NCBI RefSeq assembly: GCF_009905255.1 | Contig: NZ_CP047602.1 | Coordinates: 868,001-932,000, forward strand | DNA from: Thermoanaerobacterium aotearoense | Lineage (GTDB): Bacteria > Bacillota > Thermoanaerobacteria > Thermoanaerobacterales > Thermoanaerobacteraceae | Direction: 5' to 3' | DNA: 64,000 nucleotides | Shown: positions 1 to 64,000 of the stretch, piece after piece | Position numbering within the stretch: position 1 is the stretch's first letter | Layout of the letters: every line of letters starts with the position of its first letter | Position numbers and translations under genes: made by a program | Notes under the pieces: generated by a model | The model's database searches: none | What the model was told of the DNA's origin: nothing | What the model saw: the letters and a program-made list of their open reading frames with translations, nothing else

Positions 1-759
1 GCAATTAACTCTGCAAATATAGGGATTACAGCTGTTGTAAATAACAATCCATATCTTGGTACAAGTCAGTTAGAAATAAATGCAAATAATACTGGAACAA
101 ATAATGCATTCACATTGACAGATGTCAACGGCAATGCAGTTTCATATACTGGCGCAAATACAGTAACAGTAGAAGCAACAAATGCAAATTATATTATTAA
201 TGGAGTCAGTGGTACATCTCAAACAAACACTGTTAATATTGACAATAACAACTTGACCATGACATTTGACAAGACTATAAGCAATGCTACAGTAACAGTG
301 GCACCTGATGCGCAATCCATAAGCGACAGCATAAATAATTTTGTCAATGACTACAATGAGATGTTAACATATGCGAATCAAAACCAGCAATATATAAGCC
401 CTCTTGTTGTTTCGGAGCTTACTCAAAGTTATGAATATCAGGCGTCAAATTTACAAGCTATTGGAATTACTCAAAATCCAGACATGACTCTTTCGATAGA
501 CCAAAATACTTTAAATAATGCAATACAGAACAATTTTAGCACTGTACAAGCAGCTTTTGCTGGATTTGATGGATTGGCTGTAAATGTAGGTCAATTTGCT
601 GGACAAATAGCTGAGAGTCCTCTTACAGACTATGCAAACGAAACGATGCCTTTAGTCAATAATAATATGGGAATTTATGATTCAACTGGAATGCTTGATG
701 CGTCGTTAATTCAAACAATGTTGATGCCATCTGGTCAATTTATAAATTCGTTAATTTAA
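1..759 (+). CDS. FliD-like flagellar hook-associated protein, C-terminal part (5' end outside window)
   Basis: The reading frame is open from base 1 to the TAA at 757-759, so only the last 252 residues are present; the TTG at 115 is an internal codon. The first residues (INSANIGITAVV) resemble the hook-associated signature of FliD proteins. The tail has the FliD pattern of a YNEML helix, an LQAIGI...LSID segment and Asn/Gln-rich helices. FliD caps the flagellar filament and promotes flagellin assembly outside the cell. No Cys or transmembrane segment is seen. Another low-complexity surface protein is possible because the diagnostic N-terminus is missing. A strong terminator follows directly. 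Confidence 0.6.
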   Translation, partial: AINSANIGITAVVNNNPYLGTSQLEINANNTGTNNAFTLTDVNGNAVSYTGANTVTVEATNANYIINGVSGTSQTNTVNIDNNNLTMTFDKTISNATVTVAPDAQSISDSINNFVNDYNEMLTYANQNQQYISPLVVSELTQSYEYQASNLQAIGITQNPDMTLSIDQNTLNNAIQNNFSTVQAAFAGFDGLAVNVGQFAGQIAESPLTDYANETMPLVNNNMGIYDSTGMLDASLIQTMLMPSGQFINSLI

Positions 760-769
760 CAATGAGTTA

Positions 770-806
770 AAGAAATCTCCCAACTTTTAGAGGTGGGAGA
801 TTTCTT
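770..806 (+). terminator. Intrinsic terminator after the FliD-like gene
   Basis: A perfect 13-bp stem (AAGAAATCTCCCA at 770-782 with TGGGAGATTTCTT at 794-806) starts 10 bases after the stop codon. The descending arm is U-rich, but no long U-run follows. Confidence 0.75.
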
Positions 807-829
807 ATACAGCATAAAAATTTAACGAT

Positions 830-1429
830 TTAAATGAAAATTTCGTATACACCCAAAAAAACAATTAAAATACCTGAAACTAATGGTGCATAACTGCCAA
901 ATGTTTTGGCTAAGTAAGTATTGCCAAGCATATAACCAAAAAGAATGGATAATAAACTGAAAATAATTGTTAATAATGTCGTAAAATATATGTTAAGCCC
1001 TGTGATGCTTGCTCCGATTCCCAAACCTAAATTATTTATTGTTAAAGCAAAAGCAAGAATAATAGATTCTTTTATATCTATATATTTTGAATTATCCTTG
1101 TCTGCTATTTTTGAATTAATCAGGATTTCGTAATTATTTTTAAAGTCAAAAGTATTTGTTTTTCGTTTCTTATAATAGTCTAAAATAAACCATAATCCTA
1201 GCATAATAAGTATAAGACTACCAACAATATTTGATATGTTTGAAGGTAAAAATTTATTTATAAGTAAACCTATAGACATTGATAAAAATGTACCAATACC
1301 AGATACTAAAGCAATTAGAAGATTACTTAATATTCCAATCTTTATTTTTTTAATCCCATATGCTATGGCTACGGTAAAGTTATCGATATTTGCTGATATT
1401 GAAAATAATAAACTTGATATAACATGCAT
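830..1429 (-). CDS. ytaF: YtaF/MntP-like multipass membrane protein
   Basis: A 199-residue protein made almost entirely of hydrophobic helices (about six). An N-terminal SISANIDNFTVAIAYGIKKIKI segment and a second-half ALTINNLGLGIGAS segment give the two-fold internal symmetry of the MntP/YtaF family, with one conserved acidic residue in helix 1 (D17) and Asn residues in the repeat. Length matches YtaF sporulation membrane proteins (about 200-210 residues) better than MntP manganese exporters (about 185). The role is uncertain: sporulation-linked integral membrane protein or cation exporter. It stands alone on the minus strand. Confidence 0.65.
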   Translation of the reverse strand: MHVISSLLFSISANIDNFTVAIAYGIKKIKIGILSNLLIALVSGIGTFLSMSIGLLINKFLPSNISNIVGSLILIMLGLWFILDYYKKRKTNTFDFKNNYEILINSKIADKDNSKYIDIKESIILAFALTINNLGLGIGASITGLNIYFTTLLTIIFSLLSILFGYMLGNTYLAKTFGSYAPLVSGILIVFLGVYEIFI

Positions 1430-1739
1430 AGTAAAACCCCCTATTTTAATATGTCTTTATATTATATTCTTCATTTGAAAATTATGTTACCTGAAGCAGA
1501 TGGAAACAGGAACTTTAGAATTGGGCCAATGATAGATAAAGCAGTAGATTTTGTATGCATTACTATATGATTCTATGGTGAGATTTGCAATGAGAACATT
1601 TGACTATGACCTATTTGCTTTTATTTAGAAGATATCTTTTAGTGCTAATAAATTGGTTTTTAAATCTTAGACTCAGAAGATATATCTGATAAAAAATAAA
1701 ATTATTTCAAAAGGAGTAAAAGGCATACATAGAGTATTT
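1430..1739. other. Non-coding gap, possible tiny gene remnant
   Basis: No complete gene is visible between the YtaF-like start and the terminator at 1754. One forward frame around 1488-1570 reads as a coherent peptide (LPEADGNRNFRIGPMIDKAV) that ends at a stop and lacks a start codon and ribosome site. It may be a decayed coding fragment of unknown family. The rest is AT-rich with no recognisable element. Confidence 0.3.
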
Positions 1740-1773
1740 AAACAAAATGAAAACCAGCGCCTTTAGACGCTGG
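1740..1773 (-). terminator. Minus-strand intrinsic terminator
   Basis: CCAGCG at 1754-1759 pairs with CGCTGG at 1768-1773 around an 8-nt loop. Read on the minus strand the stem is followed by a GGTTTTCATTTTG U-rich tract, so it ends the gene at 1823-2356. Confidence 0.65.
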
Positions 1774-1822
1774 ATAGTAATAGAGGCTTATAGTTTCAGT
1801 AAATCACTTATTTTATTGGTGA

Positions 1823-2356
1823 TTATGATTTAATTTTTGCTGCACATGCCAAACATTCTAATGTATTTTTTCCGACAATACCATCAACTGTTAAATGTTC
1901 TTTGGCTTGAAATTTCTTAACAGCATAATATGTATTTTCGCCGTAGTATCCATCTTCTTTTAGTTTAAAACCTAAATAGTTCAATATTTTCTGAAGTGCT
2001 AAGACTTTTTTATCGTACTTGTTTTTGTAATATTTCATATTAATAACATATTTTTGATTTGATGTAAAATCTATAGCAATTCCTTCTAATTCAATTCCTG
2101 CTACGGTTTTCGAGTTATTTTTTAAACAAATTATTCCTCTTATACCTTTAGATTTAATCCAGTTGTTACCTTCCTGGATAGTCGATACCACTTTCTTTTC
2201 TTCAACAGCACCTTTATCATTATAAGCATAGGCAATATATTTACTGTCTTTTATATTATTACTTTGATAATTTTGTGCAAAAGATGAAATACTGAAAAGT
2301 ATGATAATACTTAGTACTAAAGTAATGAATAAAGTTGATTTTTTTAATAATTTCAT
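1823..2356 (-). CDS. Secreted protein with C-terminal peptidoglycan-binding domain
   Basis: 177 residues. Residues 1-27 form a signal peptide (MKLLKKSTLFITL, hydrophobic core, ISSFA-QN cleavage). The middle (about 30-105) is unrecognised. The C-terminus (about 115-170) is a PG_binding_1 repeat: KVLALQKILNYLGF, DGYYGENTYYAVKKFQ and VDGIVGKNTLE are the usual three-helix signature. Such domains tether proteins to cell-wall peptidoglycan, as in spore cortex hydrolases; no hydrolase catalytic domain is present. The start has a clean AGGAGG site 6 bases upstream on the minus strand. The roughly 290-bp AT-rich region upstream contains no other gene. Confidence 0.7.
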   Translation of the reverse strand: MKLLKKSTLFITLVLSIIILFSISSFAQNYQSNNIKDSKYIAYAYNDKGAVEEKKVVSTIQEGNNWIKSKGIRGIICLKNNSKTVAGIELEGIAIDFTSNQKYVINMKYYKNKYDKKVLALQKILNYLGFKLKEDGYYGENTYYAVKKFQAKEHLTVDGIVGKNTLECLACAAKIKS

Positions 2357-2646
2357 TATAGAAACCTCCTAAAAACTTTTTAATTTTTCTATAATAGTTT
2401 GTGAATATAAATATTAAAATATACATTATTGATATTAAATAACTTAAATGTAATAAATATTTATTTAAGGTAATTTCATCAATAAATTAAACTATATGAA
2501 AAGTTTAAATAAAATCATTATTATGAGGAGTAATGATTTTATGCTATTGAGAAGTTAAGAAATTTCAATACTAAAAAACTTTTGTTGTTTAGCTATCAAT
2601 GCTCATCCTTAGAATGATAGTGAGGTCTTTTTTCAAAAAAACCTAA

Positions 2647-3482
2647 AAATATTTAATGCTATCTGACATGGTTGAATATTTCGGACAATTATTGGAAGGA
2701 TTTTTGTTTACCCAAAATGGGTGGGTACAATCATATGGAACAAGGTGTGTAAAACCTCTAATAATATTTGGAGATGTAAAGCGAAAGGAGCCCATGACAG
2801 TCAAATGGATTCAGTTTGCTCAAAAACAAACTGATAAAATTGAAAGGGAATTTTAACTGGACCAATTACTATTTTAAATTGGTCATTTCCAAGAGAGGAT
2901 TTAGAATTAAAAGAAATAGCATATCAAATTGCCTTATCTATCAGAGATGAGGTATTAGATTTAGAAGCGGCGGGAATTAGTATTATACAAATTGATGAAG
3001 CAGCTTTAAGAGAGAAATTGCCTATAAGAAAAAAAGAGTGGAACGACTATTTAAATTGGGCGATTCGTGCATTTCGTTTAACTCATGCAAAAGTAAAAAC
3101 TGAAACTCAAATTCACACACATATGTGTTATAGTGAGTTTTCAGATATTATAAAAGAAATTGAATCTATGGATATAGATGTGATTTCTATTGAGGCGGCA
3201 CGTTCAGATTTTTCAATATTAGACTTATTTAAGGAAATTAATTTTAAACCAGAGGTGGGGCCAGGGATATATGATATTCATTCACCGCGAGTTCCATCGC
3301 AAAAAGAGCTGGAAGAATTGATTGAAATTATGATTAAAAAATTGGATATAAATAAACTATGGATAAACCCGGATTGTGGTTTAAAAACAAGAGAAAACGA
3401 AGAAGCAAAATTGAGCCTTATTAATATGGTTAATGCTGCTAAAGCGATCCGAATGAGGGTAAAGAGTACATTAAATAATTGA
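2647..3482 (+). pseudogene. metE: Broken metE: cobalamin-independent methionine synthase, C-terminal remnant
   Basis: Homology to the catalytic C-terminal half of MetE begins near 2656 ([25 protein letters not shown]) and ends at the TAA at 3480-3482. The first frame stops at 2853-2855 and homology continues in the -1 frame from about 2846 ([19 protein letters not shown]) to the end. One missing A in the run at about 2840-2845 would restore the frame. The N-terminal domain, over 400 residues in intact MetE, is absent. The zinc ligands remain (HTHMC, the Glu in [16 protein letters not shown]). Truncation plus frameshift argue for a dead gene. Family assignment is very secure; inactivity is inferred. 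Confidence 0.85.
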
Positions 3483-3493
3483 TAAATTTTATT

Positions 3494-3520
3494 AGCTATC
3501 CTTTTTTAGGATAGCTTTTA
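3494..3520 (+). terminator. Intrinsic terminator after the metE remnant
   Basis: AGCTATCC at 3494-3501 pairs with GGATAGCT at 3509-3516, followed by TTTAGTTCTTTT. The stem resembles those at 27092 and 30043. Confidence 0.75.
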
Positions 3521-3677
3521 GTTCTTTTAAACTTGTTTTTTGTGCAAGCAATTTTTTATGGCAGCAGTAGCTTGAATACTTTTCAATGTGTGTTTATAGA
3601 GTAAAAAAATGAAATTTGCTAATTTACTGGCAGTGTACTTTACTTTTATAGTTTAAAGTAGCTTTTGATGTTTGCTA

Positions 3678-4826
3678 TTATAAGATTAAAAATGTCGATG
3701 CGAGCACTGTAATAGGGATAGCAATCATTAATCCTATGCTTCCAGCTAATGTTTTTAATATTTCTGCTGCAATAATATCTTGGTTGATAACTGTTGAAAT
3801 TGAATTTATATATGGCATAATCATAATTATTATATACATTGAGCCTCCCACATACGCAAGAATTAGAGTATTAGCCATGGTTCCCATTATATCTTTTCCT
3901 ACATTTAAACCAGATTTTATCAATTCCAGTGCAGTTATTTTATGTCTTACTTCTTTTATTTCAAATATAGCTGAAGCTATTGACATGCTTACATCCATTA
4001 CCGCACCCAAAGCACCCATAATAACACTTGCATAATAAATTCCTGTTAAATTAATGTTGCTGTTTTGAGTTATATTAATCATTGATTGTATCTCTTCATC
4101 TGTAAAGCCATTAACTCTTATTATAGAATTCAAAAAGATAACTATTGCCCCAGCGATAAATACGCCGCTTGAAGTGCCAATAATAGCAGATAGTGTTTTT
4201 TTGTTATATCCATTTATTATGAGTAAGTTTATTATTACTAAGATAATACATATCATAGAAGTTACTATAATTGAATTGTAACCATCTAGTATTAAAGGTA
4301 TGAGAATTTTAATTATTGTATATCCAGTTATAAATAATGTAATGATTGATTTTAATCCTTTTATACCGCCTAAAAGAATTAACAAAATTATAAAAACTAA
4401 AGTTAGCTTGAATAAATATTTATCTCTTACAATTTCATAAATGTATGCACTTTTTATGTTTCCGTTAGAATCCAGATTTAAATATACAATAACCTCGTCT
4501 CCAACTTTTGCATACTCCTGATTATTGTATTGTGAAGTGCTGGTGAATCCCGCAACAAGGTTAGGAGCTGTTATTATTTTGCCTTTGTATTTTCCTGATA
4601 AAAGTTCTATATCCACATTACAATATTGAGAATTATTATTTTCAACCTTAGAACTTATTTTTATAATTTTTCCATATATTTCTCCAGTATTAATATTGGA
4701 ATTATTTCTATTATCTGAAGAAACCTTTAATATTACAAATGCAATAAATAATATGGTGGTTACAATAATTATATAGAAAATTACGGTCATCATTAGATTA
4801 GCAAAATTTTTTATCATATTAAGCAA
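3678..4826 (-). CDS. YibE/F-family membrane protein
   Basis: 382 residues. One N-terminal transmembrane helix (about 10-33) is followed by an extracytoplasmic beta-rich domain (about 45-130, with GEIYGKIIKI, ELLSGKYKGKII and KVGDEVIVYL) and six or seven helices. The membrane part has family motifs GTSSGVFIAGAI, YYASVIMGALGAVMDVSMSIASAIFE and GKDIMGTMANTLILAYVGGS. Function of the family is not established; transport is commonly assumed. The start is TTG with GGGTGAG 5 bases upstream; an inner ATG three codons later is too far from that site. No partner gene is adjacent. Confidence 0.75.
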   Translation of the reverse strand: MLNMIKNFANLMMTVIFYIIIVTTILFIAFVILKVSSDNRNNSNINTGEIYGKIIKISSKVENNNSQYCNVDIELLSGKYKGKIITAPNLVAGFTSTSQYNNQEYAKVGDEVIVYLNLDSNGNIKSAYIYEIVRDKYLFKLTLVFIILLILLGGIKGLKSIITLFITGYTIIKILIPLILDGYNSIIVTSMICIILVIINLLIINGYNKKTLSAIIGTSSGVFIAGAIVIFLNSIIRVNGFTDEEIQSMINITQNSNINLTGIYYASVIMGALGAVMDVSMSIASAIFEIKEVRHKITALELIKSGLNVGKDIMGTMANTLILAYVGGSMYIIIMIMPYINSISTVINQDIIAAEILKTLAGSIGLMIAIPITVLASTFLIL

Positions 4827-4979
4827 TTTTACTCACCCTTTGCTTTAAATTTTCCAAATGTATATTATAAAACTACTTTTGATAACTAAGTTATTTCTTA
4901 ATTCATGGTTCTCCTGTAATATTCTGTTTTACAAAAATAACAATTTATGCTTGGAAATCATAATGATTTTTATAATTTG

Positions 4980-5022
4980 TTTACATCTTATTAACAATTT
5001 GTACATATATTCATGATAATAT
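4980..5022 (+). promoter_or_regulatory. 11-bp-phased repeat promoter of the PIG-L gene
   Basis: TTTACA at 4980, TTAACA at 4991 and TACATA at 5002 are spaced 11 bp apart. A TAATAT -10 candidate at 5017 lies exactly 15 bp after the start of the last hexamer, the geometry also seen at 9164, 9301, 13089 and 30096. This is the signature of an OmpR-family response-regulator site overlapping the -35 region. The third hexamer is degenerate. Confidence 0.5.
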
Positions 5023-5073
5023 TTTATTATAAATGTGCCACAATTATGACACAAATACGAGGGGGAATTAAAG

Positions 5074-6483
5074 TTGAACAAGAAACTATTCAAATGGAAG
5101 TATATATTTATAACTTTTGGGCTAATCAGTGTCATTATTATAGCATCTATAATGAATTTAAAAACTACTTTTGCAAATCTCACAGAGAAAAAGCCTGTTC
5201 CAAATAACGACGATCCGGGACAAAGAATACTTGTAGTCGTACCACACCCTGATGATGAATCATTGGGAATGGCAGGTGTCATACAAAAAGCTATTGAATT
5301 GAAACGCCCCATAAAAGTGGTGATTGTAACAGATGGCGAAAGCTACAAAAAAGCTGCTCAAGTCTTTACAGGCCATATCAATCCTACACCAGCAGACTTT
5401 TATAAACTTGGACTTCAAAGGCACAGTGAAAGTTTAGCCGCAATGTCTGTATTAGGGCTTCCAAAGAATGACGTAATATTTTTAGGTTTTGCTGATGGCA
5501 GCACAAGATTTTTATGGAGCGATTTTTGGGATAATGGAAAACCCAGGATTAGCGGTGGAACAAATGTAGCATACTCTCCATATAAAGATGCGTACAAACC
5601 TGGTGTTGCATATACAGGTGAAAATTTAGAAAATGAGCTGCAAGATATCATGAAGTCATTTAAGCCTACAGATATTTACTATCCTTTAGCAGATGACGTA
5701 CATCCCGATCACTGGGCTGTAAGCAACTTTACAAGGTATGCAATAACAGCACTTAATCTAAACGTAAAAGAGCACATGTTTTTAGTTCACCATCCACAAT
5801 GGCCTGTACCATGGTTATTGATGCCAAATGATTCTCTTTTACCGCCAACAGACATGAAAGACAGCAACACTGTATGGCAAAGTATTCCTCTTTCAAAGCA
5901 AGAAGAAGCTAAAAAGGAAGAAGCCATTAAGCAGTATACATCGCAGATAAAAGTGATGGAGCCATTTTTATTGGCGTTTGTAAGGAAAAATGAGCTTTTC
6001 GGGACAAAGCCTGTCATTACGATTCCAGAAGTTGAAACGAAACCTAATTTATACGACAAAAACATGCCTTTCTCGCTTTTAAGCATACCAGCAGGTGGAA
6101 TTCTCGATCAGGAAATCTATAAAAGCGCTGATCTTACAAAGCTTGCTTCATTCTACTACGACAACCACTTGTATATAGGTGTTCAAACACTGTCACCTAT
6201 ATCTAAAAATGTACGATACAACATCGAAATGAGGCTGTTTTACAATAACAGCATAAAGAGGATCGATTTAGGATTGGTAAATGACAAGCTCTATCAGTAC
6301 AAAAAAGCCAATAATTCGCTTCTTAAATCTATAGCATCAAGACCAATAATAGACAAAAATATATTGTGGATAAAATTGAATATTCCACAAAAACAGGACT
6401 TGCGCTATATATTCATGGGTTCTGACTCAATATACAAAGGAAGACTAATCGATAAGATTCCTTGGAATTTGTACAAATTTTAG
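5074..6483 (+). CDS. Membrane-anchored PIG-L family (LmbE-like) deacetylase
   Basis: 469 residues. A single N-terminal transmembrane or signal-anchor helix (about 11-30) precedes a PIG-L deacetylase domain (about 50-290). Zinc and catalytic residues are visible as PHPDDE (H58, D60, D61, E62) and the distal DDVHPDH motif (H210, H213). PIG-L enzymes remove N-acetyl groups from GlcNAc-type substrates; an extracytoplasmic location suggests a cell-wall or surface-glycan substrate, which is inference. The C-terminal 150 residues are beta-rich (DNHLYIGVQTL...) and may be a carbohydrate-binding-like domain. The TTG start is preceded by GAGGGGG at proper spacing. It lies behind a phased-repeat promoter and beside a decayed polysaccharide deacetylase. 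Confidence 0.82.
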   Translation: MNKKLFKWKYIFITFGLISVIIIASIMNLKTTFANLTEKKPVPNNDDPGQRILVVVPHPDDESLGMAGVIQKAIELKRPIKVVIVTDGESYKKAAQVFTGHINPTPADFYKLGLQRHSESLAAMSVLGLPKNDVIFLGFADGSTRFLWSDFWDNGKPRISGGTNVAYSPYKDAYKPGVAYTGENLENELQDIMKSFKPTDIYYPLADDVHPDHWAVSNFTRYAITALNLNVKEHMFLVHHPQWPVPWLLMPNDSLLPPTDMKDSNTVWQSIPLSKQEEAKKEEAIKQYTSQIKVMEPFLLAFVRKNELFGTKPVITIPEVETKPNLYDKNMPFSLLSIPAGGILDQEIYKSADLTKLASFYYDNHLYIGVQTLSPISKNVRYNIEMRLFYNNSIKRIDLGLVNDKLYQYKKANNSLLKSIASRPIIDKNILWIKLNIPQKQDLRYIFMGSDSIYKGRLIDKIPWNLYKF

Positions 6484-6501
6484 CAAAAGCGTATACCATT
6501 A

Positions 6502-6545
6502 AACTATGATTTAATAAGTAATCTAATACTTATTAAATCATAGTT
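6502..6545. repeat. Perfect 19-bp inverted repeat
   Basis: AACTATGATTTAATAAGTA at 6502-6520 is the exact reverse complement of 6527-6545, with a 6-nt loop. It lies 18 bp after the PIG-L stop. It is very AT-rich and lacks a following U-run, so it may be a weak terminator, an mRNA-stabilising hairpin or an operator. Confidence 0.8.
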
Positions 6546-6701
6546 ATACATAAAAACTTTGAAAAGCAGATTATGTACTTTAAAAGCCATGGGTATGAAA
6601 CTATCACTGTGGAAGATCTTTATAATTTTATGAAGTACGGCAAAATGCTTCCAAAGAAGTCTACATTTATTACATTTGATGATGGTTATCTTGGTAATTA
6701 A
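6546..6701 (+). pseudogene. Remnant of a polysaccharide deacetylase (NodB domain)
   Basis: About 50 codons without a start read FEKQIMYFKSHGYETITVED...GKMLPKKSTFITFDDGY and then stop at 6699-6701. This is the N-terminal edge of the NodB polysaccharide-deacetylase domain, including the first metal motif TFDDGY; everything after it is missing. The bases after the stop to 6867 hold no recognised coding sequence, only the leader of the next gene. Confidence 0.7.
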
Positions 6702-6867
6702 ACTTACGCGTATTATTTCTTTCTCTCAGAAAAGAAGGAATTTAAGCGAAAATGTAGAATAAATATAAATAATGTCAAAATATGCAGAATTAAAGATTAA
6801 AACACTATACTAAAAAAGATACTTTTATGGTTATTTGTAAATTAACATTTTTTGGAGGAGAAGTAAT

Positions 6868-7998
6868 TTGTTGTTTAGGAAGATTGTATTCTTATTAATT
6901 ATAATAGAAGTGATGCAGATTGTCACATTTCCTATGGCTGATCAGCAAAGTCAACTAAATAATATTCAAAAGTCTTTGAATGAGTATAAAACAGAACAAT
7001 CTCAAATAAACAGTCAAAAAAAGGGAGTTTCAAACGAATTACAAGATTTAAATAAAAAAATTAATGATACTCAAAAACAATTAAACAGCACAGAATTAAG
7101 TCTTTATGATTTAAATTTAAAATTAAATTCTATACAAGCAGAGCTTAATAATGCAAAAGAGACTGAAAACAAACAAAGAGAGTTATTAAAAGAACAAGTG
7201 CATGCAATTTATACATGTGGACAGGTAGGTTATTTAGATATATTGTTTAATTCGAAAAGTATAGATGATTTTTTGAACAGATTAGAATTGATAAAAAGTC
7301 TTCTAAGTTTTGATAATAATTTGCTTGTTGATTACCATAAACAAACTTTACTAATTAAACAGAAAGAAAATCAGATGTTTTCTTTACAGCAAACAATAAA
7401 AAAACAAGAAAATTTTTTGCAAGATAGAAATAGAGATTTACAGTATGCATTAGTATCTAGAGAGGGAATAATGAGAAGTTTGGATAAGCGAAGTCAATAT
7501 ATACAAGAACAAGAAAAAGAACTTGAAAGAGAATCACAACAAATAGAGAATATAATAAGAAGTGAGCAGGAAAAATCTTTAGATGCAAAAATAAATTCAA
7601 ATTCAAATGCTAAGTTAGCTTGGCCTTGTATCGGTCCAATAACTTCTCCATTTGGTTATAGAGGTATAAATCCATATACCGGGCAGCCAAATGATTTTCA
7701 TCCAGGAATAGATATTGGAGTTCCTGATGGAACACCAATTCGCGCTGCTGCAGACGGAATTGTCAGTTATTCAGGTTTGATGGAGGGGTATGGCAATGTA
7801 GTAATAATTAATAATGGAAATGGAATATCTACACTTTATGCGCACAATGAAAAATTACTTGTTGTCGTTGGTCAACGAGTATCAAAGGGAGAGATTATTG
7901 CATATTCCGGGCATACAGGATGGGCTACTGGTCCTCATTGTCATTTTGGTGTTTACGTTAATGGTATTCCAGTTAATCCATTGTTATACTTAAAATGA
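6868..7998 (+). CDS. Secreted coiled-coil M23 peptidase (EnvC/LytM-like)
   Basis: 376 residues. A short signal peptide (1-24, ending VTFPMA) is followed by two long coiled-coil segments (about 25-105 and 150-245, rich in Gln, Lys and Glu) and a LytM/M23 domain (about 255-376). Zinc ligands are intact: HPGID (H278, D282) and HCHFG (H357, H359). M23 enzymes are endopeptidases that cut peptidoglycan cross-bridges; the coiled-coil layout resembles EnvC or Firmicute PcsB/CwlO-like hydrolases that link wall cutting to division or elongation. Two tandem TTG codons at 6868 and 6871 follow GGAGGAG. It sits 47 bp upstream of a RodA-like gene, suggesting an elongation or sporulation wall unit. Confidence 0.85.
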   Translation: MLFRKIVFLLIIIEVMQIVTFPMADQQSQLNNIQKSLNEYKTEQSQINSQKKGVSNELQDLNKKINDTQKQLNSTELSLYDLNLKLNSIQAELNNAKETENKQRELLKEQVHAIYTCGQVGYLDILFNSKSIDDFLNRLELIKSLLSFDNNLLVDYHKQTLLIKQKENQMFSLQQTIKKQENFLQDRNRDLQYALVSREGIMRSLDKRSQYIQEQEKELERESQQIENIIRSEQEKSLDAKINSNSNAKLAWPCIGPITSPFGYRGINPYTGQPNDFHPGIDIGVPDGTPIRAAADGIVSYSGLMEGYGNVVIINNGNGISTLYAHNEKLLVVVGQRVSKGEIIAYSGHTGWATGPHCHFGVYVNGIPVNPLLYLK

Positions 7999-8045
7999 AA
8001 TACTAATTAAAAAATAAATGTTTTAGGTAACTGAGGAGATTTATC

Positions 8046-9143
8046 ATGCTTGATAGAAAACTTATAAAAAATTTTGATTTTGTTTTATTTACATTAGCTA
8101 TTATAATATCAATTATAGGAGTAATTGTAATTACAAGCGCATCTCATGTTGCGGCAACAGGCTCTTTAAAACAGACTATAACCCAGTCGGTTTCAATAGT
8201 AATAGGTGTTATCGCTCTTTCGGTAATTACACTTTTTGACTACAACTTATTATCGAATTATTCTTTACAGCTTTATATCTTAAACATTTTATTATTAGTT
8301 TCTGTTTTTTTGATAGGCAAAGAGATCAATGGTGCTAAGACGTGGATTGTATTTGGTCCAATATCTTTGGAACCTGTCGAAATATCAAAAGTTTTTTTAA
8401 TAATTACGTTGGCTAGTTATTTAAAAGATAAAGATGAGATTACAAATTTTAAAGAATTAATTTATCCGCTTATTTTGGTGATTATACCTTCCATTATTGT
8501 TATATTGCAACATAGTCTTGGATCGGCACTGGTATTTATTATGATTTTTATTGGTATGATTTTTATATCTGGAATAAAGTTCAGAGTTTTTTCAGAATTA
8601 ATTGGTTCTAGTATAGCAATTATGCCAATAGTGTACAAGCTATTAAAACCATATCAGAGGAAAAGGCTTTTGTCATTTATAAATCCCAACCTTGATCCTT
8701 TAGGTGCTGGATATCATGTTATACAGTCGATTATATCTGTTGGATCAGGTATGTTTTGGGGCGAGGGATTATTCCATGGAACAGAGACACAATTGTTTTT
8801 TTTACCAGAGTCACAGACAGATTTTATTTTTTCAGCGTTAAGCGAAGAATTAGGATTTATTGGTTCAGCAACTTTGATTTTACTATATAGTTTGTTACTA
8901 TATAGAGCTTGGAAAATCGCATATAATGCTAAGGATAAGTTTGGAAGACTAATTTCGATTGGAATACTGTCAATGTTTGCATTTCATGTCTTTGAGAACA
9001 TTGGGATGGCAGTAGGTATAATGCCGATAGCAGGGATACCTTTACCATTTGTTAGTTATGGAGGAACTTCGCTGATTGTCAATATGATGTCAATAGGTTT
9101 GCTGATAAATATTGGCATGAGAAAAAATAAAATTAACTTTTGA
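8046..9143 (+). CDS. rodA: RodA/FtsW/SpoVE-family peptidoglycan polymerase
   Basis: 365 residues with ten predicted membrane helices. SEDS-family motifs are present: GAKTWIVFGPISLEPVEISK, PNLDPLGAGYH, FLPESQTDFIFSALSEELGFIG and the C-terminal GIPLPFVSYGGTSL. The FLPE...TDFIF motif is closest to RodA. SEDS proteins polymerise lipid II into glycan strands with a class B penicillin-binding protein; none is encoded nearby. The ATG has a TGAGGAG site. It probably forms an operon with the M23 peptidase. Confidence 0.85.
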   Translation: MLDRKLIKNFDFVLFTLAIIISIIGVIVITSASHVAATGSLKQTITQSVSIVIGVIALSVITLFDYNLLSNYSLQLYILNILLLVSVFLIGKEINGAKTWIVFGPISLEPVEISKVFLIITLASYLKDKDEITNFKELIYPLILVIIPSIIVILQHSLGSALVFIMIFIGMIFISGIKFRVFSELIGSSIAIMPIVYKLLKPYQRKRLLSFINPNLDPLGAGYHVIQSIISVGSGMFWGEGLFHGTETQLFFLPESQTDFIFSALSEELGFIGSATLILLYSLLLYRAWKIAYNAKDKFGRLISIGILSMFAFHVFENIGMAVGIMPIAGIPLPFVSYGGTSLIVNMMSIGLLINIGMRKNKINF

Positions 9144-9163
9144 ACAAATTTTTTAAATAAATT

Positions 9164-9206
9164 TTTACACATTGTTCATAATTTTTTCATAAACAAAATA
9201 TATAAT
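9164..9206 (+). promoter_or_regulatory. 11-bp-phased repeat promoter of the candidate small RNA
   Basis: TTTACA (9164), TTCATA (9175) and TTCATA (9186) are spaced exactly 11 bp apart. TATAAT at 9201-9206 begins 15 bp after the start of the last hexamer. No protein gene begins before the intrinsic terminator at 9254-9285, so the promoter seems to make a short RNA. Confidence 0.65.
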
Positions 9207-9212
9207 TATACT

Positions 9213-9285
9213 TGAAAGTTAAAGCCTCTCCTTGACCTCCCTTATTAATAATAGCAGCCCAATTTTTTTCGGGCTGCATTTTACT
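9213..9285 (+). ncRNA. Candidate small RNA with two anti-Shine-Dalgarno tracts
   Basis: The start is inferred 7 bases after the -10 box at 9201-9206 and the end from the intrinsic terminator. The unpaired middle holds CCTCTCCTT (9225-9233) and CCTCCCTT (9236-9243), both complementary to Shine-Dalgarno sequences such as AAGGAG and AAGGGAGG. The 3' end is the GCAGCCC/GGGCTGC hairpin with a U-rich tail. No ORF with a ribosome site is present. This matches the layout of base-pairing sRNAs such as streptococcal csRNAs. An attenuated leader of the downstream efflux operon is the main alternative. Confidence 0.55.
9254..9285 (+). terminator. Intrinsic terminator of the candidate small RNA
   Basis: GCAGCCC at 9254-9260 pairs with GGGCTGC at 9271-9277 across an AATTTTTTTC loop, followed by ATTTTACTTTTTA. 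Confidence 0.85.
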
Positions 9286-9300
9286 TTTTAATATTATTTT

Positions 9301-9354
9301 CTTACAAAAAATTAACAAATTATTAAACAATTTTTTAAAACTAACGTGTATAAT
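9301..9354 (+). promoter_or_regulatory. 11-bp-phased repeat promoter of the MacAB-like operon
   Basis: CTTACA (9301), TTAACA (9312), TTAAAC (9323) and TTTAAA (9334) recur every 11 bp. TATAAT at 9349-9354 begins 15 bp after the start of the last hexamer. The transcript would start near 9361 and cover the adaptor gene at 9403. Confidence 0.6.
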
Positions 9355-9402
9355 TAATAGTTAAGTGCTAATTTATATTTTTCACTGGAAAGGAAGGATA
9401 GG

Positions 9403-11172
9403 ATGAAAAAGAAATACATTGCCATTATTCTTGCTTCAGTTTTAGTTGCTGGCAGTACAGCTTATTATTTTGCAAAAGTGAAAAATGCACAGAAGACATC
9501 AGGAGCTCCATACGCCACAGTGACAAGAGGAAATATAGTCATGCATATAGACGGTTCAGGAAATCTTGATGTGGATAAAAGGGTGATAACCTTAAAAGGC
9601 AATGGAACAGTGGCAAAAGTTTATCACAAAGTTGGCGATAAAGTAAAAGCTGGTGAGTTACTTTATCAAATAGAAGACGACAATTTAAATCAGCAGGTAC
9701 AAAATGCTCTTATAAGTGTGGAACTTGCTCAACAGCAGCTTGATAATGATACTAAAACATATAATAACACTGTATCAAATCAAAATATTGTATCGCCATA
9801 TTCAGGAATCGTTGATAGTGTAAATGTTTCAACAGGACAAAACGTCAATCCCGGAACAACTATAGCTACAATTGCCGATTATTCCAATGCGACTGTGAGA
9901 GTGCCGTTTAATGGTTCACAAATAAACGATATAAAAGTTGGTCAGACTGCGGATATATATTTATACGATTCTTTTGCTACAGTAACAGGTACTGTGACAG
10001 ATGTTTCAACGCAAGCAATACCTGTCAATGGTGCGCCGTATTACTATGTAACGGTAACATTACCAAATCCAGGTGCATTGACTGATGGAACTAAGGTGCA
10101 AGTGACAGTACATACAAGTGCTGGTGATGAAAGAGCAATTCAAGACGGGACACTAAACGTCAAAACAACTAATATAGTTTCGTCACAAATACAAGGAACT
10201 GTAGCAAGTGTCAATGTAAAACAGGGGCAGAAAGTCAATGCTGGTACAATATTAGCAACGTTGACAACTAATGTAGATGATACGGCGATAAAAAGAGATC
10301 AATTGAATCTGCAGCAGGCTCAAAACAATTACAATAATCTGCAGAGTCAGCTAAATAATTTAAGCATATATGCACCGATTGATGGTGTCATCATTTCACA
10401 AAATATAAATGAAGGCGATGAACTTGGTTCAAGTTCTTATAGTGCATCTGCAAGTAGTAACACAAGTTCAAATACAAACAGCGGTGCCAACTCCAACAGT
10501 AGTGGCAATGTTGCTGTAAGCAGCTTGTCATCATTGACAAGTCAAGCGGAGACAGCCGTAATCATTAATAATAGCAATTATTCGGTAGATGTGCCTATAG
10601 ACGAAACTGATATTAGTAAGATTAAAGTTGGACAAAAAGTCACATTGACGACAGACGATTTACCTGGAGAGACTTTTGATGGAACGGTTACGGAAATATC
10701 GTCTATTCCAACAATACAAAACAATGTGGCTTCTTATGATGTAACAGTATCACTGCCTTTTACAGACAAGTTGAAGTTAGGACAAACAATGAATGCTTCG
10801 ATAATAGTGGCAGAGAAGGATAATGCGCTTCTATTGCCAATTGAAGCAGTTCAAACTAATGGGAATAACAAATACGTCATATTGTACGATGAGAATAATT
10901 CTAATAATGGCGGTAGAAGAAGGAATATAAGGCAAGTCCAAACAGGCCTTTACAATGACAAATATATAGAGATAGTAAGTGGATTAAACGAAGGCGATAA
11001 AGTATTGATATTTGGTGCTGCAGCAACTTCATCAAATGGCAATAGCAATCGTACTGGTTTTGGCGGATTTGGCGGCGGCGGTAATTTTGGCAGTAGAAGC
11101 TTCGGCGGTGGAGCAGGAGGAGCTGGTTTTATAGTTAGACAACAATCTGGTGGGAATAGGAGTAGAAATTAG
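9403..11172 (+). CDS. HlyD/MacA-like efflux adaptor protein
   Basis: 589 residues. An N-terminal membrane anchor (about 5-24) precedes an adaptor fold of lipoyl/barrel-sandwich and helical-hairpin pieces. Two half-motifs resemble each other (VYHKVGDKVKAGELLYQIED and VNVKQGQKVNAGTILATL), so the lipoyl module looks duplicated. Beta-barrel and membrane-proximal parts follow (VGQKVTLTTDD, LPIEAVQTNGNNKYVILYD). Two Ser/Asn-rich linkers occur at about 345-385 and 500-512, and the last 50 residues are Gly-rich. Such adaptors couple MacB-type ABC pumps to export substrates or lipids. It is followed after 2 bp by the ATPase and then the permease. Its codon use differs from those two genes. Confidence 0.85.
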   Translation: MKKKYIAIILASVLVAGSTAYYFAKVKNAQKTSGAPYATVTRGNIVMHIDGSGNLDVDKRVITLKGNGTVAKVYHKVGDKVKAGELLYQIEDDNLNQQVQNALISVELAQQQLDNDTKTYNNTVSNQNIVSPYSGIVDSVNVSTGQNVNPGTTIATIADYSNATVRVPFNGSQINDIKVGQTADIYLYDSFATVTGTVTDVSTQAIPVNGAPYYYVTVTLPNPGALTDGTKVQVTVHTSAGDERAIQDGTLNVKTTNIVSSQIQGTVASVNVKQGQKVNAGTILATLTTNVDDTAIKRDQLNLQQAQNNYNNLQSQLNNLSIYAPIDGVIISQNINEGDELGSSSYSASASSNTSSNTNSGANSNSSGNVAVSSLSSLTSQAETAVIINNSNYSVDVPIDETDISKIKVGQKVTLTTDDLPGETFDGTVTEISSIPTIQNNVASYDVTVSLPFTDKLKLGQTMNASIIVAEKDNALLLPIEAVQTNGNNKYVILYDENNSNNGGRRRNIRQVQTGLYNDKYIEIVSGLNEGDKVLIFGAAATSSNGNSNRTGFGGFGGGGNFGSRSFGGGAGGAGFIVRQQSGGNRSRN

Positions 11173-11174
11173 CT

Positions 11175-11867
11175 ATGGAGAATAACGGCAAATTAAATAA
11201 AAATGTGATCACCATGAGAAACCTGTCAAAGATATACAAGATGGGAGACAACGAAGTAAGAGCTTTGGACAACATAAACTTAACCGTCGACGAAGGAGAA
11301 TTTGTATCAATAGTAGGACCATCAGGCTCAGGGAAATCCACACTGATGAATATAATAGGGTGTTTAGACGTAATGACAGAAGGAGAATACTATCTAAACG
11401 GAAACGACACAAGCAAGCTAAATGAAAACAAACTGGCTGAACTAAGATCCAGCGAAATAGGATTCATATTCCAAAGCTTCAACCTGCTTCAAAAACTTAC
11501 AGCATTAGAAAATGTAGAACTTCCAATGATATACAAAGGCATACCGGCAAAAGAAAGGTACAATAGAGCAGTAGAGCTCCTTACCATGGTAGGTCTGGAA
11601 AAAAGAATACACCATAAACCTACAGAACTATCAGGAGGACAGCAGCAGAGAGTAGCAATAGCAAGAGCCTTAGCCAACAATCCGCATCTTATACTGGCAG
11701 ACGAACCAACAGGAAACTTAGACTCCCAAAGCGGCAAAGAAGTCATGAAAATAATAAAAGAATTAAACGAAAGAGGCAACACCATAATACTCATAACCCA
11801 CGACATAAACGTAGCAAACCAAGCAAAAAGGACTGTAAAAATAATGGACGGCAAAATATATGAATAA
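11175..11867 (+). CDS. MacB-type ABC transporter ATP-binding protein
   Basis: 230 residues, the standard length for LolD/MacB/YknY ATPases. Walker A is GPSGSGKST (about 45), the Q-loop lies in FIFQSFNLL, the signature is LSGGQQQR, Walker B is LILADEPTGNLDS and the switch His is in LITHD. It powers the downstream FtsX/MacB permease. Codon use is striking: Ile is nearly always ATA and AAC is favoured for Asn, unlike flanking genes; this produces long spurious open frames on the opposite strand. Immediate spacing indicates translational coupling with the adaptor. Confidence 0.92.
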   Translation: MENNGKLNKNVITMRNLSKIYKMGDNEVRALDNINLTVDEGEFVSIVGPSGSGKSTLMNIIGCLDVMTEGEYYLNGNDTSKLNENKLAELRSSEIGFIFQSFNLLQKLTALENVELPMIYKGIPAKERYNRAVELLTMVGLEKRIHHKPTELSGGQQQRVAIARALANNPHLILADEPTGNLDSQSGKEVMKIIKELNERGNTIILITHDINVANQAKRTVKIMDGKIYE

Positions 11868-11873
11868 AAGGAA

Positions 11874-13055
11874 GTGCGTAAAATGGCATTGATGCAGGCA
11901 ATAAAAATGTCCTTAAAAAGCATAATAGACAACAAACTAAGATCATTTCTAACCATGCTTGGAATAGTAATAGGCGTAATGTCAGTAATAGGACTGGTAA
12001 GCTTAGGACAAGGAGCCACAGAAGGAGTAACATCGCAGATAAAAAGCATGGGTTCAAACCTAATAATGGTATCAATAATGGGCAGGGGTATGGACACATC
12101 CCTGTCCTACAGCCAAGCCATGTCAATAGGAGACTCACCGTACATATCGCAAATATCCCCAATAATGAGTGCCAACGCATATGCCAAGTACGGTGACCAA
12201 TCATACGAAGAAAACATAAGCGGAGTAAACGAAAACTATGCCACACTGAGAAATTTAAAATTAAGAGAAGGTAGGTTCATACTATCAATAGACAATGACA
12301 TGAGGCAAAAAGTAGCAGTAATAGGCAGTAACGTAGCCAGCGATTTGTTTGGATTCACAGATCCCTTAGGCAAAACAATACAACTGGATGGAAACAACTT
12401 CACAGTAGTAGGAGTATTAGCATCAGGAGGCTCATCAATATCAAACTCCTATGACGACTCGATATTCATCCCGATAAAGACGATGTTCGTATTCCAGCGA
12501 AACAGAGGAATAACTCAGATATACCTAAGCGCATCATCAGAACAATACGTAAACATAGCACAATACCATGTAGAAAACATGCTAAACACAATATTCAAAG
12601 GTGACACAAACGCATATAGAATATTAAACCAATCAGACCTATTATCAACAGTAAACAGCGTCAGCAACACACTGTCCATGATGCTGGGCGGAATAGCAGG
12701 CATAGCATTAATAGTAGGCGGCATAGGCATAATGAACATAATGTTGGTATCAGTCACAGAGAGGACGAGAGAAATAGGCATAAGAAAAGCATTAGGAGCT
12801 AAGAAAAGGGACATACTGCTGCAGTTCATGATAGAATCGCTGACCATAAGCGGAGTAGGAGGGATAGTAGGAGTAATCTTTGGATTTATAGCATCGTATC
12901 TGATGGGACACTTTATGAACATGACGGTAAGCCCATCAATAAACACGATATTAATATCATTCTCATTTTCCCTCTTAATAGGCTTATTCTTTGGCATGTA
13001 TCCTGCAAACAAGGCAGCGGGGCTTAAACCGATTGAAGCTTTGCGGTATGAGTAA
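11874..13055 (+). CDS. MacB/YknZ-type ABC transporter permease
   Basis: 393 residues with MacB topology: helix 1 (about 18-40), a MacB periplasmic core-like extracellular domain (about 45-265) and three C-terminal helices (FtsX domain). Motifs RSFLTMLGIVIGVMSVIG, GIGIMNIMLVSVTERTREIGIRKALGA and KAAGLKPIEALRYE are highly characteristic. With the adaptor and ATPase it forms a tripartite-like Gram-positive pump, like Bacillus YknXYZ, which protects against an envelope toxin. The substrate is not predictable here. The ATA/AAC-rich codon use persists to about 12,950 and then relaxes. Confidence 0.92.
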   Translation: MRKMALMQAIKMSLKSIIDNKLRSFLTMLGIVIGVMSVIGLVSLGQGATEGVTSQIKSMGSNLIMVSIMGRGMDTSLSYSQAMSIGDSPYISQISPIMSANAYAKYGDQSYEENISGVNENYATLRNLKLREGRFILSIDNDMRQKVAVIGSNVASDLFGFTDPLGKTIQLDGNNFTVVGVLASGGSSISNSYDDSIFIPIKTMFVFQRNRGITQIYLSASSEQYVNIAQYHVENMLNTIFKGDTNAYRILNQSDLLSTVNSVSNTLSMMLGGIAGIALIVGGIGIMNIMLVSVTERTREIGIRKALGAKKRDILLQFMIESLTISGVGGIVGVIFGFIASYLMGHFMNMTVSPSINTILISFSFSLLIGLFFGMYPANKAAGLKPIEALRYE

Positions 13056-13088
13056 AGAATGGCAATGGAAATAAACATTAACAAAAAA

Positions 13089-13131
13089 TATACACTTATT
13101 TAACAGTTTGTTAAAAATTTTGGGCTATAAT
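13089..13131 (+). promoter_or_regulatory. 11-bp-phased repeat promoter of the secreted helical protein
   Basis: TATACA (13089), TTAACA (13100) and TTAAAA (13111) are spaced 11 bp apart, and TATAAT at 13126-13131 starts 15 bp after the last. The geometry is identical to the promoters at 9164, 9301 and 30096. Confidence 0.6.
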
Positions 13132-13163
13132 GAATTTAAAATAAAACATAAGGAGGATTTTTT

Positions 13164-13823
13164 ATGACAGGGAAAAGCAAAAAAATCATAGCGACTGCTG
13201 TCATAAGTACGGTTCTTTTGACATCAATAGCTTTTGCTGATACGTCAACATCATCTTCACAGGCTAATTCAAATGCCTCAACAAGCCAAACAGTTAAGAC
13301 AAACAAAAAGTTTGACCCGATACAAACTTTAGAAAATCTTAAGACAAAAATTGAAGAAAAGTATAGCCAAGGCAAAATAAGCCAAGATCAAGAAAATAGT
13401 ATTCTGACAAAAATAAATAATGCTGAACAAAAAATACAAGCTTTTAATAATATGACGTTAGATCAAAAAAAGCAAACACTGATTGATGATTTTACAAATA
13501 TCGTTAATAATCAAGTAAAGAATGGCAAGATTACACAAGACAAAGCTAATACTCTTATTAAGAATTTTACAGATAAAGTCAATAAATGGGATGGAAATGG
13601 CTATCCGCAATTCGTTGTGCGCTATTTGAAGAAGTACATGGGTGTAGTACACGAAAAATTTAGTCCTATGGGAAGATTTAAAAAAGTGCTTGATGAAGCA
13701 GTTAAGAAGAATCAAATAACGTCGACACAGGAACAGGAAATACTTAATGAGTTAAAAGGAAGTAAAACAAATACTTCTAAAAGCACAACGACAGTAAATT
13801 CAGATGTTTCTAACACATTATGA
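13164..13823 (+). CDS. Secreted helical-repeat protein (DUF2680-like motif)
   Basis: 219 residues. A signal peptide (1-25, ending SIAFA-DT) and a Ser/Thr/Asn linker (26-50) lead to three similar helical-hairpin units with the pattern GKIS/GKIT/NQIT followed by Gln/Asp-rich helices (about 70, 128 and 190). The second unit (VKNGKITQDKANTL...NKWDG) aligns by eye with the secreted protein at 23712-24224 (VKNGVITEERAAEL...NACDG). No enzyme motif or Cys is seen. It sits directly after the MacB-like permease but has its own phased-repeat promoter and a TAAGGAGG ribosome site. Function unknown; an extracytoplasmic stress or chaperone-like role is only inference. Confidence 0.7.
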   Translation: MTGKSKKIIATAVISTVLLTSIAFADTSTSSSQANSNASTSQTVKTNKKFDPIQTLENLKTKIEEKYSQGKISQDQENSILTKINNAEQKIQAFNNMTLDQKKQTLIDDFTNIVNNQVKNGKITQDKANTLIKNFTDKVNKWDGNGYPQFVVRYLKKYMGVVHEKFSPMGRFKKVLDEAVKKNQITSTQEQEILNELKGSKTNTSKSTTTVNSDVSNTL

Positions 13824-13864
13824 TATTAATAATGATTACAGAGGACATAACATAATTAATATAA

Positions 13865-13912
13865 CCTCCCTATAATCTGGCAGCCTAACGTTAGGTTAGG
13901 CTGCATTTTTAA
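13865..13912 (+). terminator. Intrinsic terminator with upstream CCUCCC tract (possible 3'-UTR small RNA)
   Basis: GCAGCCTAAC (13880-13889) pairs perfectly with GTTAGGCTGC (13895-13904), followed by ATTTTTAAAA. CCTCCCT at 13865-13871 lies 9 bases before the stem, echoing the CCTCCCTT plus GCAGCCC layout of the RNA at 9213-9285. This could be a processed 3'-UTR RNA; no separate promoter is convincing. Confidence 0.8.
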
Positions 13913-13945
13913 AATACAGAATCATTGTAAAAAGAGGTAATCAAA

Positions 13946-14107
13946 ATGAGGTGTCCTAATTGTAAAAGTAAAAATGTTGGTAAAATCGGAGGCAATTTGT
14001 TTTTCTGCAGAGAATGTTTTTGTGAAATTAAAATAAGAGGCAATAAATTCATAGTAAAATTGTACGATCAGGAAGGCCGTATTAAAAAAGTACAGTACGT
14101 AACATAA
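13946..14107 (+). CDS. Zinc-ribbon miniprotein
   Basis: A 53-residue protein starting at ATG 13946 behind AGAGGTAA. It opens MRCPNCKSKNVGK and has a second pair in FFCRECFCEI, giving a CxxC...CxxC zinc ribbon over residues 3-26. The rest (KIRGNKFIVKLYDQEGRIKKVQYVT) looks like a small beta-sheet. A strong terminator follows 4 bases after the stop. Zinc ribbons of this size often bind nucleic acid or a protein partner, but the role here is unknown. The conserved pattern, ribosome site and terminator support a real gene. Confidence 0.7.
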   Translation: MRCPNCKSKNVGKIGGNLFFCRECFCEIKIRGNKFIVKLYDQEGRIKKVQYVT

Positions 14108-14111
14108 AGTA

Positions 14112-14145
14112 AAAGGGTACACAAAGTTGTGTACCCTTTAGTTAT
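14112..14145 (+). terminator. Intrinsic terminator after the zinc-ribbon gene
   Basis: A perfect 13-bp stem, AAAGGGTACACAA (14112-14124) with TTGTGTACCCTTT (14127-14139). The U-rich part lies in the descending arm and the following TTATTTGTT. Confidence 0.8.
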
Positions 14146-14158
14146 TTGTTATAAATTA

Positions 14159-14187
14159 TTGACATATGAAGAAATTAATTATATCAT
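14159..14187 (+). promoter_or_regulatory. TTGACATATGA-type promoter of the Fur-family gene
   Basis: TTGACA (14159-14164) and TATCAT (14182-14187) are separated by 17 bp, and the -35 continues as TTGACATATGA, shared with promoters at 16062 and 20233. A palindrome, AACATATGTT, lies just downstream near the start of transcription and could be a Fur/PerR-type operator. Confidence 0.5.
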
Positions 14188-14230
14188 ATATAATGAACAT
14201 ATGTTAATTATAATTTAAATGGTGATAAAA

Positions 14231-14680
14231 TTGGAAAATGTATCTTTACAAAGTTTAATAGATTTTTTAAAAAAGACTGGTGTAAAAATCACATTAACCA
14301 GATTTATACTTTTAAAGACATTTACAGACAATCCTGATGTTCATTTTGATTTTAATAGATTGCTGAAGATTGTCAAAAAAGAAGATCCTAATTATGGTGT
14401 AGCGACTCTTTATAGAAATTTGAACATGTTGGTTAAAAAAAATATAATTTCTGTCAATACAATCAATAATGTAAAATATTATGAGATTATTACACCTCAA
14501 AAGGGCAATATTCACATACATTTGATTTGTAAATATTGCAACAATGTAGAAGAGTATTTAGGTTATGAAGTCATGCAGTTTTTAAATTTAGTCAAAAATA
14601 AATATGGATTTGATATAAATTATGGCAGCATCAATGCATATGGTATATGTAAAAAATGTAAACAAAAAGTACAAGAATAA
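14231..14680 (+). CDS. Fur/PerR/Zur-family metal-dependent repressor
   Basis: About 149 residues. The N-terminal winged helix is recognisable (GVKITLTRFILLKTF, then YGVATLYRNLNMLVKK). The C-terminal dimerisation domain has the regulatory metal region HIHLICKYC and structural-zinc pairs CKYC and CKKC. Members sense iron, zinc or peroxide; which one cannot be told from sequence alone. TTG at 14231 is chosen because GGTGAT lies 4 bases before it; the upstream in-frame ATG at 14219 has no ribosome site. Its promoter shares a TTGACATATGA core with the DUF5320 gene and the NifX/MinD cluster, so it may control them and itself. Confidence 0.85.
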   Translation: MENVSLQSLIDFLKKTGVKITLTRFILLKTFTDNPDVHFDFNRLLKIVKKEDPNYGVATLYRNLNMLVKKNIISVNTINNVKYYEIITPQKGNIHIHLICKYCNNVEEYLGYEVMQFLNLVKNKYGFDINYGSINAYGICKKCKQKVQE

Positions 14681-14736
14681 AAATTTTAAAAAAATCAATA
14701 GTAGCATCTTTATAAAACATAAGAGCTACTATTGAT
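14680..14736 (-). terminator. Minus-strand intrinsic terminator of the MFS gene
   Basis: ATCAATAGTAGC (14694-14705) pairs with GCTACTATTGAT (14725-14736). Read on the minus strand the stem is followed by TTTTTTTAAAATTTTT. It can also block transcription from the Fur-family gene. Confidence 0.75.
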
Positions 14737-14746
14737 AAAAGTGATT

Positions 14747-15898
14747 TTAGTTTTGTGTTTTTATACTTAGGCTTATTAAACCAGCTAAAATAGGTATAAA
14801 TGCCATTAATAAAATTGCTGATGTAACACCATTAAAATCAATGAGTATTCCAAATAATCCTACGCCAAGACCACCTATTCCTGTCCCAAATCCAAGTGCT
14901 AAGCCAGAAGCCATTGCAGCATTTTTGCTCAGCAAACTTTGAGCAAGAATGGTAGTAATTGAGAATGATGCTAAAAGCATTGTACCTGCGATAATAAGCA
15001 TTATATAACTTAGAATACCGGTTGTCAGAATAAAAATGAGGAAGAAAAAGCTGGAGAGTATTAATGAAGTGGTTAAGATCAACTTTTTGCCGTATTTATC
15101 AGCTAACATTCCTCCGATAAGGCCACCAAGAGCACCTGCAAATAGCATAAAGAAAAGCAATTTGCTTGATAAAAGGACGGACACATTTTTATGTTTTAAA
15201 TAAAGAGCTAAGTATGACAACATGCCATAGTATGTTAATGAACGCAATGCAACGACAATCATGATTTTAGTAAGTTCTTTCCATGATGTGCGTAGGGTTA
15301 TAAGCAAAGGTGAATATTCTTTTTTCACATTTGAAGATGATGTATTATTTTTAAGAGATAAGAACAATAAAATAAAAGCAATCAAACCTGGAATTACAAA
15401 AATAGGCGTTATTGATAAACCGTATTTTTCAACAAAGGGGACAACTGTTAGTGGAGTGAGAGCCCATCCTATGTTGCCTAATGTCACGAAAAAAGCTTGA
15501 TTTGTGTTTCTTTTTTCAATGGAGCTAAATTTAGTTGTCATAGCAGATGCTTGTGGATGAAAAGTAGCAGTACCAATACCGGCAATTCCAGAGATTATTA
15601 AGAGCAATGGGTAATTTTTCATTATTCCTAATAGGCTAAGTAAGACAGCCATAAACAATGTCCCAACATAGACAAACCACTTTTGGTTTTTAACATCAAC
15701 GATATATCCTATTATTGGTTGTATTAATGATGATGTTATTGTAAAGACAGATACTAAAAATCCTGCTTTGCCAGCACTAAGTCCTGCAGCAATTAAAAAT
15801 GGCATAAGTGTCTGAATGAAATTCATGTAATAATCATTTACCATGTGAGAAAGAGAAAGAATAAATAATTTTGTCTTGTTTGTTTTTACAATGGTCAT
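14747..15898 (-). CDS. MFS transporter, fosmidomycin-resistance (Fsr)-like
   Basis: 383 residues with about 12 membrane helices. The N-terminus LSHMVNDYYMNFIQTLMPFLI and the motif GIGTATFHPQASAM resemble the Fsr branch of the major facilitator superfamily; the loop GGLIGGMLADKYGKK is the classic MFS motif. Fsr-type proteins are drug/H+ antiporters, though the natural substrate is usually unknown. Minus-strand start ATG with an AGGAGG site. Monocistronic. Confidence 0.8.
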   Translation of the reverse strand: MTIVKTNKTKLFILSLSHMVNDYYMNFIQTLMPFLIAAGLSAGKAGFLVSVFTITSSLIQPIIGYIVDVKNQKWFVYVGTLFMAVLLSLLGIMKNYPLLLIISGIAGIGTATFHPQASAMTTKFSSIEKRNTNQAFFVTLGNIGWALTPLTVVPFVEKYGLSITPIFVIPGLIAFILLFLSLKNNTSSSNVKKEYSPLLITLRTSWKELTKIMIVVALRSLTYYGMLSYLALYLKHKNVSVLLSSKLLFFMLFAGALGGLIGGMLADKYGKKLILTTSLILSSFFFLIFILTTGILSYIMLIIAGTMLLASFSITTILAQSLLSKNAAMASGLALGFGTGIGGLGVGLFGILIDFNGVTSAILLMAFIPILAGLISLSIKTQN

Positions 15899-16061
15899 AC
15901 AAAATTCCTCCTAGACAATAGTTAGAAATCAAAATAATAAATAAGTAAAAATTACTATTTAGGATTTTATAACTATTTATAAAAAATGTCAAGTTATTTA
16001 AACTATAAATTTTGTAGGATTTTATATCAAAGATAAATAATTAAAAATTTTTATTTTATTA

Positions 16062-16090
16062 TTGACATATGACAAAAATACTAGTAATAT
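16062..16090 (+). promoter_or_regulatory. TTGACATATGA-type promoter of the DUF5320 gene
   Basis: TTGACA at 16062-16067 and TAATAT at 16085-16090 have 17-bp spacing. TTGACATATGACAAAAATA is identical to the promoter at 20233, far more than promoter function alone needs, so an operator is likely embedded. Confidence 0.6.
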
Positions 16091-16142
16091 ATAATCAAGG
16101 AATTGGTCATAAGACCAAAATAAATTTAAAGGAGTGATAGAT

Positions 16143-16430
16143 ATGCCAAGAGGAGATGGCACAGGTCCAATGGGATATGGTCCAATGTCAGGAAGAGGTA
16201 TGGGATTTTGTTGTGGTCATGGCGCTCCAGGATACATGAGTGGACATGGCATTCACAGAGGATATAGAAACATGTATTACGCAACTAAAGCGCCGTTTTG
16301 GGCAAGATATGGCAGTGCTGTGGACGAGAAATCTTACCTTAATGCACAAGCCCAATACCTTAAGGACCAACTTAAATATATAGAAGACAGATTGAAAGAT
16401 TTAGATGATGACGACGAAGACAAAAAGTAA
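16143..16430 (+). CDS. DUF5320-type Gly/Met-rich small protein
   Basis: 96 residues. The N-terminal half is rich in Gly, Met and His with a repeated GPMGYGPMSGRG pattern, a CC pair and HG dipeptides (GHGAPGYMSGHGIHRG). The C-terminal half is an acidic amphipathic helix ending in DDDDEDKK. Such proteins commonly accompany NifX-like and MinD-like iron-sulfur clusters in anaerobes; the Met/His/Cys content suggests metal binding, which is inference. ATG 16143 has AAAGGAG 7 bases upstream; an earlier in-frame GTG overlaps that site. It shares its promoter sequence with the cluster at 20307. Confidence 0.75.
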   Translation: MPRGDGTGPMGYGPMSGRGMGFCCGHGAPGYMSGHGIHRGYRNMYYATKAPFWARYGSAVDEKSYLNAQAQYLKDQLKYIEDRLKDLDDDDEDKK

Positions 16431-16446
16431 CAAGTAAGTATTAAGG

Positions 16447-16486
16447 AAAGCTGGTGGCAATCATTGCTACTGGCTTTATTTTTTTT
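16447..16486 (+). terminator. Intrinsic terminator of the DUF5320 gene
   Basis: A 15-bp stem with three G-U pairs (16447-16461 with 16463-16477) is followed by ATTTTTTTTG. The next 200 bases to 16695 hold no further recognised feature apart from the leader of the YitT gene. Confidence 0.8.
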
Positions 16487-16695
16487 GAAAGTGCACATAA
16501 AAATTCATGCATAATTATTTTAATTTTTATGAATATAAATGTATCAGAATAGCATAAATGAAATTTTTATTTTTAAAAAAATTATTTTGAATAATTTATT
16601 GCATAATTAACTGACATAGTTTAAACTTAATTTTGGAAGATGTTTCATTGATACAATTTATTGTTTATATAAGGATGTAGGAGGCAATTACAATA

Positions 16696-17568
16696 ATGTT
16701 TATTGGCAACAATAAATTAAGAAGCAGACTAAGCGTAAAAAACATACTGGAAATCCTTTTTGGCACTTTTATTTATTCAATTGGGATTAATACATTTATT
16801 GTTCATGCAAAACTTTTAAGTGGTGGTGTATCGGGGATTTCCCTAATTGTGCAGTATTTGACAGGACTTCCTGCTGGATATACGATTTTCATGCTTAATA
16901 TACCATTGCTTATTTTAAGCTACAAAAAAATCGGTTCTCGATTTACTTTTTATACGATATTAGGTACAGCATCTCTATCTTTATTTCTGGTATTAACTCA
17001 GTTTTTAGACAAATTAATCAATTTTGACGATCCGATATTGTTATGCCTTTACGGTGGTGTACTTACAGGTGCAGGCATGGGAATAGTTTTTGCTAATCAC
17101 GGTTCTACTGGTGGACTTGATATAATATCTGTTTTAATGAAGAAAAAACATGAAAACTTTGAGATAGGCAGAACAAACCTATATATTAATTTTTTTATAG
17201 TCTTAGCTGGAGCCTTATTTATAGGACTTAAAAGTGCTTTATACACACTTGTTTCCATGTCAATAAATTCCTTTGTGCTTGATAAAACGATAAATGGTTT
17301 TAACAGGCGAAAGATGCTTTTTATAATTACAAATGAAGAAGAAAAAATTAGCAATGCAATCATGAACGATTTAAAAAGAGGTGTTACGTTTATTCAAGCT
17401 GAAGGCGCATATACAAAGACCAATCGCAGAATACTGTATTGCGTTGTATCACTTTCGCAGATTCCATATCTTAAACATTTAGTTTACAGCATTGACAGCA
17501 ATGCATTTATATCAATATTAGACGTTTCTGAAGTAAGAGGGAAAGGATTTATGGATGATTTATTTTAA
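16696..17568 (+). CDS. yitT: YitT-family membrane protein
   Basis: 290 residues. Five or six N-terminal membrane helices (about 20-185) carry the family signatures LLSGGVSGISLIVQYLTG, LNIPLLILSYKKIG and the conserved NHGSTGGLDIIS. The C-terminal cytoplasmic DUF2179 domain (about 200-290) has RGVTFIQAEGAYTKTNRRIL and a final EVRGKGF. The function of YitT proteins is not established. The start follows a GTAGGAGG site. It is separated from hydG by its own promoter region. Confidence 0.85.
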   Translation: MFIGNNKLRSRLSVKNILEILFGTFIYSIGINTFIVHAKLLSGGVSGISLIVQYLTGLPAGYTIFMLNIPLLILSYKKIGSRFTFYTILGTASLSLFLVLTQFLDKLINFDDPILLCLYGGVLTGAGMGIVFANHGSTGGLDIISVLMKKKHENFEIGRTNLYINFFIVLAGALFIGLKSALYTLVSMSINSFVLDKTINGFNRRKMLFIITNEEEKISNAIMNDLKRGVTFIQAEGAYTKTNRRILYCVVSLSQIPYLKHLVYSIDSNAFISILDVSEVRGKGFMDDLF

Positions 17569-17581
17569 TAAAATTTCATTG

Positions 17582-17610
17582 TTGAATATTTAACAAAATA
17601 GGTATATAAT
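17582..17610 (+). promoter_or_regulatory. Promoter of hydG
   Basis: TTGAAT (17582-17587), 17 bp, TATAAT (17605-17610). The leader to 17670 contains a small GCCC...GGGC hairpin before the GGAAGGAG ribosome site. Confidence 0.6.
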
Positions 17611-17670
17611 TTTATTATAAATACTAAGCCCAAGGGATTTACTGAGGGCAAGGGAAGGAGAAATTAATAT

Positions 17671-19071
17671 ATGGATAGGCAAATTGCAGATTTTATTGAC
17701 GACGAGAAGATAAAAGCAGCTTTAAAATATGGCGAAAGTGCATCAAAAGATGAAGCACTGAGAATCATTGAAAAAGCCAAAAATTTGAAAGGCATTACGC
17801 CTGAAGAAGCGGCAGTTCTTCTAAATTTGGAGGATGATGAGCTTCTTGAAGAAATGTACAAAGTTGCAAGATACATTAAAGAGCAAATTTACGGTAACAG
17901 AATAGTTATATTTGCACCACTTTACATCAGCAATTATTGTGTTAATAATTGTAGGTATTGCGGCTATAAACACTCCAATGAGCAAGAGCGCAAAAAACTT
18001 ACTATGGATGAAGTAAGACGTGAGATAGAGATACTGGAAGAAATGGGACATAAAAGATTGGCTGTGGAAGCAGGTGAAGATCCTGTAAATTGCCCTATTG
18101 ACTATGTATTAGATGTGATTAAGACAATTTATGATACAAAATTAAAAAATGGCAGCATAAGGAGAGTCAATGTAAACATTGCTGCTACAACTGTTGAAAA
18201 TTATAAAAAATTAAAAGATGTAGGCATAGGGACGTATATATTGTTCCAAGAGACTTACCACAGGCCAACATACGAATACATGCATCCTACAGGTCCTAAA
18301 CATGACTATGACTATCATACGACTGCTATGGATAGAGCCATGGAAGCGGGTATTGATGATGTAGGCATGGGAGTTTTGTATGGACTTTATGACTACAAGT
18401 ACGAGACAATAGCACTTTTGTATCACGCAAATCACCTTGATGAAAAATTTGGCGTTGGACCACATACTATATCTGTTCCAAGGCTTAGACCTGCTTTAAA
18501 TATAACACTTGATGAATACCCATATCTGGTGTCTGACAGGGATTTTAAAAAGCTTGTAGCTGTAATAAGGCTTGCTGTGCCGTATACGGGTATGATCTTG
18601 TCTACGAGAGAACTTCCTGAATTCAGAGATGAAGTCATAAGTGTAGGTATATCTCAGATAAGTGCAGGTTCTTGTACGGGTGTAGGTGGATATCACGAGG
18701 AAATATCGAAAAAGGCTGAAACGAAGCCACAGTTTGAGGTAGGAGATCATAGGACACCAAATGAGATATTGAGAACACTATGTGAACAGCATTATCTGCC
18801 AAGTTACTGTACAGCTTGTTATAGGATGGGCCGTACTGGTGATAGGTTTATGAGCTTTGCTAAATCAGGGCAGATTCACAATTTCTGTCTGCCAAATGCG
18901 ATACTTACATTTAAGGAATTTCTTTTAGATTACGGCGATGAAGCGACAAAAGCCATAGGCGAAGAGACGATTGCTGCAAACATAGAAAATATTCCTTCTG
19001 AGAAAGTAAGAGAAGAGACTAAAAGAAGATTAAAACGGTTGGAAAATGGTGAAAGAGATCTGTACTTCTAA
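17671..19071 (+). CDS. hydG: HydG, [FeFe]-hydrogenase maturase, tyrosine lyase
   Basis: 466 residues, full length for HydG. The radical-SAM cluster motif CX3CX2C is at C90, C94 and C97 (CVNNCRYCG). The C-terminal CX2CX22C motif (CTAC...NFC, about 380-407) binds the second cluster, which carries the dangler iron. HydG splits tyrosine to p-cresol, CO and cyanide and builds the Fe(CO)2CN synthon of the H-cluster. It converges with hydE, separated by a bidirectional terminator. No hydF or hydrogenase structural gene is in the window. Confidence 0.95.
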   Translation: MDRQIADFIDDEKIKAALKYGESASKDEALRIIEKAKNLKGITPEEAAVLLNLEDDELLEEMYKVARYIKEQIYGNRIVIFAPLYISNYCVNNCRYCGYKHSNEQERKKLTMDEVRREIEILEEMGHKRLAVEAGEDPVNCPIDYVLDVIKTIYDTKLKNGSIRRVNVNIAATTVENYKKLKDVGIGTYILFQETYHRPTYEYMHPTGPKHDYDYHTTAMDRAMEAGIDDVGMGVLYGLYDYKYETIALLYHANHLDEKFGVGPHTISVPRLRPALNITLDEYPYLVSDRDFKKLVAVIRLAVPYTGMILSTRELPEFRDEVISVGISQISAGSCTGVGGYHEEISKKAETKPQFEVGDHRTPNEILRTLCEQHYLPSYCTACYRMGRTGDRFMSFAKSGQIHNFCLPNAILTFKEFLLDYGDEATKAIGEETIAANIENIPSEKVREETKRRLKRLENGERDLYF

Positions 19072-19072
19072 A

Positions 19073-19098
19073 AAAAATCCGGGTTATCCCGGATTTTT
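19073..19098. terminator. Bidirectional terminator between hydG and hydE
   Basis: AAAAATCCGGG (19073-19083) and CCCGGATTTTT (19088-19098) form an 11-bp stem with a TTAT loop and A/T tracts on both sides. The hydE stop codon (19084-19086, minus strand) is in the loop, so one stem arm encodes the last HydE residues. Confidence 0.9.
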
Positions 19099-20160
19099 CC
19101 ATGTCTTTTTGCGTTCCCCTTTATCATGCCCGATTATCCTATTTTCTGAAATGATCAATTTCTTTATATTTTCTAAGTCATTAACCACTTTAGTGCCGTC
19201 ATTAGAAGTTTTTCCTGGATATAGAGCGTACAATTTTTTATATTCATTAAGCCCCATATTTGGCATTATAACATTTGCACCTGCTCTCAATCCTTGTACA
19301 TATCCATTTTCTGATTTTACTCCTAATGCTGTAGTAGCTGGCATGTTAATATCTGGCAGTAAAAGGCGTGTCAAAGCCAACATTTTTAATACTATTTCAA
19401 CGTTGCCGCTTTTTTCATTTTCTAATGGAGTATTTGGCGTTGGTATAAATGGGCCCATTCCAATCATATCCGCATCAATATTTTTAAAAAAAAGTATATC
19501 TTCAGCCAGCATGTCTAAAGTTTGTCCAGGCAATCCGATTAGGCATCCAGTGCCTACTTCATAACCCAGTTCTCTCAAATCCATTAAACACCTAACGCGA
19601 TTATCGAAACTCATATTTGGATGCAATTTTTTGTAAAGGTCCCTATTTGTTGTTTCAATTCGAAGCAAGTATCTGTCTGCGCCAGCTTTTTTTAGATCGG
19701 CATATTCTTTTGTTGTTAATTCGCCAATGCTTAGTGTAATAGACAAGTCAAGATCCTTGATTTTTTCAACGATATTGCATAAATCTTTAATTTTAAAAAG
19801 TTTATCTTCGCCACCTTGTAATACTACAGTTTTTAATCCAGCATCTTTTGTAGCTTTTGCACATTGCAAAATTTCATTTTCGGTCATCCTATATCTTTTT
19901 ATTGATTTATTGTAGACTCTAAGGCCACAATAATAGCAAGTTCTGCAGCAATAATTGCTTATTTCAATCAAGCCTCGTAAATGAACTACATCACCGACAA
20001 ATTTTTTTCTTACTCTGTCGGCAGCTTTGCAGATGTCATCAGTATATTCAGAATTTAGTAAGATGACGAGATCTTCCTTTGTTAATGTGTGCTCATTTTC
20101 AGCATATGAAATTAAATCTTTTATGTAATCATGATTAATTTGATAATCAAATCTACTCAT
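19084..20160 (-). CDS. hydE: HydE, [FeFe]-hydrogenase maturase, radical SAM
   Basis: 358 residues from ATG 20160. The cluster motif CX3CX2C is at C71, C75 and C78 (CRTCYYC); GGED, GELT and GTGCLIGLPGQT are typical HydE motifs. HydE acts on the iron synthon from HydG during assembly of the H-cluster dithiomethylamine bridge. The longer reading frame begins at 20196, but a TATAAT box there overlaps that ATG, so transcription would start after it; ATG 20160 with AAAGG upstream is preferred. The C-terminus (KNPG) is encoded inside the terminator stem. Confidence 0.92.
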   Translation of the reverse strand: MSRFDYQINHDYIKDLISYAENEHTLTKEDLVILLNSEYTDDICKAADRVRKKFVGDVVHLRGLIEISNYCCRTCYYCGLRVYNKSIKRYRMTENEILQCAKATKDAGLKTVVLQGGEDKLFKIKDLCNIVEKIKDLDLSITLSIGELTTKEYADLKKAGADRYLLRIETTNRDLYKKLHPNMSFDNRVRCLMDLRELGYEVGTGCLIGLPGQTLDMLAEDILFFKNIDADMIGMGPFIPTPNTPLENEKSGNVEIVLKMLALTRLLLPDINMPATTALGVKSENGYVQGLRAGANVIMPNMGLNEYKKLYALYPGKTSNDGTKVVNDLENIKKLIISENRIIGHDKGERKKTWKNPG

Positions 20161-20232
20161 TGCAAAAATCAGCCTTTCATTTTTTATAATCAACATTATA
20201 TCATATAGAAAATAAAAATTTTAATATTTTTA

Positions 20233-20261
20233 TTGACATATGACAAAAATAATTATATATT
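20233..20261 (+). promoter_or_regulatory. TTGACATATGA-type promoter of the NifX/MinD cluster
   Basis: TTGACA (20233-20238), 17 bp, TATATT (20256-20261). The TTGACATATGACAAAAATA core is identical to that at 16062. Divergent from the hydE promoter, whose -10 lies about 35 bp away. Confidence 0.6.
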
Positions 20262-20306
20262 TATAATTGTATATGACGTATGTTTAAAATGTTGGAGGGT
20301 TGTTTT

Positions 20307-20672
20307 ATGAGGATTGCGATTTCATCAGAAGGTGATAATCTAAATTCAAATGTGGATTCAAGATTTGGTAGAGCAAGGTATTTTATCGTTGTTGATACTG
20401 AATCAATGAATTACAAGGTTATTGACAATACTGCAGCATCATCTGCAGGTGGTGCTGGTACAAAGGCAGCACAACTTTTATTAGATGAGGGAGTTGACTC
20501 AATTATATCAAGTAATGTAGGCCCAAATGCATTAGAAGTATTTCAGGCGGCTGAAATAGCTGTTTATAAATCAATCAATAGCACTATTGAAAAAAATGTA
20601 GAAGAATTTAAAAAGGGTACATTAGAGAAAATTGAATTGCCTACTAATAATGGTCATCATGGAGAGCATTAA
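20307..20672 (+). CDS. NifX/NifB-C-like iron-molybdenum-cofactor-binding domain protein
   Basis: 121 residues from ATG 20307, behind GGAGGGT; an earlier in-frame ATG at 20280 lacks a site. It is a single NifX-type fold: MRIAISSEGDNLNSNVDSRFGRARYFIVVD, then GGAGTKAAQLLLDEGVDSIISSNVGPNALEV, and a His-rich tail (GHHGEH). Such domains bind Fe-Mo or Mo-Cu-S clusters; the Desulfovibrio orange protein is a characterised relative. First gene of a five-gene run with two MinD-like ferredoxin ATPases. Confidence 0.85.
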   Translation: MRIAISSEGDNLNSNVDSRFGRARYFIVVDTESMNYKVIDNTAASSAGGAGTKAAQLLLDEGVDSIISSNVGPNALEVFQAAEIAVYKSINSTIEKNVEEFKKGTLEKIELPTNNGHHGEH

Positions 20673-20674
20673 AA

Positions 20675-21520
20675 ATGAAAGGTTACAAGATAGCAGTTTT
20701 AAGCGGTAAAGGTGGAACTGGTAAAACTACGGTTTCTTCAAACCTTGCTAAAATTCAAAAAAGCATTTATGTTGACTGTGATGTAGAAGAACCTAATGGA
20801 TACTTGTTTTTAAAACCGGAAGTAGAGAAAGTAAAAGATGTAAATGTGATGATTCCCAGCATAGATTATGATAAGTGTACCCTTTGCGGTGAATGCACAA
20901 AGGCATGTAGATTCGGTGCATTAATGAGGTTGACGAAAAAAATACTTGTTTTTGACCATTTATGTCATTCATGTGGAGCATGTTATGAGATATGTCCATA
21001 TAATGCCATAAAAGAAATACCGAAGAAGATAGGTGTTGTTAGGGTAGGGCGATCAGATGATATAGATTTTATAGATGGTAAATTAAATATAGGTGAAGCT
21101 TCAGGAGTTCCTATAATAAAAGAAATTAAAGATTTGATAAAAGAGACAGATAAAAATGTAATCATTGATAGTCCTCCTGGGACATCTTGTTCTGTCATAC
21201 ATTCTGTAGAAGGTAGCGATTATTGCCTTTTAGTTACTGAGCCGACTCCATATGGACTACACGATCTTAAACTGGCTGTTGAACTTGTAAAAGAGTTGCA
21301 TTTGCCATTTGCCGTTATTATAAATAAATCTGGAGAATCAGATAGTATTATTGAAGATTATTGTAATAAAGAAAATATAAGTGTGATTGCAAAAATTCCA
21401 TTTAAAAAAGAGTATGCCGAATTGTATTCTAAAGGGAATCTGTTGATTGAAGAAGATGATGAAATAAGGCATACATTTGAAAATTTATCACAGAGATTGA
21501 TGGAGCTGATTGGAAAATGA
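20675..21520 (+). CDS. MinD/Mrp-like ATPase with inserted 2[4Fe-4S] ferredoxin domain (1)
   Basis: 281 residues. A deviant Walker A GKGGTGKTT (about 10-18) and DCDVEEPN switch region precede an inserted ferredoxin domain (about 60-110) with CTLCGECTKACRFG and CHSCGACYEICPYN, which would hold two [4Fe-4S] clusters. IDSPPGTSCSV is the Walker B/switch region. It pairs with the next gene, a paralogue, as in the Desulfovibrio orp operon where two such ATPases partner the orange protein. Probable role: ATP-dependent delivery or assembly of a metal cluster in the cytoplasm (inference). Confidence 0.88.
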   Translation: MKGYKIAVLSGKGGTGKTTVSSNLAKIQKSIYVDCDVEEPNGYLFLKPEVEKVKDVNVMIPSIDYDKCTLCGECTKACRFGALMRLTKKILVFDHLCHSCGACYEICPYNAIKEIPKKIGVVRVGRSDDIDFIDGKLNIGEASGVPIIKEIKDLIKETDKNVIIDSPPGTSCSVIHSVEGSDYCLLVTEPTPYGLHDLKLAVELVKELHLPFAVIINKSGESDSIIEDYCNKENISVIAKIPFKKEYAELYSKGNLLIEEDDEIRHTFENLSQRLMELIGK

Positions 21521-22386
21521 AACAGTTGGTTATATTAAGTGGCAAAGGTGGAACTGGAAAGACAACAGTTGCAACGGCCTTAAGTGAAATTGTAGAAAAT
21601 AAAGTAATGGCAGATTGCGATGTAGAAGCTCCTAACTTAAATATAATTTTTAATGGAGAAATACAAAAAGTCGATAATTTCTTTGGAAAAGAAGTAGCAT
21701 TGATAGATGATGACAGATGCATAAAATGTGGGTTATGTGAGAAATTGTGCAGGTTTGATGCTATTTCTGAGTATAAGGTAAATCCATATTATTGCGAAGG
21801 TTGCGGTCTTTGCTCTTATAAGTGCCCCAGTGGTGCAATTAAGATGATTGAAGAAAATACAGGAGAAATTATAGTAGGTGAGAACAAAAACGGCGAGAAG
21901 ATAATATATGCCGAGTTATTTCCTGGTGCTGATGGTTCTGGAAAGTTAGTTACAGAGGTAAGGAAAAAAGCCACTGAGAATAAAGGTGATTGCGACTATA
22001 TTATAATTGATGGCACACCTGGAATAGGATGTCCTGTTTTATCTTCTGCAACAGGCGCAGATGTTGCTCTTATTGTTACTGAGCCAACTGTTTCAGGATT
22101 TGAAGACATGAAAAGAGTGCTTGAAGCAATTGAGAGTTTTAAAATAACATCACTTGTTTGCATAAACAAGTGGGATATTAATAAAGATATTTCTAATAGA
22201 ATAGAGAAATATTGTCAGGAAAACAATGTAGAGGTTGTAGGAAAGATAGATTTTGATGAAACAGTAATTAAAGCTTTGAAAAATTTTCAAAGCATTAGTA
22301 AGTATCCTGACAGCGCTGCATACAGACAGATTTTAAATATGTGGGAGAAAGTAAAAAAATATTTAGAGGAAAGGATGGATGCTTAA
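21517..22386 (+). CDS. MinD/Mrp-like ATPase with inserted 2[4Fe-4S] ferredoxin domain (2)
   Basis: 289 residues, paralogue of the preceding gene and overlapping it by 4 bp. Walker A GKGGTGKTT, the DCDVEAPN switch, ferredoxin motifs CIKCGLCEKLCRFD and CEGCGLCSYKCPSG, then IIDGTPGIGCPVL. The clusters and ATPase site are intact. Two non-identical ATPases kept side by side suggest a heterodimer. It ends one base before the next gene. Confidence 0.88.
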   Translation: MKQLVILSGKGGTGKTTVATALSEIVENKVMADCDVEAPNLNIIFNGEIQKVDNFFGKEVALIDDDRCIKCGLCEKLCRFDAISEYKVNPYYCEGCGLCSYKCPSGAIKMIEENTGEIIVGENKNGEKIIYAELFPGADGSGKLVTEVRKKATENKGDCDYIIIDGTPGIGCPVLSSATGADVALIVTEPTVSGFEDMKRVLEAIESFKITSLVCINKWDINKDISNRIEKYCQENNVEVVGKIDFDETVIKALKNFQSISKYPDSAAYRQILNMWEKVKKYLEERMDA

Positions 22387-22743
22387 ATGAAGATAGCTGT
22401 TGCTACAGATGGAAGAAGTGTTTCAATGCATTTTGGGCATTGTGAGGGATTTACAATTTTTAATGTGGAGGAAGATAAGATAATAAGTGCTAATTTTATT
22501 GAAAACCCAGGACATAGACCAGGGTATTTGCCTGAATTTTTGAAAGACAAAGGCGTTGAATGTATTATTTCTGGTGGAATGGGCTCAAGTGCAATAGATT
22601 TATTTAATTCTTACGGCATTGATGTCATTACAGGTGCATCTGGCGATGTTGAAGATGTGGTAAAGAGATATATTGATGGAACTTTGATATCTACAGATAG
22701 TGCATGTGAAAAACATGAACATGAAGGACACTGTGAAGACTAA
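22387..22743 (+). CDS. NifX-like cofactor-binding domain protein (second copy)
   Basis: 118 residues: MKIAVATDGRSVSMHFGHCEGFTIFNVE, GHRPGYLPEFLKDKGVECIISGGMGSSAIDLF, and a Cys/His-rich tail (CEKHEHEGHCED). The same fold as the 20307 product but with His/Cys residues near the N-terminus and at the tail, suggesting a distinct metal site. It directly abuts the upstream ATPase gene and is followed by a terminator. Confidence 0.85.
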   Translation: MKIAVATDGRSVSMHFGHCEGFTIFNVEEDKIISANFIENPGHRPGYLPEFLKDKGVECIISGGMGSSAIDLFNSYGIDVITGASGDVEDVVKRYIDGTLISTDSACEKHEHEGHCED

Positions 22744-22751
22744 AAGTAAAA

Positions 22752-22785
22752 GGACTGTCTATTGTTTTGTAGATAGTCCTAATTT
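22752..22785 (+). terminator. Intrinsic terminator inside the NifX/MinD cluster
   Basis: GGACTGTCTA (22752-22761) pairs with TAGATAGTCC (22770-22779) with one G-U pair, followed by TAATTTT. It separates the metallo-beta-lactamase gene, which may be expressed by partial read-through. Confidence 0.7.
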
Positions 22786-22805
22786 TATGAGAAAGAGGTG
22801 CTTAA

Positions 22806-23624
22806 ATGGAGTTACAAGTATTAATTGAAAATGTAGTCTATAAAAAAGGTTTCTTAGCTGAACATGGCTTATCATTGCTTGTAAAGAAAGAAGACAAGGC
22901 AGTTTTAGTTGATACTGGGCAAAGCGGTAACTTTATTATAAATTCCGGATTGATGGGGATAAATTTAAAGAACATAAACAAAGTAATACTAACACATGGT
23001 CATTATGACCACATTGGAGGACTTAAAGATCTAATGGATGAAAATAAAGATGCACGCATATATGCAAGCCATAAAATACTTAATAGAAAATATGCTTTAC
23101 GTAAAAATGGGGCAATTGATGAAATAGGTTTTGATTTGTCCGTATATGAAAAGAACAAAGAAAATTTTGTGCTAATTCATGAAGACACAGAAGTGGAAAA
23201 AGATTTTTTTATAGTCACTAATATTGATGAGAAATATAATAATGATTTTACGACTAAAAATTTTTTAGTGGAAAAAGACAATGTGAAAATAAAAGATAAT
23301 TTTTTGGATGAAATATTTGTTGTTGTTAAAGAGGGAGACTGCATAAATATAATTACAGGATGTTCGCATTTAGGCATTTTGAATATCCTGCACACTGCTG
23401 AAAGTAGATTTAAAGGTTATAGAATAAAATCACTTATTGGAGGATTTCACTTAAAAGGAATGACTGAAGAAAATATTGTGAATATTTCAGAGATGATGAA
23501 AGGTTATGATATACAGTATATTTATACAGGTCACTGTACAGGTATAGATGAGTACGGGATTATGAAACGAATTTTAGGAGACAGAGTATCTTATTTGACT
23601 ACCAGTTCGTCTATAATTCTGTAA
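22806..23624 (+). CDS. MBL-fold metallohydrolase
   Basis: 272 residues. The zinc motif THGHYDHIGG (HxHxDH) sits at about 60-69, with further ligands GCSHLGI and the terminal TGHCTG. The fold is that of the class usually annotated as 7,8-dihydropterin-6-methyl-4-(beta-D-ribofuranosyl)aminobenzene-5'-phosphate synthase-like MBL proteins, common in anaerobes and often near NifX/MinD genes. The substrate is unknown. ATG with AAAGAGGTG upstream. Confidence 0.8.
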   Translation: MELQVLIENVVYKKGFLAEHGLSLLVKKEDKAVLVDTGQSGNFIINSGLMGINLKNINKVILTHGHYDHIGGLKDLMDENKDARIYASHKILNRKYALRKNGAIDEIGFDLSVYEKNKENFVLIHEDTEVEKDFFIVTNIDEKYNNDFTTKNFLVEKDNVKIKDNFLDEIFVVVKEGDCINIITGCSHLGILNILHTAESRFKGYRIKSLIGGFHLKGMTEENIVNISEMMKGYDIQYIYTGHCTGIDEYGIMKRILGDRVSYLTTSSSIIL

Positions 23625-23634
23625 AAATATAAAA

Positions 23635-23672
23635 ATAATATGGCCGCGGGGAATTTTTTGCGGCCATATTAT
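23635..23672. terminator. Bidirectional terminator
   Basis: A perfect 13-bp stem, ATAATATGGCCGC (23635-23647) with GCGGCCATATTAT (23660-23672), lies between convergent genes. The GC-rich core stands out in AT-rich DNA. Confidence 0.75.
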
Positions 23673-23711
23673 ATGAATCAGAAAATTTTATAGCATCAAT
23701 CAGAAATTCAC

Positions 23712-24224
23712 TTAATTGCTTCCTGATTGAAAATGCATATTTTTACCGAAGCCTGTACCATGTCCTTTGCCGTATCCATTACCTGACATTCCATTTCTTC
23801 CAAAGCCTATTCCAAGTCCTGCACCACCATTGCCAGTGCCATCACATGCATTTATTCTTTCCTTAATTAATGATTTTAGCTCTGCAGCTCTTTCTTCTGT
23901 TATTACACCATTTTTAACCATTTGGTCTATATAGTCGGTTTTTTGTTTTAATAAGGCATTTTTGAAATCCTCTAATTTTACGCCATTTTCAACTGCTATT
24001 TGTTCCAGTGTCTTACCGGAATTTAGAAGTTTCAATGTTTCATCTGTAGACTTTCCTAAAAGATTAGCCATAAAATCTACCATTTGAGCTCTGCCATACC
24101 TTGGTGCAGTATATGATGTGTTTGCTTGAGGCGAATTGTTATTTGCTGTCGCTGCATATGCAGCAATGCCTGTTAAAAGTAAACCTCCTACCATTATTGA
24201 TGCTACTAATTTTTTGATGTTCAT
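23712..24224 (-). CDS. Secreted DUF2680-like protein
   Basis: 170 residues from ATG 24224, chosen because AAAGGAG precedes it by about 8 bases; the longer frame from a TTG at 24242 overlaps that site. A signal peptide (1-24, GIAAYA-AT) is followed by a helical region (MVDFMANLLGKSTDETLKLL, then VKNGVITEERAAELKSLIKE) and a Gly-rich tail with repeated GNGYGKGHGTGFGKN. The motif VKNGxIT...A.L also occurs in the secreted protein at 13164. Function unknown. It is divergent from the two-component system and carries a phased-repeat promoter, so it is a likely target of that system. Confidence 0.78.
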   Translation of the reverse strand: MNIKKLVASIMVGGLLLTGIAAYAATANNNSPQANTSYTAPRYGRAQMVDFMANLLGKSTDETLKLLNSGKTLEQIAVENGVKLEDFKNALLKQKTDYIDQMVKNGVITEERAAELKSLIKERINACDGTGNGGAGLGIGFGRNGMSGNGYGKGHGTGFGKNMHFQSGSN

Positions 24225-24277
24225 AAAAACATCTCCTTTCAAAATTTATTTATTTATCTTACACTTTTATTCTACCC

Positions 24278-24322
24278 ATTATATTTGATACATCTTTAAT
24301 GAAATTGTGATGTTTTTGTGAA
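24278..24322 (-). promoter_or_regulatory. 11-bp-phased repeat promoter of the DUF2680-like gene
   Basis: On the minus strand TTCACA (from 24322), ATCACA (from 24311) and ATTAAA (from 24300) are 11 bp apart. TATAAT follows at 24283-24278, 17 bp after the start of the last hexamer, 2 bp longer than in the other five promoters. Confidence 0.5.
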
Positions 24323-24383
24323 GGTTTTTTAATAATATTGTAAAAGGCTTTTAAGATATGTAAACTAAAGTTGGAGGTGTTTT

Positions 24384-25055
24384 ATGATGGCAAAGGTATT
24401 GGTCATTGAAGACGAGGAAGGAATGAGGGATATTTTAAAAACTTACTTAGAGAAAAATAATTTTGATGCTTTATTTGCTGAAGATGGCAGTACAGGAATA
24501 AATATGTTTAAAAATAACCTATTTGATATAGTTTTGTTGGATGTGATGTTGCCAGACATGAGCGGTTGGAATGTTTTAAGGACAATAAGAGAATCATCTA
24601 AAATACCTGTAATGATGATAACTGCCCGCAGCGAAGAATACGACAGGCTTTTAGGATTTGAACTTGGTGCTGATGATTATGTAGTCAAACCATTTAGCCC
24701 TAGAGAAGTCATGGCAAGGATAAAAGCTATTTTATCGAGATCTAAATGGACTGAATCGGATAATCTAATATCTTTTTCAGGTATTACTATTGACACTGAT
24801 TCAAGAGTTGTTAAAGTCGATGGGAAGAAAATAGATCTTACTCCAAAAGAATTTGATCTTTTAAATTTGCTTGCACAAAACATTGGTAAAGCATTAAGCC
24901 GTGAGAAATGCCTTAATGTTGTTTGGGGATATGAATTTTTTGGTGATTTAAGGACAGTCGATACACATATAAAGCAGTTGAGAGAAAAACTTGGCGATAA
25001 AAGGGATATCATAAAAACAGTATGGGGTTATGGATATAAATTAGGTGGTGATTAA
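24384..25055 (+). CDS. OmpR/PhoB-family response regulator
   Basis: 223 residues. Receiver domain (1-118) with acidic pocket ED at 9-11, phospho-acceptor D53 (LLDVMLPD), T/S switch MITARS and conserved Lys in VVKPF. A winged-helix DNA-binding domain (about 130-223) ends TVWGYGYKLGGD. It is coupled to the kinase gene directly downstream. OmpR-family regulators bind direct repeats with 11-bp phasing, matching six promoters in this window. Starts ATG ATG behind GGAGGTG. Confidence 0.93.
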   Translation: MMAKVLVIEDEEGMRDILKTYLEKNNFDALFAEDGSTGINMFKNNLFDIVLLDVMLPDMSGWNVLRTIRESSKIPVMMITARSEEYDRLLGFELGADDYVVKPFSPREVMARIKAILSRSKWTESDNLISFSGITIDTDSRVVKVDGKKIDLTPKEFDLLNLLAQNIGKALSREKCLNVVWGYEFFGDLRTVDTHIKQLREKLGDKRDIIKTVWGYGYKLGGD

Positions 25056-25056
25056 A

Positions 25057-26406
25057 GTGAGAGGCATAAGAAAAAAACTTTTTATTACTTATCTGATTAT
25101 AACGGGAATAATTTTTTTGTTGTTTTATTTGTCTCAAGTTGTCTTTATAGGTAAGATATACACTTATTATAAAATAAATCAGCTAAAAAGCTACAGCTTA
25201 AAAATAGCTAATGCATTAGCTACAAACGATTATAAAACTGCTAATGAGCTTATGGAAGAATCCAATGCAAAAGTAATTGCAGTGACTGATACAGGCGACT
25301 TGGTTTTTGGAACACATGGAAACGGGCAAGGCTACGGAATAGGATTGCCTAAAACTTACCTAAACACTAATGAAAGATTAAGTGTGATAGAATTTACGCA
25401 TCCGTCAATCGGTGTAAAATCTCTGGCGGTTATAAGATCATTTTCGTACAACAAGCAAAATGCAAAACTGGTATTGACTATTCCTTTATCGACTATTACT
25501 GATACTACCGTGATATTTAAAAGTGAATTTTTTTTGATGCTACTAATATGCATTGTTGTAATAATCATTATGTCAGTTATCATGTCAAAAAGGCTGACAA
25601 AGCCAATTGATGATTTAAAATATGCGGCGCAAAACATAGCGTCGGGAAACCTTGATGTGAAATTAGATGTAAAGACAAATGACGAATTAGAAGATCTTGC
25701 AATGTCGATGAATAGTATGGCAAAAAACCTCAGTACAGCAGAGAAATTTAAAAAAGATTTAATAGCAAATATTACACACGACCTTAAGACGCCTTTAGGA
25801 CTTATAAAAGGATACTGTGAAATGTTATTAGATTTTTATGGTGATGATAAAGAAAAAAGGAATAGATATTTAAATGCTGCATTAAATGAAGTCGATCGAA
25901 TGTCAAAAATGATAGACGATGTTTTATCATTATCAAAGCTTCAATCAGGTTTAGTTAAATTAAAAATAACGTCTTTTAATTTAAAAAATTTAGTTGATGA
26001 TGTAATTTTAAGCTTTGAACCATTGTTACATGGTAAAAATATAAATATTGTCACGGAGAATCTTGATGTTATTGTAAATGGAGATGTTGAACTAATTAGA
26101 AGAGTTCTGATGAATCTCTTAAGCAATTCGATAAAAAGCATTGATGAAGCAGGTTTAATTACTATTTCTTCGATATTAGAAGATGATCATGCAAAAGTCA
26201 TTGTATCAGACACGGGTAAAGGAATAGAGAGAGAAAAGCTGCAAGATGTTTTTAAAAAATTTTACAAAGGTGATAATAAAGGTACAGGGTTGGGACTTGC
26301 GATAGTAAGAGAAATATTGGATTTGCATGGCAGTAAATATCATATAGAAAGCGAGATGAATAAAGGAACTTCATTTTATTTTACTTTAGAGAAAGAAAAT
26401 ACATGA
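25057..26406 (+). CDS. Membrane sensor histidine kinase
   Basis: 449 residues from GTG 25057, chosen because GGTGGTG lies just upstream; in-frame GTGs at 25045 and 25048 fall inside the response-regulator end. Two membrane helices (about 8-32 and 150-175) bracket an extracellular sensor domain. A HAMP domain (about 180-230) is followed by HisKA (ITHDLKTPLG, H241) and HATPase_c with N box MNLLSNSIKS, G1 VSDTGKGI and G2 GTGLGLAI. With the regulator it forms the only two-component system in the window. Confidence 0.92.
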   Translation: MRGIRKKLFITYLIITGIIFLLFYLSQVVFIGKIYTYYKINQLKSYSLKIANALATNDYKTANELMEESNAKVIAVTDTGDLVFGTHGNGQGYGIGLPKTYLNTNERLSVIEFTHPSIGVKSLAVIRSFSYNKQNAKLVLTIPLSTITDTTVIFKSEFFLMLLICIVVIIIMSVIMSKRLTKPIDDLKYAAQNIASGNLDVKLDVKTNDELEDLAMSMNSMAKNLSTAEKFKKDLIANITHDLKTPLGLIKGYCEMLLDFYGDDKEKRNRYLNAALNEVDRMSKMIDDVLSLSKLQSGLVKLKITSFNLKNLVDDVILSFEPLLHGKNINIVTENLDVIVNGDVELIRRVLMNLLSNSIKSIDEAGLITISSILEDDHAKVIVSDTGKGIEREKLQDVFKKFYKGDNKGTGLGLAIVREILDLHGSKYHIESEMNKGTSFYFTLEKENT

Positions 26407-26412
26407 AATTCA

Positions 26413-26458
26413 ATCATATACTAACCCCCTATACAATGGGATAGGTATATGGTATAAT
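26413..26458 (+). promoter_or_regulatory. Promoter with metal-repressor-like inverted repeat
   Basis: TATAAT at 26453-26458 has a weak -35 near 26430. An imperfect inverted repeat (CATATAC...CCC with GGG...GTATATG, 26414-26450) covers the -35 region. C-tract/G-tract inverted repeats of this kind resemble CsoR-type operators. The assignment is tentative. Confidence 0.4.
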
Positions 26459-26491
26459 ATTAAATGAATACAGTATACAAGGAGTGATTTT

Positions 26492-27085
26492 ATGGATTCT
26501 ATATTTTCTTGTGCAGTATGTTCTAACAAACCATGCGCAAAAGGTGATGAAAATTTCCCAAAGAATTGTCCTACAGTTATGGAAAAAGATATTATTAATG
26601 AATCGATTGAAAAATATAACAACGATGATGATGTGAATAAGATTATGAAAATAGCCAATACACTTCCTGTGGCTGAAAATGGCGAATTAAGGAGCAGAGC
26701 AGATGAAATAATCAATTTAATTGTGCAAATGGGTATAAAGAAGGTTGGCGTTGCTTTTTGCTATTCACTTGAAAAAGAAGCAAAGAAATTTGTAAAGATG
26801 CTTGATAAATACGACATTACAGTTGTACCAGTGTGTTGCAAGGTAGGTTCAGTAGATGTAAAAGAAATTGGAATAGAGAAAAAGAGGGACAAATTCATTG
26901 CAACATGCAATCCAATCACACAAGCTGAAATAATGAATAAAGAAAATACAGAACTGAATGTGGTTGTTGGACTTTGTGTTGGACACGATATATTATTTAA
27001 CAAAAATTCTAAAGCATATGTGACGACCTTAGTCGCTAAGGACAGGAAGTACGGTCATTGTCCTGTGAAGGCATTTGAAGAATAG
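26492..27085 (+). CDS. DUF1847 metal-binding-type protein
   Basis: 197 residues. The N-terminus has a Cys cluster (CAVCSNKPCAKG, then NCPTVM) followed by an alpha/beta domain with more Cys/His (VPVCCKVG, CNPI, CVGHD, GHCPV). This pattern defines DUF1847 proteins, common in anaerobes and methanogens and presumed to bind metal. No enzyme activity is known to me. It has its own promoter and terminator; the ATG follows AAGGAG. Confidence 0.85.
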   Translation: MDSIFSCAVCSNKPCAKGDENFPKNCPTVMEKDIINESIEKYNNDDDVNKIMKIANTLPVAENGELRSRADEIINLIVQMGIKKVGVAFCYSLEKEAKKFVKMLDKYDITVVPVCCKVGSVDVKEIGIEKKRDKFIATCNPITQAEIMNKENTELNVVVGLCVGHDILFNKNSKAYVTTLVAKDRKYGHCPVKAFEE

Positions 27086-27091
27086 GAGAGG

Positions 27092-27125
27092 AGCTATCCA
27101 TGATATAAGGATAGCTTTTTTTATT
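27092..27125 (+). terminator. Intrinsic terminator after the DUF1847 gene
   Basis: AGCTATCC (27092-27099) pairs with GGATAGCT (27109-27116), followed by TTTTTTTATTTTT. Loop and stem are nearly identical to the terminator at 30043. Confidence 0.85.
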
Positions 27126-27239
27126 TTTCACTATAAATATTTGCAAAATTGCTTTAAGTTAATTTAAAATTATATTAACAACTTTCAATGTGATTTTTAT
27201 CATTTCATGCAGAACATAGAAGATTTTAGGAGGAGTCAA

Positions 27240-28439
27240 TTGAACATGACAAATTCAAAAAAGAAAATTGTTGTATCAAATATTGTGTTGATTGGCATGG
27301 TAAGTTTACTTATTGATATGAGTACAGAAATGGTGTATCCGATAGTACCACTTTTCCTGACTGCAACATTTGGGGCTTCACCAGCAATTGTAGGAATTAT
27401 TGAGGGTATTGCTGAAAGCATAGCATCGATTTTAAAAGTTTTTAGCGGTTACATAGGTGATAAATATAAAAATAAGAAAGTGCTGACCTTTATTGGATAT
27501 TCAGCTTCAGCTATTTATAAAATACTTCTCCTTTTAGCAGGATCGTGGATAGGTGTCTTGATAGCGCGAATCATAGATCGCACAGGAAAAGGCATCCGCA
27601 CTGCACCGCGAGACGCTCTTATTGCGCAGTCCAGTGAAAAGGATAAGCTTGGCGGATCTTATGGACTGCACAAAATGCTTGATATGGCTGGATCATCTGT
27701 AGGAGCTTTTATTGCTTTTGTTGTTGTAGCTATTGGGTTTAAGTACAGAGTTGCATTTATGCTGTCTATTATACCAGCTATTCTTGGGATTTTAATTATT
27801 CCTTTTATAAAAGAGGATAAAGTTAAGAAACCAAAAAGTGAAAAATTTACGTTCAAAAATTTAAATTTAAGCTTAAAGTTAAAGCTCTATTTGGCTGTTA
27901 TATTCATTTTCAACCTTGGGAATTCATCAAATACTTTTTTGCTTTTAAAAGCACAGAACTTGGGTTTTTCTTTACCATACGTCATGCTTCTTTATCTCGC
28001 ATTTAATGTTTCTACGTCATTACTTGCCATTCCCTCTGGAAAGTTGTCAGATAAGTTTGGCAGGAGATTGATTTTGGTTTCTGGTTATGCCATTTATGGA
28101 CTTGTTTATTTGGGGTTTGCAGTGTTTGATTCAAAAATCATGATTTTCCTTTTATTTATGCTTTATGGAGCTTATACAGCGTTTATAAGCGGTGCTGAAC
28201 GGGCATTCGTAGCAGAAGCTTCTCCTGATAAGTATAAAGGTACAGTATTAGGTATCTACGGTATGGTTCAAGGTATAGGGTTATTGTTGGCATCTATTAT
28301 AGCCGGAGCTATGTGGGTTCGCATAAGTCCTTATGCACCATTTTGGTTTGCTGGAACTCTTGGACTTGGATCTGCAGCTTTGATTGCCATTATACTAAGT
28401 GTAAGTCGATTTCATGAAGATAAAGAATCAGGCATATAA
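27240..28439 (+). CDS. MFS transporter
   Basis: About 399 residues with 12 predicted membrane helices. Motifs include IDMSTEMVYPIVPLFLT, RIIDRTGKGIRTAPRDALIA and GKLSDKFGRR. The RTGKGIRTAPRD loop is typical of a bacterial MFS branch of unknown substrate. TTG 27240 is chosen because AGGAGG lies 6 bases upstream; ATG 27246 is spaced less well. It is upstream of fetAB-like genes but 80 bp apart. Confidence 0.75.
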   Translation: MNMTNSKKKIVVSNIVLIGMVSLLIDMSTEMVYPIVPLFLTATFGASPAIVGIIEGIAESIASILKVFSGYIGDKYKNKKVLTFIGYSASAIYKILLLLAGSWIGVLIARIIDRTGKGIRTAPRDALIAQSSEKDKLGGSYGLHKMLDMAGSSVGAFIAFVVVAIGFKYRVAFMLSIIPAILGILIIPFIKEDKVKKPKSEKFTFKNLNLSLKLKLYLAVIFIFNLGNSSNTFLLLKAQNLGFSLPYVMLLYLAFNVSTSLLAIPSGKLSDKFGRRLILVSGYAIYGLVYLGFAVFDSKIMIFLLFMLYGAYTAFISGAERAFVAEASPDKYKGTVLGIYGMVQGIGLLLASIIAGAMWVRISPYAPFWFAGTLGLGSAALIAIILSVSRFHEDKESGI

Positions 28440-28522
28440 GAAATAGCATTTTTCGAAATTTACGTTATGGTATGTGAGACAAATTTATTGTATTTAATAA
28501 TAATTATGCGAGGAGGATGCAT

Positions 28523-29260
28523 TTGTGCGAAATGAAAAAGATAAAGTTTATTGATGTAGGTTTTAAGGATCATGATGATGTAATACTGAAAGATATATCA
28601 ATGGAAATTTCTTTAGGCTATATATATACAATAATAGGGCCATCTGGTGCTGGTAAATCTACTTTTATAAAATTAATAAATAGACTTATTGACCCAACTG
28701 AAGGGAAAATATTGATAGACGATAAAAACATAAAGGATTATGACATAATTAAGCTTAGGCGCAGGATAGGAATGGTTTTTCAGCAGCCATATCTTTTTGA
28801 AGGAACTGTTGAAGACAATATAAAATATGGATCTATGATAAGAGGGCAAAAAGATACTGATCTTGACTACTATTTAAGTATGGTTGGACTAGACAAAAGT
28901 TATAGTTCAAGAAAAGTTGATGACTTATCTGGCGGTGAAGCACAGAGAATTTCAATAGCAAGGTCACTTGCAAATGAACCTACAGTATTACTATTGGATG
29001 AGCCAACGTCAGCCCTTGATCCAGCATCTACACAAGTGATTGAGGATCTTGTCATGGAGTTAAAAAACAAATTAAATCTTACAATTATATGGATTACACA
29101 TAATATGGAACAAGCGAAGCGTGTTGGAGATTTTACCATTTTCATTAATAATGGCAGACTGATTGAATATGGAAATACGAAGGCTTTTTTCTCAAATCCT
29201 AAAAATGATTTAACAAGGCTTTTTATTAATGGAAAATTGACAAAGGAGGGAATTGAATGA
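28523..29260 (+). CDS. fetA: FetA/YbbL-like ABC ATP-binding protein
   Basis: About 245 residues. Walker A GPSGAGKST, Q-loop GMVFQQPYLF, signature LSGGEAQR, Walker B VLLLDEPTSALDP and switch WITHN. The close pairing with a UPF0014 permease identifies the FetAB type, reported as an iron exporter supporting peroxide resistance in E. coli. TTG 28523 lies 6 bases after AGGAGG; ATG 28517 would abut the site. The 3' end overlaps the permease start (ATGA). Confidence 0.82.
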   Translation: MCEMKKIKFIDVGFKDHDDVILKDISMEISLGYIYTIIGPSGAGKSTFIKLINRLIDPTEGKILIDDKNIKDYDIIKLRRRIGMVFQQPYLFEGTVEDNIKYGSMIRGQKDTDLDYYLSMVGLDKSYSSRKVDDLSGGEAQRISIARSLANEPTVLLLDEPTSALDPASTQVIEDLVMELKNKLNLTIIWITHNMEQAKRVGDFTIFINNGRLIEYGNTKAFFSNPKNDLTRLFINGKLTKEGIE

Positions 29261-30000
29261 ACGTTTTGTCGCTTGTAATGTCATCAAGTCTCGTGTTAAT
29301 ATCAATTTTTATTTCGTATTATCAAAAACTTGGCGTTGAAAAAGAAATTATTATCGGCTCTATAAGAGCAATTGTACAACTGGCGATTGTTGGATATATT
29401 CTTCATTATATTTTTAGAGCAAATAGTATATTGTTTACACTTGCAATGGTTATTTTAATGATTATTGTGGCAGGAAATAATGCTGCAAAAAGAGGAAGTG
29501 GAATTCCGCATGTGTTTTATTTTATAACCATATCTATTGCATTTGGTGCTGCTATAACACTCACAGCACTCATATTATTTGGCAGTATCCATTTTAGGCC
29601 GCAGGAAGTGATTCCTGTATCTGGGATGATAATAGGAAATGCAATGGTTTCATCAGGATTGACAGTGTCAAGGCTTAAAGATGAGGTAAAAAGTAGAAGA
29701 CATGAAATTGAAACATACCTTGCTTTGGGGGCTAATTCAAGACAAGCATCACAAAAAATATTGAAAATAGCTATTAAAACAGGAATGATGCCTACGATAG
29801 ACAGCATGAAAACACTTGGAATTGTGCAGTTACCAGGTATGATGACGGGGCTTATACTTGGAGGTGTTGATCCTGTAAATGCAGTGAAATACCAAATGAT
29901 GGTTACATTTATGATGACATCTACTACAGCAATAGCGTGTTTTACAGTTGCACTTCTATCATATACTCAATTTTTTACAAAGAACCATCAACTGATTTAA
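29257..30000 (+). CDS. fetB: FetB/YbbM-like (UPF0014) ABC permease
   Basis: 247 residues with about six membrane helices. Family motifs are IIGSIRAIVQLAIVGYIL, PVSGMIIGNAMVSSGLTVSRL, EIETYLALGAN and MKTLGIVQLPGMMTGLILGG. With the preceding ATPase it likely exports iron or another metal. A metal-export role fits the nearby Fur-family and DUF1847 genes, but co-regulation is not shown. Confidence 0.85.
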   Translation: MNVLSLVMSSSLVLISIFISYYQKLGVEKEIIIGSIRAIVQLAIVGYILHYIFRANSILFTLAMVILMIIVAGNNAAKRGSGIPHVFYFITISIAFGAAITLTALILFGSIHFRPQEVIPVSGMIIGNAMVSSGLTVSRLKDEVKSRRHEIETYLALGANSRQASQKILKIAIKTGMMPTIDSMKTLGIVQLPGMMTGLILGGVDPVNAVKYQMMVTFMMTSTTAIACFTVALLSYTQFFTKNHQLI

Positions 30001-30042
30001 AAAATCTATATTTAACTTTCAACATATTCATAGGACGTAAAA

Positions 30043-30080
30043 TTAAGTTATCCATGATATAAGGATAGCTTAATTTTTTA
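30043..30080 (+). terminator. Intrinsic terminator after fetB
   Basis: TTAAGTTATCC (30043-30053) pairs with GGATAGCTTAA (30063-30073) with one G-U pair, then TTTTTTA. It shares a 23-base core with the 27092 terminator. Confidence 0.85.
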
Positions 30081-30095
30081 AAACGTAAAAAAATA

Positions 30096-30138
30096 TTTAC
30101 AAAGTATTCACAAATTCTTAAAAAATGTTATTTATAAT
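30096..30138 (+). promoter_or_regulatory. 11-bp-phased repeat promoter of htrA
   Basis: TTTACA (30096), TTCACA (30107) and TTAAAA (30118) are spaced 11 bp apart, with TATAAT at 30133-30138, 15 bp after the start of the last. This is the cleanest example of the motif set. Confidence 0.7.
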
Positions 30139-30177
30139 ATAATCGTGGAAAGAATAAAGTATGAGGAGGTTGGTATA

Positions 30178-31404
30178 ATGGAATTCAACAATGGTTTTGA
30201 AAATTACAGGCTTCCTGACGTTAATCCAAAAAATGATAAGAAAAGTTTAGGCAAGATGGTTAAAAGATATAGAAGAAAAATGTTTATGTCATTTGTCGCT
30301 GTGGCACTTGTTGCTGCATTGGCTGGTGGTGCCTTAGGAGCGGGAATTGTCAAATACGCTGATACAGGCAATACTCAGGTTGTGAATAGGTATTTGCCGC
30401 TTTCATCTGATAACAACAATTTTAACTTGATTACAAACATTGTGAAGGCCGTAAGCCCATCGGTTGTCGGAATAGATACATATATTAGTGGTTATGGGGC
30501 TTATGGATACGGTGGCAATTCTTACGTTGAGGAAGGAAGCGGCTCTGGAATAATCATAGATTCGGAAGGCCACATTGTCACAAATGATCATGTTGTGGAA
30601 GGTGCATCAAAGATAACCGTAAACTTGTCTGACGGAAGGAAATTTCCTGCACAATTGGTAGGAAAGGATTCAAGGACTGATCTTGCGGTTTTAAAGATAA
30701 ATGCCACAAATTTGACACCTGCAAAATTAGGAGATTCATCAAAGCTTGAAGTAGGAGAATTAGCAGTAGCTATAGGAAATCCATTGGGTGATAGCTTTGC
30801 TGGAACTGCAACAGCAGGTATCATAAGCGGTTTAAATCGAAATTTGCAAAGTGATTATGGCCCAGTAAATCTAATACAGACAGATGCCGCAATAAATCCA
30901 GGAAACAGTGGAGGACCTCTTGTAAATAGCGTCGGCGAAGTGATAGGAATAACAAGCATAAAGCTTACATCAACTGGTGGTTCAAGTTCTGGAGATCCTT
31001 TTGGGCTATTTCAAAGCCAAAGTGTGCCGCTTGAAGGAATGGGCTTTGCGATACCTATAAACGAGGCAAAACCTATAATTGAAGAGCTTATTCGAAAGGG
31101 ATATGTGGAAAGACCTGTTATAGGTGTAAGCGTGCAGCAGATAACACAGCAGCAAGCAAATCAATACAATATACCAGTAGGACTTTATATTGCACAAGTG
31201 CAGCAAGGAAGTGGTGCTGATGCTGCAGGTCTTCAAGCAGGTGATATAATAACTGCTGTAGATGGGACTAACGTAACAACATTTAATCAACTTGAAAATA
31301 TTTTAAACAATCATAAAATAGGAGATGTAATAAGCGTAACAGTTTGGAGAAATGGTCAAACACTTACAGTTAATGTAAAACTTTCAGGCTCGAATGGGCA
31401 ATGA
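30178..31404 (+). CDS. htrA: HtrA/DegP-like membrane-anchored serine protease
   Basis: 408 residues from ATG 30178 (GAGGAGG 8 bases upstream). A cytoplasmic N-tail and one membrane helix (about 38-60) precede a trypsin-like domain (about 100-295) with catalytic H138 (TNDHV), D168 (RTDLA) and S244 (GNSGGP), and a PDZ domain (about 310-400). It degrades or refolds misfolded extracytoplasmic proteins. Gram-positive HtrA genes are classic targets of CssRS or CiaRH systems; this one has the phased-repeat promoter. Terminator follows. Confidence 0.93.
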   Translation: MEFNNGFENYRLPDVNPKNDKKSLGKMVKRYRRKMFMSFVAVALVAALAGGALGAGIVKYADTGNTQVVNRYLPLSSDNNNFNLITNIVKAVSPSVVGIDTYISGYGAYGYGGNSYVEEGSGSGIIIDSEGHIVTNDHVVEGASKITVNLSDGRKFPAQLVGKDSRTDLAVLKINATNLTPAKLGDSSKLEVGELAVAIGNPLGDSFAGTATAGIISGLNRNLQSDYGPVNLIQTDAAINPGNSGGPLVNSVGEVIGITSIKLTSTGGSSSGDPFGLFQSQSVPLEGMGFAIPINEAKPIIEELIRKGYVERPVIGVSVQQITQQQANQYNIPVGLYIAQVQQGSGADAAGLQAGDIITAVDGTNVTTFNQLENILNNHKIGDVISVTVWRNGQTLTVNVKLSGSNGQ

Positions 31405-31414
31405 TAAGTTTCAG

Positions 31415-31440
31415 GTGGCTTTCATGCCACTTTTTTATTT
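31415..31440 (+). terminator. Intrinsic terminator of htrA
   Basis: GTGGC (31415-31419) pairs with GCCAC (31426-31430), followed by TTTTTTATTTTTT. Confidence 0.8.
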
Positions 31441-31510
31441 TTTCGTAGTTTATACATTTGTGTTATACTTAATTTATAAAGTTAGCTTATTTTGAGAAAG
31501 GGTGTGCACT

Positions 31511-32491
31511 ATGATTTATATCTACAACAAAATCACAGATCCTTATTTCAATTTAGCAGCAGAAGAATATGTGCTAAAGCAATTTAGCGATGAATGTTTT
31601 ATGCTTTGGAGAAATAGGCCAAGCATAATAATAGGAAAAAATCAGAATGCTTTGGCGGAGATTAACCTTGATTATGTTAAAGAGTACAATATACCGGTTG
31701 TGAGAAGGCTGTCTGGAGGTGGAGCAGTGTTTCACGATTTAGGCAATGTTAATTTTACCTTTATTGTAAACGATGATTTGAATGGATTTAATGATTTTAG
31801 AAGATTTACACAGCCTATTATTGATGTACTGCGAAAGCTATCTTTAAATGCTGAATTTTCTGGCAGAAATGATATAACAATCGATGGCAAGAAAATTTCA
31901 GGTAATGCGCAGTACTATTATAAAAATAGGATACTTCATCATGGAACACTGCTGGTGTCGTCAAATATGGCAGACTTATCAGCAGCATTAAAGGTGCGGC
32001 CTATAAAATTTGAAGACAAAGGTGTGAAATCTGTATCTAAAAGAGTGACGAATATAAACGAACATTTGGAAAAGCCTATAGATATAGAAGAATTTATTAA
32101 CCTTATAATGGATGATATAAGGTTAACTACAGGTGGAAGTGGGCTTTATGAATTTACAGACGAAGATATAAGAAATATAGAAAAACTTAAAAATGAAAAA
32201 TACAGCACTTGGGAATGGAATTTTGGCATGTCTCCAGATTACAATTTAAAAAATGAAAAGAAATTCTCAGGTGGCACAGTAGAAGTGGATTTGAACGTGT
32301 CTGATGGAATAATAAAAGACATAAAGATATACGGAGATTTTTTTGGGAAAAAGGATGTAAAAGATGTAGAGGAGATGCTAAAAGGTGTAAAGCATTCTGA
32401 GAATGATGTGAAAGATGTGCTATCATCAATAGACATTGGAGAATATTTTTCAAACATAACGTTAGAGAATTTGCTTGAGGTCATGTTTTAA
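31511..32491 (+). CDS. lplA: Lipoate-protein ligase A
   Basis: 326 residues from ATG 31511, with AAAGGGTG upstream. The BPL/LplA catalytic domain (1-about 240) has the family motif RRLSGGGAVFHDLGNVNFTF and SGNAQYYYKNRILHHGTLL. The C-terminal accessory domain (about 250-326) is present, so it is a full-length ligase. It activates lipoate with ATP and attaches it to lipoyl domains, here likely GcvH and the lipoyl domain of the next gene. It begins a lipoate-enzyme neighbourhood. Confidence 0.88.
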   Translation: MIYIYNKITDPYFNLAAEEYVLKQFSDECFMLWRNRPSIIIGKNQNALAEINLDYVKEYNIPVVRRLSGGGAVFHDLGNVNFTFIVNDDLNGFNDFRRFTQPIIDVLRKLSLNAEFSGRNDITIDGKKISGNAQYYYKNRILHHGTLLVSSNMADLSAALKVRPIKFEDKGVKSVSKRVTNINEHLEKPIDIEEFINLIMDDIRLTTGGSGLYEFTDEDIRNIEKLKNEKYSTWEWNFGMSPDYNLKNEKKFSGGTVEVDLNVSDGIIKDIKIYGDFFGKKDVKDVEEMLKGVKHSENDVKDVLSSIDIGEYFSNITLENLLEVMF

Positions 32492-32610
32492 TCAAAATTA
32501 TGTTCAAAATGTTGATTAACTTTTTAAAAAGTGCTAAAATATGGTTAGAGATGTTGTTAAATAATTAACTTATCGAAGCTGTAGTTAGCAACAAAGTGGA
32601 GGTGTACCTT

Positions 32611-34275
32611 ATGAATTTTGAAGTAAAGGTACCTGTATTATCTGACTCTATAAGTGAAGGGAAGCTGACAAAGTGGCATGTCAAAGAAGGCCAAGAAGTA
32701 AAGAAAGGCATGCTTTTATGTGACATAGCAGTTGGCAAAGTAAACTATGAAGTTTATTCTGAATATGATGGAATTATTTCCAAAATCATATGTGAAGCGG
32801 GCAGTACCGTAAAATCTGGTGATGTTATTTCCATCATTTCAAAATCCGAAGGAAATCCTCAAAAGTCAGTTTCAGACAGTATAGATACATTTTACAATGA
32901 AGTAAAAGATTACGATTTGGCAGTCATAGGTGGTGGCCCTGGAGGTTATGTGGCAGCCATAAAAGCTGCAAAAAAAGGTGCGAAAGTGGCACTTTTCGAA
33001 AAAGACAGAGTAGGTGGTACGTGTCTTAATAGAGGCTGCATACCCACAAAAGCTTACGCAAGAGTTGCAGAAGTTTATGACATCATAAAAAAGGCAGATG
33101 AATTTGGCCTTAGTGTAGATGTAAAATCTTTTGATTATAAAAAAGTAGTTGAAAGAAAAGATAATATAGTAAACGAGCTTGTATCAGGGATAAATGCATT
33201 GCTTAAAGCCAATGGTGTTGATTTGTATTCCGTAGAAGCGAAAATAGACAAAGATAAAAACATATTGTTTGGAGAAAATAAGATAAAGGCGAAAAATATA
33301 ATAATAGCTACTGGTTCTAAGCCTCAAGAATTACCCATTGAAGGTGTAAAATCAAAAAATGTCATAAATAGTGACGACATTTTGGAGATCCAATCACTGC
33401 CTGAAAGCTTGTGCATAATAGGCGGCGGTGTAATTGGCATGGAGTTTGCCTTTATAATGAATCAGTTTGGCGTGAAAGTTTCTATCGTTGAGATGATGCC
33501 AAGACTTCTTCCTCAACTGGACAAAGAGGTAAGCAATTTGATAAAGTCTGAAGCACAGAAGCGAGGCATAAAGATTTACACATCTTCTAAGGTCGAAAAG
33601 ATTTTAGAAGAAGAAAACGGTGGAAGCATTGTAACGATAGCAAAAGATGGCGGGACAAAATGTATATATGCTGACAAAGTGTTTATTTCCATTGGCAGAA
33701 AACTAAATACAGATGTAGGACCAATTTCAGAGTTATTAGAATTCGATGGAAAAGCTATAAAAGTCGACGAATACTTAAGGACGAATATTGACAATGTCTA
33801 TGCGGTAGGTGATGTTACAAACAAGATGATGTTGGCACATGTGGCATCAGCGCAAGGAGAAGCAGCAGTTGACAATATTTTCGGATGCAATGTTGCTATC
33901 GACTATATGAAAATACCTGCTGCTGTATTTACAGAGCCGGAGATAGGTTATTTCGGCTATACAGAGGAAGAGGCTAAAAGCAAATTTAAAAATGTAAAAG
34001 TTGGCAAATTTTACTTTGCGGCAAATGGCAGAGCAAAGACGTACGGCGAAACAAAGGGTTTTGCCAAGATCATATCTTCCGAAGATGGAGATGTTTTGGG
34101 AGCGTGGGTTGTTGGAAGCGATGCATCTGAAATAGTGCAGATATTATCCACATCTTGTCAAAGCGGTGCAAAAGCGGATGATCTTAAGAAAGCCATATAC
34201 ACTCATCCTACCAGAAGCGAGACAATTATGGAGGCAGTAAAAGACATTTTTAAAGAATCTATACATAAAGTGTAA
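32611..34275 (+). CDS. lpdA: Dihydrolipoamide dehydrogenase with N-terminal lipoyl domain
   Basis: 554 residues from ATG 32611 (GGAGGTG 6 bases upstream). An N-terminal lipoyl domain (about 1-75) has the modifiable Lys in AVGKVNYEV, then a linker. The flavoprotein disulfide reductase follows: FAD motif GGGPGGYVAA, redox disulfide CLNRGCIPTK, NAD motif GGGVIGMEFA, and C-terminal catalytic HPTRSE. It reoxidises dihydrolipoyl groups with NAD+, serving as L-protein for the glycine cleavage system next door. Fusion of a lipoyl domain to E3 is known in Firmicutes. Confidence 0.9.
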   Translation: MNFEVKVPVLSDSISEGKLTKWHVKEGQEVKKGMLLCDIAVGKVNYEVYSEYDGIISKIICEAGSTVKSGDVISIISKSEGNPQKSVSDSIDTFYNEVKDYDLAVIGGGPGGYVAAIKAAKKGAKVALFEKDRVGGTCLNRGCIPTKAYARVAEVYDIIKKADEFGLSVDVKSFDYKKVVERKDNIVNELVSGINALLKANGVDLYSVEAKIDKDKNILFGENKIKAKNIIIATGSKPQELPIEGVKSKNVINSDDILEIQSLPESLCIIGGGVIGMEFAFIMNQFGVKVSIVEMMPRLLPQLDKEVSNLIKSEAQKRGIKIYTSSKVEKILEEENGGSIVTIAKDGGTKCIYADKVFISIGRKLNTDVGPISELLEFDGKAIKVDEYLRTNIDNVYAVGDVTNKMMLAHVASAQGEAAVDNIFGCNVAIDYMKIPAAVFTEPEIGYFGYTEEEAKSKFKNVKVGKFYFAANGRAKTYGETKGFAKIISSEDGDVLGAWVVGSDASEIVQILSTSCQSGAKADDLKKAIYTHPTRSETIMEAVKDIFKESIHKV

Positions 34276-34328
34276 ATAGCGATCAAAGCTTATATAAAAG
34301 CTTTGAAATAAATAAGGAGGTAATTAAA

Positions 34329-34772
34329 ATGGCAGTGGAAACTTTTAAGGCGGTTTCTAAAAAGTTGCCGGAAGGTTTGGCAGTTGAAAGCGAAGTAAGA
34401 GGCTTTAAGATGGTTTTAGACGAACCAAAAGAATTAGGCGGCACGAATAAAGGGATGAATCCTGTAGAGGCATTGCTTTGCGCTTTAGGTTCTTGCCAAA
34501 CCATTGTAGCGTCAGTTTTTGCAAAAGCAAATGGCATTAATCTTCAAGATTTTTGGGTAGAATTAGAGGGCGATATTGATTTGGATGGCTTCATGGGAAA
34601 ATCCGACGTAAGGCCAGGGTTTTTAGAAATAAGATTTAAGATGCATATGAAGACGGATGCTCCAAAAGAAAAAGCAGAGGAGTTTGCAAAGTTTATTGAA
34701 AGAACGTGTCCAGTGGGGGATTCTATAGCAAATCCTGTGAAATTAGTTTTGTCAGACGTTGTTGTAGAATGA
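34329..34772 (+). CDS. OsmC-family protein
   Basis: 147 residues. OsmC/Ohr fold with the reactive-Cys regions LLCALGSCQTIVAS (about 55) and FIERTCPVGDSI (about 125). OsmC/Ohr proteins reduce organic hydroperoxides with a two-Cys mechanism, often using lipoyl-dependent electron donors. Its position between a lipoyl-E3 protein and the glycine cleavage genes suggests lipoyl-dependent recycling, which is inference. AAGGAGG site before the ATG. Confidence 0.85.
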   Translation: MAVETFKAVSKKLPEGLAVESEVRGFKMVLDEPKELGGTNKGMNPVEALLCALGSCQTIVASVFAKANGINLQDFWVELEGDIDLDGFMGKSDVRPGFLEIRFKMHMKTDAPKEKAEEFAKFIERTCPVGDSIANPVKLVLSDVVVE

Positions 34773-34778
34773 TATGAA

Positions 34779-34808
34779 AAAAGCCGGTGTCATTAGACAC
34801 TGGCTTTT
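34779..34808. terminator. Bidirectional terminator between osmC and gcvPB
   Basis: AAAAGCCGGTGTC (34779-34791) pairs with GACACTGGCTTTT (34796-34808) with one G-U, loop ATTA. The gcvPB stop codon on the minus strand lies in the loop, so the stem encodes its last residues (KASV). Confidence 0.88.
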
Positions 34809-36244
34809 ACTATTGGATTTCTTGCTGCTTTTACTTCGTCAAGCCTTCTTACAGGCGTATTATGCGGTGCAGTTTTTAATATTTCTGGATTTTCTTCTGC
34901 TTCTTTAGCGATTGATTTCATCGCATCTATGAATTCATCTAAAGTCTCTTTGCTTTCAGTCTCAGTCGGTTCTATCATCAGTGCGCTGTCAACTATGAGA
35001 GGGAAGTAGATAGTAGGAGGATGGAATCCATAATCTATCAATCTTTTTGCTACATCAAGTGTCGTTATGCCAGTTTCTTTATTCTTAAGGCCACTTAAGA
35101 CAAATTCGTGTTTGCATATCGTATCGTATGGGAGATCATAGTAGCCTTTAAGCTTTTCTTTAAGATAATTTGCATTTAAAACAGCGATTTCACTGGCGAA
35201 CTTAAGTCCTTCAGAACCCATAGTCAATATATATGCGTAAGCTTTGACAAGTACGTTGAAATTTCCGTAAAAACTCCTCACTTTGCCTATTGTATGAGGC
35301 AAATCGTAATTAAGGTAATACGTATCATTATTTTTCTCAACTACAGGTACAGGTAGAAAATCTACAAGATTGCCTTTAACTCCCACTGGTCCGCTTCCAG
35401 GCCCACCTCCACCGTGTGGTGTAGCAAAAGTCTTATGGAGATTTATGTGGACGACGTCAAATCCCATGTCGCCTGGCCTTGTTATGCCCATATTGGCATT
35501 CATGTTTGCTCCGTCGTAGTACAGAAGTCCGCCGGCATCATGAACTAATTTAGCTATTTCTATGATGTTTTTTTCAAAAAGGCCGAGAGTATTTGGATTT
35601 GTAAGCATCAGCCCTGCTACATCATCATTAAGCATCGCTTTCAATGAATCTATGTCTATAAGGCCATCACTTCCGGATTTTACCTCTACAACTTCAAAAC
35701 CGGCTGTTGCAGCGCTAGCTGGATTTGTGCCGTGGGCAGAATCAGGTACTAAGATTTTTTTTCTTTTGTATTCACCAATGTTTTCAAAGTATGATTTAAT
35801 TATCATCATTCCAGTAAGCTCGCCGTGAGCTCCTGCGGCAGGCTGAAGTGTCATCCCATCCATGCCTGTTATTTCCTTAAGCATTTCTTGCAAATTGTAC
35901 ATGAGTTTTAAAGCGCCTTGTACAGTGCTTTCGCTTTGCAGTGGATGTATGTCAGTGAATGCTTCGAAATTTGCAATATCTTCATTTACTTTTGGGTTGT
36001 ACTTCATGGTACAAGATCCTAATGGATAAAATCCCTTGTCGACGCTGTAGTTTTTATATGATAAATTTGTATAATGCCTTACAAGCTCTACCTCGCTGAC
36101 TTCAGGAAAGCTTAACTCTGTATGCCTTAAAAGTTCGTCTGGGATGGATTCTTCTAATTCAAAGTCGTCTACGTCCAATGGTGGAAGGCTGTAAGCTGTA
36201 TGACCTGGTTTTGATACTTCAAATATGAGTTTATCGTAGCTCAT
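34793..36244 (-). CDS. gcvPB: Glycine dehydrogenase (decarboxylating) subunit 2
   Basis: 483 residues from ATG 36244; GGGAGGTG lies 6 bases upstream, while the longer frame starts inside it. It is the PLP-binding C-terminal half of split P-protein: [24 protein letters not shown] and the PLP lysine in [20 protein letters not shown]. With GcvPA it decarboxylates glycine and transfers aminomethyl to GcvH. It overlaps gcvPA by 14 bp and is the last gene of a riboswitch-controlled operon. Confidence 0.93.
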
Positions 36245-37586
36245 CAATTGCACCTCCCATGACATCTACAAGCTTATCGATTTCTCCTTTAGTCCTTTTT
36301 TCAGTGACGCAGATAAGCATTGAATTTTTGTACTTTTTATACTCTTTTTCAAGATTGTAACCGCCTATTATGCCATTTGACAAAAGAACTTCATTTAGGT
36401 CATCCACGTTGTTTTCACATTCAATCGCAAACTCCATGAAAAATGGCTTTTCAAACAGTGGTTTAAACTTTCCAGTTTTTAATAGCTCATTATATGCATA
36501 GTGGGACTTTTTGTAGCACTGCAAAGCGACTTCTTTGATGCCATGTTTACCAAGTGCTGCCATGTATACGGCGGCAGTCAATGCATTTAGTGAATGATTT
36601 GTGCAAATATTTGATGTGGCTTTTTCTCTCCTTATATGCTGTTCTCTTGCTTGCAGCGTCAATACAAATCCTCTTTTGCCATCCACATCGTTTGTCTCAC
36701 CTATGATCCTGCCTGGCAATTTTCTCATTAATTTTTGTGTAGTTGCAAAGAATCCCAGGTGAGGACCGCCGAAGTTAAGGTTATTTCCAAGTGGTTGACC
36801 ATCACCAACTACTATATCAGCACCTATTTCACCAGGTGTTTTTAATATAGACAATGATATAGGCTCGACGTACATGATGAGAAGTGAACCATTTTTATGC
36901 ACAAGTTTTTCTACATCATCGAGGTCTTCTATTATGCCGAAAAAGTTTGGGTTTTGTACTATGAATGCTGCAGTATTGCTGTCAATAGAAGATTTTAAAA
37001 GCTCTACATCAATCGTGCCTTCTTTATCATCTATCTCAACAATTTCTATATCGCTAAATCTCATGTATGTACGAAGTACCTTTTTTGCCTCAGGATTAAC
37101 CGATGACGATACAAGCACTTTTTTTCTGTTTGTAATGCTAAAAGCCATTTTTGCAGCTTCACTTAAAGCTGTAGCACCATCGTACATAGATGCGTTTGAA
37201 ACATCCATACCAGTCAAGTTACATATCATCGTCTGATATTCGTATATGGCTTGCAATGTGCCTTGGCTTATTTCAGGCTGGTAAGGCGTATAAGCTGTGT
37301 AAAATTCAGGCTTTGACACGATGTGTTTTACAACAGATGGTATAAAATGATCGTATACGCCTGCACCTAAGAAACAAATAAGATCATCTGTTGTCTTAAT
37401 ATCTTTAGCCAATTCTTTGATGCTTTTAATAAGCTCTGCCTCTGACAAAGGACCTGCCACATTAAGCTTCCGCTTTAACCTTACATCTTCTGGAATGTCC
37501 ACAAATAAATCATCGATTGATTTTGCATTCACAGATTTAAGCATTTCGCTTTGTTGGACTTTGGAAGCTGGGATGTATTTGTGCAC
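36231..37586 (-). CDS. gcvPA: Glycine dehydrogenase (decarboxylating) subunit 1
   Basis: 451 residues. The start is the GTG at 37586, 7 bases after AAAGGAG; the frame's first GTG (37595) overlaps that site. The N-terminal half of split P-protein: [43 protein letters not shown] and VGDGQPLG. It forms the (alpha-beta)2 P-protein with GcvPB. Split P-proteins are standard in Firmicutes. Confidence 0.93.
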
Positions 37587-37614
37587 GATACCCACTCCTT
37601 TTAGAAAAATTTAA

Positions 37615-37989
37615 TCAATTGCAAAAATCTCTGTATTCTTCCGGTGACATAAGCTGGTCTAATTCACCTTTGTCATTCATTTCGACGCAAATCATCCAGT
37701 TTTCGTATGGATCGCTGTTTAAAAGTGATGGATCATCTGCGACGGATTGATTTACCTCTACAACTTTACCGCTTATAGGGCAGTATACATCAGATGCTGC
37801 TTTTACTGATTCAACAGTGCCTAATGTATCACCTGCGCTTAACACTGTACCGATTTCAGGAAGCTCTGCGTAGACTATGTCGCCTAATGAATGTTGAGCA
37901 AAATCGGTTATTCCAACGTATGCCTTGTCACCTTCAACTTTTACCCATTCGTGATTTTTTGAATAGTAAAGACCTTCTAAAATTTTCAT
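37615..37989 (-). CDS. gcvH: Glycine cleavage system H protein
   Basis: 124 residues, normal length. The lipoyl lysine is K63 in [10 protein letters not shown], flanked by [20 protein letters not shown]. It shuttles the aminomethyl group between P, T and L proteins and is a substrate for the LplA encoded at 31511. AGGAGG site before the ATG on the minus strand. Confidence 0.95.
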
Positions 37990-38000
37990 AAAACAACCTC

Positions 38001-39101
38001 CTATTTTTTGTAATTTTTCTTGTAAAAATTTTTGCTTGTCACAAAAGCCTTATATGGCTTATTGCGTATTATTATATTTATTTCATTGCCAATGGTGGTA
38101 AATTGACTTTTTATTAACGCCATTCCTATGTTTTTCTTTAGCGTCGGTGCTAAATATCCTGTTGTCACATATCCAATCTTTTCGCCTTCTGCATAGACAT
38201 CATAACCGTGGCGAGGTATGGCAGTATCTGCTATTTCAAATCCGACTATTTTCCTCTTAAGTCCGCCTTCTTTTTGATTTAAAAGAGCTTCTTTTCCTAT
38301 GAATGATTTATCAAGCTTAACAAATGAGCTTAACCCAGCTTCTAATGGCGTTATGTCGTCGGAGAGCTCATTGCCGTACAGTGGAAGTCCTGCTTCAAAT
38401 CTCAATGTATCTCTGGCACCTAAGCCGGCAGGCTTTATGCCGAGAACTTCTCCGACAGATAAGATTTTTTCCCACATCTTTGCTACATATTCGTTTTTCA
38501 AAAATATTTCGAAGCCATCTTCGCCAGTGTAGCCAGATCTTGAAATAAGGCAATTTATCCCATCTAAGTCCATGTAATCAAAATGGTAGTATTTTAAACT
38601 GTCTAAATCGTAATTTGTAATCTTCTCAAGTATTTCCTGAGATTTTGGCCCTTGCAAAGCAAGCTCTGAGATTTCTCCTGATTCATCTTTTATTTCTACA
38701 TCAAAGCCATTTTTATTTTTCCATAGCCATTTGTAATCCTTATCTATATTGCTGGCATTTACTACCAGCATATATTTTTCGCAAGAAAATTTGTACACTA
38801 ATAAATCGTCTACTGTTGTGCCATTAGGATAGCACATAGGGGAATACATTGCTTGATTTGCACTAATTTTTGTGATGTCATTTGTGACCATGTAGTTTAT
38901 GAACTTTTCTGAATCACGACCTTCTACAATTATTTCTCCCATGTGGGATACATCGAAAAGTCCTGCATTTTTTCTGACTGCTTCATGTTCTTTAAGTATG
39001 CTTTCGTACTGTACAGGCATTTCAAATCCTGCAAAATCTATCATCTTTGCGCCGTATTTTTTATGGATGTCGTAAAGAGGAGTTCTTTTTAAGCTGTCCA
39101 A
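38001..39101 (-). CDS. gcvT: Glycine cleavage system T protein (aminomethyltransferase)
   Basis: 366 residues. Start TTG (39101) behind AAAGGGATG. Folate-binding and catalytic motifs: [53 protein letters not shown] and the C-terminal barrel [12 protein letters not shown]. It releases ammonia and forms methylene-tetrahydrofolate. First gene of gcvT-H-PA-PB, immediately downstream of a tandem glycine riboswitch. Confidence 0.95.
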
Positions 39102-39129
39102 TCAGTTCATCCCTTTCTAAATTAAAATT

Positions 39130-39171
39130 GAAAGCAAAAAAGGAATATGAAGACAAGTGTCATCATATTCC
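39130..39171 (-). terminator. Riboswitch expression-platform terminator
   Basis: On the minus strand GGAATATGA pairs with TCATATTCC (plus coordinates 39142-39150 and 39163-39171), then TTTTTTGC. It lies between the glycine aptamers and gcvT, so it is probably the regulated terminator. Confidence 0.8.
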
Positions 39172-39179
39172 TCTGTATC

Positions 39180-39345
39180 ATGACCTGAGAGTTTCTACCA
39201 AAAGGTATTGCCCCATCGGTGCCATACGGCTTTCCAGAGTCCCATCAAATAGCGATTAATTTGCCTGAGAGATTTTATGAAGCCGTGACCCACTTCATAT
39301 TGCTCCTTCGGCCACCTTAAAAGGTGTCTCTCGCTATCCTCATTT
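39180..39345 (-). ncRNA. Tandem glycine riboswitch
   Basis: Read on the minus strand, aptamer 1 has AGCGAGAGACACC, GGTGGCCGAAGGAGCAA and TCTCTCAGGC; aptamer 2 has GGGACTCTGGAAAGCC, GCACCGATGGGGCAA and AACTCTCAGGTCA. These are the two glycine aptamers with their short linker. Followed by a terminator, this is a typical glycine-ON switch that turns on gcvT-H-PA-PB when glycine is abundant. Confidence 0.92.
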
Positions 39346-39375
39346 GGATCTTATTAAATTCATAATGCTACTATA

Positions 39376-39404
39376 ATTATAGTGCAGCAAATTTATTAAT
39401 TCAA
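39376..39404 (-). promoter_or_regulatory. Promoter of the gcv operon
   Basis: On the minus strand TTGAAT (plus 39399-39404), 17 bp and TATAAT (plus 39376-39381). The -35 box overlaps the stop codon of the upstream minus-strand gene. Confidence 0.7.
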
Positions 39405-40283
39405 TATAAAAGAAAAAGAATTAGATTTAAAATACTCCAATATTCCGTTAAATACTGCCAATGCAATTTTACTTCTGTAGTCTATGTCTCTTAAATGTGC
39501 ATCGTCCAATCTGCTGTTTTCTATGGCAGGTACTACTGTCACAATAGGTGTTTCAAAAAATTCATCGCCGTATTTTTTTGCATGTATTCCTAAATTGTTC
39601 AATGGAGATTTTCGCTCTACAGTTTTATTGAGGATTTCAGCCAACATTTTGGCCTTGTCATTTTGCTCGTCGTAGTATATCTTAAATCCACTTTCGTCTT
39701 TTAAAGACACTTCGGTTGCAAAACTTATTGCAATATCGTATTTTACATCATCATTTATAGCAAATGAGTCGATGTAATTGCTTCCTATTATAAATGGCTT
39801 TGCATTCAGCAAATTCAACAATTCGCTTGTCTTCTTTGCAATGTCGTTCATTGGCACTTGAGGCAAAAGGTTCGTAGGGCTTTTAGTAGTTTTTTTATAC
39901 ACAGGATTTAGTGCAATTTTTCTATCTAATAAGATGTTTTTAAGCGGTGTTCTGTCAACGTAGAAATCCATCTTAGCTGGTATTCCATTTGATATTTTAA
40001 TGTGGCTATCTGATTCCATATACAGTTTGACTGTCGCTTCTACATTTTTTTCATAGGATTTAAGCACTACTCTATCGATAATGCCATCATCGACGGTATA
40101 TGTGCCATCTGGCATATTCATTGAAGCATCTTTGAATACAATTATATAATCGACATCTGATTTTTCTACGCTGTATTGTGGAATATCTGTGTAAAAGTCA
40201 AAACCTATCAAACTTTTATTTTCCTTTATGCAATCATTTGTGGCTTTTGCATCAAGTCTAATGTTTGTCAGTACGCTTTTCAA
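39396..40283 (-). CDS. AMIN-like plus degenerate Amidase_3-like protein (probable pseudoenzyme)
   Basis: 295 residues, TTG start with GGAGG 8 bases upstream. Residues about 1-130 resemble an AMIN domain (PQYSVEKSDVDYIIVFKDA, TYTVDDGIIDRVVLKS). Residues about 155-295 resemble N-acetylmuramoyl-L-alanine amidase (Amidase_3): DIAISFATEVS in place of the D-SIHAN motif, YYDEQNDKAKMLAEILNK, and HLRDIDYRSKIALAVFNGILEYF at the end. The zinc-binding His/Glu positions and the late catalytic Glu appear absent, and no signal peptide is visible, so it may be a cytoplasmic non-catalytic relative. Identification is by eye and moderate. Confidence 0.5.
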   Translation of the reverse strand: MKSVLTNIRLDAKATNDCIKENKSLIGFDFYTDIPQYSVEKSDVDYIIVFKDASMNMPDGTYTVDDGIIDRVVLKSYEKNVEATVKLYMESDSHIKISNGIPAKMDFYVDRTPLKNILLDRKIALNPVYKKTTKSPTNLLPQVPMNDIAKKTSELLNLLNAKPFIIGSNYIDSFAINDDVKYDIAISFATEVSLKDESGFKIYYDEQNDKAKMLAEILNKTVERKSPLNNLGIHAKKYGDEFFETPIVTVVPAIENSRLDDAHLRDIDYRSKIALAVFNGILEYFKSNSFSFILN

Positions 40284-40412
40284 ATAAAAGACCTCCTTCT
40301 CTTATATTGTTGACATAAATTTGATACATTTGTGATATAATTATTTATGTACAACCTTAATATATCACAACATCAAGAAAATGGAAATAAGTTTTATTGG
40401 GGGTTATATTAA

Positions 40413-41114
40413 TTGCCATACGGAAAAATTCCTATAAGAACCCACGTGATAACAAAAGATGACGACATAGTGGATGTTATATCAAGATACACAAAAGACA
40501 TTGCAGAAGATGGAGATTTAATAGCCATTGCGGAAAGTGTTGTGGCTATTACGCAGGGAAGGGCGTATAGGCCTGATGAGATAAAAGTGGGACTTTTGGC
40601 TAAGATTTTATGCAGATTTACAGGGAGAAATGGGAGCCTTACTTCACCACAAGCTATGCAATGTGCCATAAATGAAGTTGGTTGGCTTAGGATTTTTGTG
40701 GCTGCGCTTATAAGTGCAATAGGCAAAATATTTAAGAAAAGAGGACTTTTTTTCAAGATAGCAGGGCGAAAAGTTGCGCTTATAGATGACGTGGCAGGAA
40801 CCATGGCACCTTATCACAAGTACATAGTATTAGGTCCTGCTGAACCTGACTTGGTATGCGATATGATAAAAGAGAAAACAGGCATCGATACTGTTATAAT
40901 CGATGCAAATGATTTGCACTGTGCTGATTGCATCGGTGCGTCTAAAGGTGTTTCAAAATCATACGTTGAGAGGCTCTTTTTAGACAATCCGTCAGGAAAT
41001 TCAGAACAGCAGACGCCTATTGTCGTCATTAAATCGTATAAAGAGCAAACTGCAGAAATCTCTGATGATTTAAGATGTGAAAAAGAATTTCATGAGATTT
41101 TGCAGAATCAATAA
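40413..41114 (+). CDS. F420-0:gamma-glutamyl ligase (CofE)-like domain protein
   Basis: 233 residues. Start TTG 40413 after GGGGGTT. CofE-like motifs: IPIRTHVITKDDDIVDVI, DGDLIAIAESVVAITQGR, IDTVIIDANDLHCADCIGAS. CofE adds glutamates to coenzyme F420 in methanogens and actinobacteria. No other F420 genes are in the window and these clostridia are not known to make F420, so the substrate is likely different. The preceding promoter has TTGACA at 40311. Confidence 0.75.
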   Translation: MPYGKIPIRTHVITKDDDIVDVISRYTKDIAEDGDLIAIAESVVAITQGRAYRPDEIKVGLLAKILCRFTGRNGSLTSPQAMQCAINEVGWLRIFVAALISAIGKIFKKRGLFFKIAGRKVALIDDVAGTMAPYHKYIVLGPAEPDLVCDMIKEKTGIDTVIIDANDLHCADCIGASKGVSKSYVERLFLDNPSGNSEQQTPIVVIKSYKEQTAEISDDLRCEKEFHEILQNQ

Positions 41115-41404
41115 TATGATATAGAATTACTGTAGCGAATTTTGCGTTGCATGATTTTGCTATGGTTTTTTTATTTTGCAAAAGTGTGATTTTATGCGAT
41201 AAATGAAGATTGCAAGACAAAATAAGCTATAAGCTTCATAAGAAGAAGATTGTATAGCTTTAATTGGGGATAATAAGGCTAAATTGAAGTTTAACTATGC
41301 AGCAGAATAATGCTATACTGGAGAAAAATGTATGAGGTGATTATTATGCCTTTATGAAGTATTTTCACTTCGCCAAAGTGTTTACTATAGAATATTATTA
41401 TAGA
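41115..41404 (+). promoter_or_regulatory. Leader of the ion-transport operon
   Basis: TTAACT (41291-41296), 17 bp and TATACT (41314-41319) form a promoter. The leader contains GAGGTGA plus a complete three-codon ORF (ATG CCT TTA TGA, 41346-41357) and a small CACTT/AAAGTG hairpin at about 41369-41382. The part before 41290 has no recognised feature. No known riboswitch consensus was identified. Confidence 0.5.
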
Positions 41405-41444
41405 GGGAGGTGTGAAACCTGTTTAATACAGGTTTGGTGCTTTG
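41405..41444 (+). promoter_or_regulatory. Ribosome site separated from start codon by a hairpin (1)
   Basis: GGGAGGTG (41405-41412) is 29 nt from the TTG start, but AAACCTG (41415-41421) and CAGGTTT (41429-41435) form a perfect 7-bp stem between them. Folding removes 21 nt and leaves a normal spacing of 8. Confidence 0.6.
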
Positions 41445-44216
41445 AAAATTGATGATATATTTAGAATTACAGAAGACCAATTGTTTAAAGAGCTAAACAC
41501 ATCCATAAAGGGCATTTCAAAAGAAGAAGCCAGCAAAAGATTGGAAAAGTATGGCTATAATGAAATAAAAGAAGTCAAAAAGACATCCATGTTTTCAAGG
41601 TTTATAGCAAATTTTACGCATTTATTGGCGATACTCCTCTGGATAGCCAGCATACTTTCATTTATAGGTGGAATGCCACAGCTTGGGTGGGCGATAATAC
41701 TTGTAATAATCGTAAATGCTTTGTTTAGCTTCTGGCAGGAGTTTAAGGCAGAACAAGCTACAGAAAGCCTTAAGAAGATGCTGCCATCGTATGTGAAAGT
41801 CATAAGGGATGGACAACAAGAACAAATATTAGCTCGTGAATTAGTACCAGGAGATATTATATACCTTGAAGAAGGCGACCATGTGCCTGCTGATGCAAGA
41901 CTTATCGAAGCTTTTGAGATGAGGACTATTAATGCTGCGTTGACAGGAGAGTCAGAACCTGTCAGAAGAACGTCTGATGTTGTCTTAGACGATGATGTAT
42001 CGCTTATACAAGCGCCAAATCTTGTCTTTATGGGTACAAATGTCGCATCTGGTTCTGGAACGGCAGTTGTCTACGCTACAGGTATGGATACCCAATTTGG
42101 CAAGATAGCTTCATTGACACAAACAATAAGCGTAGAGCAAAGCCCACTGCAAAAGCAGCTTACGAGAGTTGCAAAAGTCATAGCGTATTTGTCTCTTGTT
42201 ATGGGAGTATTCTTCTTCCTTTTAGGCCTTTTGATGGGAAGGTCATTAGTTGACACATTTATGTTTGCAATAGGTATAATTACAGCAAATGTGCCTGAGG
42301 GATTATTGCCTACTGTTACATTAGCCCTTGCAATGGGCGTACAGCGAATGGCGAAAAGACATGCTTTAGTGAAGAAGCTTTCCAGCGTTGAGACATTAGG
42401 CGGTGCAACGGTCATTTGCACAGACAAGACAGGGACACTGACGCAAAATGAGATGACTGTAAGGGAAATCTGGACTAAAGTGGCATACTACAATGTAAGT
42501 GGTGTTGGATATGAACCAAAAGGTGATTTTTACGTTGGCGACGAAAAGGTAGATGTCAAAAACCTGCCTAATGAACTTTCATTGTTATTAAAAATAGGTT
42601 TACTTTGTAACAACAGCCGGTTAGTCAGGCCTACGAATGAAAATCCGTCTTGGGGCATAATAGGCGATCCTACAGAAGGTTCATTGGTGGTACTGGCGGA
42701 GAAGGCAGGATTTATATTAGAAGAAATGTTGAGAGAGTACCCGAGAATATCTCAACTGCCGTTTGACTCAAGGCGAAAAAGGATGACTTCCATACATAAG
42801 TATGGAAAAGAAATTTACGCGTTTACTAAGGGTGCACCAAAAGAAACCATTTCAGTATGCAATTACATTTTAAGCGATGACGGCATCAAAAAATTGGAGC
42901 AGTCGGATATAGACGAGATAGTTAGGCAAAATGACAAATTTGCTGAATCAGGTCTTAGAGTGCTTGCAATGGCATACAAGAAAATAGATAATGAGATTAA
43001 AGATTATAGCATTGAAAATGTGGAAAACGACTTGATTTTTGTAGGCTTAGTGGCAATGATGGATCCGCCAAGGCCTGAAGTCGAATTGGCTGTCAAACAT
43101 GCACACAAAGCAGGTATAAAGATCATCATGATAACAGGTGACTATGGACTGACGGCTGAATCGATCGCAAGAAGAATAGGCATAGTAAAAGGGCCAAGAC
43201 CAAGGGTAATAACAGGCAATGAATTGGACAAGATGTCTGACGAGGATCTGAAAAAAGAACTGAAAAATAATGAGATAATATTTGCAAGAGTTGCACCTGA
43301 GCACAAGATGAAAGTCGTGGCTGCATTGAAAGATATGGGTGAAGTGGTGGCTGTTACGGGTGATGGCGTCAATGATTCGCCTGCACTGAAGAAAGCCGAT
43401 ATAGGCATTGCAATGGGCAAATCAGGAACGGATGTAGCAAGGGAAGTGGCTACGATGGTTCTGACAGATGATAATTTTGCCAGCATCGTAAATGCCATCG
43501 AAGAAGGCAGGGCAGTCTACGACAATGTGCGGAAGTTTATAACGTACATCTTTGCACACTTGACGCCAGAGGCAATACCTTATATCTTGTTTTCACTGTT
43601 TAATATTCCTGTGCCGATAACGGTAATGCAGATATTGGCTATAGATTTAGGTACTGAAACGTTGCCGGCTCTTGCTCTTGGCGTGGAGCCGCCTGAACCC
43701 GGCGTCATGGATAGGCCACCAAGATCGCCAAAAGAAAAGCTTCTAAATCTATCGCTATTTTTAAGAGGCTACGTGTTATTGGGCATAATAAGCTCAATAG
43801 CTGTTTTATCTGGATATTTCTGGGTTTTGTATAGCGGTGGATGGCATTGGGGAATGACGCTTCCTCTGTCTGATCCATTGGCAAGAAAGGCTGCTACAAT
43901 GAGCTTTTTGGGGATAGTCATTATGCAGGTAGCAAACGTATTTGCATGTCGCACAGAGGTTGCTTCAATGTTCAGTGTAAGTTTCTTCAAAAATAGATTG
44001 CTAAACATCGGTGTAGTTTTTGAGCTGGTTTTAACTGCGCTGCTTATATACGTTCCGTTTTTACAGAAGATATTTGACACGTATCCGGTACCATTTAAGA
44101 ATTGGCTGTTTTATGTGGCTTTTATGCCAATACTCATAGGCGCTGAAGAGATAAGGAAATATTTATTGCGGAGGAAAATCGCATCAAACCAAAAGGAGGT
44201 GAAAGGCTCTATTTGA
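41442..44216 (+). CDS. P-type cation-transporting ATPase (type II)
   Basis: 924 residues. Full P-type layout: N-terminal cation ATPase domain (1-70), helices M1-M2, actuator with LTGESEPV, helices M3-M4 with the ion-site NVPEGLLPTVTLA, phospho-site DKTGTLT (D328), nucleotide domain (about 340-570), hinge TGDGVNDSPALKKADIGIAMG, and six C-terminal helices. The NVPEGLL sequence is closer to Na+/K+-ATPase than to the IPEGLP of Ca2+ pumps, so Na+, K+ or Ca2+ are all open. It is co-transcribed with two TrkA proteins. The start is TTG after a hairpin-spaced ribosome site. Confidence 0.9.
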   Translation: MKIDDIFRITEDQLFKELNTSIKGISKEEASKRLEKYGYNEIKEVKKTSMFSRFIANFTHLLAILLWIASILSFIGGMPQLGWAIILVIIVNALFSFWQEFKAEQATESLKKMLPSYVKVIRDGQQEQILARELVPGDIIYLEEGDHVPADARLIEAFEMRTINAALTGESEPVRRTSDVVLDDDVSLIQAPNLVFMGTNVASGSGTAVVYATGMDTQFGKIASLTQTISVEQSPLQKQLTRVAKVIAYLSLVMGVFFFLLGLLMGRSLVDTFMFAIGIITANVPEGLLPTVTLALAMGVQRMAKRHALVKKLSSVETLGGATVICTDKTGTLTQNEMTVREIWTKVAYYNVSGVGYEPKGDFYVGDEKVDVKNLPNELSLLLKIGLLCNNSRLVRPTNENPSWGIIGDPTEGSLVVLAEKAGFILEEMLREYPRISQLPFDSRRKRMTSIHKYGKEIYAFTKGAPKETISVCNYILSDDGIKKLEQSDIDEIVRQNDKFAESGLRVLAMAYKKIDNEIKDYSIENVENDLIFVGLVAMMDPPRPEVELAVKHAHKAGIKIIMITGDYGLTAESIARRIGIVKGPRPRVITGNELDKMSDEDLKKELKNNEIIFARVAPEHKMKVVAALKDMGEVVAVTGDGVNDSPALKKADIGIAMGKSGTDVAREVATMVLTDDNFASIVNAIEEGRAVYDNVRKFITYIFAHLTPEAIPYILFSLFNIPVPITVMQILAIDLGTETLPALALGVEPPEPGVMDRPPRSPKEKLLNLSLFLRGYVLLGIISSIAVLSGYFWVLYSGGWHWGMTLPLSDPLARKAATMSFLGIVIMQVANVFACRTEVASMFSVSFFKNRLLNIGVVFELVLTALLIYVPFLQKIFDTYPVPFKNWLFYVAFMPILIGAEEIRKYLLRRKIASNQKEVKGSI

Positions 44217-44228
44217 GCCTGATTTATG
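44195..44228 (+). promoter_or_regulatory. Ribosome site separated from start codon by a hairpin (2)
   Basis: GGAGGTG (44195-44201) is 24 nt before ATG 44226. AGGCTC (44204-44209) pairs with GAGCCT (44215-44220), removing 17 nt. The stem contains the P-type ATPase stop codon (44214-44216). Confidence 0.6.
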
Positions 44229-44870
44229 AATATAATTGTTGCTGGATGCGGCCGGCTTGGAGCTGAGTTGGCACAGATGTTAGATTCAGATGGCTATAGT
44301 GTCGTAGTCATAGACAAAGACGCAAATGCCTTTAAAAGATTAAAGCCTTCTTTTAAAGGAAAGTTCATTGAAGGAGTCGCTTTTGACAAGGCTACTTTAA
44401 TAAAAGCAGGCATTGAGCATGCAGATGCCGTTGCATCAACTACAAACGGTGATAACACCAATATCGTTACGGCTTTGATTGCAAAAAAGAAGTTCAATGT
44501 TCCTACTATTGTGGCAAGGATATATGACCCTATAAGAGCGGAGATATACAGAAAAATGGGCATCAATACTGTATCTCCTACATTGTGGGGCGCAAATAAA
44601 ATGAAGGATCTGATTTGCCATCCAGATCTTTTTAGGGTTTCCTCTTTTGGCAGCGGTGAAGTGGAGATAGTAGAGACGGAAGCTTCGGCTTATCTGGATG
44701 GAAGATACGTAAAAGATTTAGTAATCCCATCAGAAGTGAATGTAGTCAGCATAGTGAGGGATGGCATCGCTATGATTCCAACACAAAGCACTGTTGTAAA
44801 AAAAGGAGACAAGATATTTATAGCTGTTACGGCTTTTGGAAAGACAAAGATGAAACAGATGTTTATGTAA
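44226..44870 (+). CDS. trkA: TrkA-family NAD-binding potassium-uptake regulator (1)
   Basis: 214 residues. RCK_N domain (1-about 135) with Rossmann motif GCGRLGAELAQML and the D in VVIDKDA, then RCK_C (about 140-214). Such subunits bind nucleotides or c-di-AMP and gate TrkH/KtrB channels. No channel subunit is in the window; the gene is translationally coupled to the P-type ATPase. Confidence 0.88.
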   Translation: MNIIVAGCGRLGAELAQMLDSDGYSVVVIDKDANAFKRLKPSFKGKFIEGVAFDKATLIKAGIEHADAVASTTNGDNTNIVTALIAKKKFNVPTIVARIYDPIRAEIYRKMGINTVSPTLWGANKMKDLICHPDLFRVSSFGSGEVEIVETEASAYLDGRYVKDLVIPSEVNVVSIVRDGIAMIPTQSTVVKKGDKIFIAVTAFGKTKMKQMFM

Positions 44871-44880
44871 ATATTGGTAA

Positions 44881-44940
44881 GGAGGTGAAAAACCTGACGG
44901 AAACAATAAATGTGTTTCCAAGTCGCAGGTTATAATCATG
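44881..44940 (+). promoter_or_regulatory. Ribosome site separated from start codon by a hairpin (3)
   Basis: GGAGGTG (44881-44887) is 50 nt from ATG 44938. AACCTG/CAGGTT (44891-44896, 44926-44931) and GGAAACA/TGTTTCC (44899-44905, 44913-44919) make a long stem-loop, leaving about 9 effective nt. Confidence 0.65.
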
Positions 44941-45600
44941 TCAATAATGATTGTCGGTGCTGGTCGGTTAGGCTTGTATCTTGCTCAACTGATGAAGGAA
45001 AGGCAAGAAAAAGTCGTAGTTGTTGAAAAAGATGAGTCAAAGATGGATAAGTTAAGGAAGGAATTAAATTGTGAAGTAGTGGTTGGAGATGGTTGCAACT
45101 CGGATGTTTTAAAAAAAGCTGGAATAATAGGAACGGATATTGTCGTCGCTGCCACAGGACATGATGAGGATAATCTTATAATTTGTCAACTGGCAAAATA
45201 CGAGTTTGGGGTATCGAGAGTAGTATCCAGGATAAACAATCCAAAAAATGACTGGCTTTTTACTAAAGATATGGGGGTGGATGCGGCTGTAAGCAGTGCC
45301 CGGATAATCGCAAGATTGATAGAAGAAGAAGCTGAAATAAGTGGAATTACGACAATAATAAATCTCTCAGAAGGAAAAATTTCTATCGTAAGGAGCATCA
45401 TTGAAAGAGGCTCCAATGCCGCCAATAAGATGATCAAAGACTTGATGCTGCCGAAAAACTGCGTCATCATGTCGGTAATAAGAAACAACAAGGTTTTGCT
45501 TCCAGATGGCAGCACTTACATCTTACCGGGGGATGAGGTCTTAAGCGTCGTAAGTGATGAAAGCAAAGAAACATTAAAGAATATTTTTGATGCAGAATAA
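44938..45600 (+). CDS. trkA: TrkA-family NAD-binding potassium-uptake regulator (2)
   Basis: 220 residues. RCK_N with GAGRLGLYLAQLM and VVVEKDE, RCK_C from about 140. It is a divergent paralogue of the preceding gene, suggesting a TrkA heterodimer like the two-RCK arrangement of E. coli TrkA. Ends the operon at a strong terminator. Confidence 0.88.
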   Translation: MSIMIVGAGRLGLYLAQLMKERQEKVVVVEKDESKMDKLRKELNCEVVVGDGCNSDVLKKAGIIGTDIVVAATGHDEDNLIICQLAKYEFGVSRVVSRINNPKNDWLFTKDMGVDAAVSSARIIARLIEEEAEISGITTIINLSEGKISIVRSIIERGSNAANKMIKDLMLPKNCVIMSVIRNNKVLLPDGSTYILPGDEVLSVVSDESKETLKNIFDAE

Positions 45601-45655
45601 AAAAGGCTTCTGCACGATTGACTGAATATGTCATAGTGCAAAAGCCTTTTTTTAT
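45601..45655 (+). terminator. Intrinsic terminator of the ATPase-TrkA operon
   Basis: AAAAGGCTT and TGCAC on the left pair with GTGCA and AAGCCTTTT on the right (45601-45650), with one bulge, then TTTTTATAC. Confidence 0.85.
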
Positions 45656-45810
45656 ACAAAAAATATTTTGAGGTTATAACCACTTCGCGATTGATACTGA
45701 CTGGTCAATAAAAAATATAAAATATTTTTAAAAACATGAAGGAATTTTTTATCCAGTGTAGAAATAATACTTTAATAAACATATTAATAAATTTAAAGGA
45801 GATGGTCTAA

Positions 45811-47946
45811 TTGAATTCCTATCTACTTATCATCTATGGAGTTGTCATTATTGCAGCTCTTGCCATCATTGGTTTTATTAGGTTTATTTTCAGTCAAGAC
45901 AAAGGTGACGAGAAGATGCAGCAGATCTCAGACTCCATAAAGGAAGGTGCAATGGCTTTTCTAAACAGGCAGTATAAAACGATAACAGTCCTTGCACTGA
46001 TAGTTGCTGTCATAATAATAATTGCCAATTATTATGGACACCAGTCAGAAGGTGTTGGTTCTGCCATAAGCTATGCATGGCATGTTGGATTGGCATTTAT
46101 ATCTGGGGCTTTGTGCTCTGCTATATCTGGCTACATAGGCATGTACATGGCGGTCAATTCAAATGTGAGGGCAGCCAGTGGTGCCAGAAAAGGTCTTAAC
46201 AAGGCTTTACAGATCGCTTTAAGAGGTGGGGCTGTTACAGGCCTTGCGGTTACAGCATTGTCACTTTTTGGCGTGGCGACTTTGTTTTTTGCATACGGTG
46301 GAGCGTCTGGACAACAGGAATTAGTTAAAAATGCTCCATCATTGATAGTAGGTTTTGGCTTTGGCGCTTCCTTCGTTGCGCTTTTTGCACAGTTAGGCGG
46401 TGGTATATACACAAAAGCTGCTGACGTAGGTGCTGACCTTGTCGGCAAGGTAGAAGCAGGCATTCCAGAGGATGATCCAAGAAATCCTGCAGTAATCGCT
46501 GATTTGGTTGGCGATAACGTTGGAGACTGTGCTGGAAGGGGAGCCGACCTGTTTGAATCAACAGCCGCTGAAAATATAGGTGCTATGATTTTGGGTGTAG
46601 GCTTGTATCCTGTCTTTGGATTAAAAGGCATATTGTTCCCACTTGTAGCACGTGCTATTGGTATTATCGCTTCAATCATCGGTATTGTATTCGTAAACAC
46701 GAAAGACGAATCAAAAGATCCTATGATTGCTTTAAATAAAGGATATTTTGTAACAACGATAATAAACATAATTGTACTTTTCTTCGCTGTGAAGGTTATG
46801 CTTTCAGGTCATTTATCAAATGGCGATAGCGTAAATTATTTGCTTCTATATGGTGCAGCAGTCGCAGGCATATTGCTAAGCTACGTATTTGTATTTTTGA
46901 CAAACTACTACACATCTATGAGCACAAGACCTGTTCAGGAGATCGCAAAGGCTTCAACAACAGGTGCAGCGACAAACATAATAACTGGTATCTCCGTAGG
47001 CATGGAGTCACCAGCACTTCCAGTCTTGTTCATATCTGCAGCAATAATCATAGCATACAGGCTTGGTGAATTGGCACTTCCAAATATAGCTACAGCGGGT
47101 TTCTATGGTACTGCAATAGCTACTATGGGAATGCTATCAACGACGGCATATATTTTAGCTATGGATACTTTTGGACCTATTACTGACAATGCAGGCGGAA
47201 TCACTGAGATGTCTGAAGCACCCGAATCTGTGAGGGTTGTCACAGATAGGCTTGATGCTTGCGGAAATACGACAAAGGCATTGACAAAAGGCTATGCAGT
47301 AGGATCTGCAGCGTTGGCTACATTCCTCCTTTTCTCTGCATATCTTGATGAAGTTAAGAAGATATTAGGGAAGCCAATCGACTCTTGGTTTGCTGTAGAT
47401 ATCGGTAAACCTGAGGTGTTTATTGGTGCATTTATTGGCGCCATGATAGTATACCTTTTTAGCTCTACTGCCATAAGAGCAGTAGGAAAAGCTGCACAGT
47501 ACGTAATACTGGAAGTTAGAAGGCAGTTTAAAGAAAATCCTGGCATCATGGAAGGTACATCAAAGCCTGACTACGCTAAGACAGTCGACATAGTCACAAA
47601 AGGCGCATTAAAAGAGATGGTAATTCCAGGCCTTATTGTCGTAGTAGCGCCTATCTTAGTAGGAATCTTGCTGGGAAAAGAATCTGCAGCAGCATTTTTG
47701 ATGGTTGGCACAATATCCGGTGTAATAATGGCTTTGTTCTTAAACAATGGTGGCGGTGCATGGGACAATGCTAAGAAGTTCATCGAATTAGGAAACTACG
47801 GCGGAAAGAAATCCGATGCGCATAAAGCAGGTGTTGTAGGCGATACAGTAGGTGACCCGTTTAAAGATACTGCAGGTCCGTCATTGCACGTTTTGATAAA
47901 GCTCATAAGCACCATAACACTTGTGTTTGCATCTTTGTTTAGATAA
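45811..47946 (+). CDS. hppA: Membrane-bound proton/sodium-translocating pyrophosphatase
   Basis: 711 residues, about 16 helices. Substrate-binding motifs DVGADLVGKVEAGIPEDDPRN and DNVGDCAGRGADLFES, GGITEMSEAPESVR, and C-terminal KAGVVGDTVGDPFKDTAGPS are complete. It hydrolyses pyrophosphate and pumps H+ or Na+. The GNTTKA motif has Lys where K+-dependent enzymes have Ala (GNTTAA), so a K+-independent H+ pump is predicted. Start TTG behind AAAGGAG. Confidence 0.95.
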   Translation: MNSYLLIIYGVVIIAALAIIGFIRFIFSQDKGDEKMQQISDSIKEGAMAFLNRQYKTITVLALIVAVIIIIANYYGHQSEGVGSAISYAWHVGLAFISGALCSAISGYIGMYMAVNSNVRAASGARKGLNKALQIALRGGAVTGLAVTALSLFGVATLFFAYGGASGQQELVKNAPSLIVGFGFGASFVALFAQLGGGIYTKAADVGADLVGKVEAGIPEDDPRNPAVIADLVGDNVGDCAGRGADLFESTAAENIGAMILGVGLYPVFGLKGILFPLVARAIGIIASIIGIVFVNTKDESKDPMIALNKGYFVTTIINIIVLFFAVKVMLSGHLSNGDSVNYLLLYGAAVAGILLSYVFVFLTNYYTSMSTRPVQEIAKASTTGAATNIITGISVGMESPALPVLFISAAIIIAYRLGELALPNIATAGFYGTAIATMGMLSTTAYILAMDTFGPITDNAGGITEMSEAPESVRVVTDRLDACGNTTKALTKGYAVGSAALATFLLFSAYLDEVKKILGKPIDSWFAVDIGKPEVFIGAFIGAMIVYLFSSTAIRAVGKAAQYVILEVRRQFKENPGIMEGTSKPDYAKTVDIVTKGALKEMVIPGLIVVVAPILVGILLGKESAAAFLMVGTISGVIMALFLNNGGGAWDNAKKFIELGNYGGKKSDAHKAGVVGDTVGDPFKDTAGPSLHVLIKLISTITLVFASLFR

Positions 47947-47959
47947 AAAAATCTATACT

Positions 47960-47990
47960 AAGGTGGAGTTTAATGCTCCACCTTTTTTAA
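47960..47990 (+). terminator. Intrinsic terminator of hppA
   Basis: AAGGTGGAG (47960-47968) pairs with CTCCACCTT (47976-47984), followed by TTTTAATT. Confidence 0.9.
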
Positions 47991-48015
47991 TTGCATTAAG
48001 CTCTTAAAATTTTTA

Positions 48016-48086
48016 TTGACTGAAGGATGCATCGATGATATACTATATATTGATACATCAATATAATTAAACACAATATATAGAGC
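48016..48086 (+). promoter_or_regulatory. nrdD promoter with paired NrdR boxes
   Basis: TTGACT (48016-48021), 17 bp, TATACT (48039-48044). Two NrdR-type boxes, ATACTATATATTGATA (48040-48055) and ACACAATATATAGAGC (48071-48086), are 31 bp apart, the three-turn spacing typical of NrdR. Box 1 covers the -10. Confidence 0.8.
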
Positions 48087-48189
48087 CAATATTAGAAAAT
48101 TTCAGATATGTTTGCTTATTTGATTAACTTTTAATCGGGGTTTTTGATGAATCATTTTTACAGATGATAAATTAATGGAGGTTTTGAAA

Positions 48190-50268
48190 TTGGATAAGGA
48201 AATGAAAGTAGTCAAGAGAAATGGTAAAGAAGAAGGATTTGACAAAGAGAAAATCGCAAATGCTGTCAACAAGGCATTTGAAGCTGTCGGCGAAGGGAAG
48301 TACAGTGATGCTTCAAAGATAGCTGACGAAGTTATGGAGTACATAGGGAAAAATTTTGAAGGGCGCGCAAGTGTAGAGGAGATTCAGGACATTGTAGAGC
48401 AATTTTTGATAAAGCATGGATTTGCAAAAGCTGCAAAAGCGTACATATTGTACAGAAAACAACACCAAGACATAAGAGAATTTAAGAATATGTTTATGGA
48501 CATTGAAAAAATGGTGGACGAGTACATAGGGAAACTTGACTGGAGAGTAAATGAAAACAGCAACATGAGCTACTCTCTCCAAGGCTTGAATAATCATATA
48601 GCAAGCACAATTACGGCCAATTACTGGCTAAATAAGATATACCCAAAAGAAGTAAGAGATGCTCATGTAAATGGTGATTTGCACATACACGACTTAAGCC
48701 TATTATCTGTGTACTGCTGCGGATGGGATTTGAAAGATCTCCTTGTATCTGGGTTTACCGGCGTAGAGGGAAAAGTGCAAAGCAGACCTCCAAAGCATTT
48801 TAGATCTGCTTTAGGACAGATAGTGAACTTCTTCTATACATTGCAAGGCGAAGCTGCAGGCGCTCAGGCATTTTCTAATTTTGATACTTATTTGGCGCCT
48901 TTCATTTATTACGATAAACTTTCATATAAAGAAGTGAAACAATCGCTACAGGAATTTATTTTTAACATAAATGTACCTACGAGAGTAGGGTTTCAAACGC
49001 CATTTACAAATATAACGATGGATTTAGTTGTACCGGCTATATTGGCTGATGAACCTGTCATAATAGGCGGCAAAGCCATGAATAGATCGTATAAAGAATT
49101 TCAGAAGGAAATGGATATGCTTAATATGGCATTTGCTGAGGTAATGATGGAAGGGGATGCAAATGGAAGGATATTCACATTTCCAATACCGACTTACAAT
49201 ATAACGAAGGATTTTGATTGGGAAAGCCCTGTTATAGACAAAATAATGGAGATGACTGCAAAATACGGCCTTCCGTATTTTAGCAACTTTGTAAATAGCG
49301 ATCTAAACCCAGAAGATGCGAGATCCATGTGTTGTCGCTTAAGGCTTGATAATAGAGAGCTTAGAAAGCGTGGTGGTGGTCTTTTCGGAGCAAATCCACT
49401 TACAGGCTCTATAGGCGTTGTGACGATTAACATGCCAAGGATTGGGTATTTATCAAATTCAAAAGAAGAATTTTTTGAGAGATTAGGTAAGCAAATGGAT
49501 GTGGCAAGAAAGAGCCTTGAGATAAAGAGAAAAGTACTGGAAAACATGACTGAAATGGGCCTTTATCCTTATTCAAAGTTTTACCTAAGAGATATAAAGA
49601 TGAGATTTGGCTCATACTGGCAGAATCACTTTAATACCATCGGCTTAATAGGGATGAACGAGGCACTTTTGAATTTCATGGGATGTGACATCACAAGCGA
49701 AAAAGGCAGGAATTTCGCATTAGAAGTTTTGGACTTCATGAGAAATAGATTGGAAGACTATCAGATAGAATCAAATTACCTTTACAACCTTGAAGCATCG
49801 CCTGCTGAAGGTGCGTCGTACAGACTGGCGAAAAAAGACAAAGAGTTATACAAAGACATCATCACTGCAGGGGGAGATGTGCCGTATTACACTAATTCTA
49901 CACAGCTTCCTGTCGATTTTACAGATGATATATTTACAGCTCTTGATTTGCAGGACGAACTTCAGACTAAATACACAGGAGGAACAGTATTTCATGGCTT
50001 TTTAGGTGAAAACATAAGCGATCCTGACACGTGCAAAGCATTGGTGAAAAAGATAGCGTACAATTATAGGCTTCCTTATTACACAATAACGCCGACATTT
50101 TCAATATGTGACAACCACGGCTATATATCAGGAGAGCATCTTAACTGTCCACAATGTGGAAATGAATGCGAAGTGTACAGCAGAGTTGTAGGATATTATA
50201 GGCCGCTTCAAAACTGGAATGAAGGCAAAAGAGAGGAGTTTTCTGACAGGAAGGAATTCGTAATATGA
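48190..50268 (+). CDS. nrdD: Anaerobic ribonucleoside-triphosphate reductase
   Basis: 692 residues. TTG 48190 is chosen because GGAGG lies 8 bases before it; the frame extends up to an ATG at 48175 that overlaps the site. An N-terminal ATP cone (about 5-95) is followed by the catalytic barrel. The C-terminus has the zinc site CDNHGY...CPQCGNEC and the glycyl-radical motif RVVGYYRP (G668). It makes dNTPs without oxygen; the radical is installed by NrdG, encoded next with a 4-bp overlap. Confidence 0.93.
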   Translation: MDKEMKVVKRNGKEEGFDKEKIANAVNKAFEAVGEGKYSDASKIADEVMEYIGKNFEGRASVEEIQDIVEQFLIKHGFAKAAKAYILYRKQHQDIREFKNMFMDIEKMVDEYIGKLDWRVNENSNMSYSLQGLNNHIASTITANYWLNKIYPKEVRDAHVNGDLHIHDLSLLSVYCCGWDLKDLLVSGFTGVEGKVQSRPPKHFRSALGQIVNFFYTLQGEAAGAQAFSNFDTYLAPFIYYDKLSYKEVKQSLQEFIFNINVPTRVGFQTPFTNITMDLVVPAILADEPVIIGGKAMNRSYKEFQKEMDMLNMAFAEVMMEGDANGRIFTFPIPTYNITKDFDWESPVIDKIMEMTAKYGLPYFSNFVNSDLNPEDARSMCCRLRLDNRELRKRGGGLFGANPLTGSIGVVTINMPRIGYLSNSKEEFFERLGKQMDVARKSLEIKRKVLENMTEMGLYPYSKFYLRDIKMRFGSYWQNHFNTIGLIGMNEALLNFMGCDITSEKGRNFALEVLDFMRNRLEDYQIESNYLYNLEASPAEGASYRLAKKDKELYKDIITAGGDVPYYTNSTQLPVDFTDDIFTALDLQDELQTKYTGGTVFHGFLGENISDPDTCKALVKKIAYNYRLPYYTITPTFSICDNHGYISGEHLNCPQCGNECEVYSRVVGYYRPLQNWNEGKREEFSDRKEFVI

Positions 50269-50948
50269 TGTATGATTACATGCCTGTATCTATGGTGGAT
50301 TATCCCGGCAAAATAGCCACGACAGTATTTATAAGTGGATGTAACTTTGCCTGCCCATACTGCCACAATAGCCAGCTTATTAAGTTTAAAAAACCTGTTA
50401 GAAGTGAAGCTGAATTCATGGAATATCTGAACAAAAGGAGAAATCTAATAGATGGTGTCTGCATAACAGGTGGTGAGCCTACGCTGTGGGATGGCTTATA
50501 TAACTTTATTAAGGATATAAAGGATTTGGGATTTAGCATTAAGCTTGACACTAATGGTTCTCGTCCTGAAGTCTTAGAAAGACTTTTAAACGATGATTTG
50601 ATAGATTACATTGCTATGGATGTAAAAGGGCCGAAAGATAAATACGGTTTATTTATAAAAAACAATAAAGATATAGAGATGATTGTAAAAAGCATCAATT
50701 TGATTAAAAACTCTGGAATAGATTATGAATTCAGGACGACTGTAAATGAAAAATTGCTTTCTGCAGATGATTTTTTATCTATAGCAAATATGATTTATGG
50801 ATGTAAAAGATATATTTTACAAAGGTACAAATACTCAGAAGGCATATTAAATAAGGATTTGTGCGGTGGAGAGCAATGCGACATTAAATATTTGCTAATT
50901 ATAAAAGAGATGATAAATGATAAAATCGAAGAAATACTAATAAGATAG
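50265..50948 (+). CDS. nrdG: Anaerobic ribonucleotide reductase activating protein
   Basis: 227 residues. Radical-SAM motif CNFACPYC (CX3CX2C, about 27-34), GGEPTL and SIKLDTNG. It reductively cleaves SAM and generates the glycyl radical on NrdD. Length and sequence match the longer NrdG of Firmicutes and archaea. ATG overlaps the nrdD stop. Confidence 0.9.
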   Translation: MMYDYMPVSMVDYPGKIATTVFISGCNFACPYCHNSQLIKFKKPVRSEAEFMEYLNKRRNLIDGVCITGGEPTLWDGLYNFIKDIKDLGFSIKLDTNGSRPEVLERLLNDDLIDYIAMDVKGPKDKYGLFIKNNKDIEMIVKSINLIKNSGIDYEFRTTVNEKLLSADDFLSIANMIYGCKRYILQRYKYSEGILNKDLCGGEQCDIKYLLIIKEMINDKIEEILIR

Positions 50949-50956
50949 AATTGTTT

Positions 50957-50985
50957 AAAAGGAGATTTTCTCCTTTTTTGTTTTA
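50957..50985 (+). terminator. Intrinsic terminator of nrdDG
   Basis: AAAAGGAGA (50957-50965) pairs with TCTCCTTTT (50969-50977), loop TTT, followed by TTTG. The next 200 bases to 51196 hold no recognised feature. Confidence 0.8.
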
Positions 50986-51196
50986 GAAAAAATCATAAAT
51001 GGTGTATAATTTAAGTAGATGGTTAAGTCGAAAATTAAGGTTACAAAAACGTGATTTACTTCTATATTTTTAACGAGATTTTTTGAGCATATTGAAGAAA
51101 TCGTTATTAGATTATGATTCATAAGGAATTTTCTCTTAAAATATTGAGAGAAAGACCTTTGAATACATTTAAAATAATTTTCATAGGGGGATTTTT

Positions 51197-51649
51197 ATGG
51201 ATAAAAATTTATTGGGAACAAACATTGTTACACAGATAGGCATAATTGTAAAAGACATTGAGAAAGTATCACAGACTTATGCAGACTTTTTTGGAGTTGA
51301 GAAGCCTAAGTGGAATTGGACAGATGGCTATGAAAAGTCACATGCTGAATTTAATGGGAAACCTTCTAATGCTCGTGCAAAGCTTGCCTTTTTTGATATG
51401 GGTCAGCTTCAAATAGAGCTTATTGAGCCAGATGAAAACATGAGCACTTGGAGGGAGTTTTTGGATAAACATGGGGAAGGTGTACATCACATAGCGTTTC
51501 AAGTAAAAGACATGGATGAAAAGATAGAAGCATTAGAGAAAAATGAGATGAGCCTAGTCCAAAAAGGCGATTACGAAGGCGGGAGATATGCTTACATAGA
51601 TACTTCTTCGAAGTTAAAGGTAATCATAGAGCTTTTGGAGAACTTTTAA
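51197..51649 (+). CDS. VOC-family protein (methylmalonyl-CoA epimerase/glyoxalase-like)
   Basis: 150 residues. Two beta-alpha-beta-beta-beta halves: TQIGIIVKDIEKVSQTYADFFG with candidate metal ligands, QLQIELIEPD, then GVHHIAFQVKDMDEKI and LKVIIELLE. The His/Glu set (HHIAF, IEL) fits a metal-dependent vicinal oxygen chelate enzyme. Methylmalonyl-CoA epimerase is the nearest family, but no mutase gene is nearby. It heads a three-gene run with an SDR and a ThuA protein. Confidence 0.8.
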   Translation: MDKNLLGTNIVTQIGIIVKDIEKVSQTYADFFGVEKPKWNWTDGYEKSHAEFNGKPSNARAKLAFFDMGQLQIELIEPDENMSTWREFLDKHGEGVHHIAFQVKDMDEKIEALEKNEMSLVQKGDYEGGRYAYIDTSSKLKVIIELLENF

Positions 51650-51674
51650 ATGAAATTGCCAAGGAGGCGTCAAT

Positions 51675-52376
51675 ATGAATATATTGATTACAGGTGCTAA
51701 CAGAGGACTTGGAAGAAACTTAGTCGAAAAAGCACTTATAAATAACCATAAAGTATATGCAGGAGTTCGAAAAATCAATGATGTTGCATCTGAATTAAAA
51801 GATCTAAAGGATAGATATGAAAAAAAGATGAATTTAATTGAATTAGATGTAAGCGATGAAGAATCTATAAAAAGAGCAGCTATACAGGTAAGCAAAGAAG
51901 AGGATTCTTTAGACGTTATAGTAAACAATGCAGGTATATTAAAAGGAAGAGGAAAAGAAATAGAAGATTTAGATTATACTGATTTAGAAGATACACTTAA
52001 AATCAACTTGATGGGTCCAATGATGGTTGTAAAATATTTTCTGCCATTATTAAAAAATGGCAGAGAAAAGGTGGTAATTAATATATCTTCGGAAGCTGGA
52101 AGTTTTGCAAATGCCTATGGTGGTGATTATCCGTATGCTGTATCAAAGGCAGCACTAAATTTCTTTACGGCACAGCTAAAAGATGCTATGAAGGACTACA
52201 AAGGGAGAGTTTACGCAGTGCATCCTGGATGGATGAAGACAGACATGGGTGGAACATCAGCTCCGTTAAGTCCTGAAATTTCTGCAGAAGGAATCATGAA
52301 GATTATAGAGGGAGACATTAAAGTTGATGACAACCAGTTTTTTATAGATTTCACAGGACAGTCAATGAAATTATAA
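51675..52376 (+). CDS. Short-chain dehydrogenase/reductase
   Basis: 233 residues, classical SDR. NAD(P) motif TGANRGLGR, NNAG (VNNAGIL), catalytic Ser in NISSEAGS, YAVSK (YxxxK) and the C-terminal PGWMKTDMGG. The TGANRGLG subclass includes C-factor-like oxidoreductases. Substrate unknown. AAGGAGG site; 25 bp after the VOC gene. Confidence 0.88.
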   Translation: MNILITGANRGLGRNLVEKALINNHKVYAGVRKINDVASELKDLKDRYEKKMNLIELDVSDEESIKRAAIQVSKEEDSLDVIVNNAGILKGRGKEIEDLDYTDLEDTLKINLMGPMMVVKYFLPLLKNGREKVVINISSEAGSFANAYGGDYPYAVSKAALNFFTAQLKDAMKDYKGRVYAVHPGWMKTDMGGTSAPLSPEISAEGIMKIIEGDIKVDDNQFFIDFTGQSMKL

Positions 52377-52391
52377 AAAAGGGATGATATT

Positions 52392-53039
52392 GTGAAAGAG
52401 ATAGTTGCGATTTTAGGTGATTTCTACCATGATGAAGAAATTATAAAAAGATCTCTATGTAGAGCCATAAATAATCTTGGCAGCGTAAATCTTAAGCTTA
52501 TAGACATTGATGAGTTACAAAAGGAATTAAAATCAAAACCTGATTGTGTAGTAATATTTAAAGAAAATAGATTAAATCCGCAATCGGAGAGTGTTGACCT
52601 CTGGATGACAGAAGAGATAGAAAAAGAAATAGTAAACTACGTAAAAGACGGGAGAAGCTTATTTGCATGGCATTCTGGTCTATCATCATATCCGGAAGAT
52701 GGAGAATACAATAAAATGCTAAAGGGATATTTTCTACATCATCCTGAAAAAAATGATGTTGTACAATACGTACCGCAAAAAGATATGTTAGGGGAATTTG
52801 AAAGTGCCATCGATCCATTTGGGTTTGTTGATGAACATTATTTTGTCAAATGCGAAGAAAATGATACAAATGTATTTTTGCGCTCCTTCTCTAAAGACGG
52901 ACAATCCATAGCAGGATGGTATCATCATTTTGGGAAAGGCAAAGTATGCTGCTTGACTCCTGCCCACAGGGAAGATGGATTATTGGACGAGTCATTTTTA
53001 AAGACGTTACATGAGTGCATAAATTGGTGTATAAAATAG
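52392..53039 (+). CDS. ThuA-like (class I glutamine amidotransferase-like) protein
   Basis: 215 residues. ThuA fold: VAILGDFYHDEEI, LWMTEEIEKEIVNYVKDGRSLFAWHSG, then EHYFVK and GWYHHFGKGKVCCLTPAHREDG. ThuA proteins occur in disaccharide and sugar-oxidation loci. GTG start with GGGATGAT. With the SDR and VOC genes upstream it might form a sugar-oxidation pathway (inference). Confidence 0.78.
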   Translation: MKEIVAILGDFYHDEEIIKRSLCRAINNLGSVNLKLIDIDELQKELKSKPDCVVIFKENRLNPQSESVDLWMTEEIEKEIVNYVKDGRSLFAWHSGLSSYPEDGEYNKMLKGYFLHHPEKNDVVQYVPQKDMLGEFESAIDPFGFVDEHYFVKCEENDTNVFLRSFSKDGQSIAGWYHHFGKGKVCCLTPAHREDGLLDESFLKTLHECINWCIK

Positions 53040-53062
53040 TAAATACTTTTAAATGAAAAGGC

Positions 53063-53112
53063 AAGATAGGCTGTGCAAGATAATAGCCAGCCTATCTTTT
53101 AATTTTTTTTGT
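53063..53112 (+). terminator. Intrinsic terminator after the ThuA-like gene
   Basis: AAGATAGGCTG (53063-53073) pairs with CAGCCTATCTT (53088-53098), then TTAATTTTTTTTG. Confidence 0.85.
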
Positions 53113-53131
53113 ATTTTGTACGATAAATACG

Positions 53132-53194
53132 ATACGATTTCTACAAATCAAATTTTAAAATCGTATTGACACTAAATAAAAGTTACATTATACT
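53132..53194 (+). promoter_or_regulatory. Promoter and candidate operator of LacI regulator 1
   Basis: TTGACA (53166-53171), 17 bp, TATACT (53189-53194). ATACGATTT (53132-53140) and AAATCGTAT (53158-53166) form a 9-bp inverted repeat reaching the -35 box, a plausible autoregulatory operator. Confidence 0.6.
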
Positions 53195-53244
53195 TAAATT
53201 AAGCAAAAAATAAAGTGCAAATCAAACGAATACGGGTGATAAAT

Positions 53245-54261
53245 GTGAAGAAAGTAACCTTACAAGATATTGCAGAGGTCATAGGTGTGTCCAAAAATAC
53301 TGTATCAAAGGCACTGAGAGGCGCTGAAGGTGTAAGTGCCGAAATGAGAAGCAGGATATTGGAGACGGCTATGAAGATGGGATACAAAAAGATAAAAGAC
53401 ATTCCAAATAAGATCTTAAATGTAACCATACTTTGCAGAGAAGATTTTCTCGTTGAATCCACTTTTTGGTCTAATGTCTTATATGGAATTGAAAACGCAG
53501 CCAGAAGCAATAATTTAAAATTAAGCATTACAGGCATTGATGTAGAAGGTGAAGAAAATCTAAGTATTCCTAGCACTGTTACAAAAGATACTACAAATGG
53601 AATCATAATAGTAGGTACTTTAAACGATGAGTTTATAAAAAAGATAAAAGCAACGAAAATACCATTTGTAATTGTAGATCATTATAGCAATGCAATTGAT
53701 TGTGACTACATAAATACAGCAAATGAAAATGGAATGTACAAAGCTGTAAAACATCTATATGATAATGGACACAGAAAGATAGGCTTTATAGGCAACAACG
53801 AATGGGCATTTAGTTTCAGGGAGAGATATTTTGCTTATGTAAGGACCATGGAAGATCTGGGCCTTAGTATCGACAAAGATTATGTATGGCTAGACATAAA
53901 TTTAAAAGGTGCAGAATTTTTCAAAGATCCCGAATACTTTAAGAAAAAGATTACCGTAGCGGAAAAGTTTCCTACTGGCTGGGTTTGTGCAAATGATAAA
54001 ATTGCATTGGCGTTTATGAGAAGCTTAGAAGATTTGGGAGTAAAAATACCTGATGATGTTTCAGTTGTAGGATTTGACAATATTGAAATGAGTGCGTATT
54101 CTCATCCTGCTCTTACGACTGTAGATATTCCAAAGAGCTCTTTAGGTGAAAAGGCCGTCAATCAACTTTTGTACAGGATGAATAATCTTGATAAACCCTA
54201 CGAAGATATTAGGCTATATACGCAGCTTGTGATTCGCAGTTCAGTTAAAGAGATAATTTAA
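53245..54261 (+). CDS. LacI/GalR-family transcription regulator (1)
   Basis: 338 residues from GTG 53245 (GGGTGAT upstream). N-terminal LacI helix-turn-helix VTLQDIAEVIGVSKNTVSKALRG (2-24) and a periplasmic-binding-type sensor domain (about 60-335) ending SVVGFDNIEMSAYSHPALTTVDIP. The sensor likely binds a manno-oligosaccharide or product. It starts the epimerase-GH130-GH5 operon, 81 bp ahead of the epimerase. Confidence 0.9.
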   Translation: MKKVTLQDIAEVIGVSKNTVSKALRGAEGVSAEMRSRILETAMKMGYKKIKDIPNKILNVTILCREDFLVESTFWSNVLYGIENAARSNNLKLSITGIDVEGEENLSIPSTVTKDTTNGIIIVGTLNDEFIKKIKATKIPFVIVDHYSNAIDCDYINTANENGMYKAVKHLYDNGHRKIGFIGNNEWAFSFRERYFAYVRTMEDLGLSIDKDYVWLDINLKGAEFFKDPEYFKKKITVAEKFPTGWVCANDKIALAFMRSLEDLGVKIPDDVSVVGFDNIEMSAYSHPALTTVDIPKSSLGEKAVNQLLYRMNNLDKPYEDIRLYTQLVIRSSVKEII

Positions 54262-54341
54262 AAATTTATAATTTACAGGAGGTGGTAAATGAAGGTTTAA
54301 AATTTTCTTTGACATTAATTTTAGGTGAGGGGACGTGTCAA

Positions 54342-55520
54342 ATGGAGAAAATAGTACATGAAATGAATAAAGAATTGAAGGATAGAATTTTTCCCTTTTG
54401 GAGCAAATTAAAAGACGAAGAAAATGGCGGTTTTTACGGATATGTTGACTATGACTTAAATATTGACAATAAAGCCTTGAAAGGTTCAATATTAAATTCC
54501 AGAATATTGTGGTTTTTTTCTGCATTTTACTGTTTAGATAAAGAAAAAAAAGCACTTGAACTGGCCCATCATGCCTATAAATTTTTAAGAGATAATATAT
54601 TGGATAAAGAAAATAAAGGTCTCTATTGGATGGTAGATTATAAAGGAGAACCTGTGGATACCAGAAAGCATACCTACAGTCAGGCTTTTGGAATATACGG
54701 ATTGGCTCAATACTACAAAGCGACGGGCAATGAGGAAGCCTTAAATATTGCAATCGATTTGTTTAACACTATTGAAAGAAATTGCAGAGATGAAAATGGA
54801 TATTTGGAGGAATTTGATCGCAATTGGAATCTTAAAGAGAATTATGAACTTAGCGAACATGGAGTAATATCCAGCCGTACAATGAATACGCATCTTCACA
54901 TATTGGAAGCCTACACATTGCTTTATGATGTTTGGAAGAATAGTAATCTTAAAAAAAGCATAATCTATCTTCTCAATCTCTTCAAAGATAAAATATACAG
55001 TGAAGATGGAAAATATCTAAAAGTCTTTTTCGACGACAATTGGAATACTACCATCGATATAAAATCATACGGGCACGACATAGAGGCAAGCTGGCTTTTA
55101 GATAAAGCTGTGGATGTATTATGTGATGAAGAAATAAAAAATACAACAAAAAAATACACTATGGAAATTGCTGAAAACATATTAAACAATGTGTATTCAC
55201 CGGATGGCATGGTAAATGAAACTGTTGAAGGTAGAACTGACTTATCAAGAGTATGGTGGGTTCAAGCAGAATCTGTAGTAGGTTTTTTTAACGCATATCA
55301 AAAGACAAATGATGTTAGATTCATAGAAGCTTCAAAGAATATCTGGGAATATATAAAAAGATATGCGATCGACAAGAGAGATGGTGGCGAGTGGTACTGG
55401 AAGGTTGATGAAAATGGGAAACCATTTGAAATGCCTATTGTGGAACCTTGGAAGTGTCCTTATCACAATGGCAGGATGTGCATTGAAATTATAGAAAGGG
55501 TGAAAAACAGTGAGGTTTAA
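54342..55520 (+). CDS. Cellobiose 2-epimerase (AGE superfamily)
   Basis: 392 residues from ATG 54342 (GAGGGG upstream). (alpha/alpha)6-barrel epimerase with [54 protein letters not shown] and [16 protein letters not shown], the conserved His/Glu/Arg/Trp set of cellobiose 2-epimerase. It epimerises the reducing glucose or mannose of beta-1,4-disaccharides. Followed by a GH130 enzyme, it likely converts mannobiose to mannosyl-glucose. An efficient ribosome site with a three-codon ORF (54289-54300) lies upstream. Confidence 0.88.
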
Positions 55521-56685
55521 GGACAGGTATAAGCTGGAATTGCGTAAATATGAGGATCTGATAAACAGAAAAAATGAGAAGACAGAAGACTACAACGGCA
55601 TATTTGACAGGTACAAATACCCAGTCTTGACAAGAGAGCATACACCGCTTTTTTGGAGATACGATCTTGATGAGAGGACTAATCCTTACTTCATGGAGAG
55701 GCTTGGTGTGAATGCTGTATTTAATCCCGGTGCGATAGAATTAGATGGAAAGTTTTATCTTGTTGCTCGTGTTGAAGGATACGACAGGAAATCGTTTTTT
55801 GCCGTTGCAGAAAGCGACAGCGGCATAGACGGGTTTAAATTCTGGGATTACCCTGTAGAATTTGACGATTTATACCCTGAAGAAACGAATGTATACGATA
55901 TGAGGCTTACAAAGCATGAAGATGGATGGATTTATGGCGTATTTTGCTCTGAAAGCAAGGATCCAAATGCTCCTCCAGGCGACTTATCGTCTGCTATTGC
56001 AAGTGCAGGTATAGTTCGCACAAAGGATCTTAAAAAATGGGAAAGACTTCCTAATCTTAAGACGAAATCACCACAGCAGAGAAATGTAGTACTGCATCCT
56101 GAGTTTGTAAATGGAAAGTATGCATTTTACACAAGACCTCAAGATGATTTCATAGAAGCGGGAAGCGGCAGTGGGATTTGTTTCGGTTTGTGCGATGACA
56201 TAGAAAATCCGGTGATAGATGAAGAAAAACTTGTAAGCCCAAGAGTTTATCATACTATTACAGAAGTAAAAAATGGGGCTGGATGTGTTCCGATAAAAAC
56301 AGAAAAAGGCTGGATACACATAGCACACGGTGTTAGAAATACTGCAGCAGGATTGAGATATGTTATATACTTATTTGTAACAGATCTAAATGATCCAAGT
56401 AAAGTCATAGCAGCTCCAGGAGGGTATTTGATTGCCCCGAGAGGCAATGAGAGAGTTGGTGATGTATCAAATGTAGTATTTACTAATGGTGTAATCGCAA
56501 GAGATAATGGTGATGTTTACATCTACTATGCTTCATCAGATACCAGAATCCATGTTGCAACTACGACTGTCGATAGACTCTTGGATTATGCTTTTAACAC
56601 ACCGCCGGATGCTCTAAGATCTATGGATTGTGTAAAGCAGAGAAAAGAGCTTATTAAGAAAAATCTCGAATTAAACATGAGATAG
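55510..56685 (+). CDS. GH130 phosphorylase, probable 4-O-beta-D-mannosyl-D-glucose phosphorylase
   Basis: 391 residues. GTG start overlapping the epimerase end. Five-bladed propeller signatures: [25 protein letters not shown], the general acid D in [49 protein letters not shown]-like [12 protein letters not shown] and [22 protein letters not shown]. The length and N-terminal extension match the GH130 subfamily 1 type. It would split Man-Glc with phosphate into mannose-1-phosphate and glucose, saving ATP. Coupling to the epimerase is the known mannobiose pathway. Confidence 0.9.
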
Positions 56686-56721
56686 AAAGCTTTATTCTAT
56701 AAATAATAGGAGTTGAATTTG

Positions 56722-57714
56722 ATGAAAAAATATGGATTTAATTTCCAGTGGATATACGTGTGGGATGAAGGCAAATCGCCTTTGAAGCCAGACTTGAAAG
56801 CTTTGGATTTTTTAGTGGAGACAGGCTTTAACTTCGTAAGGATACCGACAGATTATAGATTTTGGATAAAAAATTTTGATTATTTTAATCCTGATGAAAG
56901 CGTTTTTGAATATATAGATTTGTACTTAGAAGAGTGTAAAAAGAGAAATATTCACATGTGCCTCAATATACACAGGGCACCTGGATACTGCATTAACCGC
57001 AATGACATAGAGCGTGATAATTTGTGGATCGATAAAGTTGCTCAAGATGGATTTGTATATCAATGGCAGGTATTTGCTAGAAGGTACAAAGGAGTGCCAA
57101 ACAAATACCTAAGCTTTGACCTTTTAAATGAGCCACCGGATATAGGGCAGTACGGCATGACTCGCGAGATACATGCATCACTGATTAAGCGCACCGTTGA
57201 GGCAATACGTGAAATTGATCCTGAAAGAGAAATAGTCATAGATGGCTTAGGTGGTGGGAATATAGCGATGCCTGAGTTAGCTGATATTGGCGCGATACAC
57301 AGTGGTAGAGGATATCAGCCGATGGCTTTAACGCATTATGAGGCAACTTGGTGGAATGGCTATATAGGACTGCCAGTGCCTAAATATCCAGATCTCATTT
57401 GGGATGGGAAAGTGTGGAATAAAGACACCATAAGAGAATACTACAAGCCATGGCGAGATGTGGAAGAAAAAGGTGTTAAGGTGCATATAGGCGAATTTGG
57501 ATGCTTCAACAAGACACCAAATGATGTTGCTTTAAGATGGTTTAATGACCTTTTAAGCTTGTACAAAGAATTTGAATGGGGCTATTCCCTCTGGAATTTT
57601 AAAGGGCCATTTGGAATCATAGAACATGGCCGTGATGGTGCTAAATATGAAGACTTCCATGGATATAAAGTTGATAGAGAGCTTTTAGCTCTTCTTATAG
57701 AGAATAGAGTTTAA
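56722..57714 (+). CDS. Intracellular GH5-family glycoside hydrolase
   Basis: 330 residues from ATG 56722. A TIM-barrel of clan A with acid/base E137 (LLNEPPD) and nucleophile E258 (HIGEFGC); also FVRIPTDYRFW, NIHRAPGYCIN and WNFKGPFGI. No signal peptide, so it acts in the cytoplasm on imported oligosaccharides. The locus suggests a beta-mannosidase or mannanase role, but GH5 includes many specificities. It is the last gene before a strong terminator. Confidence 0.85.
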   Translation: MKKYGFNFQWIYVWDEGKSPLKPDLKALDFLVETGFNFVRIPTDYRFWIKNFDYFNPDESVFEYIDLYLEECKKRNIHMCLNIHRAPGYCINRNDIERDNLWIDKVAQDGFVYQWQVFARRYKGVPNKYLSFDLLNEPPDIGQYGMTREIHASLIKRTVEAIREIDPEREIVIDGLGGGNIAMPELADIGAIHSGRGYQPMALTHYEATWWNGYIGLPVPKYPDLIWDGKVWNKDTIREYYKPWRDVEEKGVKVHIGEFGCFNKTPNDVALRWFNDLLSLYKEFEWGYSLWNFKGPFGIIEHGRDGAKYEDFHGYKVDRELLALLIENRV

Positions 57715-57720
57715 GATAAA

Positions 57721-57762
57721 GTAAGAAGAAGCCGGTTAAGTAAAAACCGGCTTTTTTCTTAC
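57721..57762 (+). terminator. Intrinsic terminator of the epimerase-GH130-GH5 operon
   Basis: A long stem, GTAAGAAGAAGCCGGTT (57721-57737) with AACCGGCTTTTTTCTTAC (57745-57762), with one small bulge and a U-run in the right arm. Confidence 0.88.
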
Positions 57763-57873
57763 TTGCCAATATGTTGAATGCTCACTTGAATTACTTTAAT
57801 TATAAACCTTATATAATGGCTAAACTACCAAAAGTTACGTAAGTAATCGTTATTTAATCAAATATGACGCCTG

Positions 57874-57940
57874 ATTCAAGTAAAATCATATTAAATTCAA
57901 GTAAAAATTGCTTGAAAGTTATATATGCATAACGTATAAT
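57874..57940 (+). promoter_or_regulatory. Promoter with repeated ATTCAAGTAAAA motif, LacI regulator 2
   Basis: ATTCAAGTAAAA occurs at 57874-57885 and again at 57895-57906, exactly 21 bp apart (two helix turns). A reverse CTTGAA follows at 57911-57916, overlapping the -35 (TTGAAA, 57912-57917); TATAAT is at 57935-57940 with 17-bp spacing. Probably an operator array for the adjacent regulator. Confidence 0.6.
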
Positions 57941-57977
57941 TAAATTGCAAGAAAAAAATTACACTGAGGTGTTTAGA

Positions 57978-59024
57978 TTGCCGGCAATCAAAAAGAAAAA
58001 GGTTACAATGAAGGATATAGCAGAAAAATTGAATGTATCTGTAAATGCAGTATCGATAGCGCTAAATGATAAAGTTGGAGTAAGCGAAGATACAAAAAAC
58101 CTGATTTTAAAAACAGCCGATGAGATGGGCTATTTTGACGAAAATCCATCATTCATCATTAAAAATCACTTTAAAAATATTTGTCTCATTATAGAAGAAA
58201 GAAATTTTCGAGATACTCATTTTTACACAAAAGTAATACTTGGAATAGAAAATGAGGCTAGAAAGAATAATTTTGACATCTTGGTAAACTTTATGAATAA
58301 AGACGATTTTCAAATACCGAAAAGTGTTGAGAGCAGAAAAGTTTCAGGAATATTAGTTGTAGGAACGATAAAAGATCAGAACTTAAAGATGCTTTTAGAT
58401 TATGGAATACCGATAGTACAAGTCGATCATTCATCATTTTTGATAAATACAGATGCAATTTTGACTCAAAATATGCCTGGATCTTATATGGCCACAAAAT
58501 ATCTCATTGAAAAAGGACATACCCAGATAGGATTTTTCGGCGAGATAGATTTTTCTCTAAGCTTTAAAGAGAGGTGGCTTGGATTTAACGAAGCCATGAG
58601 AACATCGGGGCTTAATATTGACCCTATATTAAATGTAAATCCAGGGTACTGTGTAATTGGCAGTGTTGAAAAATACGTCTTAAGCAAAAACTACAAAGAA
58701 GTAGCAAATATTATCTCAAAGATGGAAAAGCTTCCAACTGCTTGGGTATGCTCAAACGACAGTGCGGCTATAACGCTATACAATGCATTAAACATTTTAG
58801 GGTTGAAAGTACCCGATGATATTTCAGTTGTAGGCTTTGACGACATTGATATATGTAAAATTGTCACTCCTCCGTTGACTACGGTTCGTGTAAACAAGGA
58901 GTTAATGGGCGTCAAGGCAGTTCAAAAACTCTTGTGGAGGATGAATAATATTAAAGAACCGTATGACCATATAAGAATGGAAGTTAAATTAATTGAAAGA
59001 GGATCTGTAAGAGAAATAAGATAG
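57978..59024 (+). CDS. LacI/GalR-family transcription regulator (2)
   Basis: 348 residues from TTG 57978 (GAGGTG 6 bases upstream). LacI helix-turn-helix VTMKDIAEKLNVSVNAVSIAL near residue 10, then a sugar-binding domain ending SVVGFDDIDICKIVTPPLTTV. Related to regulator 1 over its length. It lies directly upstream of an ABC importer it probably controls. Confidence 0.9.
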   Translation: MPAIKKKKVTMKDIAEKLNVSVNAVSIALNDKVGVSEDTKNLILKTADEMGYFDENPSFIIKNHFKNICLIIEERNFRDTHFYTKVILGIENEARKNNFDILVNFMNKDDFQIPKSVESRKVSGILVVGTIKDQNLKMLLDYGIPIVQVDHSSFLINTDAILTQNMPGSYMATKYLIEKGHTQIGFFGEIDFSLSFKERWLGFNEAMRTSGLNIDPILNVNPGYCVIGSVEKYVLSKNYKEVANIISKMEKLPTAWVCSNDSAAITLYNALNILGLKVPDDISVVGFDDIDICKIVTPPLTTVRVNKELMGVKAVQKLLWRMNNIKEPYDHIRMEVKLIERGSVREIR

Positions 59025-59042
59025 AGATCTAAATCAACTATG

Positions 59043-59060
59043 TAAACGTGCTTATCTCAC
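59043..59060. promoter_or_regulatory. Candidate LacI-type operator before the binding-protein gene
   Basis: TAAACGTGCTTA near 59043-59054 is a near-palindrome of LacI/cre type, and CGTGCTTATCTC (59047-59058) reappears inverted at 60473-60484 before the permease gene. Confidence 0.45.
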
Positions 59061-59095
59061 AAAAATTAATTTAAATCTAGGAGGTAGCAATTACG

Positions 59096-60436
59096 ATGAA
59101 AAAGAGAATTTCAATTTTGATATCGGCTTTGGTGATTTTATCAATACTTGTGAGTGGCTGTTCAAGCAGCTCAAACAAGCAAAATTCTTCTTCCAATGCT
59201 TCTAAAAGCACAACCAATAAGGTGACTATAAAATTGTCTACATGGGCAGGAGCAGAAGAGGCAAAACAATTGCAGTCAATTATCGATAAATTAAATGCTA
59301 GCTCAAAAGATTACGTAATAGAGCAAAATTCAAACCCTGCTGACTATGACACAAGGATTACAACTCAACTTTCAGCAGGTGATGGTGGCCCTGATTTGTT
59401 TTGGGTATCAGCACAAAGAGCGACACAACTTGCAGCACAAGGTGCATTACTTGATATAACAAACTATTTATCTAAATCCGATAATAAATCAGCTAACGTT
59501 TCTGATTATTACGAAAATTCATTAGCACCGTTTAAATATCAAAATAAAATATACGGTTTGCCATGGGCTGAAAATCCCGTAGTTTTATACATCAATAAAG
59601 ATATGTTTGATAAAGCTAAAATTCCATATCCAGATGGTACATGGAACTGGGATAAGTTTTTAAGTGTTGCTCAGCAATTGACGGTTGATGCAAATGGCAA
59701 ACATCCGGGAGAGGCTGGATTTGACAAGAATAACATCAAACAGTGGGGTTTCACACTTAACGGTTGGCCACCAGTTCAAATGTTTGTATGGCAAAATAAC
59801 GGTGAAGTTATAACACCGGATTTCAAAAGCTCACCTATAGATACTCCTGAAGCCAAGAAGGCATTTGAGTTCTACTCTGAATTGATAAATAGTCCTGCGG
59901 TTCCTTCACAGCAGACGATTAAGGATCAGGGCTTTGATACAATGTTTAAAAATCAAGAAGTTGCGATGTTCATGGGTGGCGCTGCGGATAGCTTAGAGAC
60001 GCAAGTTAAATTTAATTGTGGTGTATATGAGGTTCCATCAGGTCCCACAGGTAAAAAGGTTACTTTTGGAGATTTGTACGGAATGGCAATAAACGCAAAG
60101 ACAAAGAATCCAGATGCAGCGTTTAAAGCATTTATTGATTTGACAAAGGCTATTCAAGAATGGAAAGTGGTGCCTCCTATAAAATCAGAAGTAAATGTTG
60201 ATGCATTGAAAAAATTGCATCCAGACAGAAGCACAGAAACATTGGATACAATAGTAAAATCGATGTCTTATGCGGAAGGTTTCAGATATTTTGTAAATTA
60301 TCCAGACTGGGATAATATATTCTGGAATCAGCTTATGGATCCAATAATCAACAATAAAGCAAATCCAGATGATCTCATTCCAAAAGTCAAGCCGCAATTG
60401 GATAATGTTTTAAAACAATACATTAGCAACAAATAA
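59096..60436 (+). CDS. Sugar ABC transporter solute-binding lipoprotein
   Basis: 446 residues. Lipoprotein signal (1-21) with lipobox LVSGC (C22) and a Ser/Asn-rich linker. The family 1 extracellular solute-binding fold (about 45-440) has KLSTWAGAEEAKQLQSIIDKLN, LPWAENPVVLYINKDMFDKA, and MFMGGAADSLETQV. It captures oligosaccharides at the membrane. It is followed by two MalF/MalG-type permeases; no ATPase gene is present, so a shared MsmK/MalK-type ATPase encoded elsewhere is expected. Confidence 0.9.
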   Translation: MKKRISILISALVILSILVSGCSSSSNKQNSSSNASKSTTNKVTIKLSTWAGAEEAKQLQSIIDKLNASSKDYVIEQNSNPADYDTRITTQLSAGDGGPDLFWVSAQRATQLAAQGALLDITNYLSKSDNKSANVSDYYENSLAPFKYQNKIYGLPWAENPVVLYINKDMFDKAKIPYPDGTWNWDKFLSVAQQLTVDANGKHPGEAGFDKNNIKQWGFTLNGWPPVQMFVWQNNGEVITPDFKSSPIDTPEAKKAFEFYSELINSPAVPSQQTIKDQGFDTMFKNQEVAMFMGGAADSLETQVKFNCGVYEVPSGPTGKKVTFGDLYGMAINAKTKNPDAAFKAFIDLTKAIQEWKVVPPIKSEVNVDALKKLHPDRSTETLDTIVKSMSYAEGFRYFVNYPDWDNIFWNQLMDPIINNKANPDDLIPKVKPQLDNVLKQYISNK

Positions 60437-60440
60437 TTAT

Positions 60441-60530
60441 GGAAAGGAGGGTAAACCTCCTTTCCAATTGATGAGATAAGCACGCTTACCTTATTAATAC
60501 AAGGTTGGCATTCCTTTTAAAACTAAAAGG
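60441..60530 (+). promoter_or_regulatory. Hairpins between binding-protein and permease genes
   Basis: A perfect 10-bp stem (GGAAAGGAGG at 60441-60450 with CCTCCTTTCC at 60456-60465) lacks a U-tail and probably stabilises the upstream mRNA. ATAAGCACGCTTAC (60477-60490) is a near-palindromic operator candidate. CCTTTT (60513-60518) pairs with AAAAGG (60525-60530), which is the permease ribosome site. Confidence 0.55.
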
Positions 60531-60540
60531 AGGAATTCAA

Positions 60541-61530
60541 ATGGAACAATATTTAGGAACTACAGAACGATGGTTTATAACACCTTTAGTTCTTATGTTT
60601 CTTGCAATGATAATATATTTATTGCTTAGAAAGTTAGGATGGAAGGCAAGAGCCGCTACTGGATTTGCTTTAGTATCACCATGGCTTATAGGATTTATTA
60701 TTTTTACAGCATTTCCACTTATTTATTCTTTGTATTTAAGCTTTACTAATTACAGTTTGTTTGGCACACCGAAATGGATTGGGCTTAACAATTATATATA
60801 CATTTTTACTAATGATTATGAATTTTGGCCGTCAGTTAGACTGACTTTGCTTTATGCAACATTTACAGTTCCTATAGGTGTCATAGGTTCTTTGATGATA
60901 GCCATGTTGTTGAATAATCGTATAAAAGGAATAGGTGCATTTAGAACAATTTATTATTTACCTGCTGTTATGCCAGATGTGGCAGTTGCATTAATATGGA
61001 GATGGCTTTTTAACAGTCAGTCTGGTCTTATTAATTATGTTATTTCACCCTTTCTTAAAATTTTTCACATTGGGAAAATAGACTGGTTTGGCGATCCTAA
61101 ATACGTATTGTGGGCATTCATAATAATGAGTGTATGGGGAATTTTTGGAACAAATACAGTTGTTTTTCTCGCGGGACTTCAGGGTGTTCCCAGAAGTCTT
61201 TATGAGGTTGCCGAACTTGATGGTGCAAATTCATGGATTAAATTTTGGAAAATAACTATTCCACAAATATCACCTGTAATACTTTTACAAGTGGTAATGG
61301 GAATTATTAGTGCATTGCAGATATTTACTGTGGCAATGTTTGTAAGGCCTACAACAGGAGCGGGAATATTTATGAATCAATTGATTTACAATAGAGGTTT
61401 TACACAATTGCACATGGGGCAAGCATCCGCAATAGCATGGGTATTATTTGTAATAATATTAGCTTTTACTCTTTTAGTTTTTAAATCCACACCAGCATGG
61501 GTACATTACGAAGGGGAAATTAAAAGGTAA
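60541..61530 (+). CDS. MalF-type sugar ABC transporter permease
   Basis: 329 residues from ATG 60541 (AAAAGGAGG upstream; the longer frame begins inside the hairpins). About seven helices. An N-terminal hydrophobic extension (about 15-35) precedes the core fold with FTAFPLIYSLYLSF, TIYYLPAVMPDVAVALIWRWLF and the EAA loop LYEVAELDGANSWIKFWKITIPQI. Confidence 0.9.
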   Translation: MEQYLGTTERWFITPLVLMFLAMIIYLLLRKLGWKARAATGFALVSPWLIGFIIFTAFPLIYSLYLSFTNYSLFGTPKWIGLNNYIYIFTNDYEFWPSVRLTLLYATFTVPIGVIGSLMIAMLLNNRIKGIGAFRTIYYLPAVMPDVAVALIWRWLFNSQSGLINYVISPFLKIFHIGKIDWFGDPKYVLWAFIIMSVWGIFGTNTVVFLAGLQGVPRSLYEVAELDGANSWIKFWKITIPQISPVILLQVVMGIISALQIFTVAMFVRPTTGAGIFMNQLIYNRGFTQLHMGQASAIAWVLFVIILAFTLLVFKSTPAWVHYEGEIKR

Positions 61531-61548
61531 TTAAGGAGATGTTAAACT

Positions 61549-62421
61549 ATGGTGGATATATTACACATGTATAAAAAATCTAACAAAGTTCGCAATATAA
61601 CAAAGAAAACAATTTTGTACATTGTACTTTCTGCAATAGCCATAGTAATATTGATGCCTTTCTTTTGGATGCTGTCAACAGCATTGAAATCTAATGCAGA
61701 TATTTTTGCATGGCCGCCGGATTTCTTCCCTAAACCTGCATTATGGGGGAATTTTGCAAAAGCATGGCATGCTATGCCATTTAACATATACCTCATAAAT
61801 AGTATATTTATAGTTGTTTTGGGGATGGTAGCTGAGATAACCAGCGAGACTTTGGTAGCATATGGCTTCGCACGCTTTAAGTTCCCTGGAAGAGATTTAA
61901 TTTTTTTCATACTTTTAAGTACAATGATGTTGCCTTTTCATGTAACATTAATACCAACTTATTTGATATGGCAGAAATTAGGCCTTGTAGGCCAATTTGA
62001 TCCGCTGGTGATAAGGGCATGGACAGCATGGGGACCTTTTTACATTTTTCTTTTGAGACAATTTTTGATGGGAATTCCTTTTGAGTTAGATGAAGCTGCA
62101 GAGATTGATGGTGCGACCCCGTTGCAAACTTTTGTTCATGTTATTTTACCTCAGATTAAGCCCGCTCTTTTAGCTATTTGCGTGTTTACATTTAGAGGAT
62201 ATTGGAACGATTTTTTAGGGCCTGTTCTTTACCTAAATGATATGAACAAATATACAATGACTCTTGGTATGTACTTCTTCATGGGTGGTGTAAATGAACA
62301 ACCAAGTTGGAATTATTTAATGGCTATGTCAATTGTGATAGCACTTCCTATGCTCGTTTTATTCTTTATTGCTCAACGGTATTTTATTGAAGGAATTACT
62401 TTTACTGGCTTAAAAGACTAA
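61549..62421 (+). CDS. MalG-type sugar ABC transporter permease
   Basis: 290 residues with six helices. ILMPFFWMLSTALKSNADIFAWPPDFFPK, then TMMLPFHVTLIPTYLIWQKLGL, and the EAA loop ELDEAAEIDGATPLQTFVHVILPQIKPAL. C-terminal FIAQRYFIEGITFTGLKD is typical of MalG/LacG proteins. ATG after AAGGAG, 18 bp after the MalF-type gene. Confidence 0.92.
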   Translation: MVDILHMYKKSNKVRNITKKTILYIVLSAIAIVILMPFFWMLSTALKSNADIFAWPPDFFPKPALWGNFAKAWHAMPFNIYLINSIFIVVLGMVAEITSETLVAYGFARFKFPGRDLIFFILLSTMMLPFHVTLIPTYLIWQKLGLVGQFDPLVIRAWTAWGPFYIFLLRQFLMGIPFELDEAAEIDGATPLQTFVHVILPQIKPALLAICVFTFRGYWNDFLGPVLYLNDMNKYTMTLGMYFFMGGVNEQPSWNYLMAMSIVIALPMLVLFFIAQRYFIEGITFTGLKD

Positions 62422-62468
62422 GTTTATTCTTCTTAAATATTATTATGATTGAAGGGGATGACAATAGA

Positions 62469-64000
62469 ATGGGTACATCTTATGGCAACTATTTTAACAA
62501 ATTCATTATAGGTGCTAATTACTGGCCAAGAAATTACGGCATTGATATGTGGAAGAGATGGAATAAGGAAGAAATTAAAAGGGAGTTTATGGAGGCTAAA
62601 ACATTAGGACTTGATGCATTAAGGATAAATCTGTTGTGGGAAGATTTTCAGCCACAGCCTGATATTATATCGGAAGACGCGATTAAGAAATTTGATGAAC
62701 TTATTGAAATATGCCATGATGTAGGCATAAAAATAGCTCCTACGTTTTTCGTAGGCCATATGAGTGGAGAAAATTTCGATGTAAAATGGAGAGATGGTAA
62801 AAGCATATACAGTGATCCTTTTATGCTGAGACATGAAATTAAACTGGTAAGATTTTTTGCACAAAGGTACAAGGACGAAAGCGCCATACTATTCTGGGAT
62901 CTCTCCAACGAGCCTGACAACTATGTTAAAGCAGAGTCGAATCATGATGCATGGCTTTGGAATTATATACTGTCAAATGAGATAAAAAAGCACGACAAAA
63001 ATCATCCAGTGACGTTAGGAATACATCAGGCATCTCTTCTTTCAGACAATAAATTTTACCCAGAAGATATGGGTGAAGGCAATGATTTTTTATGTATGCA
63101 TGCGTATCCAATATATACAGATACATGCATTGACCCTGTGAATTCCATAAGGAGTACTTACATTGCACCATTTGCATCAAAGCTTACAAAAGCTCTGGGA
63201 GGCAAAGATGTTCTATTTGAGGAATTTGGAGCCACTACACTTATGATGTCAGAAGAAATCGAAGGTAAATACTATAAAACAGTTTTGTACAGTTTATTTG
63301 CAAATGAAGCTTTAGGTGCAATGGCATGGTGCTTTGGAGATTTTACGGTTGGCAACAAATTGCCTTACAACACTACACCCTTTGAAACGCACTTTGGCAT
63401 AACTGCATTTGATGGCAGGCCAAAGCCATCAGGACTTAAAATAAAGGCTTTTTCAGAATTTATAAATAAAATTGAGTATGATGAATTAATTCCAAAAAGC
63501 TGTGATGCAGCTATAATTGTTCCTGATAAGTATTATAATGCATTATTTGTTGGCGATGATTATACACCTGAGAGGAATTTCAGAATACTATTAAATAGCT
63601 TTATACTTGCAAAAGAAGCTGGTATAGATGTAGAGATGGTAAAAGCTTCTGATATTGATTTTAGCAAATACAAAATGCTGATACTCCCATCAGCATATAG
63701 GAAGGGACATCTAACACACGATCAGTGGATGAGGATAGTTGATTATATAAAAAGCGGTGGTACATTATATGCATCTTATGACGGAATTGCAGTTGAAGGT
63801 TTTGACGAAGTTTTTGGCATTGAAACACAGTATTCAATGGTGCCGAAGGATAATATCGCTTCAATTTATATAGAAGACAGAAAGATTAAGTTAAATTATA
63901 GCACACTTAAATTTAATAAACACTTAATCGTAAAACCTACTACATGCAGTGTGATTGGATACGACAATGAAGGGAATCCTGCAGTAGTCATAAATAAATT
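62469..64000 (+). CDS. Clan-A glycoside hydrolase (GH5/GH42-like), 3' end outside window
   Basis: Open from ATG 62469 (GGGGATG 8 bases upstream) to the window end: 510 residues, incomplete. Residues about 1-330 form a TIM barrel: FIIGANYWPRNYG, LRINLLWEDFQP, acid/base E148 (LSNEPDN) and nucleophile E252 (FEEFGA). Residues about 335-460 form a flavodoxin-like domain (NFRILLNSFILAKEAGIDV, YKMLILPSA, DYIKSGGTLYASYDG) like the glutamine-amidotransferase-like domain of GH42 and related enzymes. No signal peptide. It probably hydrolyses sugars imported by the adjacent transporter; mannoside is a guess from context. Confidence 0.85.
   Translation, partial: MGTSYGNYFNKFIIGANYWPRNYGIDMWKRWNKEEIKREFMEAKTLGLDALRINLLWEDFQPQPDIISEDAIKKFDELIEICHDVGIKIAPTFFVGHMSGENFDVKWRDGKSIYSDPFMLRHEIKLVRFFAQRYKDESAILFWDLSNEPDNYVKAESNHDAWLWNYILSNEIKKHDKNHPVTLGIHQASLLSDNKFYPEDMGEGNDFLCMHAYPIYTDTCIDPVNSIRSTYIAPFASKLTKALGGKDVLFEEFGATTLMMSEEIEGKYYKTVLYSLFANEALGAMAWCFGDFTVGNKLPYNTTPFETHFGITAFDGRPKPSGLKIKAFSEFINKIEYDELIPKSCDAAIIVPDKYYNALFVGDDYTPERNFRILLNSFILAKEAGIDVEMVKASDIDFSKYKMLILPSAYRKGHLTHDQWMRIVDYIKSGGTLYASYDGIAVEGFDEVFGIETQYSMVPKDNIASIYIEDRKIKLNYSTLKFNKHLIVKPTTCSVIGYDNEGNPAVVINK

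Follow-up and report, generated by a model that had tools for sequence, protein, structure and literature searches.

In Thermoanaerobacterium aotearoense, the window (the whole stretch of 64,000 nucleotides that was analysed) contains a promoter, two CU-rich tracts and an intrinsic terminator (Table 1) between an FtsW/RodA-type gene (8046-9143) on one side and a gene for a MacA-like adaptor (9403-11172) on the other. No open reading frame of at least 70 amino acids was found to start between 9143 and 9403. The initial annotation of this DNA had described a promoter without a gene behind it, two anti-Shine-Dalgarno tracts and a terminator ending the unit at about 9285, and these three elements are indeed present, the tracts CCTCTCCTT and CCTCCCTT exactly where they had been placed.

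Direct reading of the sequence gives the promoter layout TTTACA-N5-TTCATA-N5-TTCATA-N9-TATAAT, with three repeats at a spacing of 11 bp and without a -35 consensus, and it is predicted to be an activated promoter of the OmpR/PhoB type. It possesses no mismatch to the box shared by the family and scores 52 bits in a matrix of family promoters that includes this promoter itself, compared to a highest score of 12.4 bits in simulated 64-kb sequences. The same element precedes the other copies of the RNA. The terminator hairpin was listed on the minus strand only, because its plus-strand loop of 10 nucleotides exceeds the loop limit of 8 of the hairpin finder; the plus-strand terminator is supported by T-rich tails on the RNA strand in other copies and by two-sided changes at five of the ten consensus stem pairs.

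Table 1. Positions in the window of the parts of the small-RNA unit and of sites resembling its promoter box
Feature	Position	Strand	Details and basis
Promoter	9164-9206	+	half sites TTTACA 9164-9169, TTCATA 9175-9180 and TTCATA 9186-9191; -10 TATAAT 9201-9206
Small RNA (predicted)	9213-9289	+	start 9213-9214, end 9285-9289; length about 72-76 nt; from -10 distance, conservation and terminator
5' arm	9214-9231	+	GAAAG 9214-9218 opposite CTCTC 9226-9230; an A-C mismatch breaks the hairpin here
Anti-Shine-Dalgarno tract 1, CCTCTCCTT	9225-9233	+	CTCTCC invariant across all aligned copies
Anti-Shine-Dalgarno tract 2, CCTCCCTT	9236-9243	+	mostly unpaired among the copies at 37-70 C (fold model)
Conserved core CTCTCC[CT]TGACCTCCC, proposed pairing seed	9226-9241	+	invariant save one C/T position
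Intrinsic terminator	9254-9289	+	7-bp stem 9254-9260/9271-9277; T-rich tail ATTTTACTTTTT 9278-9289; from fold and covariation
Box before second htrA gene (30178-31404)	30096-30138	+	3 mismatches; pattern and matrix scan
Box before gene for 219-aa protein (13164-13823), downstream of the efflux operon	13089-13131	+	3 mismatches; pattern and matrix scan
Box-like site before PIG-L deacetylase gene (5074-6483)	4980-5022	+	20.7 bits; matrix scan of the window
Weak box-like site before MacA/MacB-like efflux operon (9403-13055)	9312-9354	+	10.2 bits

Conservation of the RNA and its ancestral locus

A DNA search of relatives gave matches in each of the 20 family genomes. The core CTCTCC[CT]TGACCTCC, searched as CTCTCCNTGACCTCC, occurs 26 times in these 20 genomes (three genera) and in none of 17 other genomes of the class, and the reversed core pattern, used as a control on the same genome set, gave no match. 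Since only one C/T position of the core varies over 26 copies in three genera and the reversed control remains empty, its conservation exceeds chance. An alignment of 22 sequences confirms this picture: promoter, core and terminator are all conserved across the family, whereas drift is seen in the loop, in the linker that follows it and in the terminator loop. The C/U tracts to which the initial annotation had drawn attention are thus the most conserved part of the RNA in all 20 genomes, and the lack of tract conservation that it had named as a refuting outcome is not what was observed. A covariance model run against 299 genomes of the phylum returned strong matches throughout the family and none that convinced outside it; the five weak ones found there (L223-L227; E 5e-4 to 9e-3) miss an intact core and look like chance. 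Rfam gave no match on the region at the gathering threshold, and under relaxed settings (Rfam 15) the best sub-threshold match had an E-value of 0.91 and 20.4 bits, against 51.4 required. Neither a phage nor a plasmid origin was indicated: viral contigs held no exact match, and plasmid matches span only 29-33 nt and are promoter-like. No earlier description of the RNA in Thermoanaerobacter or Thermoanaerobacterium was found in Rfam or in the open-access literature, to which the search was confined (subscription journals were outside its scope). Taken together, this part of the window very probably codes for a regulatory RNA of about 75 bases that has no earlier description and is kept in 20 of 20 related thermophiles. 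It would be a new, family-wide conserved small RNA in thermophilic anaerobes used for biofuel, for which no such regulator was found described.

The dense repeats of a DNA-binding type and a TTG within the core could also suggest a DNA-level element or a very small protein-coding gene instead of an RNA gene. However, the terminator stem covaries, there is no ribosome-binding site, the TTG is changed to CTG in two copies, and a 4-nt difference in linker length between copies breaks the frame. A peptide was rejected on account of frame and start codon, and we consider this explanation as a whole very improbable.

Genomes of the family carry one to three copies of the RNA, the own genome having a second one at 2469818-2469921. 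In 20 of 20 family genomes, the ancestral copy has a histidine-kinase gene on one side and htrA on the other; in 19 of them the core follows the end of the kinase match at a distance of 80-100 bp, and the HtrA match starts 130-200 bp downstream of the core. Seen more widely, the locus reads glmU-like, prs-like, response regulator, kinase, RNA, htrA and pth-like, the flanking genes being named by sequence resemblance. The regulator consists of a receiver and a Trans_reg_C domain, the kinase of HAMP, HisKA and HATPase domains, and HtrA is a trypsin-PDZ protease; among its best 25 NCBIfam matches, this OmpR-type regulator reached no equivalog cut-off. In another family of the same class (f4), whose genomes appear to be Caldicellulosiruptor-like, the order response regulator, kinase, htrA recurs with a phased box directly before htrA, the RNA is absent between kinase and htrA, and the core is absent genome-wide.

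The window copy arose later, as a duplicate of the copy between kinase and htrA. Of the nine genomes in the window's genus, four have a copy of this type, in each case before the efflux operon. Genome G004 has two extra copies at an unrelated place which keep promoter and terminator; one is followed by an unrelated gene of 223 aa, the other by no same-direction open reading frame of at least 90 aa for about 1.3 kb. A second efflux-adaptor paralogue of the own genome (G000:C1:224180-225886, L417), 69% identical, has neither box nor small RNA upstream.

These arrangements bear on the possibility that the RNA is a cis-acting leader, in which conditional read-through of the terminator controls, for the window copy, the efflux operon or, for the ancestral copy, htrA. 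Both copies do lie upstream of a same-direction gene starting 110-200 bp further on. However, htrA possesses its own box promoter past the terminator, and orthologues of the efflux operon lack the core upstream in four further genomes of the window's genus and in seven sister-genus genomes. Conversely, the RNA occurs without the efflux operon, its copies preceding different genes, including the unrelated 223-aa gene in G004. Moreover, the terminator is the sole consensus structure and an alternative anti-terminator fold is not seen in the consensus fold; the RNA family shows neither the constant downstream gene nor the alternative conserved fold expected of an attenuator or riboswitch. With efflux orthologues lacking the RNA and the RNA occurring without the operon, the attenuated efflux leader which had initially been kept as an option is improbable, and the cis-acting explanation as a whole, htrA included, is given little credit.

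Masked and open tracts

In most copies at the htrA locus, the predicted fold consists of a 5' hairpin in which GAGAG pairs with CUCUC and thereby occupies tract 1 (CUCUCC), followed by an open tract 2 and the terminator. GAAAG replaces GAGAG in all four copies at the efflux locus and in one htrA-locus copy (G019), by which the hairpin is lost and both tracts are open. The single-stranded state that had been attributed to the tracts therefore holds for the window copy but not for nearly all htrA-locus copies, where tract 1 is paired. In the energy model, the 5' hairpin is marginal at 60-70 C, and a temperature sensitivity of this hairpin is conceivable. The window duplicate, having no 5' mask, would offer both tracts simultaneously.

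A shared box and comparison with known systems

Allowing up to three mismatches, the full box occurs at eight sites of the own genome versus one for the reversed pattern, and the sites without any mismatch are those of its two RNA copies. The htrA gene adjoining the kinase is also preceded by the box, which is placed after the RNA terminator as a promoter of its own. This genome also has a second gene for an htrA-type protease, preceded by the phased box just as the small RNA is. The box further precedes the gene for the 219-aa protein, which has a signal-peptide-like N-terminus, and an ABC transporter operon (2049895). Two other box-like matches of the own genome (L213 and L216) have no evident link to envelope stress and are probably due to chance. 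Co-regulation of the efflux operon is unproven, since its box at 9312 scores at chance level, with 10.2 bits versus null maxima of 12.4 and 10.1. The combination of an OmpR-type regulator, a short RNA with anti-Shine-Dalgarno tracts and a co-regulated htrA, as initially proposed, gains strong genomic support from the location of the RNA between the regulator/kinase pair and htrA and from the box before both htrA genes.

A comparable logic is known from the csRNAs of the streptococcal CiaRH regulon, whose promoters carry NTTAAG-N5-TTTAAG about 10 bp before TATAAT (PMC3091779). These csRNAs are intergenic and terminator-ended, measure 51-202 nt, consist of a hairpin, an unpaired anti-Shine-Dalgarno region and a terminator, and contain a CAU anti-start-codon motif in 53 of 61 cases (PMC3091779, PMC4507080, PMC8317062). 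The RNA described here resembles them in being a short intergenic, terminator-ended RNA (about 72-76 nt) behind a predicted OmpR-type-activated promoter built of hexamer-N5-hexamer and, some 10 bp on, TATAAT, its N9 to the -10 being comparable. It also resembles them in having more than one copy, in sharing its putative regulon with htrA and, in nearly all ancestral-type copies, in an unpaired anti-Shine-Dalgarno stretch between 5' hairpin and terminator; the window copy lacks the 5' hairpin. It differs in its box (three repeats, TTTACA/TTCATA/TTCATA, against TTTAAG-N5-TTTAAG), in its core, in its constant place between kinase gene and htrA, in its thermophilic anaerobic hosts and in having no Rfam match. 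CAU is absent from the unpaired middle in the window's genus, and UUAUCAUAG is found only in most sister-genus copies. The csRNA parallel that had been drawn from the window thus stands as a functional analogy, and not as membership of the family, against which box, CAU and Rfam all speak. The five LhrC RNAs of Listeria (LhrC1-5) are controlled by LisRK, a two-component system that responds to cell-envelope stress, and carry three redundant CU-rich sites through which they bind an mRNA and block it (PMC4132741). Similarly, the present RNA is multicopy with putatively redundant CU-rich sites and a predicted two-component control, whereas it has two tracts and one to three copies, and no sequence relation is detectable (no Rfam match).

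Predicted mode of action and candidate target

The computation shows how far the RNA is conserved, how many copies exist and where they lie, how promoter and terminator are built and which genes share the box; that the RNA is transcribed, which regulator acts on it, that it pairs and in which direction it regulates are inferred. With a probability of roughly three in four, it belongs to an envelope-stress regulon as a trans-acting small RNA that is activated together with HtrA and keeps translation from starting by pairing with Shine-Dalgarno sequences. Upon envelope stress, a phosphorylated response regulator of the OmpR/PhoB type, most probably the one whose gene neighbours the ancestral copy, would bind the 11-bp-phased repeats and jointly activate the RNA and HtrA. 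The RNA would end at its own terminator, and its core CUCUCC-UUGA-CCUCCC would base-pair with the Shine-Dalgarno regions of selected mRNAs, by which the initiation of translation would be blocked. Most likely, the RNA is thus predicted to turn off protein synthesis from chosen messages. Against this explanation count the hidden tract 1 in ancestral copies, the lack of a clear enrichment among start regions, the uneven pairing of the target lead across genomes and good pairing with the regulator's own start region in only some of them.

As to enrichment, start regions with a perfect complement of either tract were not clearly enriched over reversed-pattern controls. Exact tract-complement matches were discarded as targets, many being ordinary Shine-Dalgarno sequences, e.g. 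of gpmI-like and atpE-like genes. An 18-mer complement with up to three mismatches mostly gave non-self matches inside open reading frames among those examined, the exceptions including a small membrane protein. Patterns spanning the linker yielded no further convincing conserved target.

A core that resembles an anti-Shine-Dalgarno sequence, without clearly enriched specific start-region matches, might instead belong to a sponge that binds a purine-rich small RNA, or to a general brake on ribosome binding that is not mRNA-specific. However, the UUGA linker, which is not anti-Shine-Dalgarno, is conserved as well, suggesting more specific partners, and a complementary small RNA was not identified. 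We hold such a role to be unlikely.

For the trans-acting RNA pairing with selected mRNAs, the best target lead is a candidate membrane protein of 45-53 aa (MEKY...), encoded in 20 of 20 family genomes (L328 1501-1635, orthologues L313-L332); a start region of its gene reads AAGGGAGAGGTCAATGATG. In the contexts examined, its gene is flanked by one for a conserved 372-aa protein, presumably DUF362-like, and by a laccase-domain-like gene which we take to be pgeF-like. Start-region pairing reaches -23.5 to -25.7 kcal/mol with both tracts in six sister-genus genomes, and -21.1 to -24.1 kcal/mol with a purine-rich start region in three others. As this protein surfaced by searching near-complements of the whole core, only the value in the window's own genus is an independent test; there, the start region has a different arrangement, AAGGGAGAGGTCAAtgATG, which pairs with tract 2 and the linker at -22.3 kcal/mol in seven of the nine genomes, the other two giving -22.7 and -19.3. 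That energy is matched by two of 132 start regions from unselected loci of the genus, and 1.35% of shuffled cores equal the duplex. The third genus, represented by one genome, does not show the pairing (-8.7 kcal/mol), and in G014 it is weaker (-16.8 kcal/mol). Feedback on the mRNA of the regulator was rejected: good start-region pairing exists in some genomes only, and 21-38% of shuffled cores equal it (G000, G009). As a separate observation, G012 contains GAGGTCAAATAATCATG in dozens of places and G015 in about a dozen, which hints at a multicopy mobile element.

The family supplies a 16-nt seed, a regulon box and a named target candidate, and it suggests that the wiring of an envelope-stress two-component system to HtrA and an anti-Shine-Dalgarno RNA has more than one origin among the Firmicutes. 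It is possible, although we put this forward only tentatively, that the system is a convergent, independent counterpart of the streptococcal CiaRH/csRNA/HtrA circuit, hard-wired as regulator, kinase, small RNA and htrA at a single locus, and that unmasked duplicates with both tracts open represent a second form, the masked and open forms, perhaps temperature-dependent, having different targets. Elsewhere in the window, tandem glycine riboswitch aptamers at 39171-39343 on the minus strand gave two Rfam matches above the gathering score.
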